Positions 1 to 64,000 of a DNA stretch of 64,000 nt are shown here, piece after piece. Below the pieces are notes generated by a model that was not told the origin of the DNA, ran no database searches, and worked only from the letters and a program-made list of their open reading frames with translations. The position numbers were made by a program, and so were the translations under genes. The DNA comes from Acidobacteria bacterium Ga0077534 (GTDB lineage Bacteria; Acidobacteriota; Blastocatellia; Pyrinomonadales; Pyrinomonadaceae): positions 1 through 64,000 of the forward strand of contig LNEI01000024.1 of assembly GCA_001464455.1 (NCBI GenBank), given 5' to 3'. Position 1 is the first letter of the stretch. Every line of letters begins with the position of its first letter.

Positions 1-190
1 ACCCTATCTGCGAACCGCCTCCCACGAGATCAAACAACGCGAACTCCATATCGAAGTTTCCATTCGCCGGTGTTCCCGTGCTCTGCAGCTGTCCCTGAAA
101 GACGATCTCAGTCGTCTGAGCGGAAACTGGGACCAGACAAATAAATAGCATTACAGATCCCCGCAAAAGGGATAGTGCGACTCTGGACAT
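1..190 (-). CDS. Fibre-like secreted protein, N-terminal part (runs off window)
   Basis: The frame starts at ATG 190 and stays open to the window edge, giving 63 residues. A GGAGG ribosome-binding site lies 8-9 bases upstream. The product begins with a signal peptide ending VSAQ and continues QTTEIVFQGQLQ, then STGTPANGNFDMEF. This closely matches the N-terminus of the S74 protein at 4293-6689 (QTTEFTYQAQLQNASVPANGLFDLEF), so the two are paralogues on the same strand flanking the heme operon. The domain is seen in secreted fibre-like proteins; its function is unknown. What lies downstream (repeats, S74 domain) is outside the window. Confidence 0.8.
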   Translation of the reverse strand, partial: MSRVALSLLRGSVMLFICLVPVSAQTTEIVFQGQLQSTGTPANGNFDMEFALFDLVGGGSQIG

Positions 191-302
191 TCTATGACCT
201 CCGTTAAATTTGGTTGCTACGTGGCTTTTTATCACAGATTTGTGTTCGGGTAAAGATTTTACTTCCGGAATGCGTAGAACAGACGCGAAGCATTCTTTGC
301 GT

Positions 303-350
303 TTGACATTCCGACACTGAAATCTATAATTGAAAATGAATTTCATTATC
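303..350 (+). promoter_or_regulatory. sigma70 promoter with overlapping Fur box, hmuTUVS
   Basis: A perfect -35 hexamer TTGACA (303-308) is followed after 16 bases by a perfect -10 TATAAT (325-330). Directly downstream, 332-350 reads GAAAATGAATTTCATTATC, which matches the 19-bp Fur consensus GATAATGATAATCATTATC at 15 of 19 positions. The box covers the expected transcription start, so Fur-iron would block initiation and iron starvation would release it. This fits the downstream heme genes. The hexamers and box are seen directly; Fur control is inferred. Confidence 0.85.
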
Positions 351-358
351 TGCTTGCA

Positions 359-1252
359 ATGTCTATTTTTTCTTATAATTGTTCAGTCCCATTTTTTAGG
401 TCCTTGGCATTTGCGATAGTCCTCTGTTCAGCGGGGCTGCTTTCTGTTGGGTGTGCTTCTACCGCCGGATCGAGTTCGATTGGCGATATGCGGATAGTCT
501 CGGTGGGCGGGGCGACGACTGAGACTATTTACGCTCTTGGATCGGAGGCGAGTCTGGTTGGGACGGACACGTCGAGCGTTTATCCCGAGGCGGCGGCGAA
601 GCTACCCCAGGTCGGGTATCAGCGGACGCTTTCCGCGGAGGGCGTTATTTCGCTGAAGCCGACGCTCGTGATCATCTCGGCCGATGCCGGGCCGCCGCCG
701 GCGATCCAGCAGATCGAGAATGCGGGGATAAAGATCGCTCGCGTGAACACCGACAACACTTTCGAGGGCACAAAAGCAAAGATCCGGCAGATCGCCGAGC
801 TGCTCGGCAAAAAAGACCAGGGCGAGACGCTGGTTAGTAAGCTTGAGGGTGAGATGGCAGAGGCAGAACGGGTCGTCACCTCGCTCGAACGAAAGCGAAA
901 GGTCGCGTTCATTTTTGCCCGCGGGGCTGGTTCGCCACAGGTTAGCGGTACAGGAACGCCGGCCGACGCGATGATCAAGCTCGCCGGTGGGGCGAATGCG
1001 ATCACAGAGTTTGAACTGTACAAGCCGCTAACTGCCGAAGCTCTCGTAGCGGCGCAGCCTGAAGTGATCTTGCTGCCTGCCCGCGGGCTCGAAGCCATGG
1101 GCGGGGTCGACGCGGTTCTGGCCTTGCCTGGGGTGGCCGACACGCCTGCCGGTAAAAACAGGAAGATCGTCTCTGTGGACGACGTTTTGCTCCTCGGCTT
1201 CTCGCCAAGGCTCGGACTGGCTGTGAAGGAACTTTCCGAAAAGATAAAGTGA
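359..1252 (+). CDS. hmuT: Heme ABC transporter substrate-binding lipoprotein HmuT
   Basis: Periplasmic binding protein that delivers heme to the HmuUV importer. The 297-residue product has a lipoprotein signal with lipobox LSVGC (Cys32), then the two-lobe helical-backbone fold typical of class III binding proteins: VSVGGATTETIYALG opens lobe one and the helix VSKLEGEMAEAERV bridges to lobe two. Length fits the family. ATG 359 lies about 20 bases after the expected transcript start with no clear Shine-Dalgarno. It is the first gene of hmuTUVS, and its stop overlaps the GTG of hmuU by 4 bases. The heme assignment rests on the HmuS-type gene downstream and the Fur box; B12 or siderophore would be the alternatives without them. 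Confidence 0.85.
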   Translation: MSIFSYNCSVPFFRSLAFAIVLCSAGLLSVGCASTAGSSSIGDMRIVSVGGATTETIYALGSEASLVGTDTSSVYPEAAAKLPQVGYQRTLSAEGVISLKPTLVIISADAGPPPAIQQIENAGIKIARVNTDNTFEGTKAKIRQIAELLGKKDQGETLVSKLEGEMAEAERVVTSLERKRKVAFIFARGAGSPQVSGTGTPADAMIKLAGGANAITEFELYKPLTAEALVAAQPEVILLPARGLEAMGGVDAVLALPGVADTPAGKNRKIVSVDDVLLLGFSPRLGLAVKELSEKIK

Positions 1253-2358
1253 CACCTATCGAAGCGACAAATCCACCGATCGCCGCGGCCCGGGCAAGAT
1301 CGGCTGAAAAAGAGGGCACGAAGGTTCGTTCGCGGGCGAGCCGGGCGACGCTTTGGCTTGGCGTCGCGGTCGTCCTATCGGCGGTAGTATCGCTCTGCAT
1401 CGGAGCCGTTGAGATGACCCCGCTTCAGGTTCTCGGCATTTTGCTTAATAAACTCGGCATCGGCGTCGATATCGCGGTTTCGGAGCAGCAGGCGTCCGTG
1501 TTGACGGCGATCCGGCTTCCGCGGCTTTTGCTCGGCATTGCGGTCGGAGCGGGGCTGGCGGTTTCAGGTTCGGTTCTGCAGAGCCTGTTCAGAAATCCAC
1601 TGGCAGATCCCGGACTTATCGGTGTTTCAACCGGCTCGGCGTTTGCGGTTTCGCTTGGAATCGTGCTCGGCGAAAGTCTTTCGATCAGTGCTCTGTCATT
1701 TAAGACGCCGTATTTGCTGCCTTTCGTGGCATTTGCGGGCGGTATAACGGCAACGTACACGGTATATCGCATCGGCAAGAGCAAAGTTGGGTCGAATGTC
1801 GCGACGATGCTGCTCGCGGGCATTGCGGTCAATGCTTTTGCGGTCGCGGGTATCGGGTTGATGAGCTTTTTGGCGACCGACGCCCAATTGCGTAACATCC
1901 TTTTCTGGAATCTGGGCAGCCTCGGCGGAGCGACTTGGAATAGTTTGCTTGTTGCTGTGCCGCTGATCGGGATCGCTGTTTTCGGGCTGACGCGGCTTGC
2001 TCGGCCGCTTAATGTCATCCTGCTTGGCGAGGCGGACGCCGCGCACCTCGGCGTGAACGTCGAGCGTCTTAAATGGCAGGCTATATGTTTCGTCGCTCTG
2101 GCGGTCGGAGCGGCGGTCGCGGTTTCGGGGGCGATAGGTTTTGTCGGATTGATCGTGCCGCATCTGCTGCGGCTCACGACCGGAGTTGACCATCGCCATC
2201 TGTTGCTGAATTCGGCTCTGCTCGGTGCGGTGCTGCTCGTAAACGGCGACGTTATCTCGCGAACGGCCCTCGCTCCGGCTGAGGTTCCGATTGGCATCGT
2301 GACGGCGATCATTGGTGTGCCGTTTTTTGTTTGGCTGCTTGTAAAGAAAAATGTTTGA
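1249..2358 (+). CDS. hmuU: Heme ABC transporter permease HmuU (FecCD family)
   Basis: Inner-membrane permease of the heme importer, FecCD/BtuC family, 369 residues with about nine to ten hydrophobic helices after a polar N-terminal tail of some 30 residues. Family motifs visible are IRLPRLLLGIAVGAGLAVSG, FRNPLADPGLIGVS and, near the C-terminus, GFVGLIVPHLLRL, the segment that contacts the ATPase. GTG 1249 overlaps the hmuT stop (GTGA), and the end overlaps hmuV by 8 bases, indicating translational coupling. It would act as a dimer with HmuV. Confidence 0.87.
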   Translation: MTPIEATNPPIAAARARSAEKEGTKVRSRASRATLWLGVAVVLSAVVSLCIGAVEMTPLQVLGILLNKLGIGVDIAVSEQQASVLTAIRLPRLLLGIAVGAGLAVSGSVLQSLFRNPLADPGLIGVSTGSAFAVSLGIVLGESLSISALSFKTPYLLPFVAFAGGITATYTVYRIGKSKVGSNVATMLLAGIAVNAFAVAGIGLMSFLATDAQLRNILFWNLGSLGGATWNSLLVAVPLIGIAVFGLTRLARPLNVILLGEADAAHLGVNVERLKWQAICFVALAVGAAVAVSGAIGFVGLIVPHLLRLTTGVDHRHLLLNSALLGAVLLVNGDVISRTALAPAEVPIGIVTAIIGVPFFVWLLVKKNV

Positions 2359-3124
2359 AGCTCGCAACGTATCAGTTGAACGCGGACGCCGCACGATACT
2401 CAACGGGGTCACGGCAAGCTTTTCGCCGGGCGAGGTCGTCGGTCTGATCGGCCCGAATGGAGCCGGTAAATCGACTCTGCTCAAAGCAATGTGCGGCGAG
2501 GCCGGAATGCAGGGCTCGATCATCGTTGACGGACGCGACGTGAAGACGGTAAAACCGGCGGAACTTGCGCGGCGAAGGGCGGTGCTCTCGCAGCATTCGG
2601 AGCTTAATTTTCCATTGACTGCGTTCGAGGTCGTAATGCTGGGCCGCAATCCGCATATCGTCGGACGCGAACGCGGCATCGACCGCGAGATCGTTCGCGA
2701 GGCTCTCGAACTGGTCGATGCGACGCATCTTTCCGCCCAGCTTTATCCGACGCTTTCCGGCGGCGAGCGGCAACGCGTCCAGCTCGCCCGCGTGCTTTCG
2801 CAGATTTGGGAGAAACCGCCGGAGGGCTCGCGGTACCTGATGCTCGACGAGCCGACGTCGAGTCTCGACCTCGCCCATCAGCATCTCACGCTCGAGATCG
2901 CTCGCAAATTTGCCGAACAGCAAACCGGCGTTCTGATAGTGCTGCATGACATTGCACTGGCGACCGCGTTCTGTGATCGGGTCTATATGTTAAAGGGCGG
3001 CAGGGTCCATTCGTTTGGGGCACCGAGGGCGATATTGACGCGGGACTCGATCCTCGATGTGTTTAATTTTGATATCAATAGATATAGTAATTTCACGGCG
3101 CTTTTTAATGATCGAGACGCCTGA
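2351..3124 (+). CDS. hmuV: Heme ABC transporter ATP-binding protein HmuV
   Basis: ATPase subunit of the heme importer, 257 residues. Walker A is GPNGAGKS (residues 34-41), the Q-loop follows near LSQHSELNFP, the ABC signature LSGGERQRVQLARVL lies near residue 135 and Walker B LMLDEPTSSLD near 163; the switch histidine is in VLHDIALA. The insertion WEKPPEGSRY just before Walker B is common in HmuV proteins and separates them from BtuD, supporting the heme call. It overlaps hmuU by 8 bases and is followed 14 bases later by hmuS. Confidence 0.88.
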   Translation: MFEARNVSVERGRRTILNGVTASFSPGEVVGLIGPNGAGKSTLLKAMCGEAGMQGSIIVDGRDVKTVKPAELARRRAVLSQHSELNFPLTAFEVVMLGRNPHIVGRERGIDREIVREALELVDATHLSAQLYPTLSGGERQRVQLARVLSQIWEKPPEGSRYLMLDEPTSSLDLAHQHLTLEIARKFAEQQTGVLIVLHDIALATAFCDRVYMLKGGRVHSFGAPRAILTRDSILDVFNFDINRYSNFTALFNDRDA

Positions 3125-3138
3125 ATAAAAGGAAACGT

Positions 3139-4203
3139 ATGACACCAACAACCGCAATCGATAAGACAGACCTCAGCACGGCGTGGGCTCGCGTGAAAGA
3201 AGAGAACCCAAAACTACGCATCCGCGACGCAGCGAAACTGCTTGGCGTGACCGAAGCTCAATTGCTGGCGACCAGAACCGGTCAGAATGTGACGAAGCTT
3301 CGGCCGGAATTCGTCGAGATCCTTCAGGAATTCCATCGCCTCGGCCGCATAATGGCGTTGACCCGCAACGAAGAGATCGTTCACGAACGCAAGGGCGAAT
3401 ACAAGAACGTCGAATCGATCAAAGGCCACGGCCCGATGGGGCTCGCGGTGAATGACGACATCGACCTCCGGATCTTTTTTAGCCCATGGAGGTTTGCTTT
3501 TGCCTCGATCGACGAAGGTGCTCGCGGCACGATGCGAAGTTTTCAGTTCTTTGACGCCGCCGGTGATGCGATCCACAAGGTCTATCTGACCGACGCCAGC
3601 GATGTGAGCGAATACGAGAAGATCGTTGTGCAGTTTCGGTCGGACGATCAGACCGCGACGCTCGAGGTTGCTGAAAGAGCTGCAAAACCGGTCGAGAGGC
3701 CAGACAGCGAGATCGATGTCGAAGGATTCAGAAAGGCTTGGGCCGAGCTGAAGGATACGCATGATTTCTATCCGATGACCCGCAAATTCAAGGTCGAACG
3801 CGAGCAGGCACTCCGGCTTGCCGACCCTGAAATGGTGAAGCCGATGCCCGCCGATTCGTTCAAATTCATTTTCAGATCGGCCAGCGAACGAAAGCTGCCG
3901 ATCATGGTCTTCGTGGGCAATCACGGAATGATCCAGATCCACACCGGCCCGGTCGAAAACGTCGTCGAGGCTCGCGGATGGTTCAACGTGATGGACGAAC
4001 CGTTTAACCTGCACATCGACCAGGAAAAGATCGCTCGAGCATACGTGGTCAAGAAACCAACCGACGACGGCATCGTCACCAGCCTCGAACTCTTTAACAA
4101 CGAAGGCGAAAACGTCGCGCTAATTTTTGGCAAACGAAAGCCGGGCATCCCCGAGAGCGAAGGCTGGAGAGCACTCGTTGCCGAGCTAGCAGCCAGTAGT
4201 TAG
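3139..4203 (+). CDS. hmuS: Hemin-degrading factor / heme chaperone HmuS (ChuS family)
   Basis: Cytoplasmic heme-binding protein of the HmuS/ChuS/HemS family that accepts imported heme and in several bacteria opens the ring. The 354-residue length is typical of the two-repeat form. The first half begins WARVKEENPKLRIRDAAKLLGVTEAQLLATR and the second repeats the plan with FRKAWAELKDTHDFYPM, each followed by a beta-rich heme-binding half. An AAGGAAAC ribosome-binding site precedes ATG 3139. Last gene of the operon, followed by a strong terminator. No outer-membrane heme receptor is seen in this window. Confidence 0.88.
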   Translation: MTPTTAIDKTDLSTAWARVKEENPKLRIRDAAKLLGVTEAQLLATRTGQNVTKLRPEFVEILQEFHRLGRIMALTRNEEIVHERKGEYKNVESIKGHGPMGLAVNDDIDLRIFFSPWRFAFASIDEGARGTMRSFQFFDAAGDAIHKVYLTDASDVSEYEKIVVQFRSDDQTATLEVAERAAKPVERPDSEIDVEGFRKAWAELKDTHDFYPMTRKFKVEREQALRLADPEMVKPMPADSFKFIFRSASERKLPIMVFVGNHGMIQIHTGPVENVVEARGWFNVMDEPFNLHIDQEKIARAYVVKKPTDDGIVTSLELFNNEGENVALIFGKRKPGIPESEGWRALVAELAASS

Positions 4204-4235
4204 TAATTATCGGGCCTTTGTTCGACGTCGCAATA

Positions 4236-4276
4236 AACTCCGCGTTCTCCGATATTCAGAGAATGCGGAGTTTTTT
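4236..4276 (+). terminator. Rho-independent terminator after hmuS
   Basis: A 14-bp stem pairs 4236-4249 (AACTCCGCGTTCTC) with 4259-4272 (GAGAATGCGGAGTT), with one G-U pair, a 9-base loop and a run of T through 4276. It ends the hmu operon. The convergent gene ends at 4293, so the same hairpin may also serve it, although the T-run on that strand is short. Confidence 0.9.
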
Positions 4277-4292
4277 ACTACCCAATGAGCCC

Positions 4293-6689
4293 CTACCGGC
4301 AGACCTCTAATTCTTTCGATATGGAGCAAACTGCCTTTCGAAGTGCCTCGATCGTTTTCGCCTGTTCGTCCAGGCGACGGCCCTGCGATTCGATGGTTTG
4401 CCGCTGCTCGTTGATCAGGGACTGCTGTTCCTTGAAAGCATTGATCATGACCACGCCGACGCGGTCGTATTTGACGCCCTCGACCTCGCCTTTTTCATTG
4501 TAGGTTGCGAGCAGAGGTTCGGCCGCGGCGACCTCCTCGGCTACAAGGCCGAGGTCAGGCTTTCCATCCGTTTTCCAGTCAAAGGTCACGGGCCGAAGCT
4601 GCTGAACAAGCTGCGAACCAAAACCAAAGTCTCGAATATTGCGTTTGAATCTCGCCGAGGACACGCAAACTGAGAACTCGTTGCCCGCGTTACGGCACAT
4701 CGCGGTATTGCCTTCCGTGCCGAGGTTGAGTATCTGTACAGTTCCGTTTGGATTGATAATTAGCCGGTTCAATTCGCCGCCGCCTGCTGGCGCGGTACGA
4801 AATACCATGCCGGTGCCAACCGCCGAACCGGTGCCCGAACGGGCGACGATGAAGAAGTTATTGTTTGACCCGTCGAGTCTAAATGAATTGCGAACGTCGC
4901 CACCGTCGTTGTTGACTAGAAGATTATTTGTTCCCAGGGCATCAGTGGTCTCTGTCAGTCCGACAAAAACGTTTCCGCGAACGTCGAGGCGGGACAAGGG
5001 ATTTGTGGTGCCGATTCCGACGTTAGGCGTGTCGCACTGGAACATCGGCAGGCAACTATTTAAACCGTTTACCGGCCCGAGTATGAGAGAGTTGCTCGCC
5101 GCGACTACGGCCCGGTGTCCTATCGCGGTCGCATTGAAGAGATTGGTCGAGAGCACGTCGGCACCGTCCCCGATTGTTGTATTGTTTGAGCCGCTGACAT
5201 TTATCGCACCTGAACTTCGACCGATAAAGATATTGCCGTCACCGTCCACGTTGCCGCCACCGGCAAATCTGCCAATGATCACATTGTTGTCGCCATTTGT
5301 GTTAGCGATACCTGCATCTCTCCCAACGAAAGTATTGCCTTCGCCTCCGATATTTGCCGCACCGGCCCCGCGCCCAAAAAACGAATTGCTAACACCGGTA
5401 ATATTCGCCGCTCCGGCCCCCGCGCCAAAGAAACTATTGTAGAAGCCAATAATGTTTGCCTCTCCAGACCTCCTTCCGAAGAATGCGTTCTCGTATCCGG
5501 ATGTATTGGCGCCGCCTGCTGCGGCTCCAAAAAAGGAGTTGTCTTGGCCTGTATTATTTGCGTCGCCGGCGAAGGCACCAAAGATCGAATTAAAGCTGCC
5601 CGAGATGTTTGCCAAACCCGCACTCGCTCCGAAAAATGCATTGCTAGTTCCCGCGTTGTTTGAGCTTCCCGCAAAGGAACCGACAAAGGTATTCGATGAG
5701 GCGGTAGTATTTTCCGATCCAGCATCACGACCTACGAACGTGTTTCCGTTTCCAGTGGAACCGAACTGACCGCTGTTCGCTCCAATGTAGGTATTGCTGC
5801 TCCCGATCTCATTCTGCCCTCCCGCCCGTCTTCCAACGAAAGTATTGAAATCGCCTGACGAATTATTGGCTCCGGCACTGGTGCCTAGGAAGGTATTTGC
5901 CGTTCCTGTTGCACTCAACATACGATTGCCGGCGATATTGTATTGAAGGGCGGCATTAAATAAATTGGCGGTTCCCGTCCCGCTGATATTGAAGTTACTG
6001 GAAGATTGCGGGGTCGTCGTGTTTTGGACGTAGTTGGTAAGGTTGCCGGGCACATCGGTCGGTTGGATGCCTGAGCTTATCCACGTCGTGCCGTTGCTGC
6101 GAAGAAAATTGCCATTCGTCCCGGGCGAGCCGAGGCCCGTACCGCCACGCGGCACGCCGAGCACGCCGGTCGTGATGCGAAACGCGTTAAGGTTTGTCAG
6201 GCCGGAGCCGTCGCCATCTGTTTTTAGGTAGCTCGATCCAGGTAGTCCGTCCAGAGCGGTTGAATCGAGAGCATTTATCGCTACTGCTGCACTCTCGGCC
6301 TGGGTTGCGTTCTGCGCCGTAAGGCTTCTGACGGTGTACGGTGTGCTCGAAATTAGTTGACGCGGCAACAGCGTGTTGAATGATCCGCTGCCAGCCGGCC
6401 GGATACGTATTTCCAGGTAACGCGGAGTTCCGTCAAATTGAGCCCCAAAGTCAAGATTTACTGAAAATACCCCGCCGGCAACAGAAACGCCGTTCCTGGA
6501 TATCGGCGACCCAAGCAGACCGCCACTTAATGCCTCGGTGTAGAGCCGGAATTCGAGGTCGAAAAGGCCGTTGGCCGGGACGGATGCGTTTTGCAACTGG
6601 GCCTGATATGTGAACTCGGTAGTCTGAGCCGCCGCCTCGACAGAAAACAAGAAGATCATCGATGCGATAAATACTGAATAAAATTTCAT
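4293..6689 (-). CDS. Secreted fibre-like protein with 17-residue repeats and S74 chaperone domain
   Basis: 798-residue protein with a signal peptide (cleavage near VEAAAQ, about residue 21), an N-terminal domain of about 100 residues shared with the gene at 1-190, and a beta-repeat region: fifteen units of exactly 17 residues from Asn265 to about 519, consensus N-[TSA]-F-[VF]-G-x3-A-G-x2-N-x2-G-x. A C-terminal intramolecular-chaperone (S74) domain contains SSARFK (Ser677, Lys682), the spacing of the self-cleaving Ser-Lys pair in phage tail-spike chaperones, then a coiled coil at about 742-796. Such architecture suggests a trimeric surface fibre whose C-terminus folds and may release it. The start has a strong AGGAGGAAGG site. 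The substrate or target is unknown. Confidence 0.82.
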   Translation of the reverse strand: MKFYSVFIASMIFLFSVEAAAQTTEFTYQAQLQNASVPANGLFDLEFRLYTEALSGGLLGSPISRNGVSVAGGVFSVNLDFGAQFDGTPRYLEIRIRPAGSGSFNTLLPRQLISSTPYTVRSLTAQNATQAESAAVAINALDSTALDGLPGSSYLKTDGDGSGLTNLNAFRITTGVLGVPRGGTGLGSPGTNGNFLRSNGTTWISSGIQPTDVPGNLTNYVQNTTTPQSSSNFNISGTGTANLFNAALQYNIAGNRMLSATGTANTFLGTSAGANNSSGDFNTFVGRRAGGQNEIGSSNTYIGANSGQFGSTGNGNTFVGRDAGSENTTASSNTFVGSFAGSSNNAGTSNAFFGASAGLANISGSFNSIFGAFAGDANNTGQDNSFFGAAAGGANTSGYENAFFGRRSGEANIIGFYNSFFGAGAGAANITGVSNSFFGRGAGAANIGGEGNTFVGRDAGIANTNGDNNVIIGRFAGGGNVDGDGNIFIGRSSGAINVSGSNNTTIGDGADVLSTNLFNATAIGHRAVVAASNSLILGPVNGLNSCLPMFQCDTPNVGIGTTNPLSRLDVRGNVFVGLTETTDALGTNNLLVNNDGGDVRNSFRLDGSNNNFFIVARSGTGSAVGTGMVFRTAPAGGGELNRLIINPNGTVQILNLGTEGNTAMCRNAGNEFSVCVSSARFKRNIRDFGFGSQLVQQLRPVTFDWKTDGKPDLGLVAEEVAAAEPLLATYNEKGEVEGVKYDRVGVVMINAFKEQQSLINEQRQTIESQGRRLDEQAKTIEALRKAVCSISKELEVCR
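5133..5897 (-). repeat. In-frame 51-bp tandem repeats (15 x 17 residues)
   Basis: Within the S74 protein, an Asn followed by [T/S/A/V/I]-x-x-Gly recurs at residues 265, 282, 299, 316, 333, 350, 367, 384, 401, 418, 435, 452, 469, 486 and 503, always 17 apart. At DNA level the units have diverged, so this is an old protein repeat and not a recent array. The pattern resembles a left-handed beta-roll, as in the 14-residue YadA head repeats, but with a different period. Confidence 0.88.
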
Positions 6690-6901
6690 TCCTTCCTCCT
6701 AGGTAGCTCCATTTGTTTTTCCTCATCAGGTATTTCCCGAGCTTCGCCGGTGGCCCTTTCAGCGTCGAGAGCAGTTCGAAACCAAACGTCGTTGACGCTC
6801 GCCTGCGAACCCTCGCCATGCTCGACTGAAGAAATACCAAAGCGAACGGTTATCCTTTCGACTCGACGGGTCTCGATGAAAATGTCTTTTCGTATGATCA
6901 T
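6686..6901 (-). CDS. Possible small protein coupled to the fibre gene
   Basis: A 71-residue frame begins at ATG 6901, and its TGA overlaps the ATG of the fibre gene (ATGA), the usual sign of translational coupling. The start MIIRKDIFIETRRVERITVR resembles the beginning of small acidobacterial proteins that open with an 'ITIETERV'-like stretch, but the rest is not recognised. The charged C-terminus (EEKQMELPRRKE) overlaps the ribosome-binding site of the next gene. There is no strong ribosome-binding site of its own. It may instead be untranslated leader, so confidence is low. Confidence 0.4.
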   Translation of the reverse strand: MIIRKDIFIETRRVERITVRFGISSVEHGEGSQASVNDVWFRTALDAERATGEAREIPDEEKQMELPRRKE

Positions 6902-6986
6902 TTCTGCTGTAAAATCGCCAAATATGCCGATTAGCTCCGGAGTTTAGATATTCTTAGATTTTTCTCCGGGCGAAATCCTTTTTGAA

Positions 6987-7008
6987 TCTCAAAGATTTCT
7001 CAAAGATT
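6987..7008 (+). promoter_or_regulatory. Tandem 11-bp direct repeat before wHTH regulator
   Basis: TCTCAAAGATT occurs twice back to back (6987-6997 and 6998-7008), ending 13 bases before the start codon of the winged-helix regulator at 7022. OmpR/PhoB-type winged helices bind tandem direct repeats with an 11-bp period, so this is a candidate autoregulatory site. The repeat is seen directly; its binding role is inferred. Confidence 0.5.
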
Positions 7009-7021
7009 CTCTTCGGGCCGT

Positions 7022-9220
7022 ATGCGTAGCGGGGACAACAACTTACGAAGGATCGGCGGGTTCGCCGTCGACTTAGATCGGCGAATATTGTGGGTTAACG
7101 AAGGACCCGCTGATCTACCCGTAAAGGCGGTCGAGTTGCTATGTGCTCTCGTGGAGCGGGAAGGCGAGGTTGTTTCAAAAGATGAGCTCCTCGAACGCGT
7201 TTGGCCCGGCACCTATGTTGAAGAAGGAGTTCTTTCGCAAAATGTTTACCTGCTGAGAAAGATCTTCAAGCAGCATGGTCTTCCAGACGATCTGATCCAG
7301 ACGGTGGCCCGTCGCGGTTATCGATTCATTGAGGGAGCTTCTGAACGACAGATGCCCGATATTACGATAGAGCGCGAGATCATCGAGCAAACATCGATAA
7401 CTGAGCGGGAATATGTTGAGGAACCTGAGATCGTCGGCAACGCCTGGCCGCAGCGGTCCCGAGTTGCATTTGCCGCCGTCGGCGTTGCGATCCTGATTGG
7501 AGCGGTCGGCCTTTATTTTGCTTTGATCACGAATGCGGGCCCTGCTGCCCCATCGGTTGCCGACCCGAACGTTCGTCTTTCGTATGAAAAGATCACCGCA
7601 TCGGGACGTGCGTTTTATGTCGGCCTCTCGCCGGACAATGAAAACGCGGCGTACGTACTGCATACAGCCGACAACAAGTACGCTCTCAGCCTCTACCACC
7701 TAGCTTCAAAGAGTGAGACAACCATCATTCAGCCGCAGGAAGAGCAGATACTCAACATTCAGTTCTCACCGGATGGAAACAGCATTTACTACGCCGGGCT
7801 TCAGGGAGACCTAAAAAAGAGTATCTACCGCATACCGATCTACGGCGGCACTCCACAGCTAATTACTCGTGAGTTAACCCACCATTACATGCTCTCACCC
7901 GATGGCGAATGGGTGGCATATTATCGGCGAGTTCCTGAAAATGAAGAGCATCACCTCGAGATCTGCAGGTCTCGCGACGGGAGTGAAAAGCGAACGATCA
8001 CGGTACGACGCGGTACAGAGGGATTTATCATCTGGGGAGCTGCCCCTGCGTGGTCGCCCGACGGAAAAAGGTTTGCAGCTGCCGCTTTTACCAAAAAAGA
8101 ACCAGGCGAACGCGGCCGGGTACACCTGGTCGAGATAGATATCTCTACGGGGGCACACAAAGACATCCCCGCACCGGATTGGCACGCTGCGCATCAACCT
8201 TACTGGGCCCCGAACGGCGAAGCCCTCTATGTCATGGTCCGTGAGGATCAGGGAGATCCGATGCAGCTTTGGTATCTTGACCACCGGACTGGGGCGGCCC
8301 GGAATATCACCAACGATGACAACGATTATCGCGAGTTTCGCGTCGCGTCCGACGGATCGTTCATCATGGCGTCGACGTGGACAAAATCAGAGAATCTTTT
8401 CCTTGTCCCGGTCGACGATCCGGACAGCGCGCGGCAGCTTACCTTTGACGATGATCGGCCGAACGGGGCAACCGCTCTCGCGTGGACCCGCGACGGGCGT
8501 TCGCTCGTTTTTTCGAAAGCGGAGGGCATCGGCCTCGGGAACTTATGGCGGATGGACATAGATTCTTTAGCTCAGCGGCAGCTTACTTTTGATAAAGGAG
8601 CATTCCCGCATTATGCCGATGTAACACCGGACGGTCGATCGGTCGTATTCGGTTACAACAAGACTGGTAAGTGGCACATCTGGCAGGTCGATCTTGACGG
8701 CGACGACCTTAAACAGATCACCAATGGAAATTACGAAGCCGCACCGGAGATCTCGCCGGATGGCAAGTGGCTATACTACCTCTCCGATGGCCTGCAAAAG
8801 CGTCCGATCGAAGGCGGCGAGCCGGTCAAGCTGATGGGCAAGGGCCCAGGGACGGTGCGTGTTTCGCCGGCAGACCCCTCTGTGTTTGCAGCTTATTTCA
8901 ACGACCGCAACGAAAAAGAAAAGAACCCCTGGAGATACGTGCTTTTTTCGGGACCTGACCTAAGTAAGTATCGGGATCTAAACATTCCCGCGACTGTTTT
9001 CTTCGAGTGGAAACCTGATGGCAGCGGCATCTATTACATAGATAATGGAGAGAGCTTCAGCAATATTTGGTTCGTCAACTCGGTCGACCTCAGCAGGTAT
9101 CAAATTACTAAGTTTACCGACCAGAAGATCGGAAACTTCAGCGTATCGCCAGACGGGAAAACATTCGCGATATCGAGGGGTTCGGCCATTGGCAACATAC
9201 TGAAGCTCGTGCCTAAGTAA
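7022..9220 (+). CDS. Membrane-anchored wHTH regulator with TolB/PD40 sensor domain
   Basis: 732-residue protein of a type abundant in Acidobacteriota. Residues about 8-103 form an OmpR/CadC-type winged helix (LPVKAVELLCALVEREGEVV, then SKDELLERVWPGTYVEEGVL, ending RRGYRFIE). One transmembrane helix lies at about 148-169. The rest (about 190-732) is extracytoplasmic and built of PD40/TolB-like beta-propeller repeats, recognisable by recurring LSPDGEWVAYY, FSPDGNSIYYAG and ISPDGKWLYYLS blades. By analogy with CadC it may sense a periplasmic signal and bind DNA directly. It is divergent from the fibre gene, with about 120 bases of promoter region between 6902 and 7021. No strong ribosome-binding site. 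Confidence 0.85.
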   Translation: MRSGDNNLRRIGGFAVDLDRRILWVNEGPADLPVKAVELLCALVEREGEVVSKDELLERVWPGTYVEEGVLSQNVYLLRKIFKQHGLPDDLIQTVARRGYRFIEGASERQMPDITIEREIIEQTSITEREYVEEPEIVGNAWPQRSRVAFAAVGVAILIGAVGLYFALITNAGPAAPSVADPNVRLSYEKITASGRAFYVGLSPDNENAAYVLHTADNKYALSLYHLASKSETTIIQPQEEQILNIQFSPDGNSIYYAGLQGDLKKSIYRIPIYGGTPQLITRELTHHYMLSPDGEWVAYYRRVPENEEHHLEICRSRDGSEKRTITVRRGTEGFIIWGAAPAWSPDGKRFAAAAFTKKEPGERGRVHLVEIDISTGAHKDIPAPDWHAAHQPYWAPNGEALYVMVREDQGDPMQLWYLDHRTGAARNITNDDNDYREFRVASDGSFIMASTWTKSENLFLVPVDDPDSARQLTFDDDRPNGATALAWTRDGRSLVFSKAEGIGLGNLWRMDIDSLAQRQLTFDKGAFPHYADVTPDGRSVVFGYNKTGKWHIWQVDLDGDDLKQITNGNYEAAPEISPDGKWLYYLSDGLQKRPIEGGEPVKLMGKGPGTVRVSPADPSVFAAYFNDRNEKEKNPWRYVLFSGPDLSKYRDLNIPATVFFEWKPDGSGIYYIDNGESFSNIWFVNSVDLSRYQITKFTDQKIGNFSVSPDGKTFAISRGSAIGNILKLVPK

Positions 9221-9276
9221 AAAGAGCGGCGACTCTCAGCCTCTTTGGCGGCGGGCTTTCTGATACAATTTCATTC

Positions 9277-10290
9277 ATGAAGCAGAGAATTATTTTGGCC
9301 GTGATGTTCTCGATCTTGCTCGGCTGCAGTTCGGCATATGGGCAGTGGGCGAAACAGATCGTTGATACAAAAGCTGGTTTTCGGGGGCTTTCGGTTGTCA
9401 GCGAGAAGGTCGTTTGGGCGAGCGGCACAGGCGGCACGGTCGTGCGAACCGTTGACGGTGGGGCGACGTGGAAGGTGATGACGGTTCCCGGCGGTGAGAA
9501 GCTGGATTTTCGCGACATCGAGGCTTTTGACGAAAAGACGGCTTATATTTTGAGCATTGGCAATGGTGACAGTTCGCGTATCTATAAAACGGTGGACGGC
9601 GGGGCGACATGGAAGGAGCAGTTCATTAACGAGAAAAAAGAGGCTTTTTTTGACGCGATCGCCTGTTGGGACGCGAAGAATTGCCTCGCGATGAGCGACC
9701 CGGTCGAGGGGCATTACGTCCTAATAGAAACCAAAGACGGCGAGACCTGGAAAGAGATCAAAAGCAACAAAATGCCAGCCGCACGTGACGGCGAGGCCGC
9801 CTTTGCCGCAAGCGGAACGTGTTTGATCGCGAGCGGAAAGTCGACAGCGTTTCTCGTTTCCGGCGGCGATGCGGCCCGCGTCTTCCGCTCAAACGACCGC
9901 GGCCAGACATGGGACGTCGCAAACACGCCGATGATCAGCGGCACCTCGGGCAGCGGGATCTTTTCGATCGCTATGTGGGACGCAAAGAACGGCGTGCTCG
10001 TCGGCGGAAACTATGAAAAGCCGACAGAAAGCAGGGCTAACCTTGCGTTTACCAGCGACGGCGGCGTCACGTGGGCTCCGGGCAAAGGCCTCGGCGGGTA
10101 CCGTTCAGGCGTTGCCTACGTCGACAGCAAAACTATCGTCGCCGTTGGTTCGAGCGGATCCGATATTTCATCAGACGGCGGTAAGACCTGGACTAACCTT
10201 GACCAGATTAACTACAACGCAGTTCAGGCGAAAGGTAAGAAGGCAGTTTGGGCCGTTGGGGCGACGGGGTACATCGCCCGAATGCAATGA
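9277..10290 (+). CDS. Exported Ycf48/BNR-repeat beta-propeller protein
   Basis: 337-residue exported protein with a signal peptide ending SAYGQ (a lipobox-like LLGC at Cys16 makes a lipoprotein possible). The body has repeated blades of the Ycf48/BNR type: VRTVDGGATWKV, YKTVDGGATWKEQF, FRSNDRGQTWDVA, FTSDGGVTWAPG and DISSDGGKTWTNL. In cyanobacteria Ycf48 assists photosystem II assembly; in non-phototrophs the family is of unknown role, so only the fold is called. The stop overlaps the next ATG by 4 bases (ATGA). Confidence 0.8.
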   Translation: MKQRIILAVMFSILLGCSSAYGQWAKQIVDTKAGFRGLSVVSEKVVWASGTGGTVVRTVDGGATWKVMTVPGGEKLDFRDIEAFDEKTAYILSIGNGDSSRIYKTVDGGATWKEQFINEKKEAFFDAIACWDAKNCLAMSDPVEGHYVLIETKDGETWKEIKSNKMPAARDGEAAFAASGTCLIASGKSTAFLVSGGDAARVFRSNDRGQTWDVANTPMISGTSGSGIFSIAMWDAKNGVLVGGNYEKPTESRANLAFTSDGGVTWAPGKGLGGYRSGVAYVDSKTIVAVGSSGSDISSDGGKTWTNLDQINYNAVQAKGKKAVWAVGATGYIARMQ

Positions 10291-10541
10291 CCTTTGCCTG
10301 GTACGACATCATCGGAACGCTCGGAACGGCCGTCATCATTATTACGTATGTTCTGTTACAGGTCGGCCGTGTGCGGAGCGAGCAGTTGGTATATTCGCTG
10401 CTAAATGCTGCGGGTGCGACGATGATCTTGGTTTCGCTGTACTTTAATTTCAATTTTCCGGCCTTTGTGGTCGAGTTTTTTTGGTTGCTGATCAGTTTGT
10501 TTGGAATTGGGCGGTATCTAAGCCGTAAACATGACCGGTAG
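10287..10541 (+). CDS. Small CBU_0592-type membrane protein
   Basis: 84-residue membrane protein with three hydrophobic segments. It shows the pattern of the CBU_0592-like family: YDIIGTLGTAVIIITYVLLQ at the start, YSLLNAAGATMILVSL in the middle and EFFWLLISLFGIGRYL at the end. Function unknown. ATG 10287 overlaps the stop of the preceding gene (ATGA), so it is probably co-translated with it. Confidence 0.75.
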   Translation: MTFAWYDIIGTLGTAVIIITYVLLQVGRVRSEQLVYSLLNAAGATMILVSLYFNFNFPAFVVEFFWLLISLFGIGRYLSRKHDR

Positions 10542-10631
10542 GGCGTTTGTCCAAGTTTTGATCGTCGCACAACGCCTAAAGTAGGACTAACTTGCGCCAA
10601 ATACACCTCTCTATCGGTCGTGTTTCTGCCT

Positions 10632-11150
10632 ATGAAGTGGATCGTTGAAAAAGCCAGGTATCTCTCATACATTCCGATCATCGGGATGCTTATCGGCGTG
10701 CTTGCGGCGATCTATATCGGGGCTGAGAAGACTATAAAGGTGGTGCAGATCGCCGTGCTTCACCACGAGAGCAACAGTCCGACGCTGTATGTTTTGTTCG
10801 AAGCTCTCGATAGCTTTTTAGTGGCTGTGGCCCTGCTGGTCATTTCAGTCAGCCTGTACGAACTGTTCATCGGCGGCCTTAGAGTGCCGGACTGGATGCT
10901 CGTAAAGAACCTGGATGAGCTAAAGGCAAAATTTGGCTCAGTTCTCATCCCGATCATGGCTGTGAAGTTTGTCCAGAAGCTTTTACAATCTGAGAGCTCG
11001 CTTGAGACTTTATATTACGGTATCGCCATCGCTCTCGTGTCGTTTGCTCTTACGGCATTTAACTTCGTGGCGGACCGCCACAAGGAAGTTGAGCGGGCAG
11101 CCGGGACCGACACCGCTGAGATGCGAGCAGAAGATCTAAAGAAGGCATAG
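10632..11150 (+). CDS. YqhA/UPF0114 family membrane protein
   Basis: 172-residue integral membrane protein with about four helices and family motifs LVISVSLYELFIGGL and VKNLDELKAKFGSVLIPIMAVKFVQKLL, typical of YqhA (UPF0114). Function unknown. ATG 10632 is preferred, because the product then starts MKWIVEKARYLSYIP like family members; an in-frame GTG at 10620 adds four residues. The following gene starts one base after its stop. Confidence 0.85.
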   Translation: MKWIVEKARYLSYIPIIGMLIGVLAAIYIGAEKTIKVVQIAVLHHESNSPTLYVLFEALDSFLVAVALLVISVSLYELFIGGLRVPDWMLVKNLDELKAKFGSVLIPIMAVKFVQKLLQSESSLETLYYGIAIALVSFALTAFNFVADRHKEVERAAGTDTAEMRAEDLKKA

Positions 11151-11151
11151 T

Positions 11152-11610
11152 ATGCAGAATTTTATCAGCATTCCATTCAAGGCGGAGAAGCACTCGGGAC
11201 TGTCAGAGGTGAACGGCATAGCCAAGTTTTCACAGGCGGGTATCGTTTTCGAATTCGAATCGAAGCTATTTGGCCTGATCTCTGAAGGCGTGAAGGAAGC
11301 AAGGATCCCCGCTACTGAGATCCTGGATGTAAAATTTAAAAAAGGCATCTTTCGCCGCGGCGCCAAGATCAAGATCCGCACCAGATCTCTCGCCGCGATC
11401 GCCGGAATCCCAAATGATGGCGGTACGGTAACCCTAAATATCAAAGCCGCTGATTTCGACCTTGCTCAGGAAGCGATCGACAAACTGCAAACCGACCTGA
11501 CCGAACTAAAGATCGAACAAGCACAACAAGCCGCCGCCCTGCCGCCAACACACACGCCCGTCAGCGTTCTCTTTGACGAGAGCGAGGACGAGACGCAGGA
11601 ACTTAAATAG
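11152..11610 (+). CDS. Hypothetical PH-like small protein
   Basis: 152-residue soluble protein, not assigned to a named family. The first 100 residues read as alternating beta strands with phrases such as VFEFESKLFGLISEGVKEA, RIPATEILDVKFKKGIFRRG and KIKIRTRSLAAIAGIP, resembling a PH/GRAM-like barrel. A helix (FDLAQEAIDKLQTDLTELKI) and an acidic tail (DESEDETQELK) follow. Its start lies one base from the stop of the YqhA-like gene, suggesting one transcript. Confidence 0.65.
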   Translation: MQNFISIPFKAEKHSGLSEVNGIAKFSQAGIVFEFESKLFGLISEGVKEARIPATEILDVKFKKGIFRRGAKIKIRTRSLAAIAGIPNDGGTVTLNIKAADFDLAQEAIDKLQTDLTELKIEQAQQAAALPPTHTPVSVLFDESEDETQELK

Positions 11611-11725
11611 CTGATCTGTCTTTCGATCTCGCGACGCGGTTGGTCATTTTTCCAACCTTATTCAGAATTCTTAAACTATCTCCGGCATTCGCTCGTCCTA
11701 AGTCGTGTTCGGGGGTGCTGACGAT

Positions 11726-12895
11726 ATGAGATCTTCAAAAGCGACATTTGTATTGGTCGCCTTTCTTATTTTGCTCGCTGTCAGCGAAAGCACAGCACAG
11801 GGTACGTTTACGTCGATCCGTGACATCGCTTATGCGGGGGATCCGCTCGATTCCCACAAACTGGATCTGCACATACCAAACGGTGCGACGGGGCCCTTGC
11901 CGGTTGTCATATGGATCCATGGCGGTGGGTGGCAATCTGGTGACAAAACACTTGGCCCTAACAGCTTCCAACTCAGATACGCGAGAAATGGCTACGTCGT
12001 TGCGAGCCTGAATTATCGGTTGAGCAGCGAGGCCATCTTTCCTGCTCAAATTCATGATTGTAAAGCGGCCATAAGATGGCTGCGGGCCAACGCGGCTCAA
12101 TACAACCTCGATCCGACAAGATTCGGCGTCTGGGGAAGTTCCGCAGGCGGCCATCTTGCGGCGCTTGTGGGCACAACCGGCGACGTTGCCGATATGGAAG
12201 GCTCGGTCGGTGGGAATACTCAATATTCCAGCCGCGTACAGGCAGTTGTCGACTGGTACGGCCCGACTGATTTCCTTCAAATGGATTCCCATGCTCAGGC
12301 ACAGGGCTGCACCGCGAGCAATCATAATTCGGCCAACTCAGCCGAGTCGCTGCTAGTCGGGTGCCCGATCCAAACCTGCCCGGAAGCAGTCCGGCGAGCG
12401 AATCCCCTAACCTTTTACACGCCTGACGATTCGCCCTTTTTTATCCAGCACGGCACGACCGACTGCACTGTCGCGATGGGGCAGAGCCAGATCCTCCAGG
12501 CGTTATTCCAGGATCAGGGACACGATTCTGTATACACGCCGATCGCGGGGGCAGGACACGGCGGGCCTCTCTTCTCGGCTGAGTCGAACCTATTACAAGT
12601 GGATGCTTTCCTACGATCGCGATTGAGAGACTTAACGCCGCAACCCCTGTCCATTAGCGGCCGCGTTACTACTCCTGCAGGACAAGGAGTCAGGAACGTT
12701 AAAGTGTTGATCACTTCGCCTTCCGGAACTTCAGCGTCGGTCACGACGAGCTCATTCGGCTACTACCAGTTCGAGAATGTTGCCTCCGGCGACGTGTATA
12801 CGATCTCCGCCGTGTCAAAGCGTTATCGCTTTGCCCCGCGGGTTTTGCAGCCTCTAACTGATCTTACTTCGGTCGATCTGACTGGCCTTGAGTAA
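11726..12895 (+). CDS. Exported alpha/beta hydrolase (esterase) with regulatory-like C-terminal domain
   Basis: 389 residues. The signal peptide ends STAQG. The hydrolase domain shows the oxyanion motif HGGGW, the nucleophile elbow GSSAGGH, the acid in HGTTDCTV and the histidine in GAGHGG, placing it with BD-FAE/kynurenine formamidase-like esterases. The last 80 residues (SISGRVTTPAGQGVRNVKVL, then GYYQFENVASGDVYTISAVS) form a carboxypeptidase-regulatory-like beta sandwich, frequent on acidobacterial secreted proteins. ATG 11726 follows a GGGGG run; GTG 11705 in the same frame would spoil the signal peptide. Substrate unknown. Confidence 0.82.
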   Translation: MRSSKATFVLVAFLILLAVSESTAQGTFTSIRDIAYAGDPLDSHKLDLHIPNGATGPLPVVIWIHGGGWQSGDKTLGPNSFQLRYARNGYVVASLNYRLSSEAIFPAQIHDCKAAIRWLRANAAQYNLDPTRFGVWGSSAGGHLAALVGTTGDVADMEGSVGGNTQYSSRVQAVVDWYGPTDFLQMDSHAQAQGCTASNHNSANSAESLLVGCPIQTCPEAVRRANPLTFYTPDDSPFFIQHGTTDCTVAMGQSQILQALFQDQGHDSVYTPIAGAGHGGPLFSAESNLLQVDAFLRSRLRDLTPQPLSISGRVTTPAGQGVRNVKVLITSPSGTSASVTTSSFGYYQFENVASGDVYTISAVSKRYRFAPRVLQPLTDLTSVDLTGLE

Positions 12896-12997
12896 ATGAC
12901 GCCGAACAGGTGAATTTGCATCCAAAGACCTGCGTGGTGCGAAATTATAGAGTCGCGAACACTGCGACGAATTTTTCTTTTTTTTGGAGCACCACGG

Positions 12998-13516
12998 ATG
13001 ACCACTGAGCTTTCAGGGAGATCGCTTTTTTTGATCCTCTTTTTCGCTGCGTATGGGCTGTTTCTTGTTCCGGGCCTCGATCCGGTTTTTGGCCAGACAA
13101 AGGTTGAGAACTTTGGGTTAAAGGATCAAAACGATCAATACCTAGAAGTTAATTTTCCAAGTGACCGAGTGGTCGTTCTTGTATTTGGCGACCGCAAAGG
13201 CGCTGGGCAGATCGACGGTTGGTCAAAGCCTATCTACAAGGATTTTGAGGGCAAAGTGTATGTTTTTGGCATCGCGTCGCTTTCCGGTGTGCCGAGCTAC
13301 GCCCGCGGATTGGTAAGGCGATTGATAAAGCGGCAGACGTCCTTCCCGGTGCTGCTGGACTGGGGCGGCACTATCTCAAAAAGATTCAGCTATCAGAAGG
13401 ACAAAGCTCTGGTCGTTGTGGTGGGTAAAGATGGCACCGTCCTCACCACACGTAGCGGGGCCGCCTCGGCATCGGAACTTGAGAAGGTAAGTGCTGAGAT
13501 AAAAAGAAATCTTTAG
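12998..13516 (+). CDS. Exported thioredoxin-fold protein without redox cysteines
   Basis: 172 residues. A hydrophobic signal segment (FLILFFAAYGLFLVPG) precedes a domain that reads as a peroxiredoxin/thioredoxin fold: VENFGLKDQNDQYLEV, VVVLVFGDRKGAGQIDGW and KALVVVVGKDGTVLTTRSG. The position of the usual CxxC or peroxidatic Cys is occupied by GDRKGAG, so it is unlikely to be a thiol oxidoreductase; it recalls YtfJ-type proteins. GGAG lies 8-9 bases before ATG 12998. Followed by a bidirectional terminator. Confidence 0.65.
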   Translation: MTTELSGRSLFLILFFAAYGLFLVPGLDPVFGQTKVENFGLKDQNDQYLEVNFPSDRVVVLVFGDRKGAGQIDGWSKPIYKDFEGKVYVFGIASLSGVPSYARGLVRRLIKRQTSFPVLLDWGGTISKRFSYQKDKALVVVVGKDGTVLTTRSGAASASELEKVSAEIKRNL

Positions 13517-13536
13517 ATCCCGCGGTCACTAGCAAA

Positions 13537-13592
13537 AGACCGGCTGTCGAAGTCAGGCTCGTACACTATGAGCGAGGCTTCGACGCCGGTCT
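13537..13592. terminator. Bidirectional terminator between convergent genes
   Basis: 13537-13552 pairs with 13578-13592 in a 15-bp stem with one bulged base (AGACCGGC-T-GTCGAAG with CTTCGACGCCGGTCT). On the minus strand the stem is followed by TTTT, and on the plus strand by TGTTGT. It lies between the convergent genes ending at 13516 and 13622, and is strongest for the minus-strand peptidase. Confidence 0.8.
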
Positions 13593-13621
13593 TGTTGTCT
13601 GTGAAGGTTTGGGCGCAAGCT

Positions 13622-15799
13622 TTAATTCGCTAGTCGCGGGTCAGGTGTCACGGTCACTTTGTACTCTTTCGGAGGCTCGGCACCTGCAAGGTGCTTGACA
13701 AAATAATCCCAGCGCCGACGCATCATGTAATTGTTGTCGCCGGCATAGCCGTGGCGAGCGTTCGGGAAGATGATCAGGTCAAAGTCCTTATTTGCTTTTA
13801 CGAGAGCATCGACCACGAGGTAGGTATTGGACGGCGGTACATTGTCGTCCATGCCGCCATGTGAAAGGAGCAACTTGCCCTTAAGGTTTTTGGCGTAGAG
13901 CTGATTTGCTTGCTTTTCATAGTTGTCTCCGACCATCAGCCCGATGTAACGCTCGCCCCAATCGTCCTCGTAGTTGCGGTTATCATGGTTACCAGCCTGC
14001 GAAACGCCGACCTTGTAGAAATCGGGATAGCGGAACAAGGCGGCTGCCGTAGCAAAGCCGCCGCCCGAGTGCCCCCACATCCCGACGCGGTCAATATCCA
14101 TATAGGGATACTTTGCTGCAAGCTGTTTGATGCCGGCGATCTGATCTTCGAGCGTGTTGTCCGCCATGTTGCCATAGCAGGCGTCGTGGAATGATTTCGA
14201 ACGGTCCGGATTACAAGTCCCGTCGATGATCACCACAATAAACCCGAGCTCGGCCAGAGCCTGATGATCGCTTCGCGAAGCTCCAAATGCTCGCGTTCCG
14301 ACGCCCCCGCCCTGCGGGCCGGGATAGATGTAGTTTACGATCGGGTACTTTTTCGACGGATCGAGATTGGTCGGCGTAAACATCAGGCCGTACAGATCCC
14401 ATTTATTGTTTCGATCTTTTACAGTGATCGGCATCGGGGGCTTCCAGCCGGCGGCTTTCAAGCGTGTGATGTCGACCTTTTCGAGCTCAGCTATCAGGCG
14501 GCCGTTCATGTCGCGAAGTACCGAGGTCTGCGGAACGTCCGGCTTGGAGAAACTGTCAACAAAATATCTGCCGTCAGGCGACAAGGAAACCTGATGCGTG
14601 CCATCCTCAGGCGTCAGCAATGAAAGCCCATTGCCGTCGAAATTGATCTTGTAGAAGTGCGAGAAATAGGGATCGCGTCCCGGTTCGCGGCCATTAGCTT
14701 CGAAGTAGATGGTTCGGGCCGCTTCATCGACCTTGAGGATGCGCGTCACGACCCAATTTCCCTTGGTTATCTGGTTCTTTACGCGGCCTGTAGCTAGGTC
14801 GTAAAGGTACAGATGACCCCAATCGTCGCGTTCCGAATACCAGATCGCCTCGTTGGTTGCAGGGAAATAGTGCCAATTTTCCTCACCCTGGCCGGATTCG
14901 TATTGGGTCGCGACCTTTTCCTCAAAAACTTCGCGGATATCGCCGGTTGCAACGTCCGCTATCCGGAATTTCGCTTCCTTATGTGCTCGATCGGTCGATA
15001 CGAAGGCGATCTTTGTCGCATCGGGGCTCCATCGGACATCGCCCCACGAACCGCCGCAGACTATGTCGTCGCAGAGCGTGCCGCGGCGATCATCGGCATT
15101 CATCTTAAACTTGACCATCCGTCCCGTCTCGACATCGATGACATTTCTATAGATCTTAATGATCTCCTTGTCCTGCGGCAGCGGGTATTTCCATGCCTCG
15201 AGCCGCGGTGCGCCGACGTTGGTCGAAGTAAGGTACATATCGCTGACGTGCCGCTGGTCCTGCTGATAGGTCGCGATCTTTTTCGAATCAGGCGACCAGA
15301 GGACAACAGGCCTGTCACTCTTTCTCCAGCCGGCGTTGTCCGTAGCGTAGCCAAAATCCTTTACGCCGTCGGTCGTAAGCTGAGTTTCTTTTCCGCTCGC
15401 AACATCCTTTACCCACAGGTTCCAATCCTTGATGTAAACCTGCTTCTTGCCGTCAGGCGATGTCGAAACGTTCGCTCCGCCTCGCTGCGGCCCGGCTGGG
15501 GCCGGCGGAGCGGGGATGCCAAGATCAGCCTGTCTAGCCGCCGTCTTTCTCGTTCCCGTCGCTGGGTCGAAAAGCACAAACTCTCGAGCGGTCGGCGTCA
15601 TTGCGACGTACCAAAAGCGGCCGTCGGGCAGCCAGTTCGGCCGTACAGCGGCACGATCGACAAGCGGGGCCGTGCCAAATGCCAGCATTTTAACGGCACG
15701 ATCGTAATCTGCCGCTGTAAGCACAGGTTTCTGTGCTGATACCTGCTGAGTGATGAAGAAGGAAACGAGTAGAACGAGTGAGATCGAGAATCTTTTCAT
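13622..15799 (-). CDS. Exported dipeptidyl peptidase IV-like S9 peptidase
   Basis: 725-residue exported serine peptidase. A signal peptide (ending QQVSAQ) precedes a DPP-IV N-terminal propeller with recurring SPDGK/SPDSKK/SPDATK blades, then a prolyl-oligopeptidase catalytic domain with the nucleophile in GHSGGG (Ser578), the acid in HGGMDDNVPP and the histidine in NARHGYAGD. It would release dipeptides from proline-containing peptides in the periplasm. The order and length fit bacterial DPP-IV. It has its own terminator at 13537-13592 and is divergent from the DUF4242 gene. Confidence 0.9.
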   Translation of the reverse strand: MKRFSISLVLLVSFFITQQVSAQKPVLTAADYDRAVKMLAFGTAPLVDRAAVRPNWLPDGRFWYVAMTPTAREFVLFDPATGTRKTAARQADLGIPAPPAPAGPQRGGANVSTSPDGKKQVYIKDWNLWVKDVASGKETQLTTDGVKDFGYATDNAGWRKSDRPVVLWSPDSKKIATYQQDQRHVSDMYLTSTNVGAPRLEAWKYPLPQDKEIIKIYRNVIDVETGRMVKFKMNADDRRGTLCDDIVCGGSWGDVRWSPDATKIAFVSTDRAHKEAKFRIADVATGDIREVFEEKVATQYESGQGEENWHYFPATNEAIWYSERDDWGHLYLYDLATGRVKNQITKGNWVVTRILKVDEAARTIYFEANGREPGRDPYFSHFYKINFDGNGLSLLTPEDGTHQVSLSPDGRYFVDSFSKPDVPQTSVLRDMNGRLIAELEKVDITRLKAAGWKPPMPITVKDRNNKWDLYGLMFTPTNLDPSKKYPIVNYIYPGPQGGGVGTRAFGASRSDHQALAELGFIVVIIDGTCNPDRSKSFHDACYGNMADNTLEDQIAGIKQLAAKYPYMDIDRVGMWGHSGGGFATAAALFRYPDFYKVGVSQAGNHDNRNYEDDWGERYIGLMVGDNYEKQANQLYAKNLKGKLLLSHGGMDDNVPPSNTYLVVDALVKANKDFDLIIFPNARHGYAGDNNYMMRRRWDYFVKHLAGAEPPKEYKVTVTPDPRLAN

Positions 15800-15966
15800 G
15801 GTTAAATCTGATGTTGTGTAATCTCTGACGCGGCGTCGATCATTTATGGTTTTCCGTTATTCTAACCGAAGTCACGAAATTGTCACGCCGCACGCGGGCA
15901 CGTCTTCTGATAAAATTGGGAAGATCAAGCAATATCCTAAATAATACGTATATCGGAGGAAAAAGT

Positions 15967-16242
15967 ATGCCTAAATATGTGATCGAACGCGATATTCCAG
16001 GAGTCGGGGCATCGACGGCTGACGCTCTACAAGCAGTGTCGCAGACCTCGTGCAGCGTTTTGAACGAACTCGGCCCGCAGATCCAGTGGATCCAAAGCTA
16101 TGTGACCGACGATAAGATCTACTGCGTCTACATCGCTCCAAACGAGGAAATGATCCGCGAACACGCATCGCGCGGCGGTTTTCCCGCTAACCGCATCTCT
16201 GAGGTACGAAATGTGATCGACCCGACAACCGCCGAAGCCTGA
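15967..16242 (+). CDS. DUF4242 (SCO4226-like) protein
   Basis: 91-residue small protein of the DUF4242 family, whose studied Streptomyces member SCO4226 binds nickel in a ferredoxin-like fold. Typical phrases are VIERDIPGVG, QWIQSYVTDDKIYCVYIAP and EHASRGGFPANRISEVR. ATG 15967 follows a clear GGAGGAA site; the frame is open further upstream but without such a signal. Its TGA overlaps the next ATG by one base. Confidence 0.85.
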   Translation: MPKYVIERDIPGVGASTADALQAVSQTSCSVLNELGPQIQWIQSYVTDDKIYCVYIAPNEEMIREHASRGGFPANRISEVRNVIDPTTAEA

Positions 16243-16646
16243 TGAAACCGAAGGAAAAAGATCTCGGACGGATCGTGGCCGTTTATGGCATAGCCGCGAT
16301 CCACGTTCAACGCGCCGTCTTTATGGCGGTACTTTCGTTTATGTTCTTCCTGGCGATGATGTTCGCCTTTTACATTCTCCAAAGCGCCCTTTATTTCCTG
16401 CTTTCGACAGCTTTTCTCATTATCTATCTGCTGACGATGTTCTCGTTCGTGATGCAGCGAAAGAAGCACTTCGAGATCTTCGAAAACGGCTTCCGATACA
16501 AAAAGCAGAACGTTTTGTGGGAGGAGATCAGTGAAGTCGATCAGGCAGGAACGATCTCGCTGAGAGACGGAAAGCCGATCACGGTGCCTAAGACGATCAA
16601 TGAATTTGATAGGTTGATCGCCGTGTTGCAAGCGAAGGCATCCTGA
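16242..16646 (+). CDS. Membrane protein with PH-like tail
   Basis: 134 residues. Two adjacent hydrophobic helices (AVFMAVLSFMFFLAMMFAFY and LYFLLSTAFLIIYLLTMFSF) are followed by a short cytoplasmic domain with HFEIFENGFRYKKQNVLWEEI, a phrase typical of YcxB/bacterial-PH-like membrane proteins. Function unknown. Its start overlaps the stop of the DUF4242 gene (TGATG), so the two are probably co-translated. Confidence 0.7.
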   Translation: MKPKEKDLGRIVAVYGIAAIHVQRAVFMAVLSFMFFLAMMFAFYILQSALYFLLSTAFLIIYLLTMFSFVMQRKKHFEIFENGFRYKKQNVLWEEISEVDQAGTISLRDGKPITVPKTINEFDRLIAVLQAKAS

Positions 16647-16732
16647 TTCCTGCACCTCAACTGTTTCTCTTCATCGGCAATTCTTGTATCCTTATAGATT
16701 GATCACTTTTTGTTTTGATCGCCGGAGATTTT

Positions 16733-18457
16733 ATGAGCGTTGAAGTCGTAATGCCCCAGATGGGCGAGTCGATAACTGAAGGAACCGTTTCAAAGTGGCT
16801 GAAAAAGGTCGGCGAATCGGTGGACAAGGACGAGGCTATCCTCGAGATATCCACGGATAAGGTCGATGCTGAAGTGCCGAGCCCGGGAGCCGGTGTGCTG
16901 CTTGAGATCCGCGTTCAGGAAGGTGAAACGGTCGAGGTCGGAACGATCGTGGCCGTCGTTGGTGCGGAAGGAGAAACTGCTGCGGCAAGTCCGGCTCCGG
17001 CCGCTGAAGAACCTGCCGCCGCTGCACCGCCCGTCGTCGCCGAGCAGCCCGAACCAGAAGCGATAAAGATGCCCGAGGCAGCCGAACCGGTCGCAGCGTC
17101 ACCGTCAGCCGCTTCGACTGAGGGCGGCACAGAGATCGTGATGCCCCAGATGGGCGAGTCGATCACTGAGGGAACCGTTTCAAAATGGCTTAAAAAGATC
17201 GGCGACGATGTAGAGAAAGACGAGGCTCTGCTCGAGATCTCTACCGACAAAGTCGATGCCGAGGTACCTTCGCCGGCGGCTGGAAAGCTTCTGTCCATCA
17301 ATGTTCAGGAAGGTGAGACGGTTGAGGTCGGTGCGGTACTCGCGATCGTCGGAGCGGAAGGTTCAGCCCCAACTGCCAAGGCCGAAGTGCCCGCACCGCC
17401 ACCGGTAACCGAGTCAGCAGCGGCCGAGGCGACTCCCGTCGTTCAGCCCGCTCCGGTCCAGGTAAGGGCCGCTTCCGCGACGGCTGGTTCGAGCGTCGAC
17501 GATCTTCGACGACAGAAATCCAGCCCGCTCGTTCGCAACATTGCCAAAGAGCACGGCATCGATCTGTCTCGAATTCCCGGCAGCGGGATCAGCGGCCGCG
17601 TGACCAAGGGCGACATACTTTCATTCCTCGAAACGGGTGCAGCTCTTCGTCCGCAGGATCTACTTGTTAAAGGTGCCGCTTCCGCCCCGGCGGCGAGTGC
17701 TCCCTCTGCTTTACCGGCCAGGCCTCAGTTCTCGGCGCCTGTGACCACGACGATGGACGACCGCGTCGAAAAAATGTCGGTGATGCGTAAAAAGATCGCC
17801 GAGCACATGACCTTCTCGAAGCAAACCTCCGCCCATGTGACGAGCGTTTACGAGATCGACATGACCAACGTCGCGAAGTTTCGCAAGGCTAATCAGGAAG
17901 CGTTTCAGGCTAAGTACGGCACCAAGCTCACCTTTATGCCGTTCATATTCCAGGCCGTAACGGCGGCGATCCGCGAACATCGCATTGTCAATTCGCAGGT
18001 TGACGGCGACCAGATCGTGTATAAAGGCGACATCAACATCGGAATGGCGGTAGCCCTCGATTGGGGATTGATCGTGCCAGTGATAAAAGGTGCCGGTAAT
18101 CTTTCTCTCGCGCAACTTGCAACAGCCGCCAATGACCTCGCAGATCGGGCCCGATCCAAAAAATTAATGCCGGACGAAGTTCAGGGCGGAACCTTCACCG
18201 TCACAAACCCGGGCGTCTTTGGCGGCCTTTTTGGTACGCCGATCATCAATCAGCCGCAGGTGGCGATCCTCTGCGTCGGTACGATCGAAAAACGGCCAAA
18301 GGTCATGACAACACCTGACGGCGACGACTACATTGCGATCCGACAGATGGCATATTTTGCCCTGACCTACGACCACCGCGTCGTGGACGGTGCGGATGCA
18401 GAGAGATTTCTCGCGTACATGAAGGCCTACCTTGAGAGCGCCCCATTCAGCATTTGA
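16733..18457 (+). CDS. 2-oxo acid dehydrogenase E2 with two lipoyl domains
   Basis: 574-residue dihydrolipoyl acyltransferase core of a pyruvate, 2-oxoglutarate or branched-chain dehydrogenase complex. Two lipoyl domains (about 2-78 and 136-212), each with the lipoylated lysine in STDKVDAE (Lys43 in the first), are separated by Ala/Pro/Glu-rich linkers. A subunit-binding domain (SPLVRNIAKEHGIDLSRIPG) and the catalytic domain with DHRVVDG follow. The MPQMGESITEGTVSKWLKK type and two lipoyl domains resemble actinobacterial SucB, but substrate cannot be fixed because no E1 or E3 gene is nearby. ATG 16733 follows CGGAG; an upstream TTG 16715 is less likely. Terminator at 18476. Confidence 0.88.
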   Translation: MSVEVVMPQMGESITEGTVSKWLKKVGESVDKDEAILEISTDKVDAEVPSPGAGVLLEIRVQEGETVEVGTIVAVVGAEGETAAASPAPAAEEPAAAAPPVVAEQPEPEAIKMPEAAEPVAASPSAASTEGGTEIVMPQMGESITEGTVSKWLKKIGDDVEKDEALLEISTDKVDAEVPSPAAGKLLSINVQEGETVEVGAVLAIVGAEGSAPTAKAEVPAPPPVTESAAAEATPVVQPAPVQVRAASATAGSSVDDLRRQKSSPLVRNIAKEHGIDLSRIPGSGISGRVTKGDILSFLETGAALRPQDLLVKGAASAPAASAPSALPARPQFSAPVTTTMDDRVEKMSVMRKKIAEHMTFSKQTSAHVTSVYEIDMTNVAKFRKANQEAFQAKYGTKLTFMPFIFQAVTAAIREHRIVNSQVDGDQIVYKGDINIGMAVALDWGLIVPVIKGAGNLSLAQLATAANDLADRARSKKLMPDEVQGGTFTVTNPGVFGGLFGTPIINQPQVAILCVGTIEKRPKVMTTPDGDDYIAIRQMAYFALTYDHRVVDGADAERFLAYMKAYLESAPFSI

Positions 18458-18475
18458 TCTGAAGTTTTTTCCACG

Positions 18476-18513
18476 GCCCGTGCGATTCGCTGATCACCTT
18501 CGCACGGGCTTTT
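18476..18513 (+). terminator. Rho-independent terminator after E2 gene
   Basis: A 10-bp perfect stem pairs GCCCGTGCGA (18476-18485) with TCGCACGGGC (18500-18509), with a 14-base loop, followed by TTTTG. It starts 18 bases after the E2 stop codon. Confidence 0.9.
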
Positions 18514-18689
18514 GTTGCGGTTCGGATAACAAAATAAAAACTCTTTATATCCTCTACCGCTCTTGTGTATACTCCAATACAGTGGACATGCCTTAACGTG
18601 GTTAATCTAGTAGACAACGCTGCCGACTCGGTTCGCGTCTAGTTGTGAGGTTAGCTCATCAACCATACATTTATCTTAGGAGATTCGTT

Positions 18690-19655
18690 ATGTATAAAAA
18701 ATTATCTGTTTTGGCACTCTCGCTGCTCATCGGCGTAGTTTCAGCTTTCGGGCAAACAGCGCAAACCCGTTCGGCAGTGATCGGCCAGAAATATAAGATC
18801 AAAGGCGTTGTTGTGGCTAAGGAGAACACTGACACGTTGATCGTTCGCGATTCGGTCGGTGTCGATACGCGTATTGTCGTTGCTCCAAATGCGAGCATTA
18901 AGAACAAGAGTTTTTGGGGCGGCGATTCCTATCCGGTTGCGGCCCTTGTTCGTGGTGTAACGATCGAACTCGAGGGCATGGGCGATTCCGCTGGAAGCGT
19001 TGCGGCGACCAAGATCAGGTTCGATAAGGGTAATCTTCAAACTGCGCAGGCTATCGATTCGCGTGTGACGCCTGCTGAAGACCGTTTGACGGCCGCCGAG
19101 CAGAACGCAGAACGCATCTCAGGCCAGATCGATGAGCTGGTCGCCATCTCCAATGCCGCGAAGGGCGGTGCAAAAGCTGCTCAAGACACCGCAGATGCGG
19201 CTGTCGCGGGCGTGAACGCGACCAACCAGCGTATTACCGATCTCGACGATTTCGTCGTTCAGTCAACGGCGACCGTGAACTTCAGGGTAAATAGCGCGGT
19301 CCTTTTGCCCGACGCAAAAGCTTCGCTCGACCAGGTTGCCGCTGCCGCTAAAACGCTGAAAGGCTACGTTATCGAAGTCACCGGCTACGCATCGGCAGAG
19401 GGCAGCCCCAAGGCTAACAAGGCCCTCAGCGAGCGACGAGCCAAAGCGGTTAAGGATTACCTCATCGAAAATCATGATGTAGACCTTCGACGTTTCTCCG
19501 ATTCGTATGGTTTCGGGGCTTTGAAGGCGGTTGCTGACAATACGACCCGCGAGGGCCGTGAGCAGAATCGCCGTGTCGAGATCAAATTACTCGTCAGCCG
19601 CGGACTGAATCAGACCGTTGAGGTCAAATCGGCCAGTAACGACATTAACGAATAG
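18690..19655 (+). CDS. Exported OmpA-family protein
   Basis: 321 residues. The signal peptide ends SAFGQ. A small N-terminal beta domain (IKGVVVAKENTDTLIVRDSV, DUF5666-like) is followed by a predicted coiled coil with Ala-rich helices (AEDRLTAAEQNAERISGQID) and a C-terminal OmpA/MotB peptidoglycan-binding domain with VNFRVNSAVLLPDAKASLDQ, VTGYASAEGSPKANKALSER and REGREQNRRVEIKLL. It likely ties the outer envelope to peptidoglycan. ATG 18690 has TTAGGAG upstream. It is preceded by a 230-base AT-rich gap after the E2 terminator that should hold its promoter. Confidence 0.85.
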   Translation: MYKKLSVLALSLLIGVVSAFGQTAQTRSAVIGQKYKIKGVVVAKENTDTLIVRDSVGVDTRIVVAPNASIKNKSFWGGDSYPVAALVRGVTIELEGMGDSAGSVAATKIRFDKGNLQTAQAIDSRVTPAEDRLTAAEQNAERISGQIDELVAISNAAKGGAKAAQDTADAAVAGVNATNQRITDLDDFVVQSTATVNFRVNSAVLLPDAKASLDQVAAAAKTLKGYVIEVTGYASAEGSPKANKALSERRAKAVKDYLIENHDVDLRRFSDSYGFGALKAVADNTTREGREQNRRVEIKLLVSRGLNQTVEVKSASNDINE

Positions 19656-19755
19656 TAATTGTCTGTTCTTCGGGGCGTTGGTGAGCGGTAAATTTCTTTC
19701 GAGATTTGCGGTGACCAACGCCCTTTTCCTGTCCGTTCATATTGTGGGTGGTTAT

Positions 19756-20847
19756 ATGAAAAAGCTGATCACGAGTCTTTCTATCGTTTTTATTATGTCG
19801 GCGTATGGCTTAGCGCAAACCGCTACGCCGACGCCGAAGGCCGATGATGACGAGATAATCAAGGTTTCCTCGAAGCTGATAGTCGTTCCGGTTTCCGTAA
19901 CGGATGCCACCGGGCAGGCGATCGCCGGGCTTTCTGCGGCGGATTTCAGGATATCTGAGGAGGGAAAAGCTCAGACGATAGAAAATGTCGGAACGGCCGA
20001 AACCGTTCCGCTCGATATCGCTTTGCTTTTCGATATTTCGGCGACTACGAGTCCGATGTTCAAGTTTCAGCAGGAAACGGCAGCGAAATTTTTGAAGGAT
20101 GTGCTGAGGCCGATGGATCGGGCGACGATCTTCACCGTCGGTGCAAAGCCGGTCCTTGTCGGCCCACGCGGCGACGCGGACGCTTCACAGCGTGCGATCA
20201 TGTCGATCATCCCAACCAAGGAATTTACAGCTTTTTTTGACAGCGTCAGTTTTGCGGCGGAATATTTGGCCAGAAATGCTCCAGAAGGGACTCGCCGCGT
20301 TATTCTGGTGATCTCCGACGGCGAAGACACGAACAGCGAGCGCATCACGAAGGCCATCCAGGACGGCTACCGCAAAGTCGACGTAAACACGATCGATAAC
20401 AAAAAGCTATACCAGCTTACAGTAGCCAATCGAAATACGGCGAGTATGCAGGAACGTGTCCGCGTACTCCGCGGGCTTCAGAATGCCGATACGGTGTTCT
20501 ACTCGATAAACCCGGCGGGCAGCTCATTTCAGTTAAATAAAATGAGTGTGGTTGGCCAGGAAAATATGCAGACGTTTGCCAATGACACGGGCGGAACCGC
20601 ATTCCTGCCAAAATTTCAGCCGATCGACACAAAGGACGGCTACCAGAACGGAAACAATTCCCGGGCTAACTCAGCTGCTCTCGACCGTATTTTCCGCCAG
20701 ATCGGCAACGAACTGCGTTCGCAGTATCTGATCCAGTACTACTCAGAATCAGATTTTCCGGCGAATAGATTCGTCCGGCTTCAGGTCAGTGTTCCAGGCC
20801 GTGCGGCAAGCGTCCGCTCGCGACAGGGCTATTACGTAAAAAACTAA
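19756..20847 (+). CDS. Exported VWA-domain protein (acidobacterial type)
   Basis: 363 residues. A signal peptide (ending GLAQT) and a Thr/Pro linker precede a beta region (IIKVSSKLIVVPVSVTDATG) and a von Willebrand A domain whose metal site reads DIALLFDISATTS, with VILVISDGEDTNSER later. This order, beta domain then VWA and a C-terminal RSQYLIQYYSESD, is that of the VWFA-related proteins widespread in Acidobacteriota, with unknown role. ATG 19756 has GGGTGG upstream and gives a clean signal peptide. The gene ends in a 4-base overlap with the convergent gene. Confidence 0.85.
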   Translation: MKKLITSLSIVFIMSAYGLAQTATPTPKADDDEIIKVSSKLIVVPVSVTDATGQAIAGLSAADFRISEEGKAQTIENVGTAETVPLDIALLFDISATTSPMFKFQQETAAKFLKDVLRPMDRATIFTVGAKPVLVGPRGDADASQRAIMSIIPTKEFTAFFDSVSFAAEYLARNAPEGTRRVILVISDGEDTNSERITKAIQDGYRKVDVNTIDNKKLYQLTVANRNTASMQERVRVLRGLQNADTVFYSINPAGSSFQLNKMSVVGQENMQTFANDTGGTAFLPKFQPIDTKDGYQNGNNSRANSAALDRIFRQIGNELRSQYLIQYYSESDFPANRFVRLQVSVPGRAASVRSRQGYYVKN

Positions 20848-21365
20848 GAAGTCTTTTTCACGACCGGAGCTTCGATCTCGCCTTGGATCTCTGTCATCGT
20901 CCGTTTTGGCTTCGGTGGATCCGTTCGTTTCGGCGGTGCGATCGCTCCCATCAATGGCCTCGGATCGGGAGTCGTACGCGTTAGCGGGATCTTTAGTTTG
21001 CCGACCGTTACGCTTTTAGTCGAAAACAGCGAAACAAAGAATACTCCCGTGAGTACAGCCATCAGCATCGACGCTGCGGCGGTCGCGAAAATACGCGCTC
21101 GATGTTTCACGCCCGCCCATCCTACTGGACAATCCTTCGTCATCACGCTGCCGTCAGCTCTTCTATAGAACCGTACGCAAAGACGTCCTTCGGCGTTCAT
21201 TATCAAGGCCTCGGCTTCCTGCTTCGTCATCCCCGATAGGTTGTAGACGTTCAACTTGCAATCGCCGCAGAAGCGTTTTTGCTCGTTGCCGTACATTGCG
21301 TTCCAATCTGCGGCGCATGGACTCGCGATGCGGACATTATCGAGCGGATTTGTAAACGTGGTCAT
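20844..21365 (-). CDS. Cys-motif membrane protein, function unknown
   Basis: 173 residues. The cytoplasmic part has conserved-looking cysteines: SPCAADWNAMYG, then RFCGDCKLNVYNLS, and RLCVRFYRRADGSVMTKDCP, a combination seen in uncharacterised Acidobacteriota and Bacteroidota proteins. One transmembrane helix (about 95-117) and a Pro-rich extracytoplasmic tail follow. ATG 21365 has GACGGAG at proper distance; an in-frame upstream start at 21386 is less likely. The four to six cysteines may bind metal. The 3' end overlaps the convergent VWA gene by 4 bases. Confidence 0.7.
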   Translation of the reverse strand: MTTFTNPLDNVRIASPCAADWNAMYGNEQKRFCGDCKLNVYNLSGMTKQEAEALIMNAEGRLCVRFYRRADGSVMTKDCPVGWAGVKHRARIFATAAASMLMAVLTGVFFVSLFSTKSVTVGKLKIPLTRTTPDPRPLMGAIAPPKRTDPPKPKRTMTEIQGEIEAPVVKKTS

Positions 21366-21466
21366 ATAAAACTCCGTCAAACTCAAGATCGAACAGCTAA
21401 TTGGCTGACGATAGTTGAACGGAGTTCGGGAAATATTCTTGCGGGATTTTTACGCTATTGCTTAAA

Positions 21467-22777
21467 TTATCGGTGCTCGATTATCTGAGTGAAGGAACTG
21501 GACCGAATATCGCCTATCGAGAGTCCTGTTTGTTCGGAGGCTTCATCCTCCGAGATCGCTCCACAATCGACCGCCCGGCGGAAAAAGTTTAGCAGGCCCT
21601 GCCCAGTCGCGGCATCGTCAAAAGTATTTCCGACTAAATTCGCCCGAGCACCTTTTTCGATAAAAGACCGTAGTCGTTTGGATGCATCCGGCATCGATTC
21701 GAGAAAGAACGCGTAAACCGCTGCGTATCTCGCGACAAACTGTGCCGGGTGCAGATCCCAGCCGCGATAAAAACCCTTTGCAAGTCCGTGACGGATGTTG
21801 TCGTAATGCAGTTTCCACGCCGCTCTAACAGCCGCGATATTTTCGTTTATCTGACTATCCGAAATATCAGGCCCGCGATGCGGGGCAACAGGCATCAGAT
21901 TGGTTGCTCCGTCGGAAACGTCTACCGGACGTCCCGCAAGCGATAGTTTAATTAAATTGCGGGCGAGATCGCACGCCGAGTGACTTAGTCCCTGTTCAGA
22001 CGAAGCAATGCCGAGTTCCGAAAGGTAGTCGTACGCCCCAAAATGGGCCGCAACGCATCGTCCATCAGCCGCATCCACGATCCCTGGCAGAGCCATCGAA
22101 CCGTTCTTATCAAAGATCGCCCTGGCCGTCTCGACCATGATTTCGATGCCGATCGACCCTCGGTCTATCCCAAATCCATTCTCGATATCCGCTAGAGCCC
22201 TCGACAAGATCGATACCTCGCCCGGCGAATTTACCTTTGGCAATGTGATGACAAAGTTATGAGGCAATCGCCCATTCATCGAATCTATGAGGTGCGTCAA
22301 ATAGAGGTCCAGCGTTCTGAGAGCACGCTTTCCGGTCTCAACGCTAAGGGCCTTGATCCTGATGCCAAAATAGGGTGGAAGGGCATTACGCTTGATCGCG
22401 TCTGCGGTTTCAGCGGCGGTGCTGACCGCATGACCATCTTCTTCCTCGCCCGAACGAACGCCGTAGCCATCCTCAAAATCGATCCGAAGGTCTTCAACAG
22501 CCTCGACAGAAAGTTTTGTTTCGACGCGTTCCCTTACTGCAGCCGCAATGCCTTCCGGAATATCGAAGATGCTTCGGACGTCGTCTGCGTCGGGAGCGTA
22601 TGTGTGCAGGGCCTTGCGCGATAGCTCGGCCAGTTTGCTGTTCGTGTCCGCAGTGAAAAGCTGGGCACCGCCATAGACGGTGTGAACAGGCGACCGTCGA
22701 GTGACAGTCAGGTCAGCGCCTCGATAGAGAGCCGATTCTAGCTGTTCTAGGGCATCGGAGGAGATGGTAGTTTTCAT
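21467..22777 (-). CDS. DUF6986 HpcH/HpaI-like lyase-fold protein
   Basis: 436 residues, related to the HpcH/HpaI aldolase / citrate lyase beta / malate synthase fold. Visible parts are DLRIDFEDGYG (substrate/metal region), IGIEIMVETARAIFD with the likely metal Glu, AAHFGAYDYLSELGI with the likely metal Asp, and GWDLHPAQFVARYAAVYAFF. The DUF6986 family is commonly found beside ureide (uric acid breakdown) genes, as here with UraH- and UraD-like genes just upstream on the same strand, 7 bases away. Its reaction is not known. Confidence 0.75.
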   Translation of the reverse strand: MKTTISSDALEQLESALYRGADLTVTRRSPVHTVYGGAQLFTADTNSKLAELSRKALHTYAPDADDVRSIFDIPEGIAAAVRERVETKLSVEAVEDLRIDFEDGYGVRSGEEEDGHAVSTAAETADAIKRNALPPYFGIRIKALSVETGKRALRTLDLYLTHLIDSMNGRLPHNFVITLPKVNSPGEVSILSRALADIENGFGIDRGSIGIEIMVETARAIFDKNGSMALPGIVDAADGRCVAAHFGAYDYLSELGIASSEQGLSHSACDLARNLIKLSLAGRPVDVSDGATNLMPVAPHRGPDISDSQINENIAAVRAAWKLHYDNIRHGLAKGFYRGWDLHPAQFVARYAAVYAFFLESMPDASKRLRSFIEKGARANLVGNTFDDAATGQGLLNFFRRAVDCGAISEDEASEQTGLSIGDIRSSSFTQIIEHR

Positions 22778-22784
22778 TAACTTT

Positions 22785-23129
22785 TTATCGGCCGCGGAAG
22801 GTTGAATAGCTGTGCGGGCTAACTAGGACCGGAACATGATAATGCTGCTGGGCGTCCTTGACGGCGAAACTGACGGTGACCTGCGGATAGAAACACTCGA
22901 TACCCTGAAGCAGAAAATACGCCGCTGTCTCGAAAATGAAGCGATAATGTCCGGGAAGGAAAGCTTCGCGCGTTGACAGCAGGTCATTAAGCCGGCCATC
23001 GACATCCGTTACACCCTCGGCTACTGCCTGCCAGCCCGCGGTGTGGGTCTTTCTTTCAAGCACCACAGCAACGCCGGCAGCTGGTTTGCCTGACGCGGTG
23101 TCCAGGATCTGTGTCGTGATAGGACTCAT
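22785..23129 (-). CDS. 5-hydroxyisourate hydrolase-like protein (UraH family, altered active site)
   Basis: 114 residues of transthyretin-like fold, the length of HIU hydrolase. The C-terminal block HYHVPVLVSPHSYSTFRGR and FETAAYF fit the family. Two signature positions differ: the N-terminal motif normally read THVLDT is TQILDT, replacing the catalytic histidine with Gln, and the C-terminal YRGS tetrapeptide is FRGR. True HIU hydrolase activity is therefore uncertain. Its ATG overlaps the stop of the UraD-like gene (ATGA). No uricase gene is in the window. Confidence 0.8.
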   Translation of the reverse strand: MSPITTQILDTASGKPAAGVAVVLERKTHTAGWQAVAEGVTDVDGRLNDLLSTREAFLPGHYRFIFETAAYFLLQGIECFYPQVTVSFAVKDAQQHYHVPVLVSPHSYSTFRGR

Positions 23130-23593
23130 TTCTCCAGAAGCTTGCTCAATCGGCTCTCGATCATTTTGCGGTGTTCGTCAGCTGCGATCTGCAATTCCGT
23201 CGCTACCGAGTTGCCCAAACGAGCTTTGCACACCGCTAACACCTCGTCGGGACTTTTTCCTTCGTCGCTGAGTACGAATATAAACCCGAACTTATCTCTG
23301 TACAAGCCCTTTATATCCTCGATCGCCATTTCCGAGTTGCCGTTCGAAGAGGTACCATTCGTTTTTGCTTCGCCCGCACATGAAAATGCTGCTATCCGTT
23401 CCGCCGCCGGCAGCGAAAACCATAAACTCTCTGCCGTCTGGAACAATTGCTCGACGAGCGGAAAAGGCCTCGATCGTGCAAGTTCTCGTGCCCAAAGCTC
23501 CGACCCGCTCACGGAGAGGAATAGTTCCTCCGCCCGATCGGCAGGTAATTCGTTCAGCCAAGCCAGATTTCTGTAAATGTTAAAGCTTTTCAA
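23126..23593 (-). CDS. OHCU decarboxylase-like protein (UraD family, HPRIG motif lost)
   Basis: About 155 helical residues of the UraD fold: LNELPADRAEELF, SGSELWARELARSRPFP, YRDKFGFIFVLSDEGKS and RLGNSVATELQIAADEH all match family positions. The active-site HPRIG motif, carrying the catalytic histidine, is replaced: AAFSCAGEAKTNG stands where AFAAHPRIG is expected. The enzyme may be inactive or do something else. Start: the frame is open to 23707, but a promoter-like TTGTCT-17-TATAAC lies inside that stretch and family starts sit near LNELP, so TTG 23593 is chosen tentatively. Co-translated with the UraH-like gene. Confidence 0.75.
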   Translation of the reverse strand: MKSFNIYRNLAWLNELPADRAEELFLSVSGSELWARELARSRPFPLVEQLFQTAESLWFSLPAAERIAAFSCAGEAKTNGTSSNGNSEMAIEDIKGLYRDKFGFIFVLSDEGKSPDEVLAVCKARLGNSVATELQIAADEHRKMIESRLSKLLEK

Positions 23594-23603
23594 CGGCGTA
23601 ATC

Positions 23604-23632
23604 GTTATAACACACCACGGAAACCAAGACAA
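23604..23632 (-). promoter_or_regulatory. Candidate promoter of the uraD-uraH-DUF6986 operon
   Basis: On the minus strand, TTGTCT (23627-23632) and TATAAC (23604-23609) are separated by 17 bases, about 10 bases before the TTG chosen as the uraD start. It lies in the gap to the divergent PhyH gene and supports the short form of the UraD-like protein. Confidence 0.5.
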
Positions 23633-23706
23633 TTTCGGAGCCTTGAACGCCCCCGCTTTGTCGTTTCCGAGGGCGTGAAACATAATACTCTTAAAGTCCT
23701 GCAACA

Positions 23707-24489
23707 ATGTTTTTAATGACCGATCAGCAGCGAAAACAATTTGACGCCGACGGACACCTGCTGCTTCGGGAGGTCATCGAGGCAGACGAAATTGCCGTTC
23801 ACCGGCGAGCGATCACAGAGGCGAGCCGAAGGCTGATTACAGAAGATCGCCCGCTCGCCGAGCGGGATACCTACGGCAAAGCGTTTCTCCAGACGATGAA
23901 CCTTTGGCTGCATGATGACGCGGTAAAGACATTTGTCTTTGAAAGGAAATTTGCAGACATCGCGGCTGCTCTGCTTGGTGTCGAAAAGGTTCGGCTCTAT
24001 CATGATCAAGCTCTCTTCAAGGAGCCCGGCGGCGGGCCGACGCCCTGGCATCAGGATCAATACTATTGGCCGCTCGACACCGACCGAACGATAACGATGT
24101 GGATGCCTCTGGTTGATATTGATGTGGGAATGGGAATGCTCACCTTCGCTGCCGGCTCACATCGCGGCGGCGTGGTTGACGATCTCGCGATCTCGGACGA
24201 AAGCGATCAGATCCTCGCGAAATACGTGAAAGATAATAGCTTTCCGGTAGCGCGTGCCGAATCAATGAAAGCGGGCGATGCGACGTTTCATCTCGGTACT
24301 ACGATACACACGGCGGGCGAGAATCGCTCGAATAGGCTTCGCGAGGTGATGACCGTTATTTATTTTGCGGACGGAGCACGCGTGACCGAGCCGCGAAACG
24401 AACACCAGCTGGCAGACCTCGAAACGTGGCTGACGCCGCGAAACCCCGGCGAGCTCGCGGACGGGCCGCTGAATCCGATCCTGCAATGA
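23707..24489 (+). CDS. PhyH-type Fe(II)/2-oxoglutarate dioxygenase
   Basis: 260 residues of the phytanoyl-CoA dioxygenase family. The iron site reads WHQDQYYW (His115, Asp117) with the distal histidine in HLGTTIHTAGENRS; FKEPGGGPTPWHQD and GSHRGG are also typical. It probably hydroxylates a small molecule using 2-oxoglutarate and O2; the substrate is unknown. It is divergent from the UraD-like gene, which makes a purine or ureide substrate thinkable but unproven. ATG 23716 is an alternative start. Its stop overlaps the malQ start (ATGA). Confidence 0.85.
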   Translation: MFLMTDQQRKQFDADGHLLLREVIEADEIAVHRRAITEASRRLITEDRPLAERDTYGKAFLQTMNLWLHDDAVKTFVFERKFADIAAALLGVEKVRLYHDQALFKEPGGGPTPWHQDQYYWPLDTDRTITMWMPLVDIDVGMGMLTFAAGSHRGGVVDDLAISDESDQILAKYVKDNSFPVARAESMKAGDATFHLGTTIHTAGENRSNRLREVMTVIYFADGARVTEPRNEHQLADLETWLTPRNPGELADGPLNPILQ

Positions 24490-26009
24490 TTATGGCAAAT
24501 CGCGAGAGATCATCGGGACTTATCCTGCATCCGACATCGCTGCCAGGGCGTTTCGGTGTCGGCAATCTTGGCCCGGCGGCCTTCGAGTTTGTCGATTTTC
24601 TCTCGTTGGCGGGCCAAAAGCGGTGGCAAATACTCCCGCTCTGCCCGCCCGGTGAAGGCAACTCGCCTTACTCAGCATACTCGGCCTTCGCCGGAAACCC
24701 GATCCTGATCTCGCCTGAAAAGCTCGTCGACGATGGCTTACTTGCAGCAGAGGACTTAGCCGACGTACCCGAATTTTCGACTGAATTTGTCGAGTTTGAC
24801 CGCGTCACAAAGTGGAAAAGCGAGATGCTCGCAAAAGCGTTCGAGGCTTTTCGAGCAGGTGCGGCACCGCAATTGACGGACGAGTTCGAGTACTTCTGCA
24901 AGAACAACGCTTGGTGGCTCGACGATTATTCGCTTTTTCGCGCACTCAAATCCTCACATTCAGAAAAGGCTTGGTTTCAGTGGGCTGAGCCGCTGCGTTC
25001 GCGTGAACCTGCGGCCATTGCGACTGTACTATCGCAACTCGCACGCGAGATCCAGACCGAAAAATTTTCGCAGTATCTCTTTTTCCGGCAATGGTTTGCG
25101 GTTCGACGATATGCGAATGAACGGGGCATCAAGATCGTCGGCGACCTGCCGATCTTTGTCGCGCTTGATTCGGCTGATGTGTGGTGTAATCAGCGTAGTT
25201 TCAAGCTTAAGCCCGACGGCTCGCCAACCGTGGTCGCGGGTGTGCCGCCGGATTACTTCTCAAAGACCGGCCAGCTCTGGGGCAACCCGATCTACAACTG
25301 GGAAGCGATGCTGAAGGACGATTTTGGCTGGTGGACGGCCCGTTTAGCGTTCAATTACGAGATCGTAGATATCGTTCGGCTCGATCATTTCATCGGATTT
25401 ATCCGCAACTGGGAAGTTCCCGGTGGTGACGAGACTGCTGAAAATGGCAAATGGTCTCCGGTTCCCGGCCAAATGCTGTTTCGAACGCTGCTCAGGCGGC
25501 TCGGGCCGTTTCGCGTGATCGCCGAGGACCTCGGGGCGATGACGGCGGAAGTCGAGGCTCTTCGTGACGACTTTGGCTTTCCCGGGATGCGGATCCTGCA
25601 GTTTGCCTTCGGCGGTGATGAGGCTAATTCCAATTTGCCGCACAATTACATTCCAAACTCGGTCGTCTACACCGGAACGCACGATAATGACACAACGGCC
25701 GGCTGGTGGCGTTCAATTTCGGGTAAGAAGAAGGGCTGGGAGGCGAAAACTCGCAAACACTGTCTCGAATATCTGCAAACCAACGGTCGCGAGATGCATT
25801 GGGAAATGATCCGTGCAGCATGGGCATCGGTCGCTGAGACTGCGATCGTGCCCCTGCAGGACGTGTTTGGCCTCGACAACAAACACCGAATGAATCTACC
25901 CGCCTCGACCGACGGCAACTGGAAATGGCGGCTCGCCGATGGAGCACTGACGCCCGAAATAGCTGATAGACTTAGGCAATTGACTGAACTGTATGGCCGT
26001 TTGGCTTAG
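24486..26009 (+). CDS. malQ: 4-alpha-glucanotransferase (amylomaltase) MalQ
   Basis: 507-residue cytoplasmic GH77 enzyme that transfers glucan chains between maltodextrins. Motifs visible are GLILHPTSLPGRFGVGNLG at the N-terminus, KIVGDLPIFVALDSADVW, the nucleophile region IVRLDHFIGF, the acid/base in VIAEDLGAMT and TGTHDNDTTAGW. Length matches the family. ATG 24486 overlaps the PhyH stop, suggesting co-translation; ATG 24492 is possible. No other glycogen gene is adjacent. Confidence 0.95.
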   Translation: MIMANRERSSGLILHPTSLPGRFGVGNLGPAAFEFVDFLSLAGQKRWQILPLCPPGEGNSPYSAYSAFAGNPILISPEKLVDDGLLAAEDLADVPEFSTEFVEFDRVTKWKSEMLAKAFEAFRAGAAPQLTDEFEYFCKNNAWWLDDYSLFRALKSSHSEKAWFQWAEPLRSREPAAIATVLSQLAREIQTEKFSQYLFFRQWFAVRRYANERGIKIVGDLPIFVALDSADVWCNQRSFKLKPDGSPTVVAGVPPDYFSKTGQLWGNPIYNWEAMLKDDFGWWTARLAFNYEIVDIVRLDHFIGFIRNWEVPGGDETAENGKWSPVPGQMLFRTLLRRLGPFRVIAEDLGAMTAEVEALRDDFGFPGMRILQFAFGGDEANSNLPHNYIPNSVVYTGTHDNDTTAGWWRSISGKKKGWEAKTRKHCLEYLQTNGREMHWEMIRAAWASVAETAIVPLQDVFGLDNKHRMNLPASTDGNWKWRLADGALTPEIADRLRQLTELYGRLA

Positions 26010-26018
26010 GAGACGATC

Positions 26019-26672
26019 ATGAAACTAGCTTTTTTATTCCTGGTAACCGCTCTTGGTTTTTCCGCATGCGATGCTGGTACGGGCGGTGCCGGCTCGCCAA
26101 CTCCTGATGAAAAGCCTTCATCTGCTGTTGCAAATTCCGCGGCTACTGCTCCAATTGCTGAGATACCCCCGCCCAAAACTGCTGACGGGCCGAAAACCAT
26201 CCGCGATTTTTTTAACTTGCTTCCCGATAAGTACTTTGTCCTCGAAGGCTGCGATCGTCAGACGGATAAGGATTGCAAAAAGGCCAGGGCTGAGTATCTA
26301 AAGACCTTTACCGAGGTCGAGGATATTAAGAACGGCTATTTCAAAGGCGGTTGTGACGGTGCGCAGTCGTGCATCGAAATGACGATCTTTAAACGTCCCG
26401 ACGAAACCTATCTGGTTGCGGTTATGACCTCGGGCGAGATGATGAACGACTTCTATTTTCTCGACTACAAGGATGGCAAATGGACTGACATCTCCGAGAA
26501 GGTCGTTCCGGATTTCAGCAAAAAGAACTGGTATGAACTGCCCCGTGTCGGAACGACCGTGAGGGTCTTTTCAAAAAAGATCACCGAAAAGGGCGACGAC
26601 TATGAGATCAGTGAAAAGGGAAGGAAGCTGTATGATCTCGTCTGGAAAGACGGAACATTTACACGAAAATAG
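26019..26672 (+). CDS. Hypothetical lipoprotein
   Basis: 217 residues. A signal peptide with lipobox GFSAC (Cys17) and a low-complexity Gly/Ala/Pro linker to about residue 55 precede a mixed domain with four cysteines (EGCDRQTDKDCKKAR and GGCDGAQSC) that could form disulfides. No named family recognised. AGGAG precedes ATG 26019, and the next gene starts directly after its stop. Confidence 0.75.
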   Translation: MKLAFLFLVTALGFSACDAGTGGAGSPTPDEKPSSAVANSAATAPIAEIPPPKTADGPKTIRDFFNLLPDKYFVLEGCDRQTDKDCKKARAEYLKTFTEVEDIKNGYFKGGCDGAQSCIEMTIFKRPDETYLVAVMTSGEMMNDFYFLDYKDGKWTDISEKVVPDFSKKNWYELPRVGTTVRVFSKKITEKGDDYEISEKGRKLYDLVWKDGTFTRK

Positions 26673-27887
26673 ATGCAAATAAAGACATATCACATTATAT
26701 TCGCTGCTGTTTGCTTCCTTTTGAGCGGGATGGGTATGCCGCTCTGCGGACAGGGACGTGACGGCTCGCCGCGTGTCTTTTTGCTCGATGCTAAGACTCT
26801 TTCTGAGCGAAAGAAAAACCTGTCGGCACCATCTCTGAAGCCAGCCCTCGACAAACTCGATAGTGAGGCGAAAAAAGCCCTCGCGGTCGAAGTTAAGCCG
26901 GTGACAGCCAAGACCATTACCCCTCCGAGCGGCGATAAGCACGATTACATGAGTCAGGCGCCGTATTTTTGGAAGGATCCGACGAAAAAGGATGGCCTGC
27001 CGTACATTCGCCGCGACGGCGAGCGGAATCCGGAGATCCTGCTTCTGCCGGACAAAACAGAACTCTCGAGGCTCGTAAATACAGTGCAGACGCTAGCCCT
27101 CGGATATTATTTCACCGGCAAAGAAGAATACGCAGAGCGGTCGGCAAAATTGCTGCGGATGTGGTTCCTCGACACGAAGACGAAGATGAATCCCAATCTG
27201 CAGTTCGCCCAGGCGATCCCCGGCGTCAACACAGGCCGCGGTATCGGCATTATCGAAACGCATGGGCTCGTAAACATCGTGGATTCTGTCGGTCTGATAG
27301 GGACGTCGGCTTCGTGGACAAAAAACGATCAGGCGGGAATGGAAGATTGGTTCGATAAATATCTGAAATGGCTGACCGAAAGCAAATATGGGCGTGACGA
27401 GGCCGCCGCGAAAAACAACCATGGAACTATCTATGACGTGCAGGTGGCGTCTTTCGCGCTGTTCACCCGCAATAGCGACTCAGCGAAACGAGTCTTAGAA
27501 TCGTCAAAACAGAACCGCATCGCCAAACAGGTCGAACCGGACGGCAGTCAACCGCTCGAACTAGCACGGACGCTTTCGTGGAATTACAGCACGATGAATC
27601 TAGGCGGCTACGTCGAACTCGCCCGATTGGGCGACGTTGTGGGTGTCGATCTTTGGAAATTCAAAACGGCTGACGGGCGAGGCATCCGAAAGGCTTTCGA
27701 GTATTTGATCCCATTCGCCGATGGCAAAAAGAAGTGGGAGCACAAGCAGATACAGCCACTCGTTGGCGATCGCCTCTACAACCAAATGCGGCTCGCCCGG
27801 CACAAATATACCGATGACGCCTTTAAGTCGGCGCTCGCCGTATCGCCTGAACCACCCGCAGATGCTCGTGAAAGGCTGGTGCGTTAG
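26673..27887 (+). CDS. Exported alginate lyase-family protein
   Basis: 404 residues. A signal peptide ending MPLCGQ is followed by the alpha/alpha-barrel alginate lyase domain (PF05426 type). Key phrases are SQAPYFWKDPTKKDGLPYIR, LALGYYFTGKEEYAERSAKL, the substrate-binding NNHGTIYDVQ and LARTLSWNYSTMNLGGYVEL. It would cleave uronic-acid polysaccharides by beta-elimination in the periplasm; the exact polymer is open. It starts immediately after the lipoprotein stop, so both probably share a transcript. Confidence 0.85.
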   Translation: MQIKTYHIIFAAVCFLLSGMGMPLCGQGRDGSPRVFLLDAKTLSERKKNLSAPSLKPALDKLDSEAKKALAVEVKPVTAKTITPPSGDKHDYMSQAPYFWKDPTKKDGLPYIRRDGERNPEILLLPDKTELSRLVNTVQTLALGYYFTGKEEYAERSAKLLRMWFLDTKTKMNPNLQFAQAIPGVNTGRGIGIIETHGLVNIVDSVGLIGTSASWTKNDQAGMEDWFDKYLKWLTESKYGRDEAAAKNNHGTIYDVQVASFALFTRNSDSAKRVLESSKQNRIAKQVEPDGSQPLELARTLSWNYSTMNLGGYVELARLGDVVGVDLWKFKTADGRGIRKAFEYLIPFADGKKKWEHKQIQPLVGDRLYNQMRLARHKYTDDAFKSALAVSPEPPADARERLVR

Positions 27888-27983
27888 AGACTTCGTCGTG
27901 GCGGTTCCTTGACTTGATAAGCCTTTTTGACGTACAACTTTAGCAGTTTCCGAACGAACAACTTAAAGTGAATTGATCGTCCT

Positions 27984-28790
27984 ATGGCATCTAATCTGGT
28001 TTCGATACAGCGACGTGGCTTTGGACAGACGATGCGGAAGGACACTTGGTGGGTCGCACCGCTTCTGACCTTTATCGGGCTTGGCTCATTCGTCCTCTAT
28101 TCGACGTGGGCAGCGTTTCAGGGTGCTCATTATTGGGTTCCGGGCACAGGTTATCTTTCACCGTTCTATTCGCCCGAGCTTTTCGGAAATTCGCCGCACG
28201 CCCTATTTGGACCGCAGCCTTCGTGGATACCGTCTTGGCTGCCGTTTTCGCCTGCTTTGCTGATCCTCTGGGCTCCCGGCGGCTTTCGGTTCACCTGCTA
28301 TTACTATCGCGGAGCCTACTACAAAGCAATGTGGGCCGACCCGATCGCCTGCGCCGTCGGCGAACCGCGAAAGGGCTATCGCGGGGAGAATTGGTTCCCG
28401 CTGATCCTACAGAACATTCATCGCTATTTTCTATATCTCGCAATATTTTTCCTGTTCTTCCTCGCCTATGACGCGTGGAGTGCAATGTGGTTCCAGGCTG
28501 CTGACGGGACGTGGAGATTCGGAGTAGGCGTCGGAACGCTGGTACTAACGGCAAACGTCTTCTGCCTCGGATTCTATACCTTAAGCTGCCACAGTCTCCG
28601 CCATCTAGTTGGCGGCGTTTACGACGTATTGTCGAATAAACCGATCCGAAAGAAAGCGTATGGATGTGTAAGTTCTCTGAATAAACGGCACATGCTGTTT
28701 GCCTGGATCTCGCTCTTTGTAGTCGGTTTTAGCGACATCTATGTGCGGCTTGTTTCAATGGGAATTTGGACCGACTACCGAATCATTTGA
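27984..28790 (+). CDS. Probable succinate dehydrogenase membrane anchor (non-classical)
   Basis: 268-residue membrane protein with about five helices (near 22-44, 88-106, 143-165, 180-203 and 236-258). It is not the usual 120-residue SdhC/SdhD pair, but resembles the single larger anchor found before sdhAB in some bacteria: CYYYRGAYYKAMWADPIACAVG, YRGENWFPLILQNIHRYF and SCHSLRHLVGG. Histidines in QNIHRYF, SCHSLRH and NKRHMLF are candidate heme ligands. Context decides: SdhA and SdhB follow on the same strand. Its stop overlaps the start of the amber-interrupted frame at 28790. Confidence 0.7.
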   Translation: MASNLVSIQRRGFGQTMRKDTWWVAPLLTFIGLGSFVLYSTWAAFQGAHYWVPGTGYLSPFYSPELFGNSPHALFGPQPSWIPSWLPFSPALLILWAPGGFRFTCYYYRGAYYKAMWADPIACAVGEPRKGYRGENWFPLILQNIHRYFLYLAIFFLFFLAYDAWSAMWFQAADGTWRFGVGVGTLVLTANVFCLGFYTLSCHSLRHLVGGVYDVLSNKPIRKKAYGCVSSLNKRHMLFAWISLFVVGFSDIYVRLVSMGIWTDYRII

Positions 28791-29134
28791 TGGATGACGG
28801 AGCTCCGAATATTCGGCTTCAGGGGTTTACTCGCATCGAGCGGCACGATATGATCGCTCGACTCAGAGACGCGTTTCAAAGGGGCTATGCAGACCTGATC
28901 GACTTTCAGATGTTTTCCAACACTGCGATCAGCATTAGCTAGGAGGTCCCCGGCCACCACCTGACTGAACTTCGAGAGGCCCTAGTGTCTACGCACATGT
29001 CTCTTGATGAAGAAAGCGTCATGTCCCTGTCCAAAAATGCAGAGGCGGGCGTGATCGTCAAGGGAAACTTGAACGTAACATTTATCCATAGCGATCCGGA
29101 TCTTCGAATCCCGGTTCCGGCAATACCTGGTTGA
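28790..29134 (+). pseudogene. Amber-interrupted ORF inside the sdh operon
   Basis: A frame starts at ATG 28790, overlapping the anchor gene stop (TGATG), runs 50 codons to TAG at 28940-28942, then continues open in the same frame for 63 more codons to TGA 29132-29134, 7 bases before sdhA. Both halves look coding: RIERHDMIARLRDAFQRGYA before the stop, EVPGHHLTELREALVSTH and VTFIHSDPDLRIPVPAIPG after. The gapless fit between the two sdh genes suggests one real 114-residue protein broken by a single base change. Amber readthrough or sequence error are alternatives. An AGGAGGT lies right at the stop codon, but no start codon is at useful distance. Family not recognised. Confidence 0.6.
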
Positions 29135-29141
29135 TTTATTG

Positions 29142-30953
29142 ATGACTGATTATCCAACATTTGAACACGACGTTATCGTCATCGGTGCCGGTGGTGCTGG
29201 GCTTCGGGCGGCTATTGAGGCTTCGGGCTCGGGCGTGAGCGTCGGGCTGATATGTAAGTCTTTGCTCGGCAAGGCTCACACTGTCATGGCCGAGGGCGGG
29301 ATGGCGGCGGCGATGGGACATAATGACGATCGCGACAACTGGAAGGTTCACTTCTCCGATACTATGCGCGGCGGCCAGTATGTGAATAACTGGCGCATGG
29401 CAGAGCTGCACGCCAAGGAGGCTCCGGATCGCGTCCGCGAACTCGAAAGCTGGGGAGCGGTTTTCGACCGTACGCCCGACGGCCGCATCAATCAACGAAA
29501 CTTCGGCGGGCATCGATATCCAAGGCTCGCGCATGTCGGCGACCGTACTGGATTAGAACTCATCCGCACGCTTCAGGATCACGGCATCCATCAGGGCATC
29601 GAGGTTTACATGGAGGTCACGGTGCTTTCGCTGCTGAAAGACGGCGACCGCGTGGTCGGATGTCTCGCGTACGAACGTGAACACGGGCGTTTCCGCATTT
29701 ATAAATGTAAGGCGTTGATCCTCGCGACCGGCGGCATTGGAAGGGCGTACAAGATCACTTCGAATAGCTGGGAAGGAACGGGCGACGGCCATGCACTTGC
29801 GTACGACGCGGGAGCCGAGCTGATCGATATGGAATTTATCCAGTTCCATCCGACGGGCATGGTCTGGCCGCCATCGGTTCGCGGAATTCTCGTCACCGAA
29901 GGCGTTCGCGGCGAAGGCGGCATTCTGAAGAACAGCGAAGGCAAGCGGTTCATGTTCGACGACATCCCGGACAATTACAAAGATCAGACCTCAGACACCG
30001 AGGAAGAAGGTTGGCGTTACGTCACCGGAGATAAAAACGCCCGCCGCCCGCCCGAACTCCTGACCCGCGACCACGTCGCCCGCTGTATCATGCGAGAGGT
30101 CAAGGCAGGACGCGGTTCGCCGCATGGTGGAGTCTATCTCGACATCGCCTGGATCAAGGAAAAGATCCAAAACGCACCGGAGCACATTAAGAAAAAGCTG
30201 CCGTCGATGTATCACCAGTTCATGCAGCTCGCGAATCTTGATATCACAACCACACCGATGGAAGTCGGGCCGACGACGCATTATGTGATGGGCGGAATTC
30301 GCGTAAATGCAGACACGCAGGAATCGAGTGTGCCGGGATTGTTTGCAGCGGGTGAATGCGCGGCAGGGATCAATGGAGCGAATCGCCTCGGCGGAAATTC
30401 ACTCTCCGATCTGATCGTGTTCGGAAAACGGGCCGGCGAACACGCCGCCATATTTGCAAAGGAAAACGGCCACGGCACTATCAACAACGATCAGATCGCC
30501 AAAGCCGCGAAAGCCGCTCTCGAACCGTTCGAACGCGACGGCGGCGAAAATCCGTACACGATCCAGCACGATCTGCAGGAAATGATGCAGGCAAACGTTG
30601 GTATCGTCCGGATGCAGGATGAAATGATCGAGGCCCTCAACGGGCTGGACATACTGCGAAATCGAGCCGCACGAACGTTCGTCCCGGGCAACATCGATTT
30701 CAACCCCGGCTGGCACACGGCCCTCGACCTGCACAACCTGCTTATCGTCAGCGAAGCGATAACCCGCTCCGCAATCGAACGCCAGGAAAGCCGCGGCGGC
30801 CACTTCCGCGAAGACTTCCCGGACAAAGATCCGGCGTTTTCGAAGTTTAATTTCGCGGTCAAGAAAACTGACACGGGAGCAATGGCGATCTCGAAGCTAC
30901 CGATCCCGGAAATGCCGGATTATTTGAAAGAAGTGATAGCCGAGATGGGGTAA
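29142..30953 (+). CDS. sdhA: Succinate dehydrogenase/fumarate reductase flavoprotein subunit
   Basis: 603-residue FAD subunit that oxidises succinate to fumarate. FAD-binding VIGAGGAGLRAAIEA lies at the N-terminus, with the FAD-linking histidine region KAHTVMAEGGMAAA. The active site has QFHPTGMVWPPSVRGILVTE and THYVMGGI, and the second FAD contact is LFAAGECAAGINGANRLGGN. ATG 29142 lies 7 bases after the interrupted ORF; no strong ribosome-binding site, so coupling is likely. SdhB follows after a gap filled by a large palindrome. Confidence 0.93.
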   Translation: MTDYPTFEHDVIVIGAGGAGLRAAIEASGSGVSVGLICKSLLGKAHTVMAEGGMAAAMGHNDDRDNWKVHFSDTMRGGQYVNNWRMAELHAKEAPDRVRELESWGAVFDRTPDGRINQRNFGGHRYPRLAHVGDRTGLELIRTLQDHGIHQGIEVYMEVTVLSLLKDGDRVVGCLAYEREHGRFRIYKCKALILATGGIGRAYKITSNSWEGTGDGHALAYDAGAELIDMEFIQFHPTGMVWPPSVRGILVTEGVRGEGGILKNSEGKRFMFDDIPDNYKDQTSDTEEEGWRYVTGDKNARRPPELLTRDHVARCIMREVKAGRGSPHGGVYLDIAWIKEKIQNAPEHIKKKLPSMYHQFMQLANLDITTTPMEVGPTTHYVMGGIRVNADTQESSVPGLFAAGECAAGINGANRLGGNSLSDLIVFGKRAGEHAAIFAKENGHGTINNDQIAKAAKAALEPFERDGGENPYTIQHDLQEMMQANVGIVRMQDEMIEALNGLDILRNRAARTFVPGNIDFNPGWHTALDLHNLLIVSEAITRSAIERQESRGGHFREDFPDKDPAFSKFNFAVKKTDTGAMAISKLPIPEMPDYLKEVIAEMG

Positions 30954-30965
30954 TTGAGTTTTTTC

Positions 30966-31122
30966 AACGCAAAGACGCAAAGGAGCAGAGACGCGAAGAA
31001 TGAAACCACAGATAAATAAGGATCAACACAGATGGAATCGATGGTTCTATATCTGTGCTTATCGGTATCCATCTTTGGTTAATTTTCCTTTGCGTCGTTG
31101 CTCCTTGGCGGCTTTGCGTTAA
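30966..31122. repeat. Octamer-type (ACGCAAAG) palindromic intergenic element, copy 1
   Basis: Between sdhA and sdhB lies an imperfect 157-bp inverted repeat. The left arm begins with four octamers (ACGCAAAG, ACGCAAAG, GAGCAGAG, ACGCGAAG; 30967-30998) followed by CCACAGATAAATAAGG; the right arm is the reverse of the same plan (ATCTGTGCTTATCGG, then CCTTTGCGTCGTTGCTCC and GGCGGCTTTGCGTT to 31120). Single or partial copies recur at 43941-43980 and 56863-56936. No coding potential. Probably a miniature, non-autonomous mobile repeat. Confidence 0.75.
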
Positions 31123-31138
31123 ATTCCCGAGTATTTTT

Positions 31139-31882
31139 ATGACACAAGCTACTTTCAGTATCAGGCGCGGTGGCCGTGAGACGGCGGAGTTGGTTGATTA
31201 CCGGACCGACGTGACCGAGGGGATGGTCGTGCTTGATGCGGTGCATCAGATACAGGCTGAATCGGCGCCGGACCTGGCTTGCCGTTGGAACTGCAAGGCG
31301 GGTAAGTGCGGTTCGTGTTCGGCTGAGATCAACGGGATGCCGAAGCTGATGTGTATGACGCGGCTGGACACTATCCCGCTAGACGAGCCCGTGACCATCG
31401 AGCCGATGCGTGCATTTCCGCCGGTCAAGGACCTGATCACTGATGTTTCGTGGAACTACGAAGTCAAAAAACGCATCAAGAAATTCAAACCGCGAAAACC
31501 CGATGCCGAGGATGGAACGTGGCGTATGATGCAGGAAGACGTTGACCGCGTGCAGGAATTTCGCAAATGTATCGAGTGTTTCCTGTGTCAGGATGTGTGC
31601 CACGTGCTTCGCGATCATGAGAAACATGCGGAGTTTATCGGGCCGCGATTCCTGGTTTATACAGCAGCTCTTGAAATGCACCCGCTCGATGTGGAGAATC
31701 GCACACAGGATCTAAAGGACGCTCACGGCATCGGTTACTGCAACATCACAAAATGCTGCACAAAGGTATGCCCCGAGCACATTACGATCACTGATAACGC
31801 GATCATTCCGCTCAAGGAACGTGTCGTCGACGAGCATTACGATCCGATTGGAAAGCTAGTTAAGTTGTTTAGAAAGAGATAG
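31139..31882 (+). CDS. sdhB: Succinate dehydrogenase iron-sulfur subunit
   Basis: 247-residue iron-sulfur subunit that passes electrons from SdhA to the membrane anchor. The [2Fe-2S] ligands are in CRWNCKAGKCGSC and the following LMC; the two C-terminal clusters are bound by CIECFLCQDVCHV and CCTKVCPEH. ATG 31139 (MTQATFSI) is chosen; the open frame further upstream runs into the palindromic element and is not coding. A small membrane-protein gene follows directly. Confidence 0.93.
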   Translation: MTQATFSIRRGGRETAELVDYRTDVTEGMVVLDAVHQIQAESAPDLACRWNCKAGKCGSCSAEINGMPKLMCMTRLDTIPLDEPVTIEPMRAFPPVKDLITDVSWNYEVKKRIKKFKPRKPDAEDGTWRMMQEDVDRVQEFRKCIECFLCQDVCHVLRDHEKHAEFIGPRFLVYTAALEMHPLDVENRTQDLKDAHGIGYCNITKCCTKVCPEHITITDNAIIPLKERVVDEHYDPIGKLVKLFRKR

Positions 31883-32173
31883 ATGGGTTACACGCTGGAG
31901 AGTTGGGCCAAGAAACGGGAACAGGGATTTATTCGGTTTCTGATCATCGAAGGAGTTCTGTTCACTGGCGGTCCCTTTGCGGTCATTTTGCAGGTGGTCG
32001 GCTACTTTTTGCTGGCGGATGAAGGCCAGACTTTCGGGCAATATTTCACGTCGACGAGAACTTGGATGACATTTCTTTTTCATGGTACGCTGTTCGGTGG
32101 AATTATGGGTTTTGTGAAGTGGCGACGGAACGAGAAAGCGTACCTCGCCATACAAGGTCAGAACGGCGGGTGA
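31883..32173 (+). CDS. Small membrane protein of the sdh operon
   Basis: 96 residues with two hydrophobic helices (FLIIEGVLFTGGPFAVILQV and MTFLFHGTLFGGIMGFV) and a basic end. No named family recognised. It begins directly after the sdhB stop, so it belongs to the operon and could be an accessory membrane subunit, but this is only inferred from position. Confidence 0.65.
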   Translation: MGYTLESWAKKREQGFIRFLIIEGVLFTGGPFAVILQVVGYFLLADEGQTFGQYFTSTRTWMTFLFHGTLFGGIMGFVKWRRNEKAYLAIQGQNGG

Positions 32174-32196
32174 TTCTTCCCGAATTGCTAAAAAAT

Positions 32197-32676
32197 ATGT
32201 TCGATCTAAAGCCATTACATCTCGATGCGATCCCGGCGGCTCTCGAAAAAGCCAACCGCTATCGGTTGCTCAACGAGCCGGGGGCGGCGGAGAGCATTTA
32301 TCTCGATATCCTGGAGGTCGATCCGCAAAATCAGGAGGCACTAAAGAATATCGTGCTCGCGATGAGCGACCGATTTGGAAAGGATTACGCCATCGGCGAC
32401 GCTCGGATAACCGAATACATCACGAGGATCAAAAGCGACTACGAGCGAACCTATTACACCGGCATTATGTACGAACGCCGGGCAAAGGCGGCCCTGGCGA
32501 AAAACGGCATCGGGGCGTACGAATTGTTTCGCCAGGCGATGGACTGTTTCGAAACCGCCGAAGCGATGCGGCCGGCTGGTAACGATGATGCGATCCTCCG
32601 TTGGAACGGTTGTGCCCGTGTCATCACTCGCAATAATCTGCAGCCGCGTGACATGCCAAATGACTTTATCGAGTAG
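32197..32676 (+). CDS. TPR-like protein
   Basis: 159-residue helical protein with at least one tetratricopeptide-like hairpin: AIPAALEKANRYRLLNEPGA followed by AESIYLDILEVDPQNQEALKN, and later AYELFRQAMDCFETAEAMRP. Likely a protein-protein adaptor. Start uncertain: GTG 32170 would overlap the preceding stop (GTGA) and add nine residues; ATG 32197 fits the repeat boundary better. Neither has a clear ribosome-binding site. Probably last gene of the sdh transcript. Confidence 0.65.
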   Translation: MFDLKPLHLDAIPAALEKANRYRLLNEPGAAESIYLDILEVDPQNQEALKNIVLAMSDRFGKDYAIGDARITEYITRIKSDYERTYYTGIMYERRAKAALAKNGIGAYELFRQAMDCFETAEAMRPAGNDDAILRWNGCARVITRNNLQPRDMPNDFIE

Positions 32677-32783
32677 GTCAGCTTTGTTGCCAGTGCAGAG
32701 CTGTGCGATATTCTAAGTGCTGAAAACAGTGTGCTTTATCCTAAGTCTTTCTATTTTCCAATTCTGTAAAGGAGACAATTATC

Positions 32784-33113
32784 ATGGCAGGTAAATTTGA
32801 ACTAAAGACCTCGAGCAACGGCAAGTTTCATTTTAATCTGAAAGCCGGAAACGGCCAGATCATTCTTTCGAGTGAAATGTACGAGTCGAAGGCGGCCGCC
32901 GAAAACGGCATCGCTTCCGTCAAAAAGAACTCGGCAGACGATGGCCGCTACGAGCGTAAAGAATCATCGAACGGAAAGCCGTATTTCAATCTCAAAGCCT
33001 CTAACGGACAGGTCATCGGAAAGAGCGAAATGTACGAGTCGACCGCTTCGATGGAAAACGGCATCGAATCCGTAAAAAAGAACGGCCCTGACGCACCGAC
33101 TGTTGAAGTTTAG
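32784..33113 (+). CDS. YegP/DUF1508 protein, two repeats
   Basis: 109 residues made of two copies of the DUF1508 unit: KFELKTSSNGKFHFNLKAGN ending ENGIASVKKN, and RYERKESSNGKPYFNLKASN ending ENGIESVKKN. The two-repeat length is that of E. coli YegP. Function unknown. A clear AAAGGAG precedes ATG 32784. The gap 32677-32783 should hold its promoter. A hairpin repeat follows directly. Confidence 0.88.
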   Translation: MAGKFELKTSSNGKFHFNLKAGNGQIILSSEMYESKAAAENGIASVKKNSADDGRYERKESSNGKPYFNLKASNGQVIGKSEMYESTASMENGIESVKKNGPDAPTVEV

Positions 33114-33122
33114 TTGATCCTT

Positions 33123-33195
33123 GCGGAGGCCCGCGCGTAAGCAGGGGCGATACGTTTACGTGTCGCTTTCGCACTTGCTTACGCGCGGCCTTTTG
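33123..33195. repeat. GCGGAGGCCCGCGCG hairpin element, copy 1
   Basis: GGCCCGCGCGTAAGCA (from 33128) pairs with TGCTTACGCGCGGCC (ending 33190) in a 15-bp stem with one bulge, with a partly paired GGCGATACG/CGTGTCGCT interior. A second copy with the same plan (GCAGAAGCCCGCGCAAGCAA to CTTGCTTACGCGAGGGCTTC) lies at 54286-54358, and both are followed by TTTTGCAT. REP-like intergenic element; it may also act as terminator for the YegP gene. Confidence 0.75.
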
Positions 33196-33207
33196 CATCC
33201 AAATGCA

Positions 33208-34383
33208 ATGTCAAGAACCATCCTAGGCGTCGAACGCCTTCTAACCGACAAGATCGATGTTATTCGCGGCGAGCGGATAGGTCTTGTTTGTAATCAGGCC
33301 TCGGTCCTGCCCGACACGCTTGTCCACGCCGCCGACGCTTTTCGCGACCACGATGGTGTAAACCTAACAACCCTCTTCGGGCCGCAGCACGGCATTCGCG
33401 GCGATGTTCAGGACAACATGATCGAGACTGAGCATTCGGTCGATCCGCGAACAGGCCTGCCGGTCTATTCGCTCTACAGCGAAACTCGCGAACCGACCGA
33501 GGAGATGGTCAGGGACATTGATACTTTTGTCATCGACCTGCAGGACGTCGGCTGTCGCATCTACACCTTCGTCTACACGATGGCGAACTGCATGCGGGCG
33601 GCGAAGCAGTTCGGCAAAAAGGTCGTCGTCTGCGACCGTCCGAACCCGATCAACGGAAACGCGATCGAGGGAAATATTACCGAACACGACTTCAAATCTT
33701 TCGTTGGCCAGTTCGAGCTCCCGACGCGTCACGGGATGACGATCGGCGAACTCGCGATGATGTTCAACGAGCATTTCGGAATTGGGTGCGAGCTCGAGGT
33801 CGTCGAGATGCAGAACTGGACACGTTCCATGTGGGGGGACGAAACCGGCCTCCCGTGGATACTGCCCAGCCCAAACATTCCGACCGTTGACACATGTGTA
33901 GTTTTCCCCGCAACAGTCCACGTCGAGGGAACTGAACTATCCGAAGGTCGAGGCACCACAAAACCTTTCGAGCTCAATGGAGCTCCGTTCATCGATCCAT
34001 ATGACTGGGTCGACGCTCTCGATGCGTTTAAATTCGAAGGTGTCAGGTTTCGCCACGTCTTCTTCCGCCCGACGTTCCAGAAGTGCGCCGAGCAAACCTG
34101 CGGCGGCGTCCAGATCCACGTCACCGACCGCGAGGCCTTTACGCCCGTCATCGTCGGCATCGCGATGATCAAAACCGCCTACGATCTTTACACCGAACAC
34201 TTCGAATGGAAACGCGATCCGTACGAATACGTTTTTGATCAGAATCCTTTTGATGTGGTTTGCGGCACGGATAAGATCCGGAAAGCCATCGAGGAAGGCG
34301 TGGCTCTCAATGAGCTCGAATTAAGTTGGAGCGGCGGTTTGCGTGATTTTGAGCAAGCCAGACAGCGGTATCTGATCTATTAA
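33208..34383 (+). CDS. namZ: DUF1343 / NamZ-like exo-beta-N-acetylmuramidase
   Basis: 391 residues of the DUF1343 family, whose Bacillus member NamZ removes N-acetylmuramic acid from peptidoglycan fragments. Typical phrases are RIGLVCNQASVLPDTLVHAA, TLFGPQHGIRGDVQDNMIE, GLPVYSLYSETREPT, DLQDVGCRIYTFVYTM and VCDRPNPINGN, then EGTELSEGRGTTKPFE. No signal peptide is seen from ATG 33208, so it appears cytoplasmic, unlike many secreted members. The longer frame upstream runs through the hairpin repeat and is not used. Confidence 0.88.
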   Translation: MSRTILGVERLLTDKIDVIRGERIGLVCNQASVLPDTLVHAADAFRDHDGVNLTTLFGPQHGIRGDVQDNMIETEHSVDPRTGLPVYSLYSETREPTEEMVRDIDTFVIDLQDVGCRIYTFVYTMANCMRAAKQFGKKVVVCDRPNPINGNAIEGNITEHDFKSFVGQFELPTRHGMTIGELAMMFNEHFGIGCELEVVEMQNWTRSMWGDETGLPWILPSPNIPTVDTCVVFPATVHVEGTELSEGRGTTKPFELNGAPFIDPYDWVDALDAFKFEGVRFRHVFFRPTFQKCAEQTCGGVQIHVTDREAFTPVIVGIAMIKTAYDLYTEHFEWKRDPYEYVFDQNPFDVVCGTDKIRKAIEEGVALNELELSWSGGLRDFEQARQRYLIY

Positions 34384-34406
34384 TGCCTGGGCGACCGGGG
34401 GGTGGA

Positions 34407-35612
34407 TCACCGTCTAAACCTGAAGAACTTATCCAACGGATGTTTCTTTCCATGTAACATTCCGGAGACCATTTCCATGCCGATCACTGAGAAGGTGATG
34501 CCGTTGCCGCCGAAGCCGAGAACAAAATAAGCACCGGGAAAATTTGGGTGTTTTCCAATGTACGGCAAGCCGTCCTTGGTCTCGCCGAACGTTCCCGCCC
34601 AGGCGAAATCGGTTCGAAACGGCGTATCGGGGAATAACTTTGTGATCTGCTTTTCAAGCTTTGCGGATTTATCCGACAGCAGCGAATCGCGTTTTGCGGC
34701 GTCGACAAACTCCTCATCCTCGCCGCCGATCAGCAGTCGTCCGTCATCCGTCGTACGCATGTAGATGTATGGCTCGGCAGTGTTCCAGAAAAGCATGTCA
34801 TTCCACTGCTCACATTCCTTTTCCATCACCTCGCCGACTATCGCGTAGGTCGAAAGCAGATTGACGAACTTGTCCTTAATGATCTCGACGCTCTCGAAAC
34901 CGTTGCAATAAATGATCTTGCGGGCCTTTATCGTGTTTCCGTCTTCGGTCGTTGCCTTGATGCCGGACGGTCGATGGGCGACCTTTCTGACCTCAGTTTT
35001 GTCATGGATCGCCAGCCCGCGTTTAGCATTGAAGGCAAGCAGCTCGTGAGTGAAATGAAAAGCGTCGATGCTGCCGCCCTGATCTGACAGGATGCCGCCG
35101 TACGAGCCTTTCAGATCAAATGACTTTTCGATCTCCTCAGCTTCGAGCCACTTGACCGGAAATCCATGCGCTTTGCGAGCCTCGAATTCCCGCTTTAGCC
35201 ACGCGACGTCCTTCTTAAGTGCGGCAAAATAGAGCGATCGCTTTTTCCTGAAACCGCATTTCGAACGTATTTTTCGGCAGAGTTTTCCAAGCGTGTCTAT
35301 CGAGTCGAAACATGCTTGGTAGCTCGCCACGGCTCCTTCCTCGCCGATCATCTCGATCAATTCGTACAGCGGAGTATCAACCTCGTATTGCAGCATTGAT
35401 GTGGTCGCAGAAGAACTGCCGTGGGCGATCTCGCGGCGATCGACCAGCGCGGTCTTAAAACCGTCTTCAACGCACTGATGAGCGATCAACGCACCCGTTA
35501 TCCCGCCGCCGATCACCAGTACGTCGATGTTCAGATCTTCTGTCAGCGAAGCGTAAGAATGGAGAATGCCGTTCTTGACTAGCCAAAATGGTTCGTTCGA
35601 GCGAAGTTTCAT
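34407..35612 (-). CDS. FAD-dependent oxidoreductase (DAO family)
   Basis: 401 residues. FAD-binding VLVIGGGITGALIAHQCVEDG (about 32-52) and a DAO-type body with ALVDRREIAHGSSSATTSML, RKIIYCNGFES, LLIGGEDEEF and a C-terminal DGLPYIGKHPNFPGAYFVLG, the second FAD contact of glycine oxidase / DadA / PuuB-like enzymes. Likely oxidises an amine or amino acid; substrate unknown. The 3-residue SNK end of the upstream ASCH gene overlaps its start by 4 bases. Confidence 0.85.
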   Translation of the reverse strand: MKLRSNEPFWLVKNGILHSYASLTEDLNIDVLVIGGGITGALIAHQCVEDGFKTALVDRREIAHGSSSATTSMLQYEVDTPLYELIEMIGEEGAVASYQACFDSIDTLGKLCRKIRSKCGFRKKRSLYFAALKKDVAWLKREFEARKAHGFPVKWLEAEEIEKSFDLKGSYGGILSDQGGSIDAFHFTHELLAFNAKRGLAIHDKTEVRKVAHRPSGIKATTEDGNTIKARKIIYCNGFESVEIIKDKFVNLLSTYAIVGEVMEKECEQWNDMLFWNTAEPYIYMRTTDDGRLLIGGEDEEFVDAAKRDSLLSDKSAKLEKQITKLFPDTPFRTDFAWAGTFGETKDGLPYIGKHPNFPGAYFVLGFGGNGITFSVIGMEMVSGMLHGKKHPLDKFFRFRR

Positions 35613-36193
35613 TTGTTGGAGTTTAATGCACTAAGAAGCCTTTCGCCCCGAGGGGACAGACGATAACCGATATCTAAGCTTTCGGTCAGTCCGAGTGCTT
35701 TGAGTCTACGTACCATCGGCTTGAATTTGGCTATCTCCATTCCGGCTTTTTTCGCAAGGACGCCAGAGTAAGTAGCCGGATTGTCGTGGATCAGCCGTAG
35801 AAATGTCACCGTCCAGTTGCCGCTCCTGCTGTTTCGATCCAGCTTGTCGAGCTTTTTGATCAGCTCCGCCATTTCGACATCGGTGAGGTCTGCCTGTTCG
35901 CGAAGAGCGATTCTCGGATCCTCGCCAGCGAATCGCACGCCGATGCGGTATATGGGATCTTCACGATAATTCAGGTGTTCGATGAGGTCAGCGGCGCTCA
36001 GATATCCGGCCTGAACCGCGTCCATGTCGGTGATGTCGTCTTCGGAGACGATCTCGACAGCGTCGATAGCGATCACGCCGCCCTGCGTCATCTGGGTGCC
36101 GCCCGCTTTTGCACCGGGCCGTGACCAGCGGCGAAAAAGGACGGAGATCTTCCCCGTCCTAATTCCTTCGATCACATCGCCCTTTATTAGCAT
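35609..36193 (-). CDS. ASCH-domain-like protein
   Basis: 194 residues. The N-terminal half (MLIKGDVIEGIRTGKISVLF, RRWSRPGAKAGGTQMTQGG, IDAVEIVSEDDITDMDAVQA, YRIGVRFAGEDPR) has the pattern of an ASCH/PUA-like RNA-binding domain. The C-terminal half resembles a small winged-helix segment (SGVLAKKAGMEIAKFKPMVR, LKALGLTESLDIGYRLSPRG). ATG 36193 lies one base past the HerA-like gene stop. Function unknown; an RNA or nucleotide link is inferred. Confidence 0.75.
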   Translation of the reverse strand: MLIKGDVIEGIRTGKISVLFRRWSRPGAKAGGTQMTQGGVIAIDAVEIVSEDDITDMDAVQAGYLSAADLIEHLNYREDPIYRIGVRFAGEDPRIALREQADLTDVEMAELIKKLDKLDRNSRSGNWTVTFLRLIHDNPATYSGVLAKKAGMEIAKFKPMVRRLKALGLTESLDIGYRLSPRGERLLSALNSNK

Positions 36194-36194
36194 C

Positions 36195-37718
36195 TTAGAA
36201 CCAACTACTCTTGCTCTTCCCGCCAAAGATGCTGCCCAAAACACCGCGGACTATCGAGTTTCCGATCTGGCGGCCGATCGAGCTGCTGGCGGAGCGAGCG
36301 GCGCTTTTAACTACCGCCTCGACAACGGAATCGCTCCGGCTGCTGCCGGATGAACGGGCCGCTTTTGCTTCGGCCTTTGCCTGTTCTTCGGCGACCTTGG
36401 CGGCGGCTTCGGCCTCGGCCTGACGCTGCTGTTCAGCGAAACGGGCATCGGCTGCGACCTTGAGCATTTCATAGGCGGATTCGCGGTCGATCACGTTTTC
36501 ATAAACACCGGCGACCAGCGAATTAGCTATCAGGGCCGCACGCTGCTCGGGCGTGATCGGGCCGATCTGGCCGCTTGGCGGGACGACAAACGCACGGTCG
36601 ACCATCGTCGGCACCCCCTTTTCATCGAGTGTCGAGACGAGAACCTCGCCAACACCTAGCTCGGTGATGACGGTTTCGGTGTCGAGCTTCGGATTCACAC
36701 GGAAAGAAGAAGCGGCGGCTCGCACGCCCTTCTGCTCCTGCGGCGTGTATGCCCGAAGCGCGTGCTGCATACGATTACCGAGCTGCGCCAGTACTTTTTC
36801 CGGAATATCAGCCGGATTTTGAGTTACGAAATAGACGCCAACGCCTTTCGAACGGATCAGCCGAACGACCTGTTCGACCTTGTCGACAAGTGCCTGCGGA
36901 GCATCAGAGAAAAGCAGATGAGCCTCGTCAAAGAAGAAGACGAGTTTGGGTTTTTCCAGATCGCCCGCTTCGGGAAGCGACTCAAAAAGCTCACTCAACA
37001 GCCATAGTAGAAATGTCGAATACAGCTTGGGAGCGTTAATGAGCTGATCGGCAGCGAGCAAATTTAACACGCCTTTGCCGCCAACAGTCTGCATGAAGTC
37101 TTCAAGCTTGACCGCCGGTTCGCCAAAAAAATGGTCGCCGCCCTGTTCGTCGATCTGGAGTAAGCCGCGTTGGATCGCACCTACCGAAGCCGACGAAACA
37201 TTCCCGTACTGCAGCGTCAATTCCTGAGCATTCTGCCCGACCCAGGTCATCAGGGCCTGTAGGTCCTTGAGGTCGAGCAGCAGCATTCCGTTGTCATCAG
37301 CATACTTGAACGCGATCGACAACACGCCTTCCTGCGTGTCATTTAGCTGCAGCAGCCGCGACAGAAGCAGCGGCCCCATCTCCGAAACTGTCGCTCGCAG
37401 CGGGTGGCCGTTTTTACCAAATACATCCCAGATCGTCGCGGGAAAGCCCTCGAACGCTGGCGTGATCCCGAGGAGTTCGTTACGCGCATCGATCTTCGCA
37501 TTACCGCCGCCGGGCTGCGTCACGCCGGTCAGATCGCCCTTGATATCGGCCATGAAGACCGGCACGCCACGTGAGCTAAAGCCCTCGGCGAGCTTCTGCA
37601 GCGTAACGGTCTTACCTGTTCCGGTCGCGCCGGTGATCACACCGTGGCGATTGGCCATGTGCGGAAGTAGAAAAAATTCTGATGTGCTGTTTTTAGCAAC
37701 TAAAATTGGTTCTGACAT
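36195..37718 (-). CDS. HerA-like ATPase (DUF853)
   Basis: 507-residue P-loop ATPase of the DUF853/HerA-like family. Walker A is [16 protein letters not shown], followed by [13 protein letters not shown]; Walker B region [17 protein letters not shown]; then [29 protein letters not shown], the sensor and arginine region. The C-terminus has an Ala/Glu-rich coiled coil ([19 protein letters not shown]) and a Ser-rich end, usual in the family. Role in DNA translocation or repair is inferred. The next gene starts one base after its stop. Confidence 0.9.
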
Positions 37719-37780
37719 AGTGAATCAATCATACAGAAATACGCTTGGCCGCGATATACGCGAAGCGGTCGACGATCAAG

Positions 37781-38386
37781 TTACTTGCATTTTTCGTATT
37801 TCCAGTTTCGGCGCTTGCCCTCGCTTAGCCATTCGATGGCCGTTGCGAGGCGTTTATCGCGGGTCGCATCGGTTTTAGCATCCGCTATCCATTCCACATA
37901 ATCTTTCTTACTGCTGTACGGGAATGCCGCAAAAGCTTCGGCAGCTTTTTCATCTCGAGCTAGTGCTTCGAGAAGTAACTCGGGAACCTCGAGATCCTGT
38001 TTTGTCCCTGGCTTTTTGGCCGGAACCTTAATGCCTTTTTCGTTGAGATCGACCGCCTTTTGAACCAGTTCAATAATTACTTTGTCTTCGGGCAGATCGT
38101 TGAGTAATGCGATCTTGCCAAAAGTGCTAAGCGTATTGCGGTCTGAGTTGATCGCCTCGTGTTCAAGTATCTGCTGTTTCCAGAACCCGAACGCACAATG
38201 CCGCTTAAATGCGGCCATGTTGCAAACCGGCCCCTTGAAGTCAAAATGGGGCATACTCCATTTCATCGTTTCTTCGATGTCCGGACAAGCCTTATGGACG
38301 AGCCTGCGAATATGCCTCAGTATAGGCTTCGCAAAATCCTGCGAGCTTTCAATGTAAGCGTCGATCCTTTGGTCCGTGTTCAGCAT
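37781..38386 (-). CDS. YdeI/OmpD-associated family protein
   Basis: 201 residues. The N-terminal DUF1801 domain has RIDAYIESSQDFAKPILRHIR, ETMKWSMPHFDFKGPVCNMA and AFKRHCAFGFWK; the C-terminal part ends with FPYSSKKDYVEWIADAKTDA and KRLATAIEWLSEGKRRNWKY, typical of YdeI proteins. Function unknown. ATG 38386 follows AGAGG; the open frame upstream lacks support. Confidence 0.88.
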   Translation of the reverse strand: MLNTDQRIDAYIESSQDFAKPILRHIRRLVHKACPDIEETMKWSMPHFDFKGPVCNMAAFKRHCAFGFWKQQILEHEAINSDRNTLSTFGKIALLNDLPEDKVIIELVQKAVDLNEKGIKVPAKKPGTKQDLEVPELLLEALARDEKAAEAFAAFPYSSKKDYVEWIADAKTDATRDKRLATAIEWLSEGKRRNWKYEKCK

Positions 38387-38418
38387 AGAAAGAGCCTCTG
38401 CGATGAAAGTGAAACGAA

Positions 38419-38832
38419 TTATACACGATTCTCTTTTCGGATAACTAGCTTCAGGCCCGACCATTTTTCATCCACCGCACAGACCTTTACGTCGACGAGG
38501 CCGAGCGGCAAGGCGGCCTCGCGAACCGTATCTTCAGTTATCTCCGTGGGCAATTTTGCTGCCTTTTTGTACCAGGAAACCCAGATCGAACCATCCTGTT
38601 TTATCAGACGTCTCAGCCGTGCAAGCTGACCGAAAAGCTCGTCTCGGCTATTCGTAAAGAGATGAACAAGATCTGCCCCGGCGACCTCATCAGCGGCGAC
38701 CGTGACATTGGCCGGGATAGGATCGACCATAGTCAGGTAGTCTTCCGGAGCGTTTACAGTAGCGACCGAGAATCCTTCCTTGAAGCCAAGTTTTCTTGCC
38801 AAAGGTGTCCCGGAGTATCCAGCATCTGTCAT
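38419..38832 (-). CDS. DUF3052 family protein
   Basis: 137 residues of the DUF3052 family: GYSGTPLARKLGFKEGFSVA, DLVHLFTNSRDELFGQLARL and DGSIWVSWYKKAAKLPTEIT, DTVREAALPLGLVDVKVCAV. Function unknown. Its ATG overlaps the miaA stop (ATGA), so it is translationally coupled to miaA. Confidence 0.85.
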   Translation of the reverse strand: MTDAGYSGTPLARKLGFKEGFSVATVNAPEDYLTMVDPIPANVTVAADEVAGADLVHLFTNSRDELFGQLARLRRLIKQDGSIWVSWYKKAAKLPTEITEDTVREAALPLGLVDVKVCAVDEKWSGLKLVIRKENRV

Positions 38833-39767
38833 TTGTCTATCATCCCGAACAAAGCACTTCTGACCGTCGCGTCCGTTCCGAAACCCGCCAGCCAGATCGC
38901 TCCTTCTTCTCGTTTGAACCAGGTTCGTTGACGCTTAGCATAGTTTCGTACGTCGCGTTTGGACTGATCTATTGCCGAATCGAGCGTTCGCTCGCCCCGC
39001 AGATACTCGCATACCCGCCGATACGCGTGAGCACCGAGCGCGTTTCCCTCTTCGCGAACACCCGCCGCGAGCAGCGATTGTACCTCAGCAACCAGGCCCG
39101 CTTCGAAATGCTGTTCTGTACGACGATCGATACGCTCATAAAGCTCGGCACGCGGCGGATCTAGAACAAAAAGCCTTATTCGAGAAGCAAACTCGGGCGG
39201 CTCGCCACGGTTCGGCATCTGAACGGATAGTTTTTCGCCTGTTTGAAAAAAGACCTCCAGGGCCCTGATGACGCGGACGTAATCACGCTTTTCGAGCCTT
39301 GCGGCAGATTCGGGGTCGACCCGTGAAAGCATTCGGTGAAGATGCTCGGAGCCCTTCATCTCATGCAGATCGCGAAATCTCTCTCGCATCTCAGCGTCCG
39401 TTTTCGGCCCCTCAAAAAGCGGTTTTATCAACGAACGCAGATAAAATCCTGTACCGCCAACGAGGATCGGGATGACTCCTCGGTTTTCGATCTCGACTAT
39501 CTTTGCGGCGGCATCGCGGGCCCAATCACCCGCGGAATAGTCGATATTCGGATCGACATAATCGATGAGATGATGCGGTACACCACATTTCTCTTCCGGC
39601 GATGGCTTCGCGGTCGCGATCTCGATATGCCTGTAGATCTGGACCGAGTCAAAATTGACGACCTCGCCGCCGATCTTAAGAGCAAGTTCGACGCTTAGGG
39701 CAGTTTTCCCAGAGCACGTAGGGCCTGAGATAGCGTATATCGGACGTTGCGGATCAGGGTTTGACAC
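38829..39767 (-). CDS. miaA: tRNA dimethylallyltransferase MiaA
   Basis: 312-residue enzyme adding a dimethylallyl group to A37 of tRNAs that read UNN codons. The P-loop is SGPTCSGKTALSVELA, then NFDSVQIYRHIEIATAKPSP, GVPHHLIDYVDPN, VGGTGFYLRSL and KRDYVRVIRALEVFFQTG; the C-terminal QSKRDVRNYAKRQRTWFKRE is typical. The start is GTG 39767 in AGTGTCAAACC. DUF3052 is coupled downstream; the YhhN gene is divergent 48 bases away. Confidence 0.95.
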   Translation of the reverse strand: MSNPDPQRPIYAISGPTCSGKTALSVELALKIGGEVVNFDSVQIYRHIEIATAKPSPEEKCGVPHHLIDYVDPNIDYSAGDWARDAAAKIVEIENRGVIPILVGGTGFYLRSLIKPLFEGPKTDAEMRERFRDLHEMKGSEHLHRMLSRVDPESAARLEKRDYVRVIRALEVFFQTGEKLSVQMPNRGEPPEFASRIRLFVLDPPRAELYERIDRRTEQHFEAGLVAEVQSLLAAGVREEGNALGAHAYRRVCEYLRGERTLDSAIDQSKRDVRNYAKRQRTWFKREEGAIWLAGFGTDATVRSALFGMIDK

Positions 39768-39815
39768 TGTAAATATAGCTTATCACGGCGTTTACTAAAC
39801 GCCTGATACCCGACA

Positions 39816-40472
39816 ATGACATCAGATATTGCGACTATTATCCTCGGTTCACTTTGCTTACTGGGTGCGGCTGCGTATGTAGTTGCTCGCTGGAAAGAGC
39901 TCGACGTATTGGCAACGATCCTAAAGGCGTCGGCCAGCACAACATTTGTCGCTCTTGCGGTTGTCAATGGAGCGACGGGGACGATTTATGGCCGGCTGAT
40001 CCTCGCGGGCCTGGTTCTGAGCTGGTGTGGCGACGTGTTTCTGCTGTCGCTAAAAAAGTCCTATCTGCTCGCCGGAATGGGGGCCTTTCTCCTCGCACAC
40101 GTTGTCTTTATTGTGGCTTTCGCGTCGAAGCCGCTCAGCGGAACTGCTGCGGCGGTGGGAGCAGCTTGCATCTTGGCCCTGGCAGCCATTACGCTCCGAT
40201 GGCTTTGGAAATATCTGGAGAAGTCCTACAAGATCGCCGTTCCGCTCTATCTTGTCACGATCGGGATCATGGTCGTGCTCGCGGTTGCCGCTAGCGGAGC
40301 GTCGCTACCTACATCGGTCGCGGTCGGAGCGGCCGCATTTGCGATCTCAGATGTGTCCGTCGCCCGCGATCGGTTTGTCGAACGAAGCCTTTCTAACAAG
40401 ATCTGGGGTATTCCGCTGTACTATTTTGCTCAGGTTCTACTCGCCGCGTCGGTGAACTTTGCTGGGCAATAG
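39816..40472 (+). CDS. YhhN family (lysoplasmalogenase-like) membrane protein
   Basis: 218 residues with seven to eight hydrophobic helices. The family pattern is visible: KASASTTFVALAV, ILAGLVLSWCGDVFLLSLKK, LLAGMGAFLLAHVVFIVAF and AAFAISDVSVARDRFVERS. YhhN/TMEM86 proteins hydrolyse the vinyl ether of lysoplasmalogens; the conserved Asp pair is in WCGDVFLL and ISDVSVAR. Divergent from miaA. Confidence 0.85.
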   Translation: MTSDIATIILGSLCLLGAAAYVVARWKELDVLATILKASASTTFVALAVVNGATGTIYGRLILAGLVLSWCGDVFLLSLKKSYLLAGMGAFLLAHVVFIVAFASKPLSGTAAAVGAACILALAAITLRWLWKYLEKSYKIAVPLYLVTIGIMVVLAVAASGASLPTSVAVGAAAFAISDVSVARDRFVERSLSNKIWGIPLYYFAQVLLAASVNFAGQ

Positions 40473-40508
40473 GATATTATTTCAAAAATTTAAGGAGAGA
40501 AAATATAT

Positions 40509-40886
40509 ATGGCTAACCCTGTAGGATGGTTTGAGATATACGTTGAGGATATGGATCGGGCGAAGGCTTTTTACGAGAGCGTGCTGGGCATTACGCTTCA
40601 GCAGCTTCCAACGCCCGAAGGCGACGTTTCGTTTATGATGGCATTCCCTATGGATCCGGAGGGCAGCGGTGCATCCGGGGCTCTTGTCAGAATGGGAGAT
40701 GGAAGGCCGCAGGGAAACGGCGTCCCGATCTATTTCACATGCGATGATTGCTCTGTTCAAGCAGGCCGAGTCGCATCTAGCGGCGGATCGATCTTCAAGG
40801 AAAAATTCTCGATTGGAGACTACGGCTTCATCGCCCTCGCGACCGATACCGAAGGCAATATGTTCGGCCTTCACTCGATGAGTTAG
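40509..40886 (+). CDS. VOC family (glyoxalase-like) protein
   Basis: 125 residues of the vicinal oxygen chelate fold: WFEIYVEDMDRAKAFYESVLG at the start, then GDVSFMMAFPMDPEGSGASG, PIYFTCDD and GGSIFKEKFSIGDYGFIALATDTEGNMFGLHS. The metal-site glutamates would be Glu10 and the final EGN. Substrate unknown. A strong AAGGAGAG precedes ATG 40509. Confidence 0.88.
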   Translation: MANPVGWFEIYVEDMDRAKAFYESVLGITLQQLPTPEGDVSFMMAFPMDPEGSGASGALVRMGDGRPQGNGVPIYFTCDDCSVQAGRVASSGGSIFKEKFSIGDYGFIALATDTEGNMFGLHSMS

Positions 40887-40892
40887 AAAAAG

Positions 40893-40979
40893 TGGTACTG
40901 GGGACGGGAATCGAACCCGTACGTCCCTAAGGACACAGGATTTTAAGTCCTGGGCGTCTACCAATTCCGCCACCCCAGC
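40893..40979 (-). tRNA. tRNA-Leu (anticodon UAA)
   Basis: On the minus strand the gene reads GCTGGGGTGGCGGAATTGG at the 5' end (from 40979), then an anticodon arm AGGACTTAAAATCCT with anticodon TAA. A long class II variable arm (GTGTCCTTAGGGACGTAC) and the T arm GGGTTCGATTCCC follow, and the acceptor ends CCCCAGTA with an encoded CCA at 40893-40895. The first acceptor pair is G-U. It reads UUA/UUG codons, which are MiaA-type substrates. Confidence 0.95.
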
Positions 40980-41104
40980 ACGATTATTGAGATTAGCACG
41001 GATGAGGCAAGTTGTCAGCGGCCGATGGCCGTGGCTTGGCTGAATCGGGTGCCAAAGATCAAAGATCAACGGTCGGATACAAGAATTCGTGTAGAATCTA
41101 ACTG

Positions 41105-41590
41105 ATGGAACAGTTCACCTGGCTCGGCTGGCTAATCTTGGGTATCGCACTTATTGTTGCCGAAATCTTCACGCTCGGATTCGTGTTGCTTTGGTTTGGA
41201 ATAGGAGCTATCGCGGCGGCGGTGGTCGGGTTGTTTGGCGGCGGATTTTTGTTGCAGTTCGTGGTCTTTGCGGCTATATCCGTCGGTCTAACGGCCATGT
41301 CGAGAACGATCCTTGCCAGATATTTCCAGCATGACGACAGGAGCATGGTCAAAACCGGGGTCGATTCACTGCCGGGCAAGGTCGGTACAGTCGTCGAGCC
41401 GAGCAAAGGCGTCATGAATGAAGGGGCGGTGAAGGTTTTCGGGTCGACCTGGACGGCATATCCTATCGAGGGCGAAGACGCACTTTCGCAGGGCGAAAAG
41501 GTCGAGGTCGTGGAGGTTAAAGGTTCTTCGATCTACGTCAGGCGTATTACTGACGAATTACCGGAATGGCGTAGGGAATTAAAGGACTAG
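41105..41590 (+). CDS. NfeD family membrane protein
   Basis: 161 residues. Hydrophobic helices (WLGWLILGIALIVAEIFTLG, VLLWFGIGAIAAAVVGLFGG, LLQFVVFAAISVGLTAM) are followed by an OB-fold domain with LPGKVGTVVEPSKGVMNEGA and GEKVEVVEVKGSSIYVRRI, the short NfeD type that usually pairs with a stomatin-like protein. No such partner is adjacent. The gene ends in a 4-base overlap with the convergent phosphatase gene. Confidence 0.88.
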   Translation: MEQFTWLGWLILGIALIVAEIFTLGFVLLWFGIGAIAAAVVGLFGGGFLLQFVVFAAISVGLTAMSRTILARYFQHDDRSMVKTGVDSLPGKVGTVVEPSKGVMNEGAVKVFGSTWTAYPIEGEDALSQGEKVEVVEVKGSSIYVRRITDELPEWRRELKD

Positions 41591-42555
41591 TCCCGGATCT
41601 CGCGATTCATGATCTCGGTCGTATCTTCGTTGCCGAGGTCCTGATCTGCGGTGTCATGAATCCCGCCAAGGTCGATCAGCTCAAGTTTCACCCCGTCTTC
41701 GAGCGGCTCGGGGAGATAGTCTCCGGTGAATTTTGCTATCACGACGGTAATGTTATCCTCACCACCGTTTTGATTAGCGAGCCTTACGAGTTCCGCACAG
41801 GCATTTTGCAGTCTGTCGAAATTGTCCAGAACGATCTGCTGCATATCGGCCGCGCTTACTTTATTCGAGAGCCCGTCGCTGCAAATAACAAACACGTCAT
41901 TCCGGTTAGGAACTACTCGAGCGGAAACCGGGTATATCTCGTTCTGAGCGCCCAATGCTTGGAGAATTACGTTCTTTAGCGTGTGGGTCTCAGCTTCCTC
42001 AGGGGATATCTGCTGTGCGTCGATCAGTTGCTGAACGAGCGACTGGTCTTTAGTGATCTGATAGATCTTGCCGTTGCGAACCAAATAGGCCCGGCTGTCC
42101 CCGACCTGGATGATATCGGCAGCGTCAGGCGTAACACCGACGCCGGTAAATGTAGCGCCCATTCCCTGAAACTGTGGATCGGTGCGGCCCTGTTCGTGGA
42201 TAAGGTAGTTGGCAAAAACGGTCGCGTTGTAGAGCTTGCTGATGAGGTAATGATCCTGCTCTTCAGGCGTGAGGGTTTGGTCTGAATCCTCGTCGAGCAT
42301 TTTCTCACTGACAGTCTCGACCGCCATTGTGCTCGCAACCTCGCCCGCGAGGGCTCCGCCCATTCCGTCCGAGACAGCCATGACGACTCCATGAGGGTCG
42401 ATGTCAAACCGCTGGCTTTCGATGACAAACTCACCGTCATCCTGCGTGCTCGTCCAGGCCTTCGCCGCAGCGATATTCAGGAGAAGATAGTTGTCTTCGT
42501 TCCCCTTGCGTACCCGACCTACGTGCGAGGCGGCATGTGTCTCAACAGTGAACAT
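41587..42555 (-). CDS. PP2C-type protein phosphatase
   Basis: 322-residue metal-dependent Ser/Thr phosphatase. PP2C motifs run in order: SHVGRVRKGNEDNYLL, VMAVSDGMGGALAGEVAST, IIQVGDSRAYLVRNGKIYQI, TKDQSLVQQLID, VFVICSDGLSNKV and GGEDNITVVIAKF, carrying the metal-binding aspartates. It would reverse Hanks-type kinase phosphorylation; no kinase is next to it. A C-terminal acidic tail of about 50 residues is extra. Confidence 0.92.
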   Translation of the reverse strand: MFTVETHAASHVGRVRKGNEDNYLLLNIAAAKAWTSTQDDGEFVIESQRFDIDPHGVVMAVSDGMGGALAGEVASTMAVETVSEKMLDEDSDQTLTPEEQDHYLISKLYNATVFANYLIHEQGRTDPQFQGMGATFTGVGVTPDAADIIQVGDSRAYLVRNGKIYQITKDQSLVQQLIDAQQISPEEAETHTLKNVILQALGAQNEIYPVSARVVPNRNDVFVICSDGLSNKVSAADMQQIVLDNFDRLQNACAELVRLANQNGGEDNITVVIAKFTGDYLPEPLEDGVKLELIDLGGIHDTADQDLGNEDTTEIMNREIRD

Positions 42556-42641
42556 AGTTACGTAACGTTTCGCATCGCCCGTTAAACAGCTTCGGGTTAA
42601 AACAAGGTAACACGAAACGTGTCAATTCGCTAAATTTCGGT

Positions 42642-43775
42642 TTATCTCAGAGCCTGATCGAGATCGGCTATTATATCCTCGACATCCTCGATGCCGACCG
42701 AAATTCGCACCAAGCCGTCAGTTATGCCGAGAGCGTCTCGCTTTTCTTCGGGAACCGAAGCGTGTGTCATCGATGCTGGGTGAGATATCAGGCTTTCGAC
42801 GCCGCCGAGGCTTTCGCCGAGCGTGCAGAGCTTTACGCCTTCGAGAACCTTGCGGGCGTTGTCGAGCGAGCCGGTTTCGAACGATACCATTCCGCCAAAG
42901 CCCGTCTGCTGGCGTTTTGCGAGTTCGTGCTGGGGATGTGATGTTAGTCCTGGATAATAGACCTTCTCAACTCGCGGGTGCTCGGCAAGAAAATTGGCTA
43001 CTACACGGCCATTTCGGTCGTGAGCGTCCATTCTCACGGCCAAAGTCTTAGTCCCGCGAAGAACCAGAAACGAATCCATCGGCGACAGGATCGCTCCGAT
43101 CCCGTTCTGCACAAAGCCGATCCATTCGGCGTCCTTTTCGTCGTTTAGAGCGACAAAACCGCCGACGCTATCCGAGTGCCCATTCAGATATTTGGTCGTA
43201 GAATGTACGACGATATCGACACCCAGGTCGATCGGCCGCTGAAAATATGGCGACATGAACGTGTTATCGCAAACGACCTTCGCTCCACGGGAGTGTGCGA
43301 GATCAGATACGGCCTTCAGGTCCGTGAGCGTCATTATGGGGTTTGTCGGAGTTTCGACAAAGACCATCTTTGTGTTTGGTTTAAAGGCGGATTCGAGATT
43401 TGCAACGTCAGACGTATCGGCGAGGTCGAATTCGATGCCGTAATCGACGAGGATCCGATTGAAAAGACGAAACGTCCCGCCGTACGTGTTGTCGCCGAGA
43501 ATGACGTGATCGCCTGATTTTACCAGCTTCAGCGTCGTATCGATCGCCGCCATTCCAGAAGCAAAGGCAAAGCCAAATTTCGCATTCTCAAGCGCGGCGA
43601 TGTTCTTCTCGAGCGCCGAACGCGTTGGATTCTGCGTCCGTGCGTATTCGTAACCTTTATGCTTGCCCAAGGCATCCTGAGCATAAGTAGATGTCTGATA
43701 TATCGGAACTGAAACTGCCCCGGTTGCGGGATCGGGCTCATTGCCCGCGTGAATAGCTATTGTTGAAAAACCCAT
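42642..43775 (-). CDS. Cystathionine gamma-synthase/lyase (PLP, trans-sulfuration)
   Basis: 377-residue PLP enzyme of the Cys/Met metabolism family. Motifs: YEYARTQNPTRSALEKNIAA, FASGMAAIDTTLKLVKSGDH, VFVETPTNPIMTLTDLKAVS, CDNTFMSPYFQRP, the PLP lysine in HSTTKYLNGHSD, and LGESLGGVESLISHPASMTH near the end. Synthase (MetB) versus lyase cannot be separated by eye. ATG 43775 is used; the TTG three codons upstream is less likely. The leu operon lies upstream on the same strand but 209 bases away, across an octamer-type repeat. Confidence 0.9.
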   Translation of the reverse strand: MGFSTIAIHAGNEPDPATGAVSVPIYQTSTYAQDALGKHKGYEYARTQNPTRSALEKNIAALENAKFGFAFASGMAAIDTTLKLVKSGDHVILGDNTYGGTFRLFNRILVDYGIEFDLADTSDVANLESAFKPNTKMVFVETPTNPIMTLTDLKAVSDLAHSRGAKVVCDNTFMSPYFQRPIDLGVDIVVHSTTKYLNGHSDSVGGFVALNDEKDAEWIGFVQNGIGAILSPMDSFLVLRGTKTLAVRMDAHDRNGRVVANFLAEHPRVEKVYYPGLTSHPQHELAKRQQTGFGGMVSFETGSLDNARKVLEGVKLCTLGESLGGVESLISHPASMTHASVPEEKRDALGITDGLVRISVGIEDVEDIIADLDQALR

Positions 43776-43940
43776 AATAATCAAGCAGCAGGCGTCGCTT
43801 GCACGCCGGCGTCAGTCCTCAAAATGAAGGATAATCCTATCTTGGCGTGGTCGAAATTGCAACGAGATGGCCGGTGTCGAGGTCCGGGGAGATTCGCTCT
43901 TGGTCACAAAAAGTACGCAAGTCTCAAAAGGGGATGTTTT

Positions 43941-43980
43941 AACGCAAAGCCGCAAAGGTCGCTAAGAAAGGCTCCAAGAA
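43941..43980. repeat. Octamer-type (ACGCAAAG) element, copy 2 (half)
   Basis: AACGCAAAGCCGCAAAGGTC followed by GCTAAGAAAGGCTCCAAG is the same octamer plan as the left arm at 30966, without a matching right arm. It lies between leuD and the metB-like gene. A 61-residue frame overlapping it (43824-44009, plus) is not considered coding. Confidence 0.6.
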
Positions 43981-43984
43981 GAAG

Positions 43985-44599
43985 TTACGTCAACCCGGCA
44001 AAGCGATGAGTAATTTCCGTGTCGGCTTCATATTTAGTGATCATTTCTTCGTTCTGAAGCGTCAGCCCGATATCATCTAAGCCACTGAGCAGACAATGCT
44101 TGCGGAAGGCGTCGATCTCGAATGACGCATTGAGACCGAGTTCATCGATAACGGTTTGAGATTCGAGATCAATGGTCACCGAATAGCCCTCGAGGCTCTG
44201 CGACCGCGCGACGATCAGCTCCGTCGCCGCTTCGTCGAGCCTAACCGGCAGCAGGCCGTTCTTCATACTGTTGTTGTAAAAAATATCGCCGAAACTCGGA
44301 GCAATGACAGCCCGAAACCCGAAATCCGTCAGGCTCCAAGCCGCATGTTCTCGCGAAGATCCGCAGCCGAAATTCGTGCCAGCGACGAGGATCGTGGCAC
44401 CGGCATATTTTGGATCATTCAGGACAAAATCCGCTTTCTCCGTTCCGTCCGGCTCAAACCGCCAATCGTTGAACAAGAACGCACCGTACCCACTTCGCTC
44501 GATCCGAGTAAGAAACTGCTTCGGAATGATCTGGTCAGTATCGATGTTCGACTGAAACAACGGCACCGTCAAACCTTCATGCCGGGTAAACTGATTCAT
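43985..44599 (-). CDS. leuD: 3-isopropylmalate dehydratase small subunit LeuD
   Basis: 204-residue small subunit of isopropylmalate isomerase (second step of leucine synthesis). Typical phrases: VPLFQSNIDTDQIIPKQFLT, LFNDWRFEPDG, ILVAGTNFGCGSSREHAAW, DFGFRAVIAPSFGDIFYNNS and KNGLLPVRL. AAAGG precedes ATG 44599. It is the last gene of leuABCD, 59 bases after leuC. Confidence 0.95.
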   Translation of the reverse strand: MNQFTRHEGLTVPLFQSNIDTDQIIPKQFLTRIERSGYGAFLFNDWRFEPDGTEKADFVLNDPKYAGATILVAGTNFGCGSSREHAAWSLTDFGFRAVIAPSFGDIFYNNSMKNGLLPVRLDEAATELIVARSQSLEGYSVTIDLESQTVIDELGLNASFEIDAFRKHCLLSGLDDIGLTLQNEEMITKYEADTEITHRFAGLT

Positions 44600-44658
44600 A
44601 AATTAGAGACCTTTAGAAGGATAGCTATTAGCTAGATTTCTTTTCGGAGCCTGGGAAT

Positions 44659-46065
44659 TTAGCCCTTAAATCTCCACTCTCGAACATCCACAAAATGTCC
44701 TGCAATAGCGGCTGCCGCGGCCATTGAGGGCGAGACGAGATGTGTGCGTCCGCCGCGGCCCTGGCGGCCTTCGAAATTTCGGTTGCTGGTCGAAGCGCAG
44801 CGTTCGCCGGATTGGAGAATATCCTCGTTCATCGCCAAACACATGGAACATCCTGCATCGCGCCATTCGAAGCCGGCGTCGATGAATATCTGAGCGAGCC
44901 CCTCTTCTTCAGCCTGCTTTTTGATCAGCATCGAACCCGGAACGACCAGAGCGTCTACAGCGGAACTAACTTTATGGCCCTTTGCAACTTTCGCGGCCTC
45001 GCGGAGGTCTTCGATTCGTGAGTTCGTACATGAGCCGATAAATGCTTTGTCGATGGGGATGTCCTGTATCCTTTGCGAAGGTTCGACGCCCATGTACTCG
45101 TACATGCGCTCAAAAGCCTTTGCCTCGGCGGGGTCGCGAGCATCGCTCAGTTCCGGAACGCGGTCGGTGATCGTCACGGACATGTCAGGCGATGTTCCCC
45201 ACGTTACAAAAGGTTCAAGCGTGGCGGCGTCGATCTCGACTGTTTTATCAAACAGGACACCGTCGTCGGTCTTCAGCGATCTCCAATCCGCAACCGCCGC
45301 TTCCCACGCGTCGTCTTTCGGAGCAAATGTCCTGCCTTTCAGGTACTCGAACGTCGTCTCGTCCGGAGCGATCAGCCCGGCTTTTGCACCACCTTCGATG
45401 CTCATGTTGCAGACGGTCATGCGGCCTTCCATAGACATCGAGCGGAACGTCGAGCCGGTGTATTCGATCACATGGCCCACACCGCCGTTTGCCCCGATCT
45501 GGTTGATAATGCCGAGGATCACGTCCTTCGCAGTCACGCCGAAGGGCAACTCGCCTTCTACGTTTACCTGAAAATTCCTCGCCTTTGACTGTTGCAGACA
45601 CTGCGTGGCGAAAACATGCTCGACCTCGCTCGTGCCGATGCCGAATGCCAGAGCGCCAAAGGCGCCGTGGGTCGAAGTATGCGAGTCGCCACAGACGATC
45701 GTCATCCCCGGCTGCGTCAGGCCTTGTTCCGGTCCGAAAACGTGAATGATGCCCTGTTCGATCCGGTCGAGATCGTAAAGCGGCAGGCCGAAATCGGCAC
45801 AGTTCTTTCGCAGGGTCTCGACTTGCAGAGCCGCGATCGGATCTTTAAAAGGCAAGTTTCTGTTTACCGTCGGTATCGCGTGATCGACGGTCGCGAAGGT
45901 CAGTTCTGGCCTCCGCAGCTTCCGCCCAGCAAGCCGCAAACCTTCGAAAGCCTGCGGGCTAGTCACCTCGTGGATCAGATGAAGATCGATATAAAGAAGC
46001 GCGGGCTTCCCGGCCTCTTCATGCACCAGATGGCGTTCCCAGATCTTGTCGTAGAGAGTTTTCAT
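44659..46065 (-). CDS. leuC: 3-isopropylmalate dehydratase large subunit LeuC
   Basis: 468-residue [4Fe-4S] subunit of isopropylmalate isomerase. Motifs: [53 protein letters not shown], and the cluster cysteines in [17 protein letters not shown] and [13 protein letters not shown]. Length is canonical. There is no Shine-Dalgarno before ATG 46065, because a palindromic element (46066-46155) abuts the start codon. Confidence 0.95.
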
Positions 46066-46155
46066 GTCGGAACCGCCTGCGTCAGTGGGCGGAAAGTCCC
46101 TGAGGAGTTATTTTGCCTGCGGCTTCAGGCCGCCCGCTAACGCGGGCGGTTCTGA
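46066..46155. repeat. CCGCCTGCGGTAGCGGGCGG hairpin element, copy 1 (leuB-leuC gap)
   Basis: GGAACCGCCTGCGTCAGTGG (from 46069) and CCGCCCGCTAACGCGGGCGG (46130-46149) are inverted arms of an imperfect hairpin filling the whole gap between leuB and leuC. It shares the arm sequence of the element at 47260-47339 but is more diverged, with a 37-base centre. REP-like; no coding content. Confidence 0.7.
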
Positions 46156-46156
46156 T

Positions 46157-47254
46157 CTAAACCGCGTGGTATGCATTCTTTACGTTTGCAAATTCTATCG
46201 CACGCGCCGCCACCATTGCTCCCATTTCCGTGGTTGACGAGATGCTCATGCGGCCTTCTTCGGCAATATCGGCTGTCCGGTGGCCCTTGTTCAGAACCCA
46301 GTTTATCGCATCTTCGATCGCGACGGCGGCTTCCTCATTTTTAGCCGTGTAGCGAAACAGCATCGCTGCCGAAGCTATCGCGCCGAGCGGATTTGCGACA
46401 TTCTTTCCGGCTATTTCAGGGGCTGAACCGTGAATTGGTTCGTAAAGATCGACCGCACCGCCGATCGTCGCTGACGGCAGCATTCCGAGCGAACCGGTCA
46501 AAACAGCGGCTTCGTCTGAAAGAATGTCGCCAAAAAGATTCTCGGTCAGGATCACGTCGAACCGCGTCGGGTCAGTGACCAAATGCATCGCACACGCGTC
46601 GACAAACAGGTGATCGAGAGCGACGTCCGGATACTCGCCCGCGACTTTTGTGACCGTTTGCCGCCACAAACGCGAGGTTTCGAGCACGTTTGCTTTATCG
46701 ACCGATGTAAGCTTTTTGCGGCGTCGGCGAGCGGCCTGAAAGGCGACGTGGGCAACGCGTTCTACCTCGGCGACCGAATATCGCATCGTGTTGAATGCTT
46801 CCGTATCGTTATCCGCAAATCCACGCGGCTGCCCGAAATAAAGCCCGCCGAGCAGTTCGCGGACGATAAGCATGTCAGTTCCTTCGAATATTTCGCGCCG
46901 AAGCGGCGAGGAATCGATCAACGCGGGTACGGCGGCAGCGGGACGAAGATTGGCAAAACCGCCTAGCGCCTGACGTAATTTGAGCAGCCCGATCTCAGGC
47001 CGTTCTTGCGGGGGCAGATGATCGAACTCAGGCGAACCTACGGCACCGAGCAAAACTGCATTACTGCTCACGCAAGCCGCTTCCGTTTCAGGTGGGAATG
47101 GCGAACCGGTAGCATTGATCGCGGCACCGCCGACTAGGTGTTCCTCTGTCTCAAGCGGTATATCAAAAGCGGCCGCAACCTCGGCAAGTACATGAGCCGA
47201 CTGACGACAAACTTCCGGGCCAATACCGTCACCGGGCAAGATCGTTACTTTCAT
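46157..47254 (-). CDS. leuB: 3-isopropylmalate dehydrogenase LeuB
   Basis: 365-residue NAD-dependent enzyme, third step of leucine synthesis. Motifs: [106 protein letters not shown] and [20 protein letters not shown]. Length canonical. No ribosome-binding site is visible before ATG 47254, because the palindrome at 47260-47339 ends 5 bases upstream. Confidence 0.95.
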
Positions 47255-47259
47255 ATAGA

Positions 47260-47339
47260 GTCAGTACCGCCTGCGGTAGCGGGCGGGGTTGTGGACTCGC
47301 GGCAGAAATGCCCCACCCGCTACCGCAGGTGGTACTGAC
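47260..47339. repeat. CCGCCTGCGGTAGCGGGCGG hairpin element, copy 2 (leuA-leuB gap)
   Basis: 29-base arms GTCAGTACCGCCTGCGGTAG (continuing CGGGCGGGG; 47260-47288) and CCCCACCCGCTACCGCAGGT (continuing GGTACTGAC; 47311-47339) pair almost perfectly around a 22-base centre. It fills the gap between leuA and leuB and starts three bases after the leuA stop codon. Same family as 46066-46155. Confidence 0.85.
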
Positions 47340-47342
47340 ATT

Positions 47343-48515
47343 CTACGCTGCGATCGCAGTTGGAACTCTCACCGGGGCCAATGCCATCAGATCTTGGTCA
47401 TATACATTCTTCTTTCGATCGGCCAGGGCGATGAAACGCGGATAGATGTCAGCGATCTGCGAATCATTGAGATCGAACCCGAGAGCTTCGTACCGGGCGA
47501 TCAGAGCATGGCGGCCCGAGTGTTTGCCGAGCACGATGCTGTTTTTCGGTACCCCAACCGATTCCGGCGTCATTATCTCGTAGCATAGCGGATTGCTCAA
47601 CACGCCGTGCTGGTGAATGCCCGCCTCGTGCGCAAAGGCATTGCGGCCGACGATCGCCTTATTCGGCTGCACGCCAAAGCTGACGATCGATGAAAGCAGC
47701 TGGCTCGCCGGATAGAGCTGCGTCGTGTCTATATTGTTCGTGTATGGCATCTTATCGGCTCGGACTGCCATCGCCATTACAAGTTCCTCAAGCGAGGCGT
47801 TTCCAGCCCGCTCGCCGACGCCGTTGATCGTGCATTCAACCTGCGTCGCACCGGCTTCGATCGCGGCGAGGCTGTTCGCCACCGCTAGCCCGAGATCGTT
47901 GTGGCAATGAACGCTGATCGTTACGTTTTTGTCACCGACCACGCGTTCCTTGACCGCTCGAACGAGGGCGGCGTATTCAGTGGGGAGCGTGTAGCCGACG
48001 GTATCCGGAACGTTCAAAACCGTCGCCCCGTTTTCTACCGCGGCCTTGAAAACCTCGCAGACAAAATCAACATCGCTCCGGGTCGCGTCTTCTGCCGAGA
48101 ATTCGACCTCGTCAGCGTTTTCGCTCGCGATCCTGACCGCGTTCGCAGCCATGTCGATGACCTCGGCCCGGCTTTTCTTTAATTTGTATTCGAGATGAAT
48201 GTCCGACGTTGCGACAAAGGTGTGAATACGCGATCGGCGAGCGGTTTTCAAAGCCTCGGCGGCCTTGTAAATATCGGACGGCACGGTTCGGCACAGCCCC
48301 GCGATGGTCGTATCTCGGCATTCGTTGGCGACTGCAACCACCGAGCGAAAATCACCTTCCGAAGCGAATGGAAAACCCGCCTCGATCACGTCGACGCCGA
48401 GGCGCTCCAGCTGACGGGCCATCGAGATCTTCTCCTCGAGGTACATCGAGCAGCCAGGCGACTGCTCGCCGTCACGCAAGGTCGTGTCAAAAATCGCAAT
48501 TTTCGTCGAACTCAT
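47343..48515 (-). CDS. leuA: 2-isopropylmalate synthase LeuA, short form
   Basis: 390-residue enzyme condensing acetyl-CoA with 2-oxoisovalerate. Motifs: [51 protein letters not shown] (metal histidines), [20 protein letters not shown] and [17 protein letters not shown]. It ends at [19 protein letters not shown] and lacks the roughly 120-residue C-terminal domain that mediates leucine feedback in the long form. Short forms of this size exist in other phyla, so it need not be a truncation. GGAG precedes ATG 48515. First gene of leuABCD. Confidence 0.93.
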
Positions 48516-48572
48516 ATCATCTTCTCCAATAAAATGTTCGGTGCCGAAGCTAAACTTCGATGAGCATTCCGA

Positions 48573-48601
48573 ATCTTATAAGAGGGAATTTGATAAGTCA
48601 A
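48573..48601 (-). promoter_or_regulatory. leuA promoter
   Basis: On the minus strand, TTGACT (48596-48601) and TAAGAT (48573-48578) are 17 bases apart, placing the transcript start near 48566, about 50 bases before the leuA ATG. TATAAG, two bases upstream of TAAGAT and overlapping it, is an alternative -10 at 15-base spacing. Confidence 0.55.
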
Positions 48602-48613
48602 TATTATGTTACT

Positions 48614-48634
48614 ACTAAATAAATAATGTTTAGT
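48614..48634. promoter_or_regulatory. Candidate LysR-type operator between leuA and lysR gene
   Basis: ACTAAATAAATAATGTTTAG plus a final T is a dyad with 6-bp arms (ACTAAA/TTTAGT) around 9 bases, close to the T-N11-A pattern of LysR sites. Its centre is about 58 bases upstream of the inferred leuA transcript start, where LysR activators usually bind. A wider pair ATATTAT (48601) and ATAATAT (48644) encloses it. Confidence 0.5.
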
Positions 48635-48770
48635 TATGATTTTATAATATCAGGCTCCTGACACCATCAGGTAGGTAGCCGCATCCCGCAATGTGAGGGC
48701 TTGCCACAACGGCAAAACAAAATATAATCATTCTTATAGGAAAATAACCTTTACTTTTCATCAGCTACTC

Positions 48771-49658
48771 ATGGACATCAATCAGCTAGAAGTTTTGGTG
48801 ACAGTCGCCCGCGAGCGGAGTTTTTCCCGGGCAGCCGAAGTGTTAAATCGAACGCAACCCGCGATCAGCCAGGCTATTCGCCGCCTTGAGGGCGAGATCG
48901 GAGAGAAGCTTTTCGATCGTTCGTCAAAGGACGGAACGCTTACCTTTGCCGGTGAGGTTCTGCTTACACACGCTAAGCAGATGCTCAATCTCCGCCAACA
49001 TGCCCAACAGGCGATAACGGAAATGCGTAATTTGCAGCACGGAAAGGTCTCGATCAGCGCAAACGAGCACACTGTGTTTTATCTTCTGCCGGTGATCGAG
49101 GAATTCCGCAAAGAGCATCCGCTTATAAAGATCGAGGTTCAACGGGGCGTCGCTAGCCGCATTCCGAGCCAGATAACCGCCCGCGAGGTTGAACTCGGGG
49201 TGATCTCATTCACACCGAATGACGATTCGCTCCGTTCGATTCCCGTCATGAGCGATGAACTCGTGCTGGTCGTCTCACCGAGTCACCACTTGGCCGCGAA
49301 GAGTGAAATATCAATTAAGGATCTGGGCAGCGAGATATTCGTCGCTCACAACGCACCCTCGCCATATCGTCAAAAGGTCATCGAATCGTTTGAAAAGCAC
49401 AAAACGAGGCTAAATATCGCTGTAGAGCTCCCCTCTCTCGAGGCGATCAAACGTCTGGTGGCCCGCGGTGTCGGCCTCGCTCTAGTTCCAAAAATTACCG
49501 CACGAGCGGAAATAAATGCCGGATTACTAAAAGAGCTATCGGTAAAAGAAATGAAACTCGAGCGAAAACTGAATATCATCTATCGGCGCAACTCCGAGCT
49601 GTCGCACGCGGCGAAGGCGTTCCTAAAGCTCGCGAGAGATCTCGGCCCGGCCGCGTAG
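48771..49658 (+). CDS. LysR-family transcriptional regulator, probable leu operon regulator
   Basis: 295 residues. N-terminal helix-turn-helix (MDINQLEVLVTVARERSFSR, AAEVLNRTQPAISQAIRRLE, LFDRSSKDGTLTFAGEVLL), a linker helix and a periplasmic-binding-like effector domain (KVSISANEHTVFYLLPVIEE, GVISFTPNDDSLRSIPV, AIKRLVARGVGLALVPKITA). Divergent from leuABCD across 255 bases holding a LysR-like dyad, so it most likely controls that operon, perhaps with a pathway intermediate as effector. ATG 48771 gives the standard family start. Confidence 0.88.
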   Translation: MDINQLEVLVTVARERSFSRAAEVLNRTQPAISQAIRRLEGEIGEKLFDRSSKDGTLTFAGEVLLTHAKQMLNLRQHAQQAITEMRNLQHGKVSISANEHTVFYLLPVIEEFRKEHPLIKIEVQRGVASRIPSQITAREVELGVISFTPNDDSLRSIPVMSDELVLVVSPSHHLAAKSEISIKDLGSEIFVAHNAPSPYRQKVIESFEKHKTRLNIAVELPSLEAIKRLVARGVGLALVPKITARAEINAGLLKELSVKEMKLERKLNIIYRRNSELSHAAKAFLKLARDLGPAA

Positions 49659-49746
49659 ACTAAAATTGTTATAGAATCGACAGACTATGAGTTAGAATAT
49701 TCTCGAAATCTTCACACTCGTTAGCGTTCAAAAGTTTAATTAAATT

Positions 49747-50079
49747 ATGGCTGAAACAGATCACACCGACGCTCGTTCAGCGTCAGAGAGGCGGGGTTCC
49801 GACCGAAAGAAGCTGATCGTCGACGTTCGGTTCGAGGGCGGCGACGGAACTGGCATCGCAAATACTCGCGATATTGGCTCGGGCGGGCTTTACATGACGA
49901 CGACCGCACCGCTTGATATCGGAACGCCAATATTCATGACGCTGACACTAGGGGCGCGGACGTTAAACGTTCACGGTACAGTCGTTTATTCGGATCCGGG
50001 TCACGGCGTCGGAGTGCGTTTTCGCGATCTCGATCCGGACGACGAAGCGGTCCTAACCGGCGAACTTGAAACAAATTAA
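49747..50079 (+). CDS. PilZ-domain protein
   Basis: 110-residue single PilZ domain. The c-di-GMP motif is present as ERRGSDRKKL (RxxxR type) and DIGSGGLYM (DxSxxG type, with a Gly inserted), followed by VYSDPGHGVGVRFRDLDPDD. It may bind c-di-GMP, although the motif is not perfect. The ligase gene follows after 15 bases. Confidence 0.85.
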   Translation: MAETDHTDARSASERRGSDRKKLIVDVRFEGGDGTGIANTRDIGSGGLYMTTTAPLDIGTPIFMTLTLGARTLNVHGTVVYSDPGHGVGVRFRDLDPDDEAVLTGELETN

Positions 50080-50094
50080 CAAGCGGGAGAATTT

Positions 50095-51216
50095 ATGTTC
50101 GATCAGTTTACACTTGGCATCGAAGAAGAGTTTCAGATTGTTGACCCAACGACGCGAGAGCTAAAATCGCACGTCTCCGAGATACTCGACGAGGGCAAAA
50201 TGCTGCTTGGCGAAAAGATCAAGCCGGAGATGATCCAGTCGATGATCGAGGTCGGCACGGGCGTTTGCGCAAATATTCAGGAAGCTCGCGAAGATCTTAC
50301 GAAGCTTCGGTGCATCATCTCAGGCCTCGCGCGTAAAAAGAACATGGCGATCGTCGCTGCGTCGACGCATCCTTTCTCGAAATGGTCGGAGCAGGAGATC
50401 TACGATGGCGACCGTTACAAGCTGCTGGTCGACGAACTCCAGATGGTCGCCCGCAGTCTTCTGATCTTTGGGCTTCACGTCCACGTCGGCATTCCCGATA
50501 TGGAAAAGCGGATCCAGGTAATGAACGCGGCCCGATATTTCCTGCCCCATATTTTGGCGCTTACGACTTCGTCGCCATTCTGGCTCGGATTCAACACGGG
50601 TCTGAAATCCTATCGATCCGAAGTTTTCAAGAAATTCCCCCGAACTGAGATCCCAGACACCTTCGAATCTTACGCACAGTTTCAAGCCTACGTTGATCTG
50701 TTGGTCAAGATGAACTGTATTCAGAACGGATCGAAGATATGGTGGGACGTTCGTCCGCATCACCTATTCCCGACGCTAGAATTTCGCATCTGCGATATCC
50801 CGACACGTGTGGATGACACGATAGCCGTCGCCGGACTGTTTCAGGCGATCGTCGCTAAGTTAATGGTTTTGAACGAGGGCAACATAGGCTTTCGTATCTA
50901 TCACCGTCGCCTTATCCTCGAAAATAAATGGCGGGCGATCCGCTACGGGCTCGACGGAAATCTACTCGATCTGGGCAAGCAGAAAGAGGTTCCAGCGAGA
51001 GATCTGATCCGCGAATTACTTGATTTTGTCGACGATGTGCTCGATCCGCTCGGTTCGCGCTCTGAGGTAGAGCATATTCACACGATCCTCGAGCGCGGTA
51101 CGTCGGCTGACGAGCAGCTTCGAGTTTTTGAGGAAACAAACGGTGACTACAACGCCGTCGTCGACATGTTGATGGTAAACACGCTCGAGAACGTTCCCGA
51201 GCATTGTTTCGACTAA
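50095..51216 (+). CDS. YbdK-type carboxylate-amine ligase (GCS2 family)
   Basis: 373 residues of the glutamate-cysteine ligase type 2 family: TLGIEEEFQIVDPTTRELKS at the N-terminus, VEVGTGVCANIQEAREDL-like metal/substrate region, HVHVGIPDMEKRIQVMNAAR, WWDVRPHHLFPTLEFRICDI and RAIRYGLDGNLLDLG. Studied members have weak glutamate-cysteine ligase activity; the natural substrate is unknown. GCGGGAG precedes ATG 50095. Confidence 0.9.
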   Translation: MFDQFTLGIEEEFQIVDPTTRELKSHVSEILDEGKMLLGEKIKPEMIQSMIEVGTGVCANIQEAREDLTKLRCIISGLARKKNMAIVAASTHPFSKWSEQEIYDGDRYKLLVDELQMVARSLLIFGLHVHVGIPDMEKRIQVMNAARYFLPHILALTTSSPFWLGFNTGLKSYRSEVFKKFPRTEIPDTFESYAQFQAYVDLLVKMNCIQNGSKIWWDVRPHHLFPTLEFRICDIPTRVDDTIAVAGLFQAIVAKLMVLNEGNIGFRIYHRRLILENKWRAIRYGLDGNLLDLGKQKEVPARDLIRELLDFVDDVLDPLGSRSEVEHIHTILERGTSADEQLRVFEETNGDYNAVVDMLMVNTLENVPEHCFD

Positions 51217-51254
51217 GTACGGCGAGTCTGTTACTGTAAGTCTGTTGATAATCA

Positions 51255-51415
51255 GCGTCTGAGGTGCCCCGCGTGGGCATGACAGCCGGGAAAGCGGGTG
51301 AGACTCCCGCACGATCGCGTCACTGTATTGTACGTTCAAAGCGTACTAAGTCAGGTTCCGGTGATTCAGACAGCTTATCGCCATGTAGGATGTTTCGCGT
51401 AAAACATCGCTGGCA
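51255..51415 (+). ncRNA. Cobalamin riboswitch upstream of btuF
   Basis: The leader carries cobalamin riboswitch signatures in order: GAGGTGCC (51261), CCGGGAAAGCGGGTGAGACT (from 51286), CCCGCACGATCGCGTCACTG (from 51306, the B12-box region normally read GC-CCCGCAACTG), and AAGTCAGGTTCCGG (51348). It sits directly before btuFCD and a terminator-like hairpin. B12 binding would shut off the operon. Confidence 0.85.
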
Positions 51416-51449
51416 AAAACACCGCTTCTTCGGTTTTAAATAGCTGAAA

Positions 51450-51501
51450 CGCCCTGTTTTTCTGGCCTTGTTATTGGTCCAGAGAACTGGGCGCTTTTGT
51501 T
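51450..51501 (+). terminator. Riboswitch expression platform / terminator before btuF
   Basis: CGCCC-x-GTTTTT-CTGG (51450-51465) pairs with CCAG-AGAAC-x-GGGCG (51479-51493), and the 3' arm is followed by CTTTTGTT and then directly by the ATG of btuF (51502). It works as an intrinsic terminator and would also hide the start region. Pairing between its 5' arm and upstream riboswitch sequence is expected but not proven here. Confidence 0.65.
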
Positions 51502-52419
51502 ATGAGAGATCCGGTATTGTTTGCTATCTGTTTTTTTGCTGCGTTTCTCGCTGCCTGCACGGGTACGGCTGAGCGCTCGAGTACCCCTGAGCCGGCGGCT
51601 ACGAGGCAGATCGTCGACGACCTCGGCCGCAGTGTAAAAGTTCCCGCAAAAATAACGCGAGCAGTATCGCTCGCTCCGAATCTGACCGAAAACGTCTTCG
51701 CCGTCGGTGCGGGTGATCGCTTGGTTGGCGTCACGACATTCTGCAATTTTCCTGAGGCTGCAAAGTCCGTTGCAAAGATCGGGGACACGATGAACCCGAA
51801 CATGGAGACGATAGTTGCCCTCAAACCGGACATCGTGCTCGTCTCGACCGCATCGCAGATCGAGGCATTCTCGTCGACGCTTGAAGCAAACGGTATCGCC
51901 GTCTTTGTTACAAACCCTGATTCGGTCGACGGCCTTTTTCGAAATCTCGAACAGATGGGAACGCTATTCGGTACGACCATAAAGGCTGACGAGGTGGTCA
52001 ATGGCCTTCGAAATAGGCTGAAAAAGCTGGAAGCGAGGCGTTCGACGATGCCCTCGGATCGGGTATTCGTACAGATATCAAAGGAACCGCTTTTTACGAT
52101 CGGGAAACAGTCTTTCCTTACGGCAGCTCTCGAAAAGATCGGTGCCGTTTCGGTCACTAAAGACATCGAAACCGCCTATCCGAAACTAAGCAAGGAAACC
52201 GCGTTAGCGTTGAAGCCTGACGTACTGATCATGTCCGAGAGCGATGACAATCGCGAACCTAACACTGCTTTCGCAGCCTCGCCCGCAGTTAATAACGGAA
52301 ACATTATCAAAGTTAACGCCGACCTGATCTCGAGGCCCGGCCCGCGACTGATCGATGCTCTCGAATTGATCGAAGCCGAGCTGGGCCGGATAAAATTTGC
52401 GAGGGAAGCGAAGAATTGA
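51502..52419 (+). CDS. btuF: Cobalamin ABC transporter substrate-binding lipoprotein BtuF
   Basis: 305-residue lipoprotein (lipobox FLAAC, Cys19) of the BtuF type: VDDLGRSVKVPAKITRAVSL, APNLTENVFAVGAGDRLVGV, VGVTTFCNFPEAAKSVAKIG, ETIVALKPDIVLV and, at the end, LISRPGPRLIDALELIEAEL. It delivers B12 to BtuCD. Placement under a cobalamin riboswitch decides between B12 and iron-complex binding. ATG 51502 has no Shine-Dalgarno and follows the terminator T-run directly. Overlaps btuC by 4 bases. Confidence 0.9.
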   Translation: MRDPVLFAICFFAAFLAACTGTAERSSTPEPAATRQIVDDLGRSVKVPAKITRAVSLAPNLTENVFAVGAGDRLVGVTTFCNFPEAAKSVAKIGDTMNPNMETIVALKPDIVLVSTASQIEAFSSTLEANGIAVFVTNPDSVDGLFRNLEQMGTLFGTTIKADEVVNGLRNRLKKLEARRSTMPSDRVFVQISKEPLFTIGKQSFLTAALEKIGAVSVTKDIETAYPKLSKETALALKPDVLIMSESDDNREPNTAFAASPAVNNGNIIKVNADLISRPGPRLIDALELIEAELGRIKFAREAKN

Positions 52420-53366
52420 AAAGGCTCTGGAAAATACTGCTGATCCTCACGCTCGTGCTGGCTGCCTCAATAGTTGCTGCGTCGATGCTGGGCGCCGAGC
52501 GGGTCTCGCTTCTTTCGATGGACGAATCTCAACGTTCGATACTCTTCGACATCAGGCTCCCGAGGATCTTGCTAGGAGCGTGTGTCGGGGCGAGCCTCGC
52601 TCTCGCTGGAGCGGGGCTGCAGGCTTTGCTTCGAAATCCTCTGGCCGAACCTTATCTATTGGGCGTTTCGAACGGCGCGGCACTGGGAACAATGCTAGCG
52701 TTCGTTTTGTTTGAAGGAACCGAGTTCGCGAGGCCCCTACTGGCGCTCGGTGGGGCGGGTCTCGCGACATTTGCCGTGTATCAAATGGCCCGAAGCCGGG
52801 CAGGAATGAATGTCGAGCGGCTGGTGTTGTCAGGCGTCATTGTCACGACTTTTCTCTCATCGATCATCGTCATGCTGACGACGATCCTCGATGCCGCCCG
52901 CCTGCGTAGCTTTACATTCTGGCTGCTCGGCGATCTATCGCAGGCTACCTTGACGGGTGTTTACATCAGCCTTGCGGGAGTTTTGATAGCCGTGGTTTTG
53001 CTTGTCTCGCAGGCTCGTGCCCTGAACTTGATGATGATAGGCGAACGCGACGCTGCTGATTTTGGCGTTGAAACTTCGCGGGTTAGGTTGATCGTCTTCG
53101 GAGCGGCGAGCCTCGTTGTTGCGGCCGCTGTCGCCGCGAGCGGTTCGGTCGGGTATGTAGGGTTGATAGTTCCGCACCTGCTCAGGCTGGCCGTCGGCAG
53201 CGATAACCGTATCGTGATCCCCGCGTCGGCCCTGGCTGGTGCTGCGTTTGTTGTTTTAGCTGACACGGTCGCGCGTGTTGCGATCGCACCGCGAGAACTG
53301 CCCGTCGGGGCGATCACTGCTTTAATAGGGGCTCCGCTGTTTATCTATTTGCTAAGGAAGAACTAA
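52416..53366 (+). CDS. btuC: Cobalamin ABC transporter permease BtuC (FecCD family)
   Basis: 316 residues, about nine to ten hydrophobic helices. FecCD motifs: DIRLPRILLGACVGASLALA, LLRNPLAEPYLLGVSNGAAL, MIGERDAADFGVETSRVRL, GSVGYVGLIVPHLLRLAVGS and PRELPVGAITALIGAPLFIYLL. It starts at TTG 52416, overlapping the btuF stop (TTGA). Followed by a 131-base gap before btuD that contains repeated AACTGATAACT-like segments. Confidence 0.9.
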   Translation: MKRLWKILLILTLVLAASIVAASMLGAERVSLLSMDESQRSILFDIRLPRILLGACVGASLALAGAGLQALLRNPLAEPYLLGVSNGAALGTMLAFVLFEGTEFARPLLALGGAGLATFAVYQMARSRAGMNVERLVLSGVIVTTFLSSIIVMLTTILDAARLRSFTFWLLGDLSQATLTGVYISLAGVLIAVVLLVSQARALNLMMIGERDAADFGVETSRVRLIVFGAASLVVAAAVAASGSVGYVGLIVPHLLRLAVGSDNRIVIPASALAGAAFVVLADTVARVAIAPRELPVGAITALIGAPLFIYLLRKN

Positions 53367-53497
53367 CAACTTTCAATTAGATAACTGATAACTATTAGCC
53401 ACAAATGGCTGCAATAGGCAGTTGTTTCCAATCAGTTAGCAGTCGTCAGTTTTTAGTTTTTAGTTAAAAGTGCCGCTACACGGCGATACTGACAAAA

Positions 53498-54283
53498 ATG
53501 ATCGAGGCAAAAAATATTTCAGTCAGTTACGACGACCGAGCGGTGCTCGATACTATCTCCTTCGCTCTTGAACGCGGAGAGATCATCGCACTTCTCGGGC
53601 CGAACGGCGCGGGGAAAACGACGCTTATAAAAGCCCTCAACGGAACGATAGGCCTAAAAAAAGGTGAAGTTCTCTTGGGGTCGTTGAGTGCAGAACAGCG
53701 AGAAATTCACGCCATGTCCCGCCGCGAGATCGCCGGATTGATCGCGGTTGTTGCTCAGGAAAATGAGACCAAGTTTCCAGTCTCGGTGCTCGAATACGTG
53801 CTCGCCGGAAGGTTCGTGAACGGCGGTGCATTTGGCTGGGAAAGCGAGAATGACTTTGAAACTGCAAAACGAGCATTAAAAGACTGCGATCTGAACGGCT
53901 ACGAAGAGCGGCTGATGAACAATCTCTCGGGCGGTGAACGTCAGCGGGTGGTACTTGCGAGAGCAATGGCTACTAATGCTCGAATTCTGCTTCTTGACGA
54001 GCCGACCGCAAATCTCGACCTTGCTCATCAGGCGATGATGTTTCGCCTGGTTCGCGAACGCTGCCGCGGGTGCGAATCGGCGGCGATCGTTATCACGCAC
54101 GATCTTAATCTCGCGGCGGAGTTTGCCGACAAGATCATTTTGCTAAAGGATGGCAAGATCGCGGCATTCGGAATACCGGCTGAGGTTTTGACGGCCGAAA
54201 AGATCAGCGACGTTTTTGGCGTCGATGTGCTACTGGATGAGAATCCGGCGAGCCGTAAGGTAAGAATTACGGCGGTTTACTAA
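53498..54283 (+). CDS. btuD: Cobalamin ABC transporter ATP-binding protein BtuD
   Basis: 261-residue ATPase. Walker A GPNGAGKT (34-41), Q-loop VVAQENETKFP, signature LSGGERQRVVLARAM, Walker B LLLDEPTANLDLAHQ, switch histidine ITHDLNLAAEFAD. It lacks the insertion before Walker B seen in HmuV of this window. Last gene of btuFCD; a hairpin repeat and a second riboswitch follow. Confidence 0.9.
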   Translation: MIEAKNISVSYDDRAVLDTISFALERGEIIALLGPNGAGKTTLIKALNGTIGLKKGEVLLGSLSAEQREIHAMSRREIAGLIAVVAQENETKFPVSVLEYVLAGRFVNGGAFGWESENDFETAKRALKDCDLNGYEERLMNNLSGGERQRVVLARAMATNARILLLDEPTANLDLAHQAMMFRLVRERCRGCESAAIVITHDLNLAAEFADKIILLKDGKIAAFGIPAEVLTAEKISDVFGVDVLLDENPASRKVRITAVY

Positions 54284-54285
54284 TT

Positions 54286-54358
54286 GCAGAAGCCCGCGCA
54301 AGCAAGGGCGAAACGCGTACATCGGTCGTGTCCTCTTGCTTACGCGAGGGCTTCCGCA
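54286..54358. repeat. GCGGAGGCCCGCGCG hairpin element, copy 2
   Basis: GCAGAAGCCCGCGCAAGCAA (54286 on) pairs with CTTGCTTACGCGAGGGCTTC (54335 to 54354), with a short GGGCGAAACG/CGGTCGTGTCC centre. Same plan as 33123-33195. It fills the start of the gap between btuD and the btuB riboswitch and may terminate btuFCD. Confidence 0.75.
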
Positions 54359-54375
54359 TTTTGCATTTGTTGACA

Positions 54376-54482
54376 ACTGAGCACAAGGAAGTCCGGTGAA
54401 AATCCGGCGCTGCCCACGCAACCGTTACAGTCGGGAACTTTGCTCGTTCGTCTTGGTTTAGAACCATTGTGCGTGTGGGCAC
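54376..54482 (+). ncRNA. Cobalamin riboswitch upstream of btuB
   Basis: Conserved core AAGGAAGTCCGGTGAAAATC (54385 on), CCGGCGCTGCCCACGCAACC (the B12 box, 54405 on) and GTTACAGTCGGGAACTTTGC are clearly cobalamin-riboswitch. The 3' end GTGCGTGTGGGCAC (54469-54482) is complementary to the B12-box stretch TGCCCACGCA and lies just before the AGAGGG ribosome-binding site, so control of translation start is likely. It is shorter and different in form from the element at 51255. Confidence 0.88.
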
Positions 54483-54493
54483 AAGAGGGAAAA

Positions 54494-56848
54494 ATGAGAA
54501 TTTTACTTACAGTTTCTTTTATATTATCTGCTGTTGCGGGTGCGTTCGCTCAGCAGGCTAGCTCCATTTCAGGCAAGGTCCTTCGTGGCGGCAGCCCCGA
54601 GACCAATGTGACGGTCGCACTTACAGGCCCAAATGGCGTTTCGCTCAGCACGGTTTCTGATGCAAGCGGTCAATATTCGTTCGAGAATCTCGCTCCCGGA
54701 CGATATGAGGTGTTTGTTCCAGGCGCAACTGTCGATGTCACCCGAAAGGTGACCCTTGCTTCCGGGCAAACGCGGTCAATAGATCTCGATCTGACCATTT
54801 ATCCTTCCGCGATCAGCGAACGAGTTACCGTCGCAGCCAGTGAGAGTCAGCCGATCGAACAGGTCTCGAAAACGGTCGATCTGATCACAGGCCAGGAAAT
54901 GCGTGACCGGGCCGATTTCGGCCTCGTCGAATCGCTCCGAACGATCCCGGGTTTTCGGGTGCAGCAGCTTGGCGGCTTTGGAAAAACGGCATCGATCAAG
55001 ACCCGCGGCCTTAGGAATCAGGATACGGCGATCTTGATCGACGGGATTCGTTTCCGCGATGCTTCAGCCATCCCGGGTGACGCGGCTCCGTTTTTAAGCG
55101 ACTTTACGCTCACGAGCGTTAGCAAGGTCGAAGTCCTTCGCGGGCCGGGTTCGTCGCTTTATGGAACGAATGCAGCGGGCGGGACCGTCGATTTTCAAAC
55201 GCCGCGAGCGAGAAGCGGAACCCATGGACAGGTCGGCGGAGCGTTTGGCGGGCTTGGCCTCGGACGCTTTCGCGGGAATGTATCGCATGGTTTTGCAAAT
55301 GGCAAGGTCGGCATTGGCGGCGGCCTTTCGCGGACGGTTTACTCCGAAGGCGTCGATGGTGACGACCGGGCGGCAAACACTAACCTCCAGAGCCGCATTG
55401 ACGCGAGCCCTTTCCAGAACACCTGGCTCTCGGGTAGATTCTTTTTTTCCAAGGCGGACGTAAAACTCAATTCCAGCCCCGACACGCTCGGCACGCCGCC
55501 AACTTCGAACGCCGCGATCATCGACGCACGGGCGGGAACTAACTTCGCGTCGGACCGGAATGATCCCGACAGCTTTCAGGACGCAGATTTCTTTTCGGGA
55601 CAGGTCGCCGGTTCGCACGCGTTGTCAAATTCGGGACGTTTTGTCATCGCGGGCCATTACCAGGCGGTAACGACGAAGCGAGATAACACAAACGGCCCGT
55701 TGGGCGTCGGTTTCCAGTCTGCCTCGACCAGCATCTTCGAGGGCCGGATCGACACAGCGAACGCTCGCCTGACCTGGACCCCGAACGGGAATAATACGCT
55801 GACAGCGGGTTACGAATTCGAACGCGAGGATTTTCGCAATGAGGGTCGGACTCCATCGGGAACGGGGAATTTCTTTACCGAAGTGGGCCAAACGAGCAAC
55901 ACCGTTTTCGTGCAGCATCTGATCGGTCTCAACGACGAGCGATTTCAGCTCAGCCTCGGTGCCCGTGCCCAGCGTTTCAGTCTGGAACGCCCTGTGTTTA
56001 GCCTGGGAAACGCGCCTTATGAAGCTCTAACGCTCGGCGACCCGCCAAACGCGTTAACCTTCGACGCGGCTTCGTCTTACTTTTTCCGCTCGACCGGGAC
56101 GAAAGTGCGGGCGCATATCGGGACGGGCTATCGTGTCCCATCGCTTTACGAACGGTTCGGAACATTCTTCTCATCCTTCGGAACACCAAGCTTTGTTGCT
56201 CTCGGCGACCCGTTTCTTGAACCGGAGAAAACCGTCGGATTTGACGCCGGGGTCGAGCACTACGTCGCAAACGGCCGCGTCATCCTCTCGGCGACGTATT
56301 TCTATACAAAGTTGACCGACATCATCGGCTTTGCAAACGTCGCTCCAAATATCGGCTCGACCATACGAACCTTCGGCGGTTACGTCAATCAGCCCGGCGG
56401 TCTTTCACGCGGCGGCGAGTTTAGTGCAAAATTCAAGCCTTCTTCTTCGACCGACATTTCGAGCAGCTATACGTTTACAAACAGCAAACAAAGGACGCCG
56501 CAAGTCATCGGAAACAGTTCGCTAAAGACGCTTGGGGTCCCGGATCATCAATTCACGCTCGTGGCAACGCAGCGGTTTGCGAAGTTCTGGGTCAATTTCG
56601 ACTTCCTGGCCACATCGACCTATCTCGCTCCGATCTTCAGTAATTCGAGCTTTAGCACCTACATCTATCGCTTCAATGGCAATCGTCGTGGCGACTTAAC
56701 GGCCGGTTACACGTTCGATCTAAAAAGACCTGGTATGAACCTGCGTGTTTTCGGTACTGTCGAGAACGTCTTCAACCAGGAATACTTCGAGAATGGATTC
56801 CGCACCGCGAAGGCGAATGCACGGCTAGGCGTTTCTTATTCCTTCTAG
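54494..56848 (+). CDS. btuB: TonB-dependent cobalamin receptor BtuB-like
   Basis: 784-residue outer-membrane receptor. Signal peptide (ending GAFAQQ), then an acidobacterial/Bacteroidota-type carboxypeptidase-regulatory domain (about 23-98, ISGKVLRGGSPETNVTVALT), a plug (VESLRTIPGFRVQQLGGFGK, TRGLRNQDTAILIDGIRFRD, VEVLRGPGSSLYGTNAAGGT) and a 22-strand barrel ending LGVSYSF with the terminal Phe. ATG 54494 follows AGAGGG and gives the signal peptide. Riboswitch placement identifies B12 as the ligand. No TonB/ExbBD in the window. Confidence 0.9.
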   Translation: MRILLTVSFILSAVAGAFAQQASSISGKVLRGGSPETNVTVALTGPNGVSLSTVSDASGQYSFENLAPGRYEVFVPGATVDVTRKVTLASGQTRSIDLDLTIYPSAISERVTVAASESQPIEQVSKTVDLITGQEMRDRADFGLVESLRTIPGFRVQQLGGFGKTASIKTRGLRNQDTAILIDGIRFRDASAIPGDAAPFLSDFTLTSVSKVEVLRGPGSSLYGTNAAGGTVDFQTPRARSGTHGQVGGAFGGLGLGRFRGNVSHGFANGKVGIGGGLSRTVYSEGVDGDDRAANTNLQSRIDASPFQNTWLSGRFFFSKADVKLNSSPDTLGTPPTSNAAIIDARAGTNFASDRNDPDSFQDADFFSGQVAGSHALSNSGRFVIAGHYQAVTTKRDNTNGPLGVGFQSASTSIFEGRIDTANARLTWTPNGNNTLTAGYEFEREDFRNEGRTPSGTGNFFTEVGQTSNTVFVQHLIGLNDERFQLSLGARAQRFSLERPVFSLGNAPYEALTLGDPPNALTFDAASSYFFRSTGTKVRAHIGTGYRVPSLYERFGTFFSSFGTPSFVALGDPFLEPEKTVGFDAGVEHYVANGRVILSATYFYTKLTDIIGFANVAPNIGSTIRTFGGYVNQPGGLSRGGEFSAKFKPSSSTDISSSYTFTNSKQRTPQVIGNSSLKTLGVPDHQFTLVATQRFAKFWVNFDFLATSTYLAPIFSNSSFSTYIYRFNGNRRGDLTAGYTFDLKRPGMNLRVFGTVENVFNQEYFENGFRTAKANARLGVSYSF

Positions 56849-56862
56849 GTTATTTGGGTTTT

Positions 56863-56936
56863 CTCTGCGAACTTAGCGTCTTTGCGTTAAATAATCTGAA
56901 TTTTTAACGCGAAGACGCAAAGGGGGTCCAAGGGAA
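56863..56936. repeat. Octamer-type (ACGCAAAG) palindrome, copy 3, possible btuB terminator
   Basis: GCGTCTTTGCGTTAAA (56876-56891) and TTTAACGCGAAGACGC (56903-56918) form a 16-position stem with a single mismatch and an 11-base loop, flanked by further octamers (CTCTGCGAACTTA; AAAGGGGGTCCAAGG). It is the compact form of the element at 30966-31122, lies 27 bases after the btuB stop and can act as a transcript-end hairpin. Confidence 0.75.
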
Positions 56937-57081
56937 GAATTTGGGGCACTACGATTTTATAAATGTTTTATGTGTAATACGTGAAACAAAATGTGACTGA
57001 AATTCGTATTATATGACGGCGAGCTAGATCCGCGAGGATTTGGCCGAATATATGAACGAAATATGAACGTATTTTGATTTA

Positions 57082-57181
57082 GGTGGGACAGTGGGACAAA
57101 AGACCTAAAACGTCTAAGTGGTTGATATTCAGTAGTTTCCGGCGGTCCGTTCGTGTCCCATCTTGTCCCACGGTGGGACAA
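57082..57181. promoter_or_regulatory. Cluster of TGGGACA heptamers
   Basis: In the 424-base gap after btuB, TGGGACA occurs at 57084 and 57092 in direct order, TGTCCCA at 57154 and 57164, and TGGGACA again at 57174. The last two form a perfect palindrome TTGTCCCAC-G-GTGGGACAA (57163-57181). Such spacing suggests repeated protein binding or a repeat family. Nothing else is recognised between 56937 and 57272 besides the ribosome-binding site at 57259. Confidence 0.45.
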
Positions 57182-57272
57182 GCTAAAGCAGATCGGACCG
57201 GTGACCGGCAAATATCCGGGTCTCGTGATCGTGTGAAACGTGATAATATCTGATAAATGGAGGCATTTTGAA

Positions 57273-57779
57273 ATGAGGTTTAGCACAGCAGTTTTTGTGT
57301 TTTTGATATTTGCCGCTACGGTCACGGCGACCGCCCAGAAGAAGACGATCACGAATGCTGATCTCGAGAAATACCGGCAGGCGAGACTTGCTGCCGAGCG
57401 TGACTATCGTGAGAATCACGTCCGCCTTGGCATGCCTTCGCCTGAGGAACTCGACCGGCGAAACGAAGCGAGCCGCAAGGAATTAAGTGAATTATCCTCA
57501 AGGCTGCGAGAAGAGGAAATGTTAGAGCGCCAGCAGGCGGGTCGATCGGCCCATGCAGCGGCTTCTGTGATAAATCTTGATCTCGGTACACGCGTAAACG
57601 GGATACAAGGCATCGCCCCGGCAGTCGTCTGGGGATACTACGGATATGGACGCGATCGACGATATCGACCAGCCTATAGAGTGCCGTCCGGACAGCAATA
57701 TTACGTCAGCGGTGGCAGCATCTGGCCCGTCGGCCCTCGAACACCCTCGCGGCCTCTGATAAGAGTAAAAAGAAGATAA
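57273..57779 (+). CDS. Exported coiled-coil hypothetical protein
   Basis: 168 residues. A signal peptide (ending TATAQ) is followed by a charged helical region with heptads (LEKYRQARLAAERDYRENHV, LSELSSRLREEEMLERQQ) and a Gly/Tyr/Arg-rich C-terminus (WGYYGYGRDRRYRPAYR). Not recognised as a named family. ATG 57273 has GGAGG at 9-base distance. gatB follows after 6 bases. Confidence 0.7.
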   Translation: MRFSTAVFVFLIFAATVTATAQKKTITNADLEKYRQARLAAERDYRENHVRLGMPSPEELDRRNEASRKELSELSSRLREEEMLERQQAGRSAHAAASVINLDLGTRVNGIQGIAPAVVWGYYGYGRDRRYRPAYRVPSGQQYYVSGGSIWPVGPRTPSRPLIRVKRR

Positions 57780-57785
57780 ATAGTT

Positions 57786-59255
57786 ATGAAAGAAGGTTGG
57801 GAAGCGGTTATCGGCATGGAGATCCATGCACAGTTGGCGACTGACAGCAAGATATTTTGCTCGTGTGCGGTCGAGACAGGCGGAGAACCAAATTCGAATA
57901 CGTGCCCCGTTTGTCTCGGGCTGCCCGGGGCACTTCCGGTTTTGAACAAGCAAGTGATCGAACTCGGTGCGAAGGCCGCTTTGGCCCTTGGGCTCGAGGT
58001 GCAGGAAACATCGGTCTTTTCGCGAAAAAATTACTTCTACCCCGATCTTCCGAAAGGCTATCAGATATCGCAGTACGATAAGCCATTTTCGGCGAACGGG
58101 CATCTGACCATCCTGACCGCCGAACGCGACGAACACGGCCGTGCCGAGGAATGGAAGCCCATGACCATTCACATCCAGCGAATGCACCTCGAAGAAGACG
58201 CCGGGAAGAACGTCCACGAAGGCCTGCCAGATACCGATAAATACTCGTACATCGATCTAAACCGTGCGGGCACGCCGCTGGGCGAGATAGTCACTTCCCC
58301 GGATTTCCGCACCTCTTGGCAGGCGTACGATTACGTGAACTACGTCCGTCGAGCTCTACAGTGGGTCGGCGCCAGCGATGCCGATATGGAGAAGGGGAAT
58401 CTGCGATGCGAGGCTAACGTTTCAGTCCGAAGGGTTGGCGAAACTGCCTTCCGCAACAAGGTCGAACTTAAGAACCTGAATTCGGTCCGCTTTATGCAAA
58501 AGGCGATCGAGTACGAGATAGAACGCCAGATCGAAGCTCACGAAAAGGGCGAGCCGGTGAATCAGGAATCACGTCTGTGGGATGAAAAGAACAACCGGAC
58601 GCGGTTCATGCGAAGCAAAGAGGACGCACACGATTATCGTTACTTCCCTGAGCCGGATTTGCAGCCGTTGCGTGTTACACGTGAGTTTGTCGATAAGGTA
58701 AAGGCCTTGATGCCGGAGATGCCCGACACCATGCGGGACAGATTCATTGAAGTGTACGGCGTAACTTTTGCCGACGCCTCGCAGCTCGTCTCAGATAAGG
58801 ATCTGGCCGCTTATTTCGAAACGACCTCGCGGATCACCGCAAATCCGAAGATGTCGGCAAATTGGATACTCGGCGAGCTGACCCGCGAGCTGAATAACTC
58901 GGGCAAGGCGATAACTGAAAGTCTGCTGACGGCAGAGGACCTCGCCGAATTGTTGATCACCATTAGCTCGGGTTCGATAAACAACAGTCAAGGTAAAGAA
59001 GTGCTGATCGAGATGTTTGCCACCGGAAAACCGGCTCCTGAGGTCATTAAGGAAAAGGGCTTCGAACAGGTCTCAGACATCGGTGCCATCGAGAAGATCA
59101 TCGAAGATGTGATGGCAGCCAACGAAGCAAACGTCGCGGCATACCGAGGCGGAAACGAAAAACTCTTCGGTTTCTTTGTCGGCCAAGTGATGCGAGCATC
59201 ACAAGGCAAGGCTAACCCGAAGGTCGTGAACGAACTTCTGAAGAATAAGCTATGA
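57786..59255 (+). CDS. gatB: Asp/Glu-tRNA amidotransferase subunit GatB
   Basis: 489 residues. GatB makes Gln-tRNA (and Asn-tRNA) from mischarged Glu/Asp-tRNA together with GatA and GatC. Motifs: WEAVIGMEIHAQLATDSKIF, SNTCPVCLGLPGALPVLN, KNYFYPDLPKGYQISQYD, HLEEDAGK-type active site, IDLNRAGTPLGEIVTSPDFR, and the C-terminal YqeY-like domain QVMRASQGKANPKVVNELL. Length is canonical. gatA and gatC are not adjacent. Its end overlaps the next gene by 4 bases. Confidence 0.96.
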   Translation: MKEGWEAVIGMEIHAQLATDSKIFCSCAVETGGEPNSNTCPVCLGLPGALPVLNKQVIELGAKAALALGLEVQETSVFSRKNYFYPDLPKGYQISQYDKPFSANGHLTILTAERDEHGRAEEWKPMTIHIQRMHLEEDAGKNVHEGLPDTDKYSYIDLNRAGTPLGEIVTSPDFRTSWQAYDYVNYVRRALQWVGASDADMEKGNLRCEANVSVRRVGETAFRNKVELKNLNSVRFMQKAIEYEIERQIEAHEKGEPVNQESRLWDEKNNRTRFMRSKEDAHDYRYFPEPDLQPLRVTREFVDKVKALMPEMPDTMRDRFIEVYGVTFADASQLVSDKDLAAYFETTSRITANPKMSANWILGELTRELNNSGKAITESLLTAEDLAELLITISSGSINNSQGKEVLIEMFATGKPAPEVIKEKGFEQVSDIGAIEKIIEDVMAANEANVAAYRGGNEKLFGFFVGQVMRASQGKANPKVVNELLKNKL

Positions 59256-60265
59256 AATGCGGTTTTCAGGCATGGATGAACCTTCTTGCGCACACGTTGG
59301 CTAGTACCTTAGTGGTATTTCTCGCTCAGGCAACGGCCCTCGGACAAAACCCGCCAAGCACGCCGCCGCCTGCTCCTGCGGCCACACCGAACGTTTACGA
59401 GTCGGTCCGCCGAGCCGAAGAGGACGCTCGCCGGCATGCGAATCTCAAAGGGGCCAGGGATGCTCGCTTTGGTCGGGTGGACCTAGCCCGGCAGCAACAG
59501 GCGATAAGACTTCAGATAGAAGCGCTTTATCGTGAACCCAATAGTGAAGAGAAAAAATTACTCCGACCCTCGCAACAACTTGGATCTGACTTTCGAGCTT
59601 TTCTCAAGCGAGGTAAAACTGGGATCATCAAGCTGATCCCGGATATGGGCTGTGCCGACAACTCCGTGATCGTTGTTGCCTCGGAGCACTGTCTGAAATA
59701 TTCGATGCCGGGCGGCGGATCGTCGTATTCTTTTCGAACGAAAAATCACCGAATAGCCCGACTTTCAGATCTAACATTCTCGGGCGGTGCATTTAAGGCT
59801 CTTGGATCAATGGTTCGCGGGATCCTGGTTGATGTCGGTGATGTTCCAATAAATGAGGTCTCGGCACAGACTCGCGGTATGAGGTTTCTGCGCGAGTACA
59901 AGCTAACGCCCGACCTAATTGAGGCGATAAAGGAAGATCGAGCATTTGCTGCGGGTAAAAGCTACGACGGTTTTGTCTATTCCCGCTCTGTCGAGGCCAA
60001 AATGGGCACGACTTATTTGCTTCGATCCGCTGCGTACAATGGAACCTTGTACAAAGCTGTCGAGGGATTTGCTTACAATGAACTCGCTTTCGACGACCGG
60101 CGTGATGTGATAATTGCCTTTAGGATCGTGGGCGAAGAGCGGGATGGGATAACGATCATTTATCACGAAATAGATAGCAAAAGGTCGCCGTCATTTCGAT
60201 GGCCTGACAAGGTCGATACGGTGCAGGACAACAAGTTCACAGCTGCACGGATTTTTGAAAAGTAG
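59252..60265 (+). CDS. Exported hypothetical protein
   Basis: 337 residues. A signal peptide (ending TALGQ) and a Pro-rich linker (NPPSTPPPAPAATP) precede a charged helix (SVRRAEEDARRHANLKGARD) and a beta-rich domain with two cysteines (MGCADNSVIVVASEHCLKYS). No named family recognised. ATG 59252 overlaps the gatB stop (ATGA). Linker composition and helix resemble other secreted acidobacterial proteins. Confidence 0.72.
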   Translation: MKCGFQAWMNLLAHTLASTLVVFLAQATALGQNPPSTPPPAPAATPNVYESVRRAEEDARRHANLKGARDARFGRVDLARQQQAIRLQIEALYREPNSEEKKLLRPSQQLGSDFRAFLKRGKTGIIKLIPDMGCADNSVIVVASEHCLKYSMPGGGSSYSFRTKNHRIARLSDLTFSGGAFKALGSMVRGILVDVGDVPINEVSAQTRGMRFLREYKLTPDLIEAIKEDRAFAAGKSYDGFVYSRSVEAKMGTTYLLRSAAYNGTLYKAVEGFAYNELAFDDRRDVIIAFRIVGEERDGITIIYHEIDSKRSPSFRWPDKVDTVQDNKFTAARIFEK

Positions 60266-60307
60266 CTTAAACTCCAGGCGAGGCGCCAGCAAACGATACA
60301 CAAATCA

Positions 60308-61024
60308 ATGGAATTAAAAAATAAGATCGCTTTTGTTACCGGCGGTAGCAAGGGCATTGGATACGCTATAGCCGAAAGACTGCTTAAGGCCGGAGCGAGC
60401 GTTTTTGTTTGTGCCCGGACTATCCCGGATGTAGAATCCGCCCTACAAAGACTCGCACCCTTCGGTCATATTCTTGGGCGTAATTGTGATGTTCGGAATG
60501 AGGAAGAGGTGCGTTTAGCACTTGCCGATTGCGAGCGAGTGATGGGCGGTATCGACATTCTGATCAACAATGCGGGAATTGGCATCATGGGGAAGACCGT
60601 CGACGAGATTACGCCGGAAGAGTTTCGGGCGACGCTCGAAACCAATCTCTTCGGCGTATATTACGCCTGCCACTTCGCTTTGCCGCAGCTTAGGAAACGC
60701 GGGGGCGGATACATTATCAATATTTCGTCCCTCGCGGGCCAGAATGCCCACCCGCGAATGGCAGCGTACAACGCCTCCAAATTCGGATTAAATGGATTTA
60801 CGGAAGCGCTGATGCAGGAAGTGCGACAGGACAATATCAAGGTTTCTTATATCTGTCCGGGCAGCGTGAATACAACGTTTGGAAACGACACACCATCAGC
60901 GGAAAAAGCGTGGCAGATACAGCCCGAGGATGTGGCAGAGATAGTGCTTGACCTGTTAAGAATGAACTCCAGAACGCTGCCAAGCAAGGTCGAGGTCCGG
61001 CCCAGCAAGCCGCCTGTTCGTTAG
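60308..61024 (+). CDS. Short-chain dehydrogenase/reductase
   Basis: 238-residue classical SDR. Cofactor motif VTGGSKGIGYAIAERL, then NCDVRNEEEV, ILINNAGIGIMG, active site NISSLAG with YNASKFGLNG (Tyr/Lys of YxxxK) and ICPGSVNTTF. Arg in CARTIPD after the second strand suggests NADP(H). Substrate unknown. Its 3' end overlaps the convergent kinase gene by 4 bases. Confidence 0.92.
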   Translation: MELKNKIAFVTGGSKGIGYAIAERLLKAGASVFVCARTIPDVESALQRLAPFGHILGRNCDVRNEEEVRLALADCERVMGGIDILINNAGIGIMGKTVDEITPEEFRATLETNLFGVYYACHFALPQLRKRGGGYIINISSLAGQNAHPRMAAYNASKFGLNGFTEALMQEVRQDNIKVSYICPGSVNTTFGNDTPSAEKAWQIQPEDVAEIVLDLLRMNSRTLPSKVEVRPSKPPVR

Positions 61025-63147
61025 GCGGCCGTGTTGAGAAATGTATCGATTACCCTCGTGAGATCGGCATCACGAAGGGGTTTGATAAGATAGTCGTTCG
61101 CGCCTAGGCTTGCCGCCCGGTTTCGATGCTCAGCGGCGTCGAGCGAGGTGACCATGACGACTGGTATGTGGCCAAAATTCTCATCGGTTTTGACATACTC
61201 CAGAAAGCCCCAGCCATCTATCTGCGGCATTTCGACGTCCGACAAGATCAGGTTTGGTTCCCAGTCGCCGTTTAGCAGCAATTCGAGTGCTTCAGCGCCA
61301 TTATTTGCAGTGATAACGCGAAGTCCTGCCTGCTCGACCATCTTGGTAGATTGCCGACGGATACTGGCACTGTCATCGACGATAAGTACCAGCGGAGCTT
61401 GGGGCAGAGCCTCTGCTTCAGGTGCGGTTACGACTTCAGAACGGGTATTCGCGATGGGCAAATTAATGATAAATGTCGTGCCGCGTTGTGGCTCGGTCAG
61501 AACGCTCACAGTACCACCCCGACTTTCGATAGCTTCTTTCACGATGCTCATTCCGACGCCGCGGCCAGCGTTAAGGTCGATCTTCTCAGCGGTGGTTAGT
61601 CCGCGGTCGAAGATAAGGTAGATAGCGTCCCGATCGTTCATCGACATGGCTTGGTGCTCGGTAATTATGCCGCTGCGTACTGCCTTTTCCTTGAGCTTTG
61701 CCGGTGAGATGCCTGCACCGTCATCGCTAGTTATAAGCGTGACGATGCCGTCTGCAGATTCTACCTTGACGGTGATCCGACCTCGTTCTGGCTTGCCGAG
61801 GAGCCGGCGCGTTTCTGGATCCTCGATGCCATGAACGACCGAGTTCTTCAAAAGATGCAGTAGCGGTTCGATAAGCGTATCGATGACCTGAGTGTCGATC
61901 TCGACTTCGCCGTTCTCGATCTCAAGCACGGCCTTTTTGGCTTCGTCGGTACACGTGACGTGCACATTGCGGCTGAGGCGAGTTTCAAGCGTGCCGAACT
62001 TCACCATTCTGATCTGCAGAAGCTTAGCCTGTATCTCATCAGTCAACCATCTTTGGGCGTCGAATAGATCTTTGAATTTTTTAGCCGTTTCTCTAGATCC
62101 CTCGATTAGGGGTTCAAGTCCTGAGATCCGCTCTTCGATCGCCGACCGATTGACGATCAGGCTGTTTGAGATCTTGATAAGCTCATCGAGTCGTTCGAGC
62201 GATACACGGACTATCGGCGTAGTCGTGGATCTGACGGCATCGGGCCTCGGATTAGCTGGTTCGGGAGGGAGTTGGGCTGCGTGGGCTGGGAGTTTGATCC
62301 CAGAACTGGAAAGTGCCGCCAACGCATTTCGGTACAAAGTATCTAATTCCGCGCCATTTTCATCATCTTTCGCGGTCGTTATGGCTGTTAGTTTCTTGGA
62401 AGACGCAATAAGAAATGTTAGAACCTCCGGACCTGCGGCCGAGCTCATCTCGACTAACTTGTCGAGCAGGTCTTCCATTCGGTGGGCGACCTCAGAGGCA
62501 TCCTTTAGACCGACGATCCCAGCCGCACCCTTGAAAGTATGAGCGTTGCGGCGGACTTCCCAGAGGGCATTCTGATCATCAGCTCGGGCGGAAAGAATGC
62601 CAAGGTTCTCAGCGATATTTGAGAGCAGATCGTCAGCTTCGCTTCGAAATATGTCTAACGTTTCTTCATCGATCTCAAAGTCTTCAACGGCTTCGGGCGT
62701 GTTGACACTTGGCTTATCCACGATAAGGACATCGAAGGATCTATCAATGAAGTCACCAACATCAGTTAGGAAATCCTCGGCCTGAATAGGAACGTCCCAA
62801 ACTGCCGCCTCGATGCGGGCGACTATGTCGAGAACGGCGTACGCGGCACCTGGCGAAACCTTGCCGCTCGCTAAAAGGTGTTCGAGTGCTTCATCGCATT
62901 CTTTGCAGAGATCGATAACAATTGTCAGCTCGTTTTCTTTTGCATTGGATCGCAGACGAGCAAGAGCGCCCCGCGGAACCGAAAGTTCAACAGGATCACC
63001 CGACTGGGCGATGATAAGAAGGCTGCTTCGGACGGATGCTAGATCGTCCTCTGCAGCCATAACAAAGGTTTGTAGTTTATCGCGGTCCATTTGTGCCGCA
63101 GGAGGGGTATCGGAGGTGATGACGGGGCTACTGATTGGCGACAACAT
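61021..63147 (-). CDS. CheA-like hybrid histidine kinase with C-terminal receiver
   Basis: 708 residues. An N-terminal helical region is followed by an Hpt domain with the phospho-histidine in RNAHTFKGAAGIVGL, a dimer helix region (LDELIKISNSLIVNRSAIEE), a CheA-type ATPase (LLHLLKNSVVHGIEDPETRR as N box, SDDGAGIS and GRGVGMSIVKEAIESRGG as G boxes) and a receiver domain (LIVDDSASIRRQSTKMVEQA, LSDVEMPQIDGWG, PLRD). No CheW-like domain is seen between ATPase and receiver. Organisation resembles ChpA/PilL-type kinases of surface motility. ATG 63147 overlaps the upstream gene by 20 bases; ATG 63090 is an alternative. Confidence 0.85.
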   Translation of the reverse strand: MLSPISSPVITSDTPPAAQMDRDKLQTFVMAAEDDLASVRSSLLIIAQSGDPVELSVPRGALARLRSNAKENELTIVIDLCKECDEALEHLLASGKVSPGAAYAVLDIVARIEAAVWDVPIQAEDFLTDVGDFIDRSFDVLIVDKPSVNTPEAVEDFEIDEETLDIFRSEADDLLSNIAENLGILSARADDQNALWEVRRNAHTFKGAAGIVGLKDASEVAHRMEDLLDKLVEMSSAAGPEVLTFLIASSKKLTAITTAKDDENGAELDTLYRNALAALSSSGIKLPAHAAQLPPEPANPRPDAVRSTTTPIVRVSLERLDELIKISNSLIVNRSAIEERISGLEPLIEGSRETAKKFKDLFDAQRWLTDEIQAKLLQIRMVKFGTLETRLSRNVHVTCTDEAKKAVLEIENGEVEIDTQVIDTLIEPLLHLLKNSVVHGIEDPETRRLLGKPERGRITVKVESADGIVTLITSDDGAGISPAKLKEKAVRSGIITEHQAMSMNDRDAIYLIFDRGLTTAEKIDLNAGRGVGMSIVKEAIESRGGTVSVLTEPQRGTTFIINLPIANTRSEVVTAPEAEALPQAPLVLIVDDSASIRRQSTKMVEQAGLRVITANNGAEALELLLNGDWEPNLILSDVEMPQIDGWGFLEYVKTDENFGHIPVVMVTSLDAAEHRNRAASLGANDYLIKPLRDADLTRVIDTFLNTAA

Positions 63148-64000
63148 CGTCAGGAACAAGGTAGGTTTCAAGGGCCTTCATGAGTGTTTCCGGACCAAAT
63201 GGCTTGGTTACATAGCCGGATGTACCGGCCATGCGGCCGCGAACTTTGTCGAAGAACCCGTCTTTGCCCGAGATCATAACGACCGGCAGATTCTTGCCCG
63301 CAGGATTCGCCCGGATCTGTTTGCAGACTTCGTACCCATCCATTCGCGGCATGGTGATGTCTAGCAGCACGAGGTCAGGCATACCTTCTTCGAGCTTTAC
63401 GAGAGCGTCGACGCCATCAACAGCACACACAACATTGTGGCCCGATTTTTCAAGTTTTCCTGAGATCAGTTTACGAACCGTTGGGCTGTCATCTACAACG
63501 AGGATCGTTTTGCCCCTAGGCATTGACTGATGGATCTCACTCTGACGCTGCATTTCGGCGAGCCGGATCGCAACCGTATTCACGTGTCCGCTGAGGATGA
63601 CATCGTTTGGATTGAGACGCGATGCCTCTTGCAGGTAGCGGAAGCCATTCTCTGGATTTCCGAGATTAAAATGTCCAAGGCTCAGAGCTACAAACTCGCC
63701 CGTCGTGAATTCGCGAGTATTCCACTCGGCTTCCATTGCGGTAACAGCGTGTTGCACGACCTCTTTGTTTGCATTGGTGCCAAGAAGTAATCTATCGATA
63801 TCGGTAAGCGTCAGCGTAGCGCAACACCCAGAGCATTCGATCGCTTGCGGATCGTTTGCTGATGAGCAGAATGAACAGACGATGGTTGGAAATACGGATT
63901 CGGCAGCGGGGTTTTCTACTTCTTCGAACCTAGGTTCCGGCACGTCGAAGACCTCGGCGGCAAAAGGATCGTTTGCGAGCGGTCGTGTTGCGAAAGGCGG
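63128..64000 (-). CDS. Response regulator with zinc ribbon and TPR-like segment (5' end outside)
   Basis: At least 290 residues; the frame stays open to the window edge, so the start lies outside. It has a Pro/Glu-rich stretch, a zinc-ribbon (VCSFCSSANDPQAIECSGC), a helical TPR-like part (FVALSLGHFNLGNPENGFRY, LQEASRLNPNDVILSGHVN) and a C-terminal receiver domain (ILVVDDSPTVRKLISGKLEK, LVLLDITMPRMDGYEVCK, VVMISGKDGFFDKVRGRMAG, YVTKPF) of PilG/PilH type. It lies directly upstream of the CheA-like kinase and is likely its partner. Confidence 0.82.
   Translation of the reverse strand, partial: PPFATRPLANDPFAAEVFDVPEPRFEEVENPAAESVFPTIVCSFCSSANDPQAIECSGCCATLTLTDIDRLLLGTNANKEVVQHAVTAMEAEWNTREFTTGEFVALSLGHFNLGNPENGFRYLQEASRLNPNDVILSGHVNTVAIRLAEMQRQSEIHQSMPRGKTILVVDDSPTVRKLISGKLEKSGHNVVCAVDGVDALVKLEEGMPDLVLLDITMPRMDGYEVCKQIRANPAGKNLPVVMISGKDGFFDKVRGRMAGTSGYVTKPFGPETLMKALETYLVPDDVVANQ

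Follow-up and report, generated by a model that had tools for sequence, protein, structure and literature searches.

An altered uraD-uraH pair in a Pyrinomonadaceae genome as a putative intermediate in the reduction of UraD to a core-less small protein

The locus

The window analysed here, a stretch of 64,000 nucleotides from Acidobacteria bacterium Ga0077534, carries an operon in which altered homologues of UraD (OHCU decarboxylase) and UraH (HIU hydrolase), termed uraD* and uraH*, are followed by a gene for a DUF6986 protein. The genome of the window is referred to as G000 and that of its sister species as G034. The locus comprises the following features:

21467..22777, minus strand: DUF6986 protein, an HpcH/HpaI-aldolase and malate-synthase-like barrel (PF22484), third gene of the operon
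22785..23129, minus strand: uraH*, altered UraH of 114 aa with the HIU hydrolase/transthyretin fold; matches PF00576 and TIGR02962
23126..23593, minus strand: uraD*, UraD homologue of 155 aa with a TTG start, predicted from sequence to be catalytically dead
23342..23389, minus strand: residues 69-84 of uraD*, AFSCAGEAKTNG... in place of the family AF..HPxIG (alignment, model)
23707..24489, plus strand: PhyH-type dioxygenase (PF05721, 95.1 bits), a divergent neighbour judged to lie outside the set
24486..26009, plus strand: 4-alpha-glucanotransferase, GH77 (PF02446, 585 bits), a syntenic anchor outside the set
27984..28790, plus strand: membrane protein, a syntenic anchor common to relatives, upstream of the SdhA-like gene; no match in a Pfam search
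29139-30953: SdhA-like gene, downstream of the membrane protein

Frames and letters at the uraD*/uraH* locus, re-read in the sequence, are as previously described, and the two genes overlap by 4 bases (ATGA). The TTG start of uraD* was picked by comparing relatives; the mechanical ORF extends to 23707. Profile searches of the whole genome (97.9% complete) return one UraD and one UraH, and no match to uricase (PF01014), PuuD-type uricase (PF06181) or allantoicase (PF03561). The absence of uricase, initially noted for the window, therefore extends to the genome and to two uricase families. A second, canonical uraD/uraH pair was looked for and is not there; since the genome holds a single UraD and a single UraH, uraD* and uraH* are not degenerate duplicates of such a pair.

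The UraD homologue

uraD* scores 68.9 bits against Pfam OHCU_decarbox (PF09349), above the cut-off of 24, and lies under the cut-offs of all three NCBIfam UraD models that it matches (105.5 versus 124, 79.2 versus 139.4 and 25.9 versus 96.25). The preliminary description had reported that the family motif AFAAHPRIG is altered, and AFSCAGEAKTNG indeed stands there; the WSxxEQ stretch is gone too. We take the HPxIG histidine, the acidic residue of WSxxEQ and the C-terminal arginine (R166 of the relative G025) to be catalytic. H71, P72, W90, S91, E94 and Q95, invariant in 10/10 UraDs with an intact centre, all fall in alignment gaps of uraD*, so the loss exceeds the histidine. At the position of the C-terminal arginine, the alignment has R in G000 and G034, and G in the relative G008.

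The AF2 model of uraD* (pLDDT 88.9, pTM 0.82) has residues 79-83 as its sole stretch at pLDDT <50, and Foldseek identifies a UraD fold (2q37, TMt 0.84; 3o7h, TMq 0.82; 3o7i, E 1.1e-7). uraD* thus resembles known OHCU decarboxylases (3o7h/3o7i, 2o70, 2q37) in its fold, in both terminal helix sets and in the uraD-uraH gene order, but neither the HPxIG histidine nor the WSxxEQ stretch is present in it. The reduced relatives presented below, named mini-UraD, lack the whole core, and uraD* is, as predicted from its sequence, an intermediate between OHCU decarboxylase and mini-UraD.

The UraH homologue

uraH* matches the UraH/transthyretin-related families over its full length, with 130 bits against TIGR02962 (cut-off 87.45) and 127.5 bits against PF00576 (cut-off 25.3). 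In the alignment it keeps Arg46 and His98 and differs from UraH by H7Q, Y111F and S114R. The TQILDT motif and the terminal FRGR reported earlier are both real, the latter reflecting a Ser to Arg change with Tyr111 to Phe adjacent to it. The statement that both proteins had lost canonical catalytic histidines holds for the UraD histidine, but only in part for uraH*, in which one of the two, H7, is replaced and His98 is kept. Passages of PMC8272043 describe active-site roles for Arg41 and His92 (indispensable) of kpHIUH; counted back from YRGS, uraH* His98 would be the equivalent of His92, and Arg46 would correspond to Arg41, a numbering match that we infer. The same passages report that the kpHIUH S108A mutation lowers activity very little, to nearly wild type, so the serine change of uraH* by itself tells little.

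Four altered UraHs are available, from G000, G034, G008 and G007. R46 and H98 are present in 4/4 and an intact YRGS C-terminus in 0/4, while the first histidine (kpHIUH His7) is Q in G000 only and kept in the other three. G034 has THVLDI and ends with FRGK, and G008 and G007 differ again. The question raised earlier, whether the altered motifs are conserved in a clade, thus has a negative answer here: they do not form one conserved set. In these four proteins, changes are more frequent at active-site cells than at the remaining invariant cells, be it with our own site list (10/24 versus 16/112, p 0.004) or with that of the paper (9/28 versus 17/108, p 0.049). From its sequence, uraH* possibly has a new ligand or a weak hydrolase activity.

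DUF6986 and the dioxygenase

The DUF6986 protein of the window is full length (490.7 bits against PF22484, profile positions 17-407 of 408). Among solved structures it yields one weak match (3qqw, E 0.005), and a limited literature search found no paper on 'DUF6986'. In the three plasmids examined of five matched actinobacterial plasmids, DUF6986 adjoins xdh/guaD/allantoicase, NCS1 transporter or urease genes.

The PhyH-type protein possesses the intact HxD site previously ascribed to it, in the form HQD. Of the 41 genomes of the genus, 9 besides that of the window carry orthologues at 55-70% identity, which makes 10 carriers in all; the gene lies beside uraD/DUF6986 in G000 and its sister G034 only. 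In G030 and G033 the gene is on a different contig from mini-UraD, and six genomes have the orthologue without a UraD module. The proposal of a conserved DUF6986/PhyH set fails on this distribution, adjacency being limited to 2/10 carriers, and PhyH was discarded as a functional partner.

Relatives and mini-UraD

The window species belongs to a clade of 20 genomes of its genus (OLB17-like Pyrinomonadaceae; support 100/100), and a UraD sequence is kept in 20/20 (that of G024 has its N-terminus cut by a contig end). A recognisably common locus with shared anchors is found in 14/20. The UraD states are 2 intact enzymes (G025 and G015), 1 early intermediate (G024), 4 dead centres and 13 mini-UraDs. 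G025 and G015 are also the only members of the clade with matches to uricase and allantoicase. G024, which carries the label 'canonical' in the trees though it is an early intermediate, keeps the UraD histidine and has a changed WSxxEQ; next to its open uraD and uraH frames lie stubs of uricase (41 residues) and of DUF6986.

Mini-UraD is 75-86 residues long and consists of the N-terminal helices and the last helix without the catalytic core, both protein ends being retained in the alignment (the start of the G021 mini is uncertain, with a GTT codon at the aligned position). A weak A1 match in G014 (E 0.005, 303-aa frame) was taken as chance and left uncounted. The model of a mini (pLDDT 92.7) predicts a closed fold, which superposes on Klebsiella UraD with VIA-align over 69/74 residues (Z 11.4, rmsd 1.9), spanning Klebsiella residues 1..165; Foldseek gives nothing at E <=0.001 for it, the best match being 5uou (E 0.02, prob 1.00). 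In the minis and in the G025 and G015 enzymes alike, helix 1 begins with the residue pair IY, which is found neither in G018 nor in the 9 UraDs of other genera that were read; this would fit a second role already present in the intact enzymes, though it may also reflect common descent alone.

UraH, then DUF6986, are absent from relatives still holding mini-UraD. The neighbour of mini-UraD varies (DUF6986, LdcA or none), and the neighbourhood therefore does not name its role. A consensus scan found no promoter of the minis. Across six aligned regions upstream of minis, GTGTATAAT is invariant.

Selection and phylogeny

Between G000 and G034, uraH* displays pS 0.78 and pN 0.15, and uraD* pS 0.80 and pN 0.32. 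Synonymous sites are thus saturated relative to the sister species, yet the proteins are conserved, which indicates that the pair is not decaying; neither gene qualifies as a pseudogene, as frames are open and nonsynonymous change is rarer than synonymous change. The uraD* of G007 is less constrained (pN 0.46 versus G000). In the minis, dN/dS is 0.08-0.44 in those listed pairs for which it is computable, and all six chosen pairs have pS (0.26-0.77) above pN (0.06-0.33), with Fisher p from 1.4e-4 to 1.3e-21. Saturation at synonymous positions affects most of the pairs compared, and the ratios are therefore rough. The reading of the minis as chance ORF remnants is rejected on the substitution pattern and the structure model.

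A single origin of the non-canonical state is rejected (p-AU 0.0006), and G008, with a dead centre, is placed as sister to G025, whose enzyme is intact (support 100/99). Apparently, the catalytic loss occurred at least twice independently, which the trees support without proving it: if G025 or G015 had regained an intact cluster, the pattern would look like repeated loss. One common origin of all minis is compatible with the trees (p-AU 0.11). The tree samples genomes with the module and leaves out 13/41 genus genomes; ten of these 13 have an outside DUF6986 type, and G005, G023 and G062 (78-85% complete) are unplaced. The DUF6986 of G018 groups with those of G025 and G015, against the species tree, so a transfer of its cluster, or misbinning of its 6.4-kb contig, is possible.

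Possible fates of the pair

Probably, the N-terminal subdomain of UraD gained a non-enzymatic role and outlived the urate pathway, the window being an intermediate. The persistence of the N-terminal helices in species with no active centre suggests a second job. The helical subdomain would have acquired it in the clade ancestor, before the pathway was lost, most likely as binding of another protein or a small ligand. Upon loss of the urate pathway, the catalytic centre would have been degraded or excised in frame, while helices 1-4, with the C-terminal helix closing the fold, remained under purifying selection. The window species would represent the stage of a dead UraD with its C-terminal helices, a drifted uraH* active site and a full-length DUF6986, and the 13 relatives that of a UraD reduced to mini-UraD. 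The fuller proposal, to which we give slightly better than even chances, is that excision of the core in frame created a new small-protein family. UraD would have taken on a non-enzymatic and indispensable role before pathway loss, uricase, UraH and DUF6986 would have disappeared around it, and catalysis would have been lost independently at least twice, with the window as an intermediate; such a role would account for the UraD sequence being kept in all 20 sampled clade genomes.

The preliminary description had favoured redirection over decay, with UraD*, UraH* and DUF6986 as a new catabolic set for another ureide or purine-like substrate. Its case against decay fares well, the genes being kept by selection, with neither a second pair nor a uricase of the two families searched in the genome. 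A new set would fit the coupled operon, the Arg46 and His98 retained by UraH*, and the full-length DUF6986 with its purine- or urease-type plasmid neighbours, but it is unlikely: UraD* has neither the histidine nor the acidic stretch, relatives with mini-UraD lose UraH and then DUF6986, and PhyH is unlinked. For UraD itself a new substrate seems unlikely, because 13 relatives without the catalytic core keep the N-terminal module, which points to a non-enzymatic role.

Slow decay, by which the genes would be relics awaiting deletion after uricase loss, appears quite improbable. The disappearance of uricase and allantoicase from most of the clade, the species-specific UraH active-site changes, the DUF6986 end branches, which are longer outside intact clusters, and the poorly constrained G007 uraD* would agree with it, but the open frames, saturated synonymous sites and lower pN among G000/G034, G008 and G007 argue against it, as do the pS excess and the two kept protein ends of the minis. 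It is very improbable that a canonical function remains, UraH* hydrolysing HIU from some other oxidase and UraD* serving merely as scaffold. The nearly wild-type activity of kpHIUH S108A in the passages of PMC8272043 cited above, the kept His98 and Arg46, and the plant protein in which UraD and UraH are fused (portions of PMC2834698) would be in line with this; yet the genome has no match to either uricase family or to allantoicase, H7 and Tyr111 are changed, and site cells change oftener than other invariant cells.

Known systems and implications

Vertebrate transthyretin is, as related in portions of PMC2834698, an HIU hydrolase relative turned hormone carrier. Like uraH*, it has lost catalytic residues, among them the first histidine and the YRGS end, in its case after recruitment to another role; uraH*, in contrast, is bacterial and has only part of its sites changed. 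The same portions mention that the fused UraD-UraH protein of plants was originally reported as a BRI1 interactor. According to parts of PMC10517255, the reptilian uricase CRUOX is a uricolytic gene repurposed after loss of urate degradation, as proposed here for UraD, but it keeps a weak uricase activity, whereas the UraD centre is lost in our case and the core deleted in relatives. A limited literature search found no paper on a truncated or non-catalytic UraD.

As uraH* passes the TIGR02962 equivalog cut-off despite its altered site, there is a risk of misannotation, and a uraD/uraH annotation alone is no proof of urate catabolism. The clade displays a natural gradation that starts with a complete urate operon, passes through a dead enzyme and ends in a remnant of ~75 residues. 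A subdomain thereby survives the enzyme to which it belonged, and this series makes non-enzymatic jobs of the UraD and UraH folds directly testable.

The altered ureide operon

In the window, uraD* and uraH*, the altered homologues of OHCU decarboxylase (UraD) and HIU hydrolase (UraH), belong to one operon. It is listed here with a conserved gene outside it:

23593-21467, minus strand: three-gene operon uraD*-uraH*-DUF6986, facing PhyH and GH77 on the opposite strand
27984-28790: conserved membrane protein with no Pfam match, preceding an SdhA-like gene; possibly a divergent succinate dehydrogenase anchor

Comparison with relatives makes the TTG at 23593 the best start for uraD*. The uraD* and uraH* genes overlap by 4 bases, and 7 bases separate uraH* from DUF6986. 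The 4-base overlap is also found in G025, an intact cluster, while about 420 bases lie between the two genes in G008 (L019 8258-8681).

The altered motifs noticed in the preliminary description are real and its letters were quoted correctly: H71 of UraD, a catalytic residue as that description also states, falls in a gap, and UraH carries H7Q. When aligned with 10 intact-centre relatives (three of the genus, seven of other genera), the window UraD shows gaps at H71, P72, W90, S91, E94 and Q95, all invariant in these relatives, and retains N12, W32, R40 and P41, along with the FGFIF core and a C-terminal arginine, R166. It is very probably not an OHCU decarboxylase.

The window UraH exhibits the changes H7Q, Y111F and S114R and retains R46 and H98. 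According to PMC8272043, the site of the HIU hydrolase kpHIUH comprises His7, Arg41, His92, Tyr105 and the C-terminal tetrapeptide; His92 is indispensable, catalysis drops strongly once the tetrapeptide is deleted, and S108A has a very small effect. Because of the latter, the S-to-R change is weak evidence by itself, and the three changes together are stronger. Among the four altered UraHs, 10/24 cells of our own six-site list are changed versus 16/112 other invariant cells (p 0.004); with sites restricted to the published list, the counts are 9/28 versus 17/108 (p 0.049).

Distribution and gene content in the genus

Among the 41 genomes surveyed of the window's genus, UraH is present in eight, uricase (PF01014) in three, allantoicase in three and DUF6986, as two separate subfamilies, in 28; PuuD-type PF06181 matched none of the 41. 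A profile built from the first eight mini-UraDs (remnants without the catalytic core) matched 21/41 genomes at E 0.01, including G014 (E 0.005), whose match is discounted. It missed G024, found with the Pfam family, because the contig of this genome begins inside the gene. A mini profile matched ten named records, including Acidobacteria bacterium OLB17 and Pyrinomonadaceae MAGs; "OLB17-like" is a label coined in this analysis.

Gene content of UraD-bearing genomes (G000, window; G034, its sister species)
G025, G015, G018: allB-alc-uraD-uraH-uricase-DUF6986
G024: uraD-uraH followed by stubs of uricase (41 residues) and DUF6986
G000, G034, G007: uraD*-uraH*-DUF6986
G008: uraD* and uraH* only
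G004, G027, G032, G030, G061: mini-DUF6986
G003, G013, G017, G021, G022, G002, G026: mini adjoining an LD-carboxypeptidase gene
G033: mini without DUF6986 or LD-carboxypeptidase gene

G024 (L028 404-1662) has the gene order of a recently broken urate cluster with uraD and uraH frames still open: the uricase C-terminal stub directly follows uraH, then come two short genes, HicB/HicA-like as judged by eye only, and the DUF6986 5' stub. In seven genomes (L022, L029, L031-L033, L093, L094) the mini lies just upstream of the LD-carboxypeptidase (peptidase S66) gene, with NamZ (exo-beta-N-acetylmuramidase) nearby in six of them, a possible peptidoglycan-recycling neighbourhood.

The species tree (RplK, RplA, RplJ, RplL, RpoB, RpoC; 3614 columns, 28 rows) sampled the 21 genomes known to have a UraD sequence and eight others of the genus, of which G006 lacked an rpoB match. 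Of the 13/41 genomes absent from the tree, 10 share their DUF6986 subfamily with the genomes that fall outside the clade described next, and G005, G023 and G062 are unplaced. A single 100/100 clade gathers the 13 mini, four altered and three canonical or early-intermediate genomes, leaving outside seven module-free genomes and G018; conditional on this sampling, UraD sequence is found in 20/20 clade genomes. Flank anchors (GH77, an SdhC-like/SdhA pair, glycogen debranching enzyme, NamZ) recur in 14 of these 20 (G000, G034, G007, G008, G025, G004, G027, G032, G003, G013, G017, G021, G022, G002). Evidence of positional orthology is confined to these 14 loci, since the stretches read of G015, G024, G026, G030, G061 and G033 contain none of the four.

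The backbone within the clade is unresolved. G008, whose centre is dead, and the intact G025 form a sister pair (100/99), and a constraint uniting all mini and altered genomes is rejected (p-AU 0.0006), so catalysis was lost on two or more occasions, barring reacquisition of intact clusters. Uniting the minis is not rejected (p-AU 0.11). The DUF6986 of G018 is closest to those of G025/G015, yet G018 lies outside their clade; its complete cluster (L027, a 6455-base contig) may reflect cluster transfer or misbinning of a small contig.

The mini-UraD

In 13 genomes UraD is reduced to 75-86 residues including the start. A short linker joins the first helices to the last one, and the protein ends in LER (12/13) or LERR (G022). 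A class-wide search matched 69/162 genomes; the frames listed outside the genus are at least 141 amino acids long except one of 99 at a contig start, so that minis were observed in this genus only. An AlphaFold2 model from the 13-row alignment (pLDDT 92.7, pTM 0.81) has five helices, and UraD structures rank top in Foldseek (best E 0.02). VIA-align superposes it on Klebsiella UraD with Z 11.4 and rmsd 1.9 over 69/74 residues, which reach from residue 1 to residue 165 of the Klebsiella chain; a closed subdomain appears to remain after excision of the core. As a Z value below ~13 need not be specific when helical bundles are compared, the mini is identified as UraD by sequence: of three minis scanned against Pfam OHCU_decarbox (cut-off 24), two pass (33.3 and 26.8 bits) and one fails (19.3). 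Six genomes (L022 7456-7560 and five relatives) share an invariant GTGTATAAT some 25 bases ahead of the mini, suggesting a promoter of its own and a short leader; a consensus promoter scan did not call it.

Selection and function

The preliminary description proposed that the set may have been redirected to another substrate and not simply decayed. Its main point stands, as decay is countered by the large excess of synonymous change between the window and G034: 65/84 synonymous versus 39/255 non-synonymous sites differ in uraH* (Fisher p 2e-25), and 84/105 versus 110/349 in uraD* (p 2e-19), synonymous sites being saturated, so that exact ratios are not given. The altered uraH of G008 and G007 shows a similar pattern; uraD* of G007 is less constrained (pS 0.87, pN 0.46 against G000). 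For the minis, dN/dS is 0.08-0.44 in the listed pairs where computable, with p 1.4e-4 to 1.3e-21 in six chosen pairs.

The PhyH dioxygenase, which that description treated as part of a DUF6986/PhyH neighbourhood, is a neighbour and not a member of the set. Orthologues with 55-70% identity occur in nine genomes besides the window's; the window arrangement recurs only in G034, PhyH and the mini are on different contigs in G030 and G033, and six genomes with an orthologue have no UraD module.

DUF6986 matched five plasmid records. In the three contexts examined it is flanked by guanine deaminase/xanthine dehydrogenase on one side and allantoicase on the other, or adjoins an NCS1 transporter or urease, neighbours that make it probably a ureide-pathway protein with an unassigned reaction; a literature search on its name found no paper. 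Its end branches measure 0.25-0.94 in each of the eight genomes that combine it with an altered UraD or a mini, and are shorter, 0.11-0.16, in the three intact clusters. The second subfamily occurs in 17 genus genomes without the UraD module (L069, L071, L073-L085, L088, L090), many members beginning MSKTxLxDGDEGV.

The minis cannot be OHCU decarboxylases under any known mechanism. Helix 1 begins with IY in the intact enzymes of G025 and G015 and in 13/13 minis; G018 and the nine other-genus UraDs read lack it. This pattern fits a second role acquired ahead of pathway loss; common descent alone would suffice too. Another substrate is probably not the explanation for UraD, given minis without the core. 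In the window species UraH*, whose gene is coupled to uraD*, may have kept binding or slow turnover of a purine-like ligand. Because the neighbours of the mini change, we commit only to a putative non-enzymatic, protein- or ligand-binding role for the module. Its retention in miniaturised form is a stronger finding than the altered motifs of the window.
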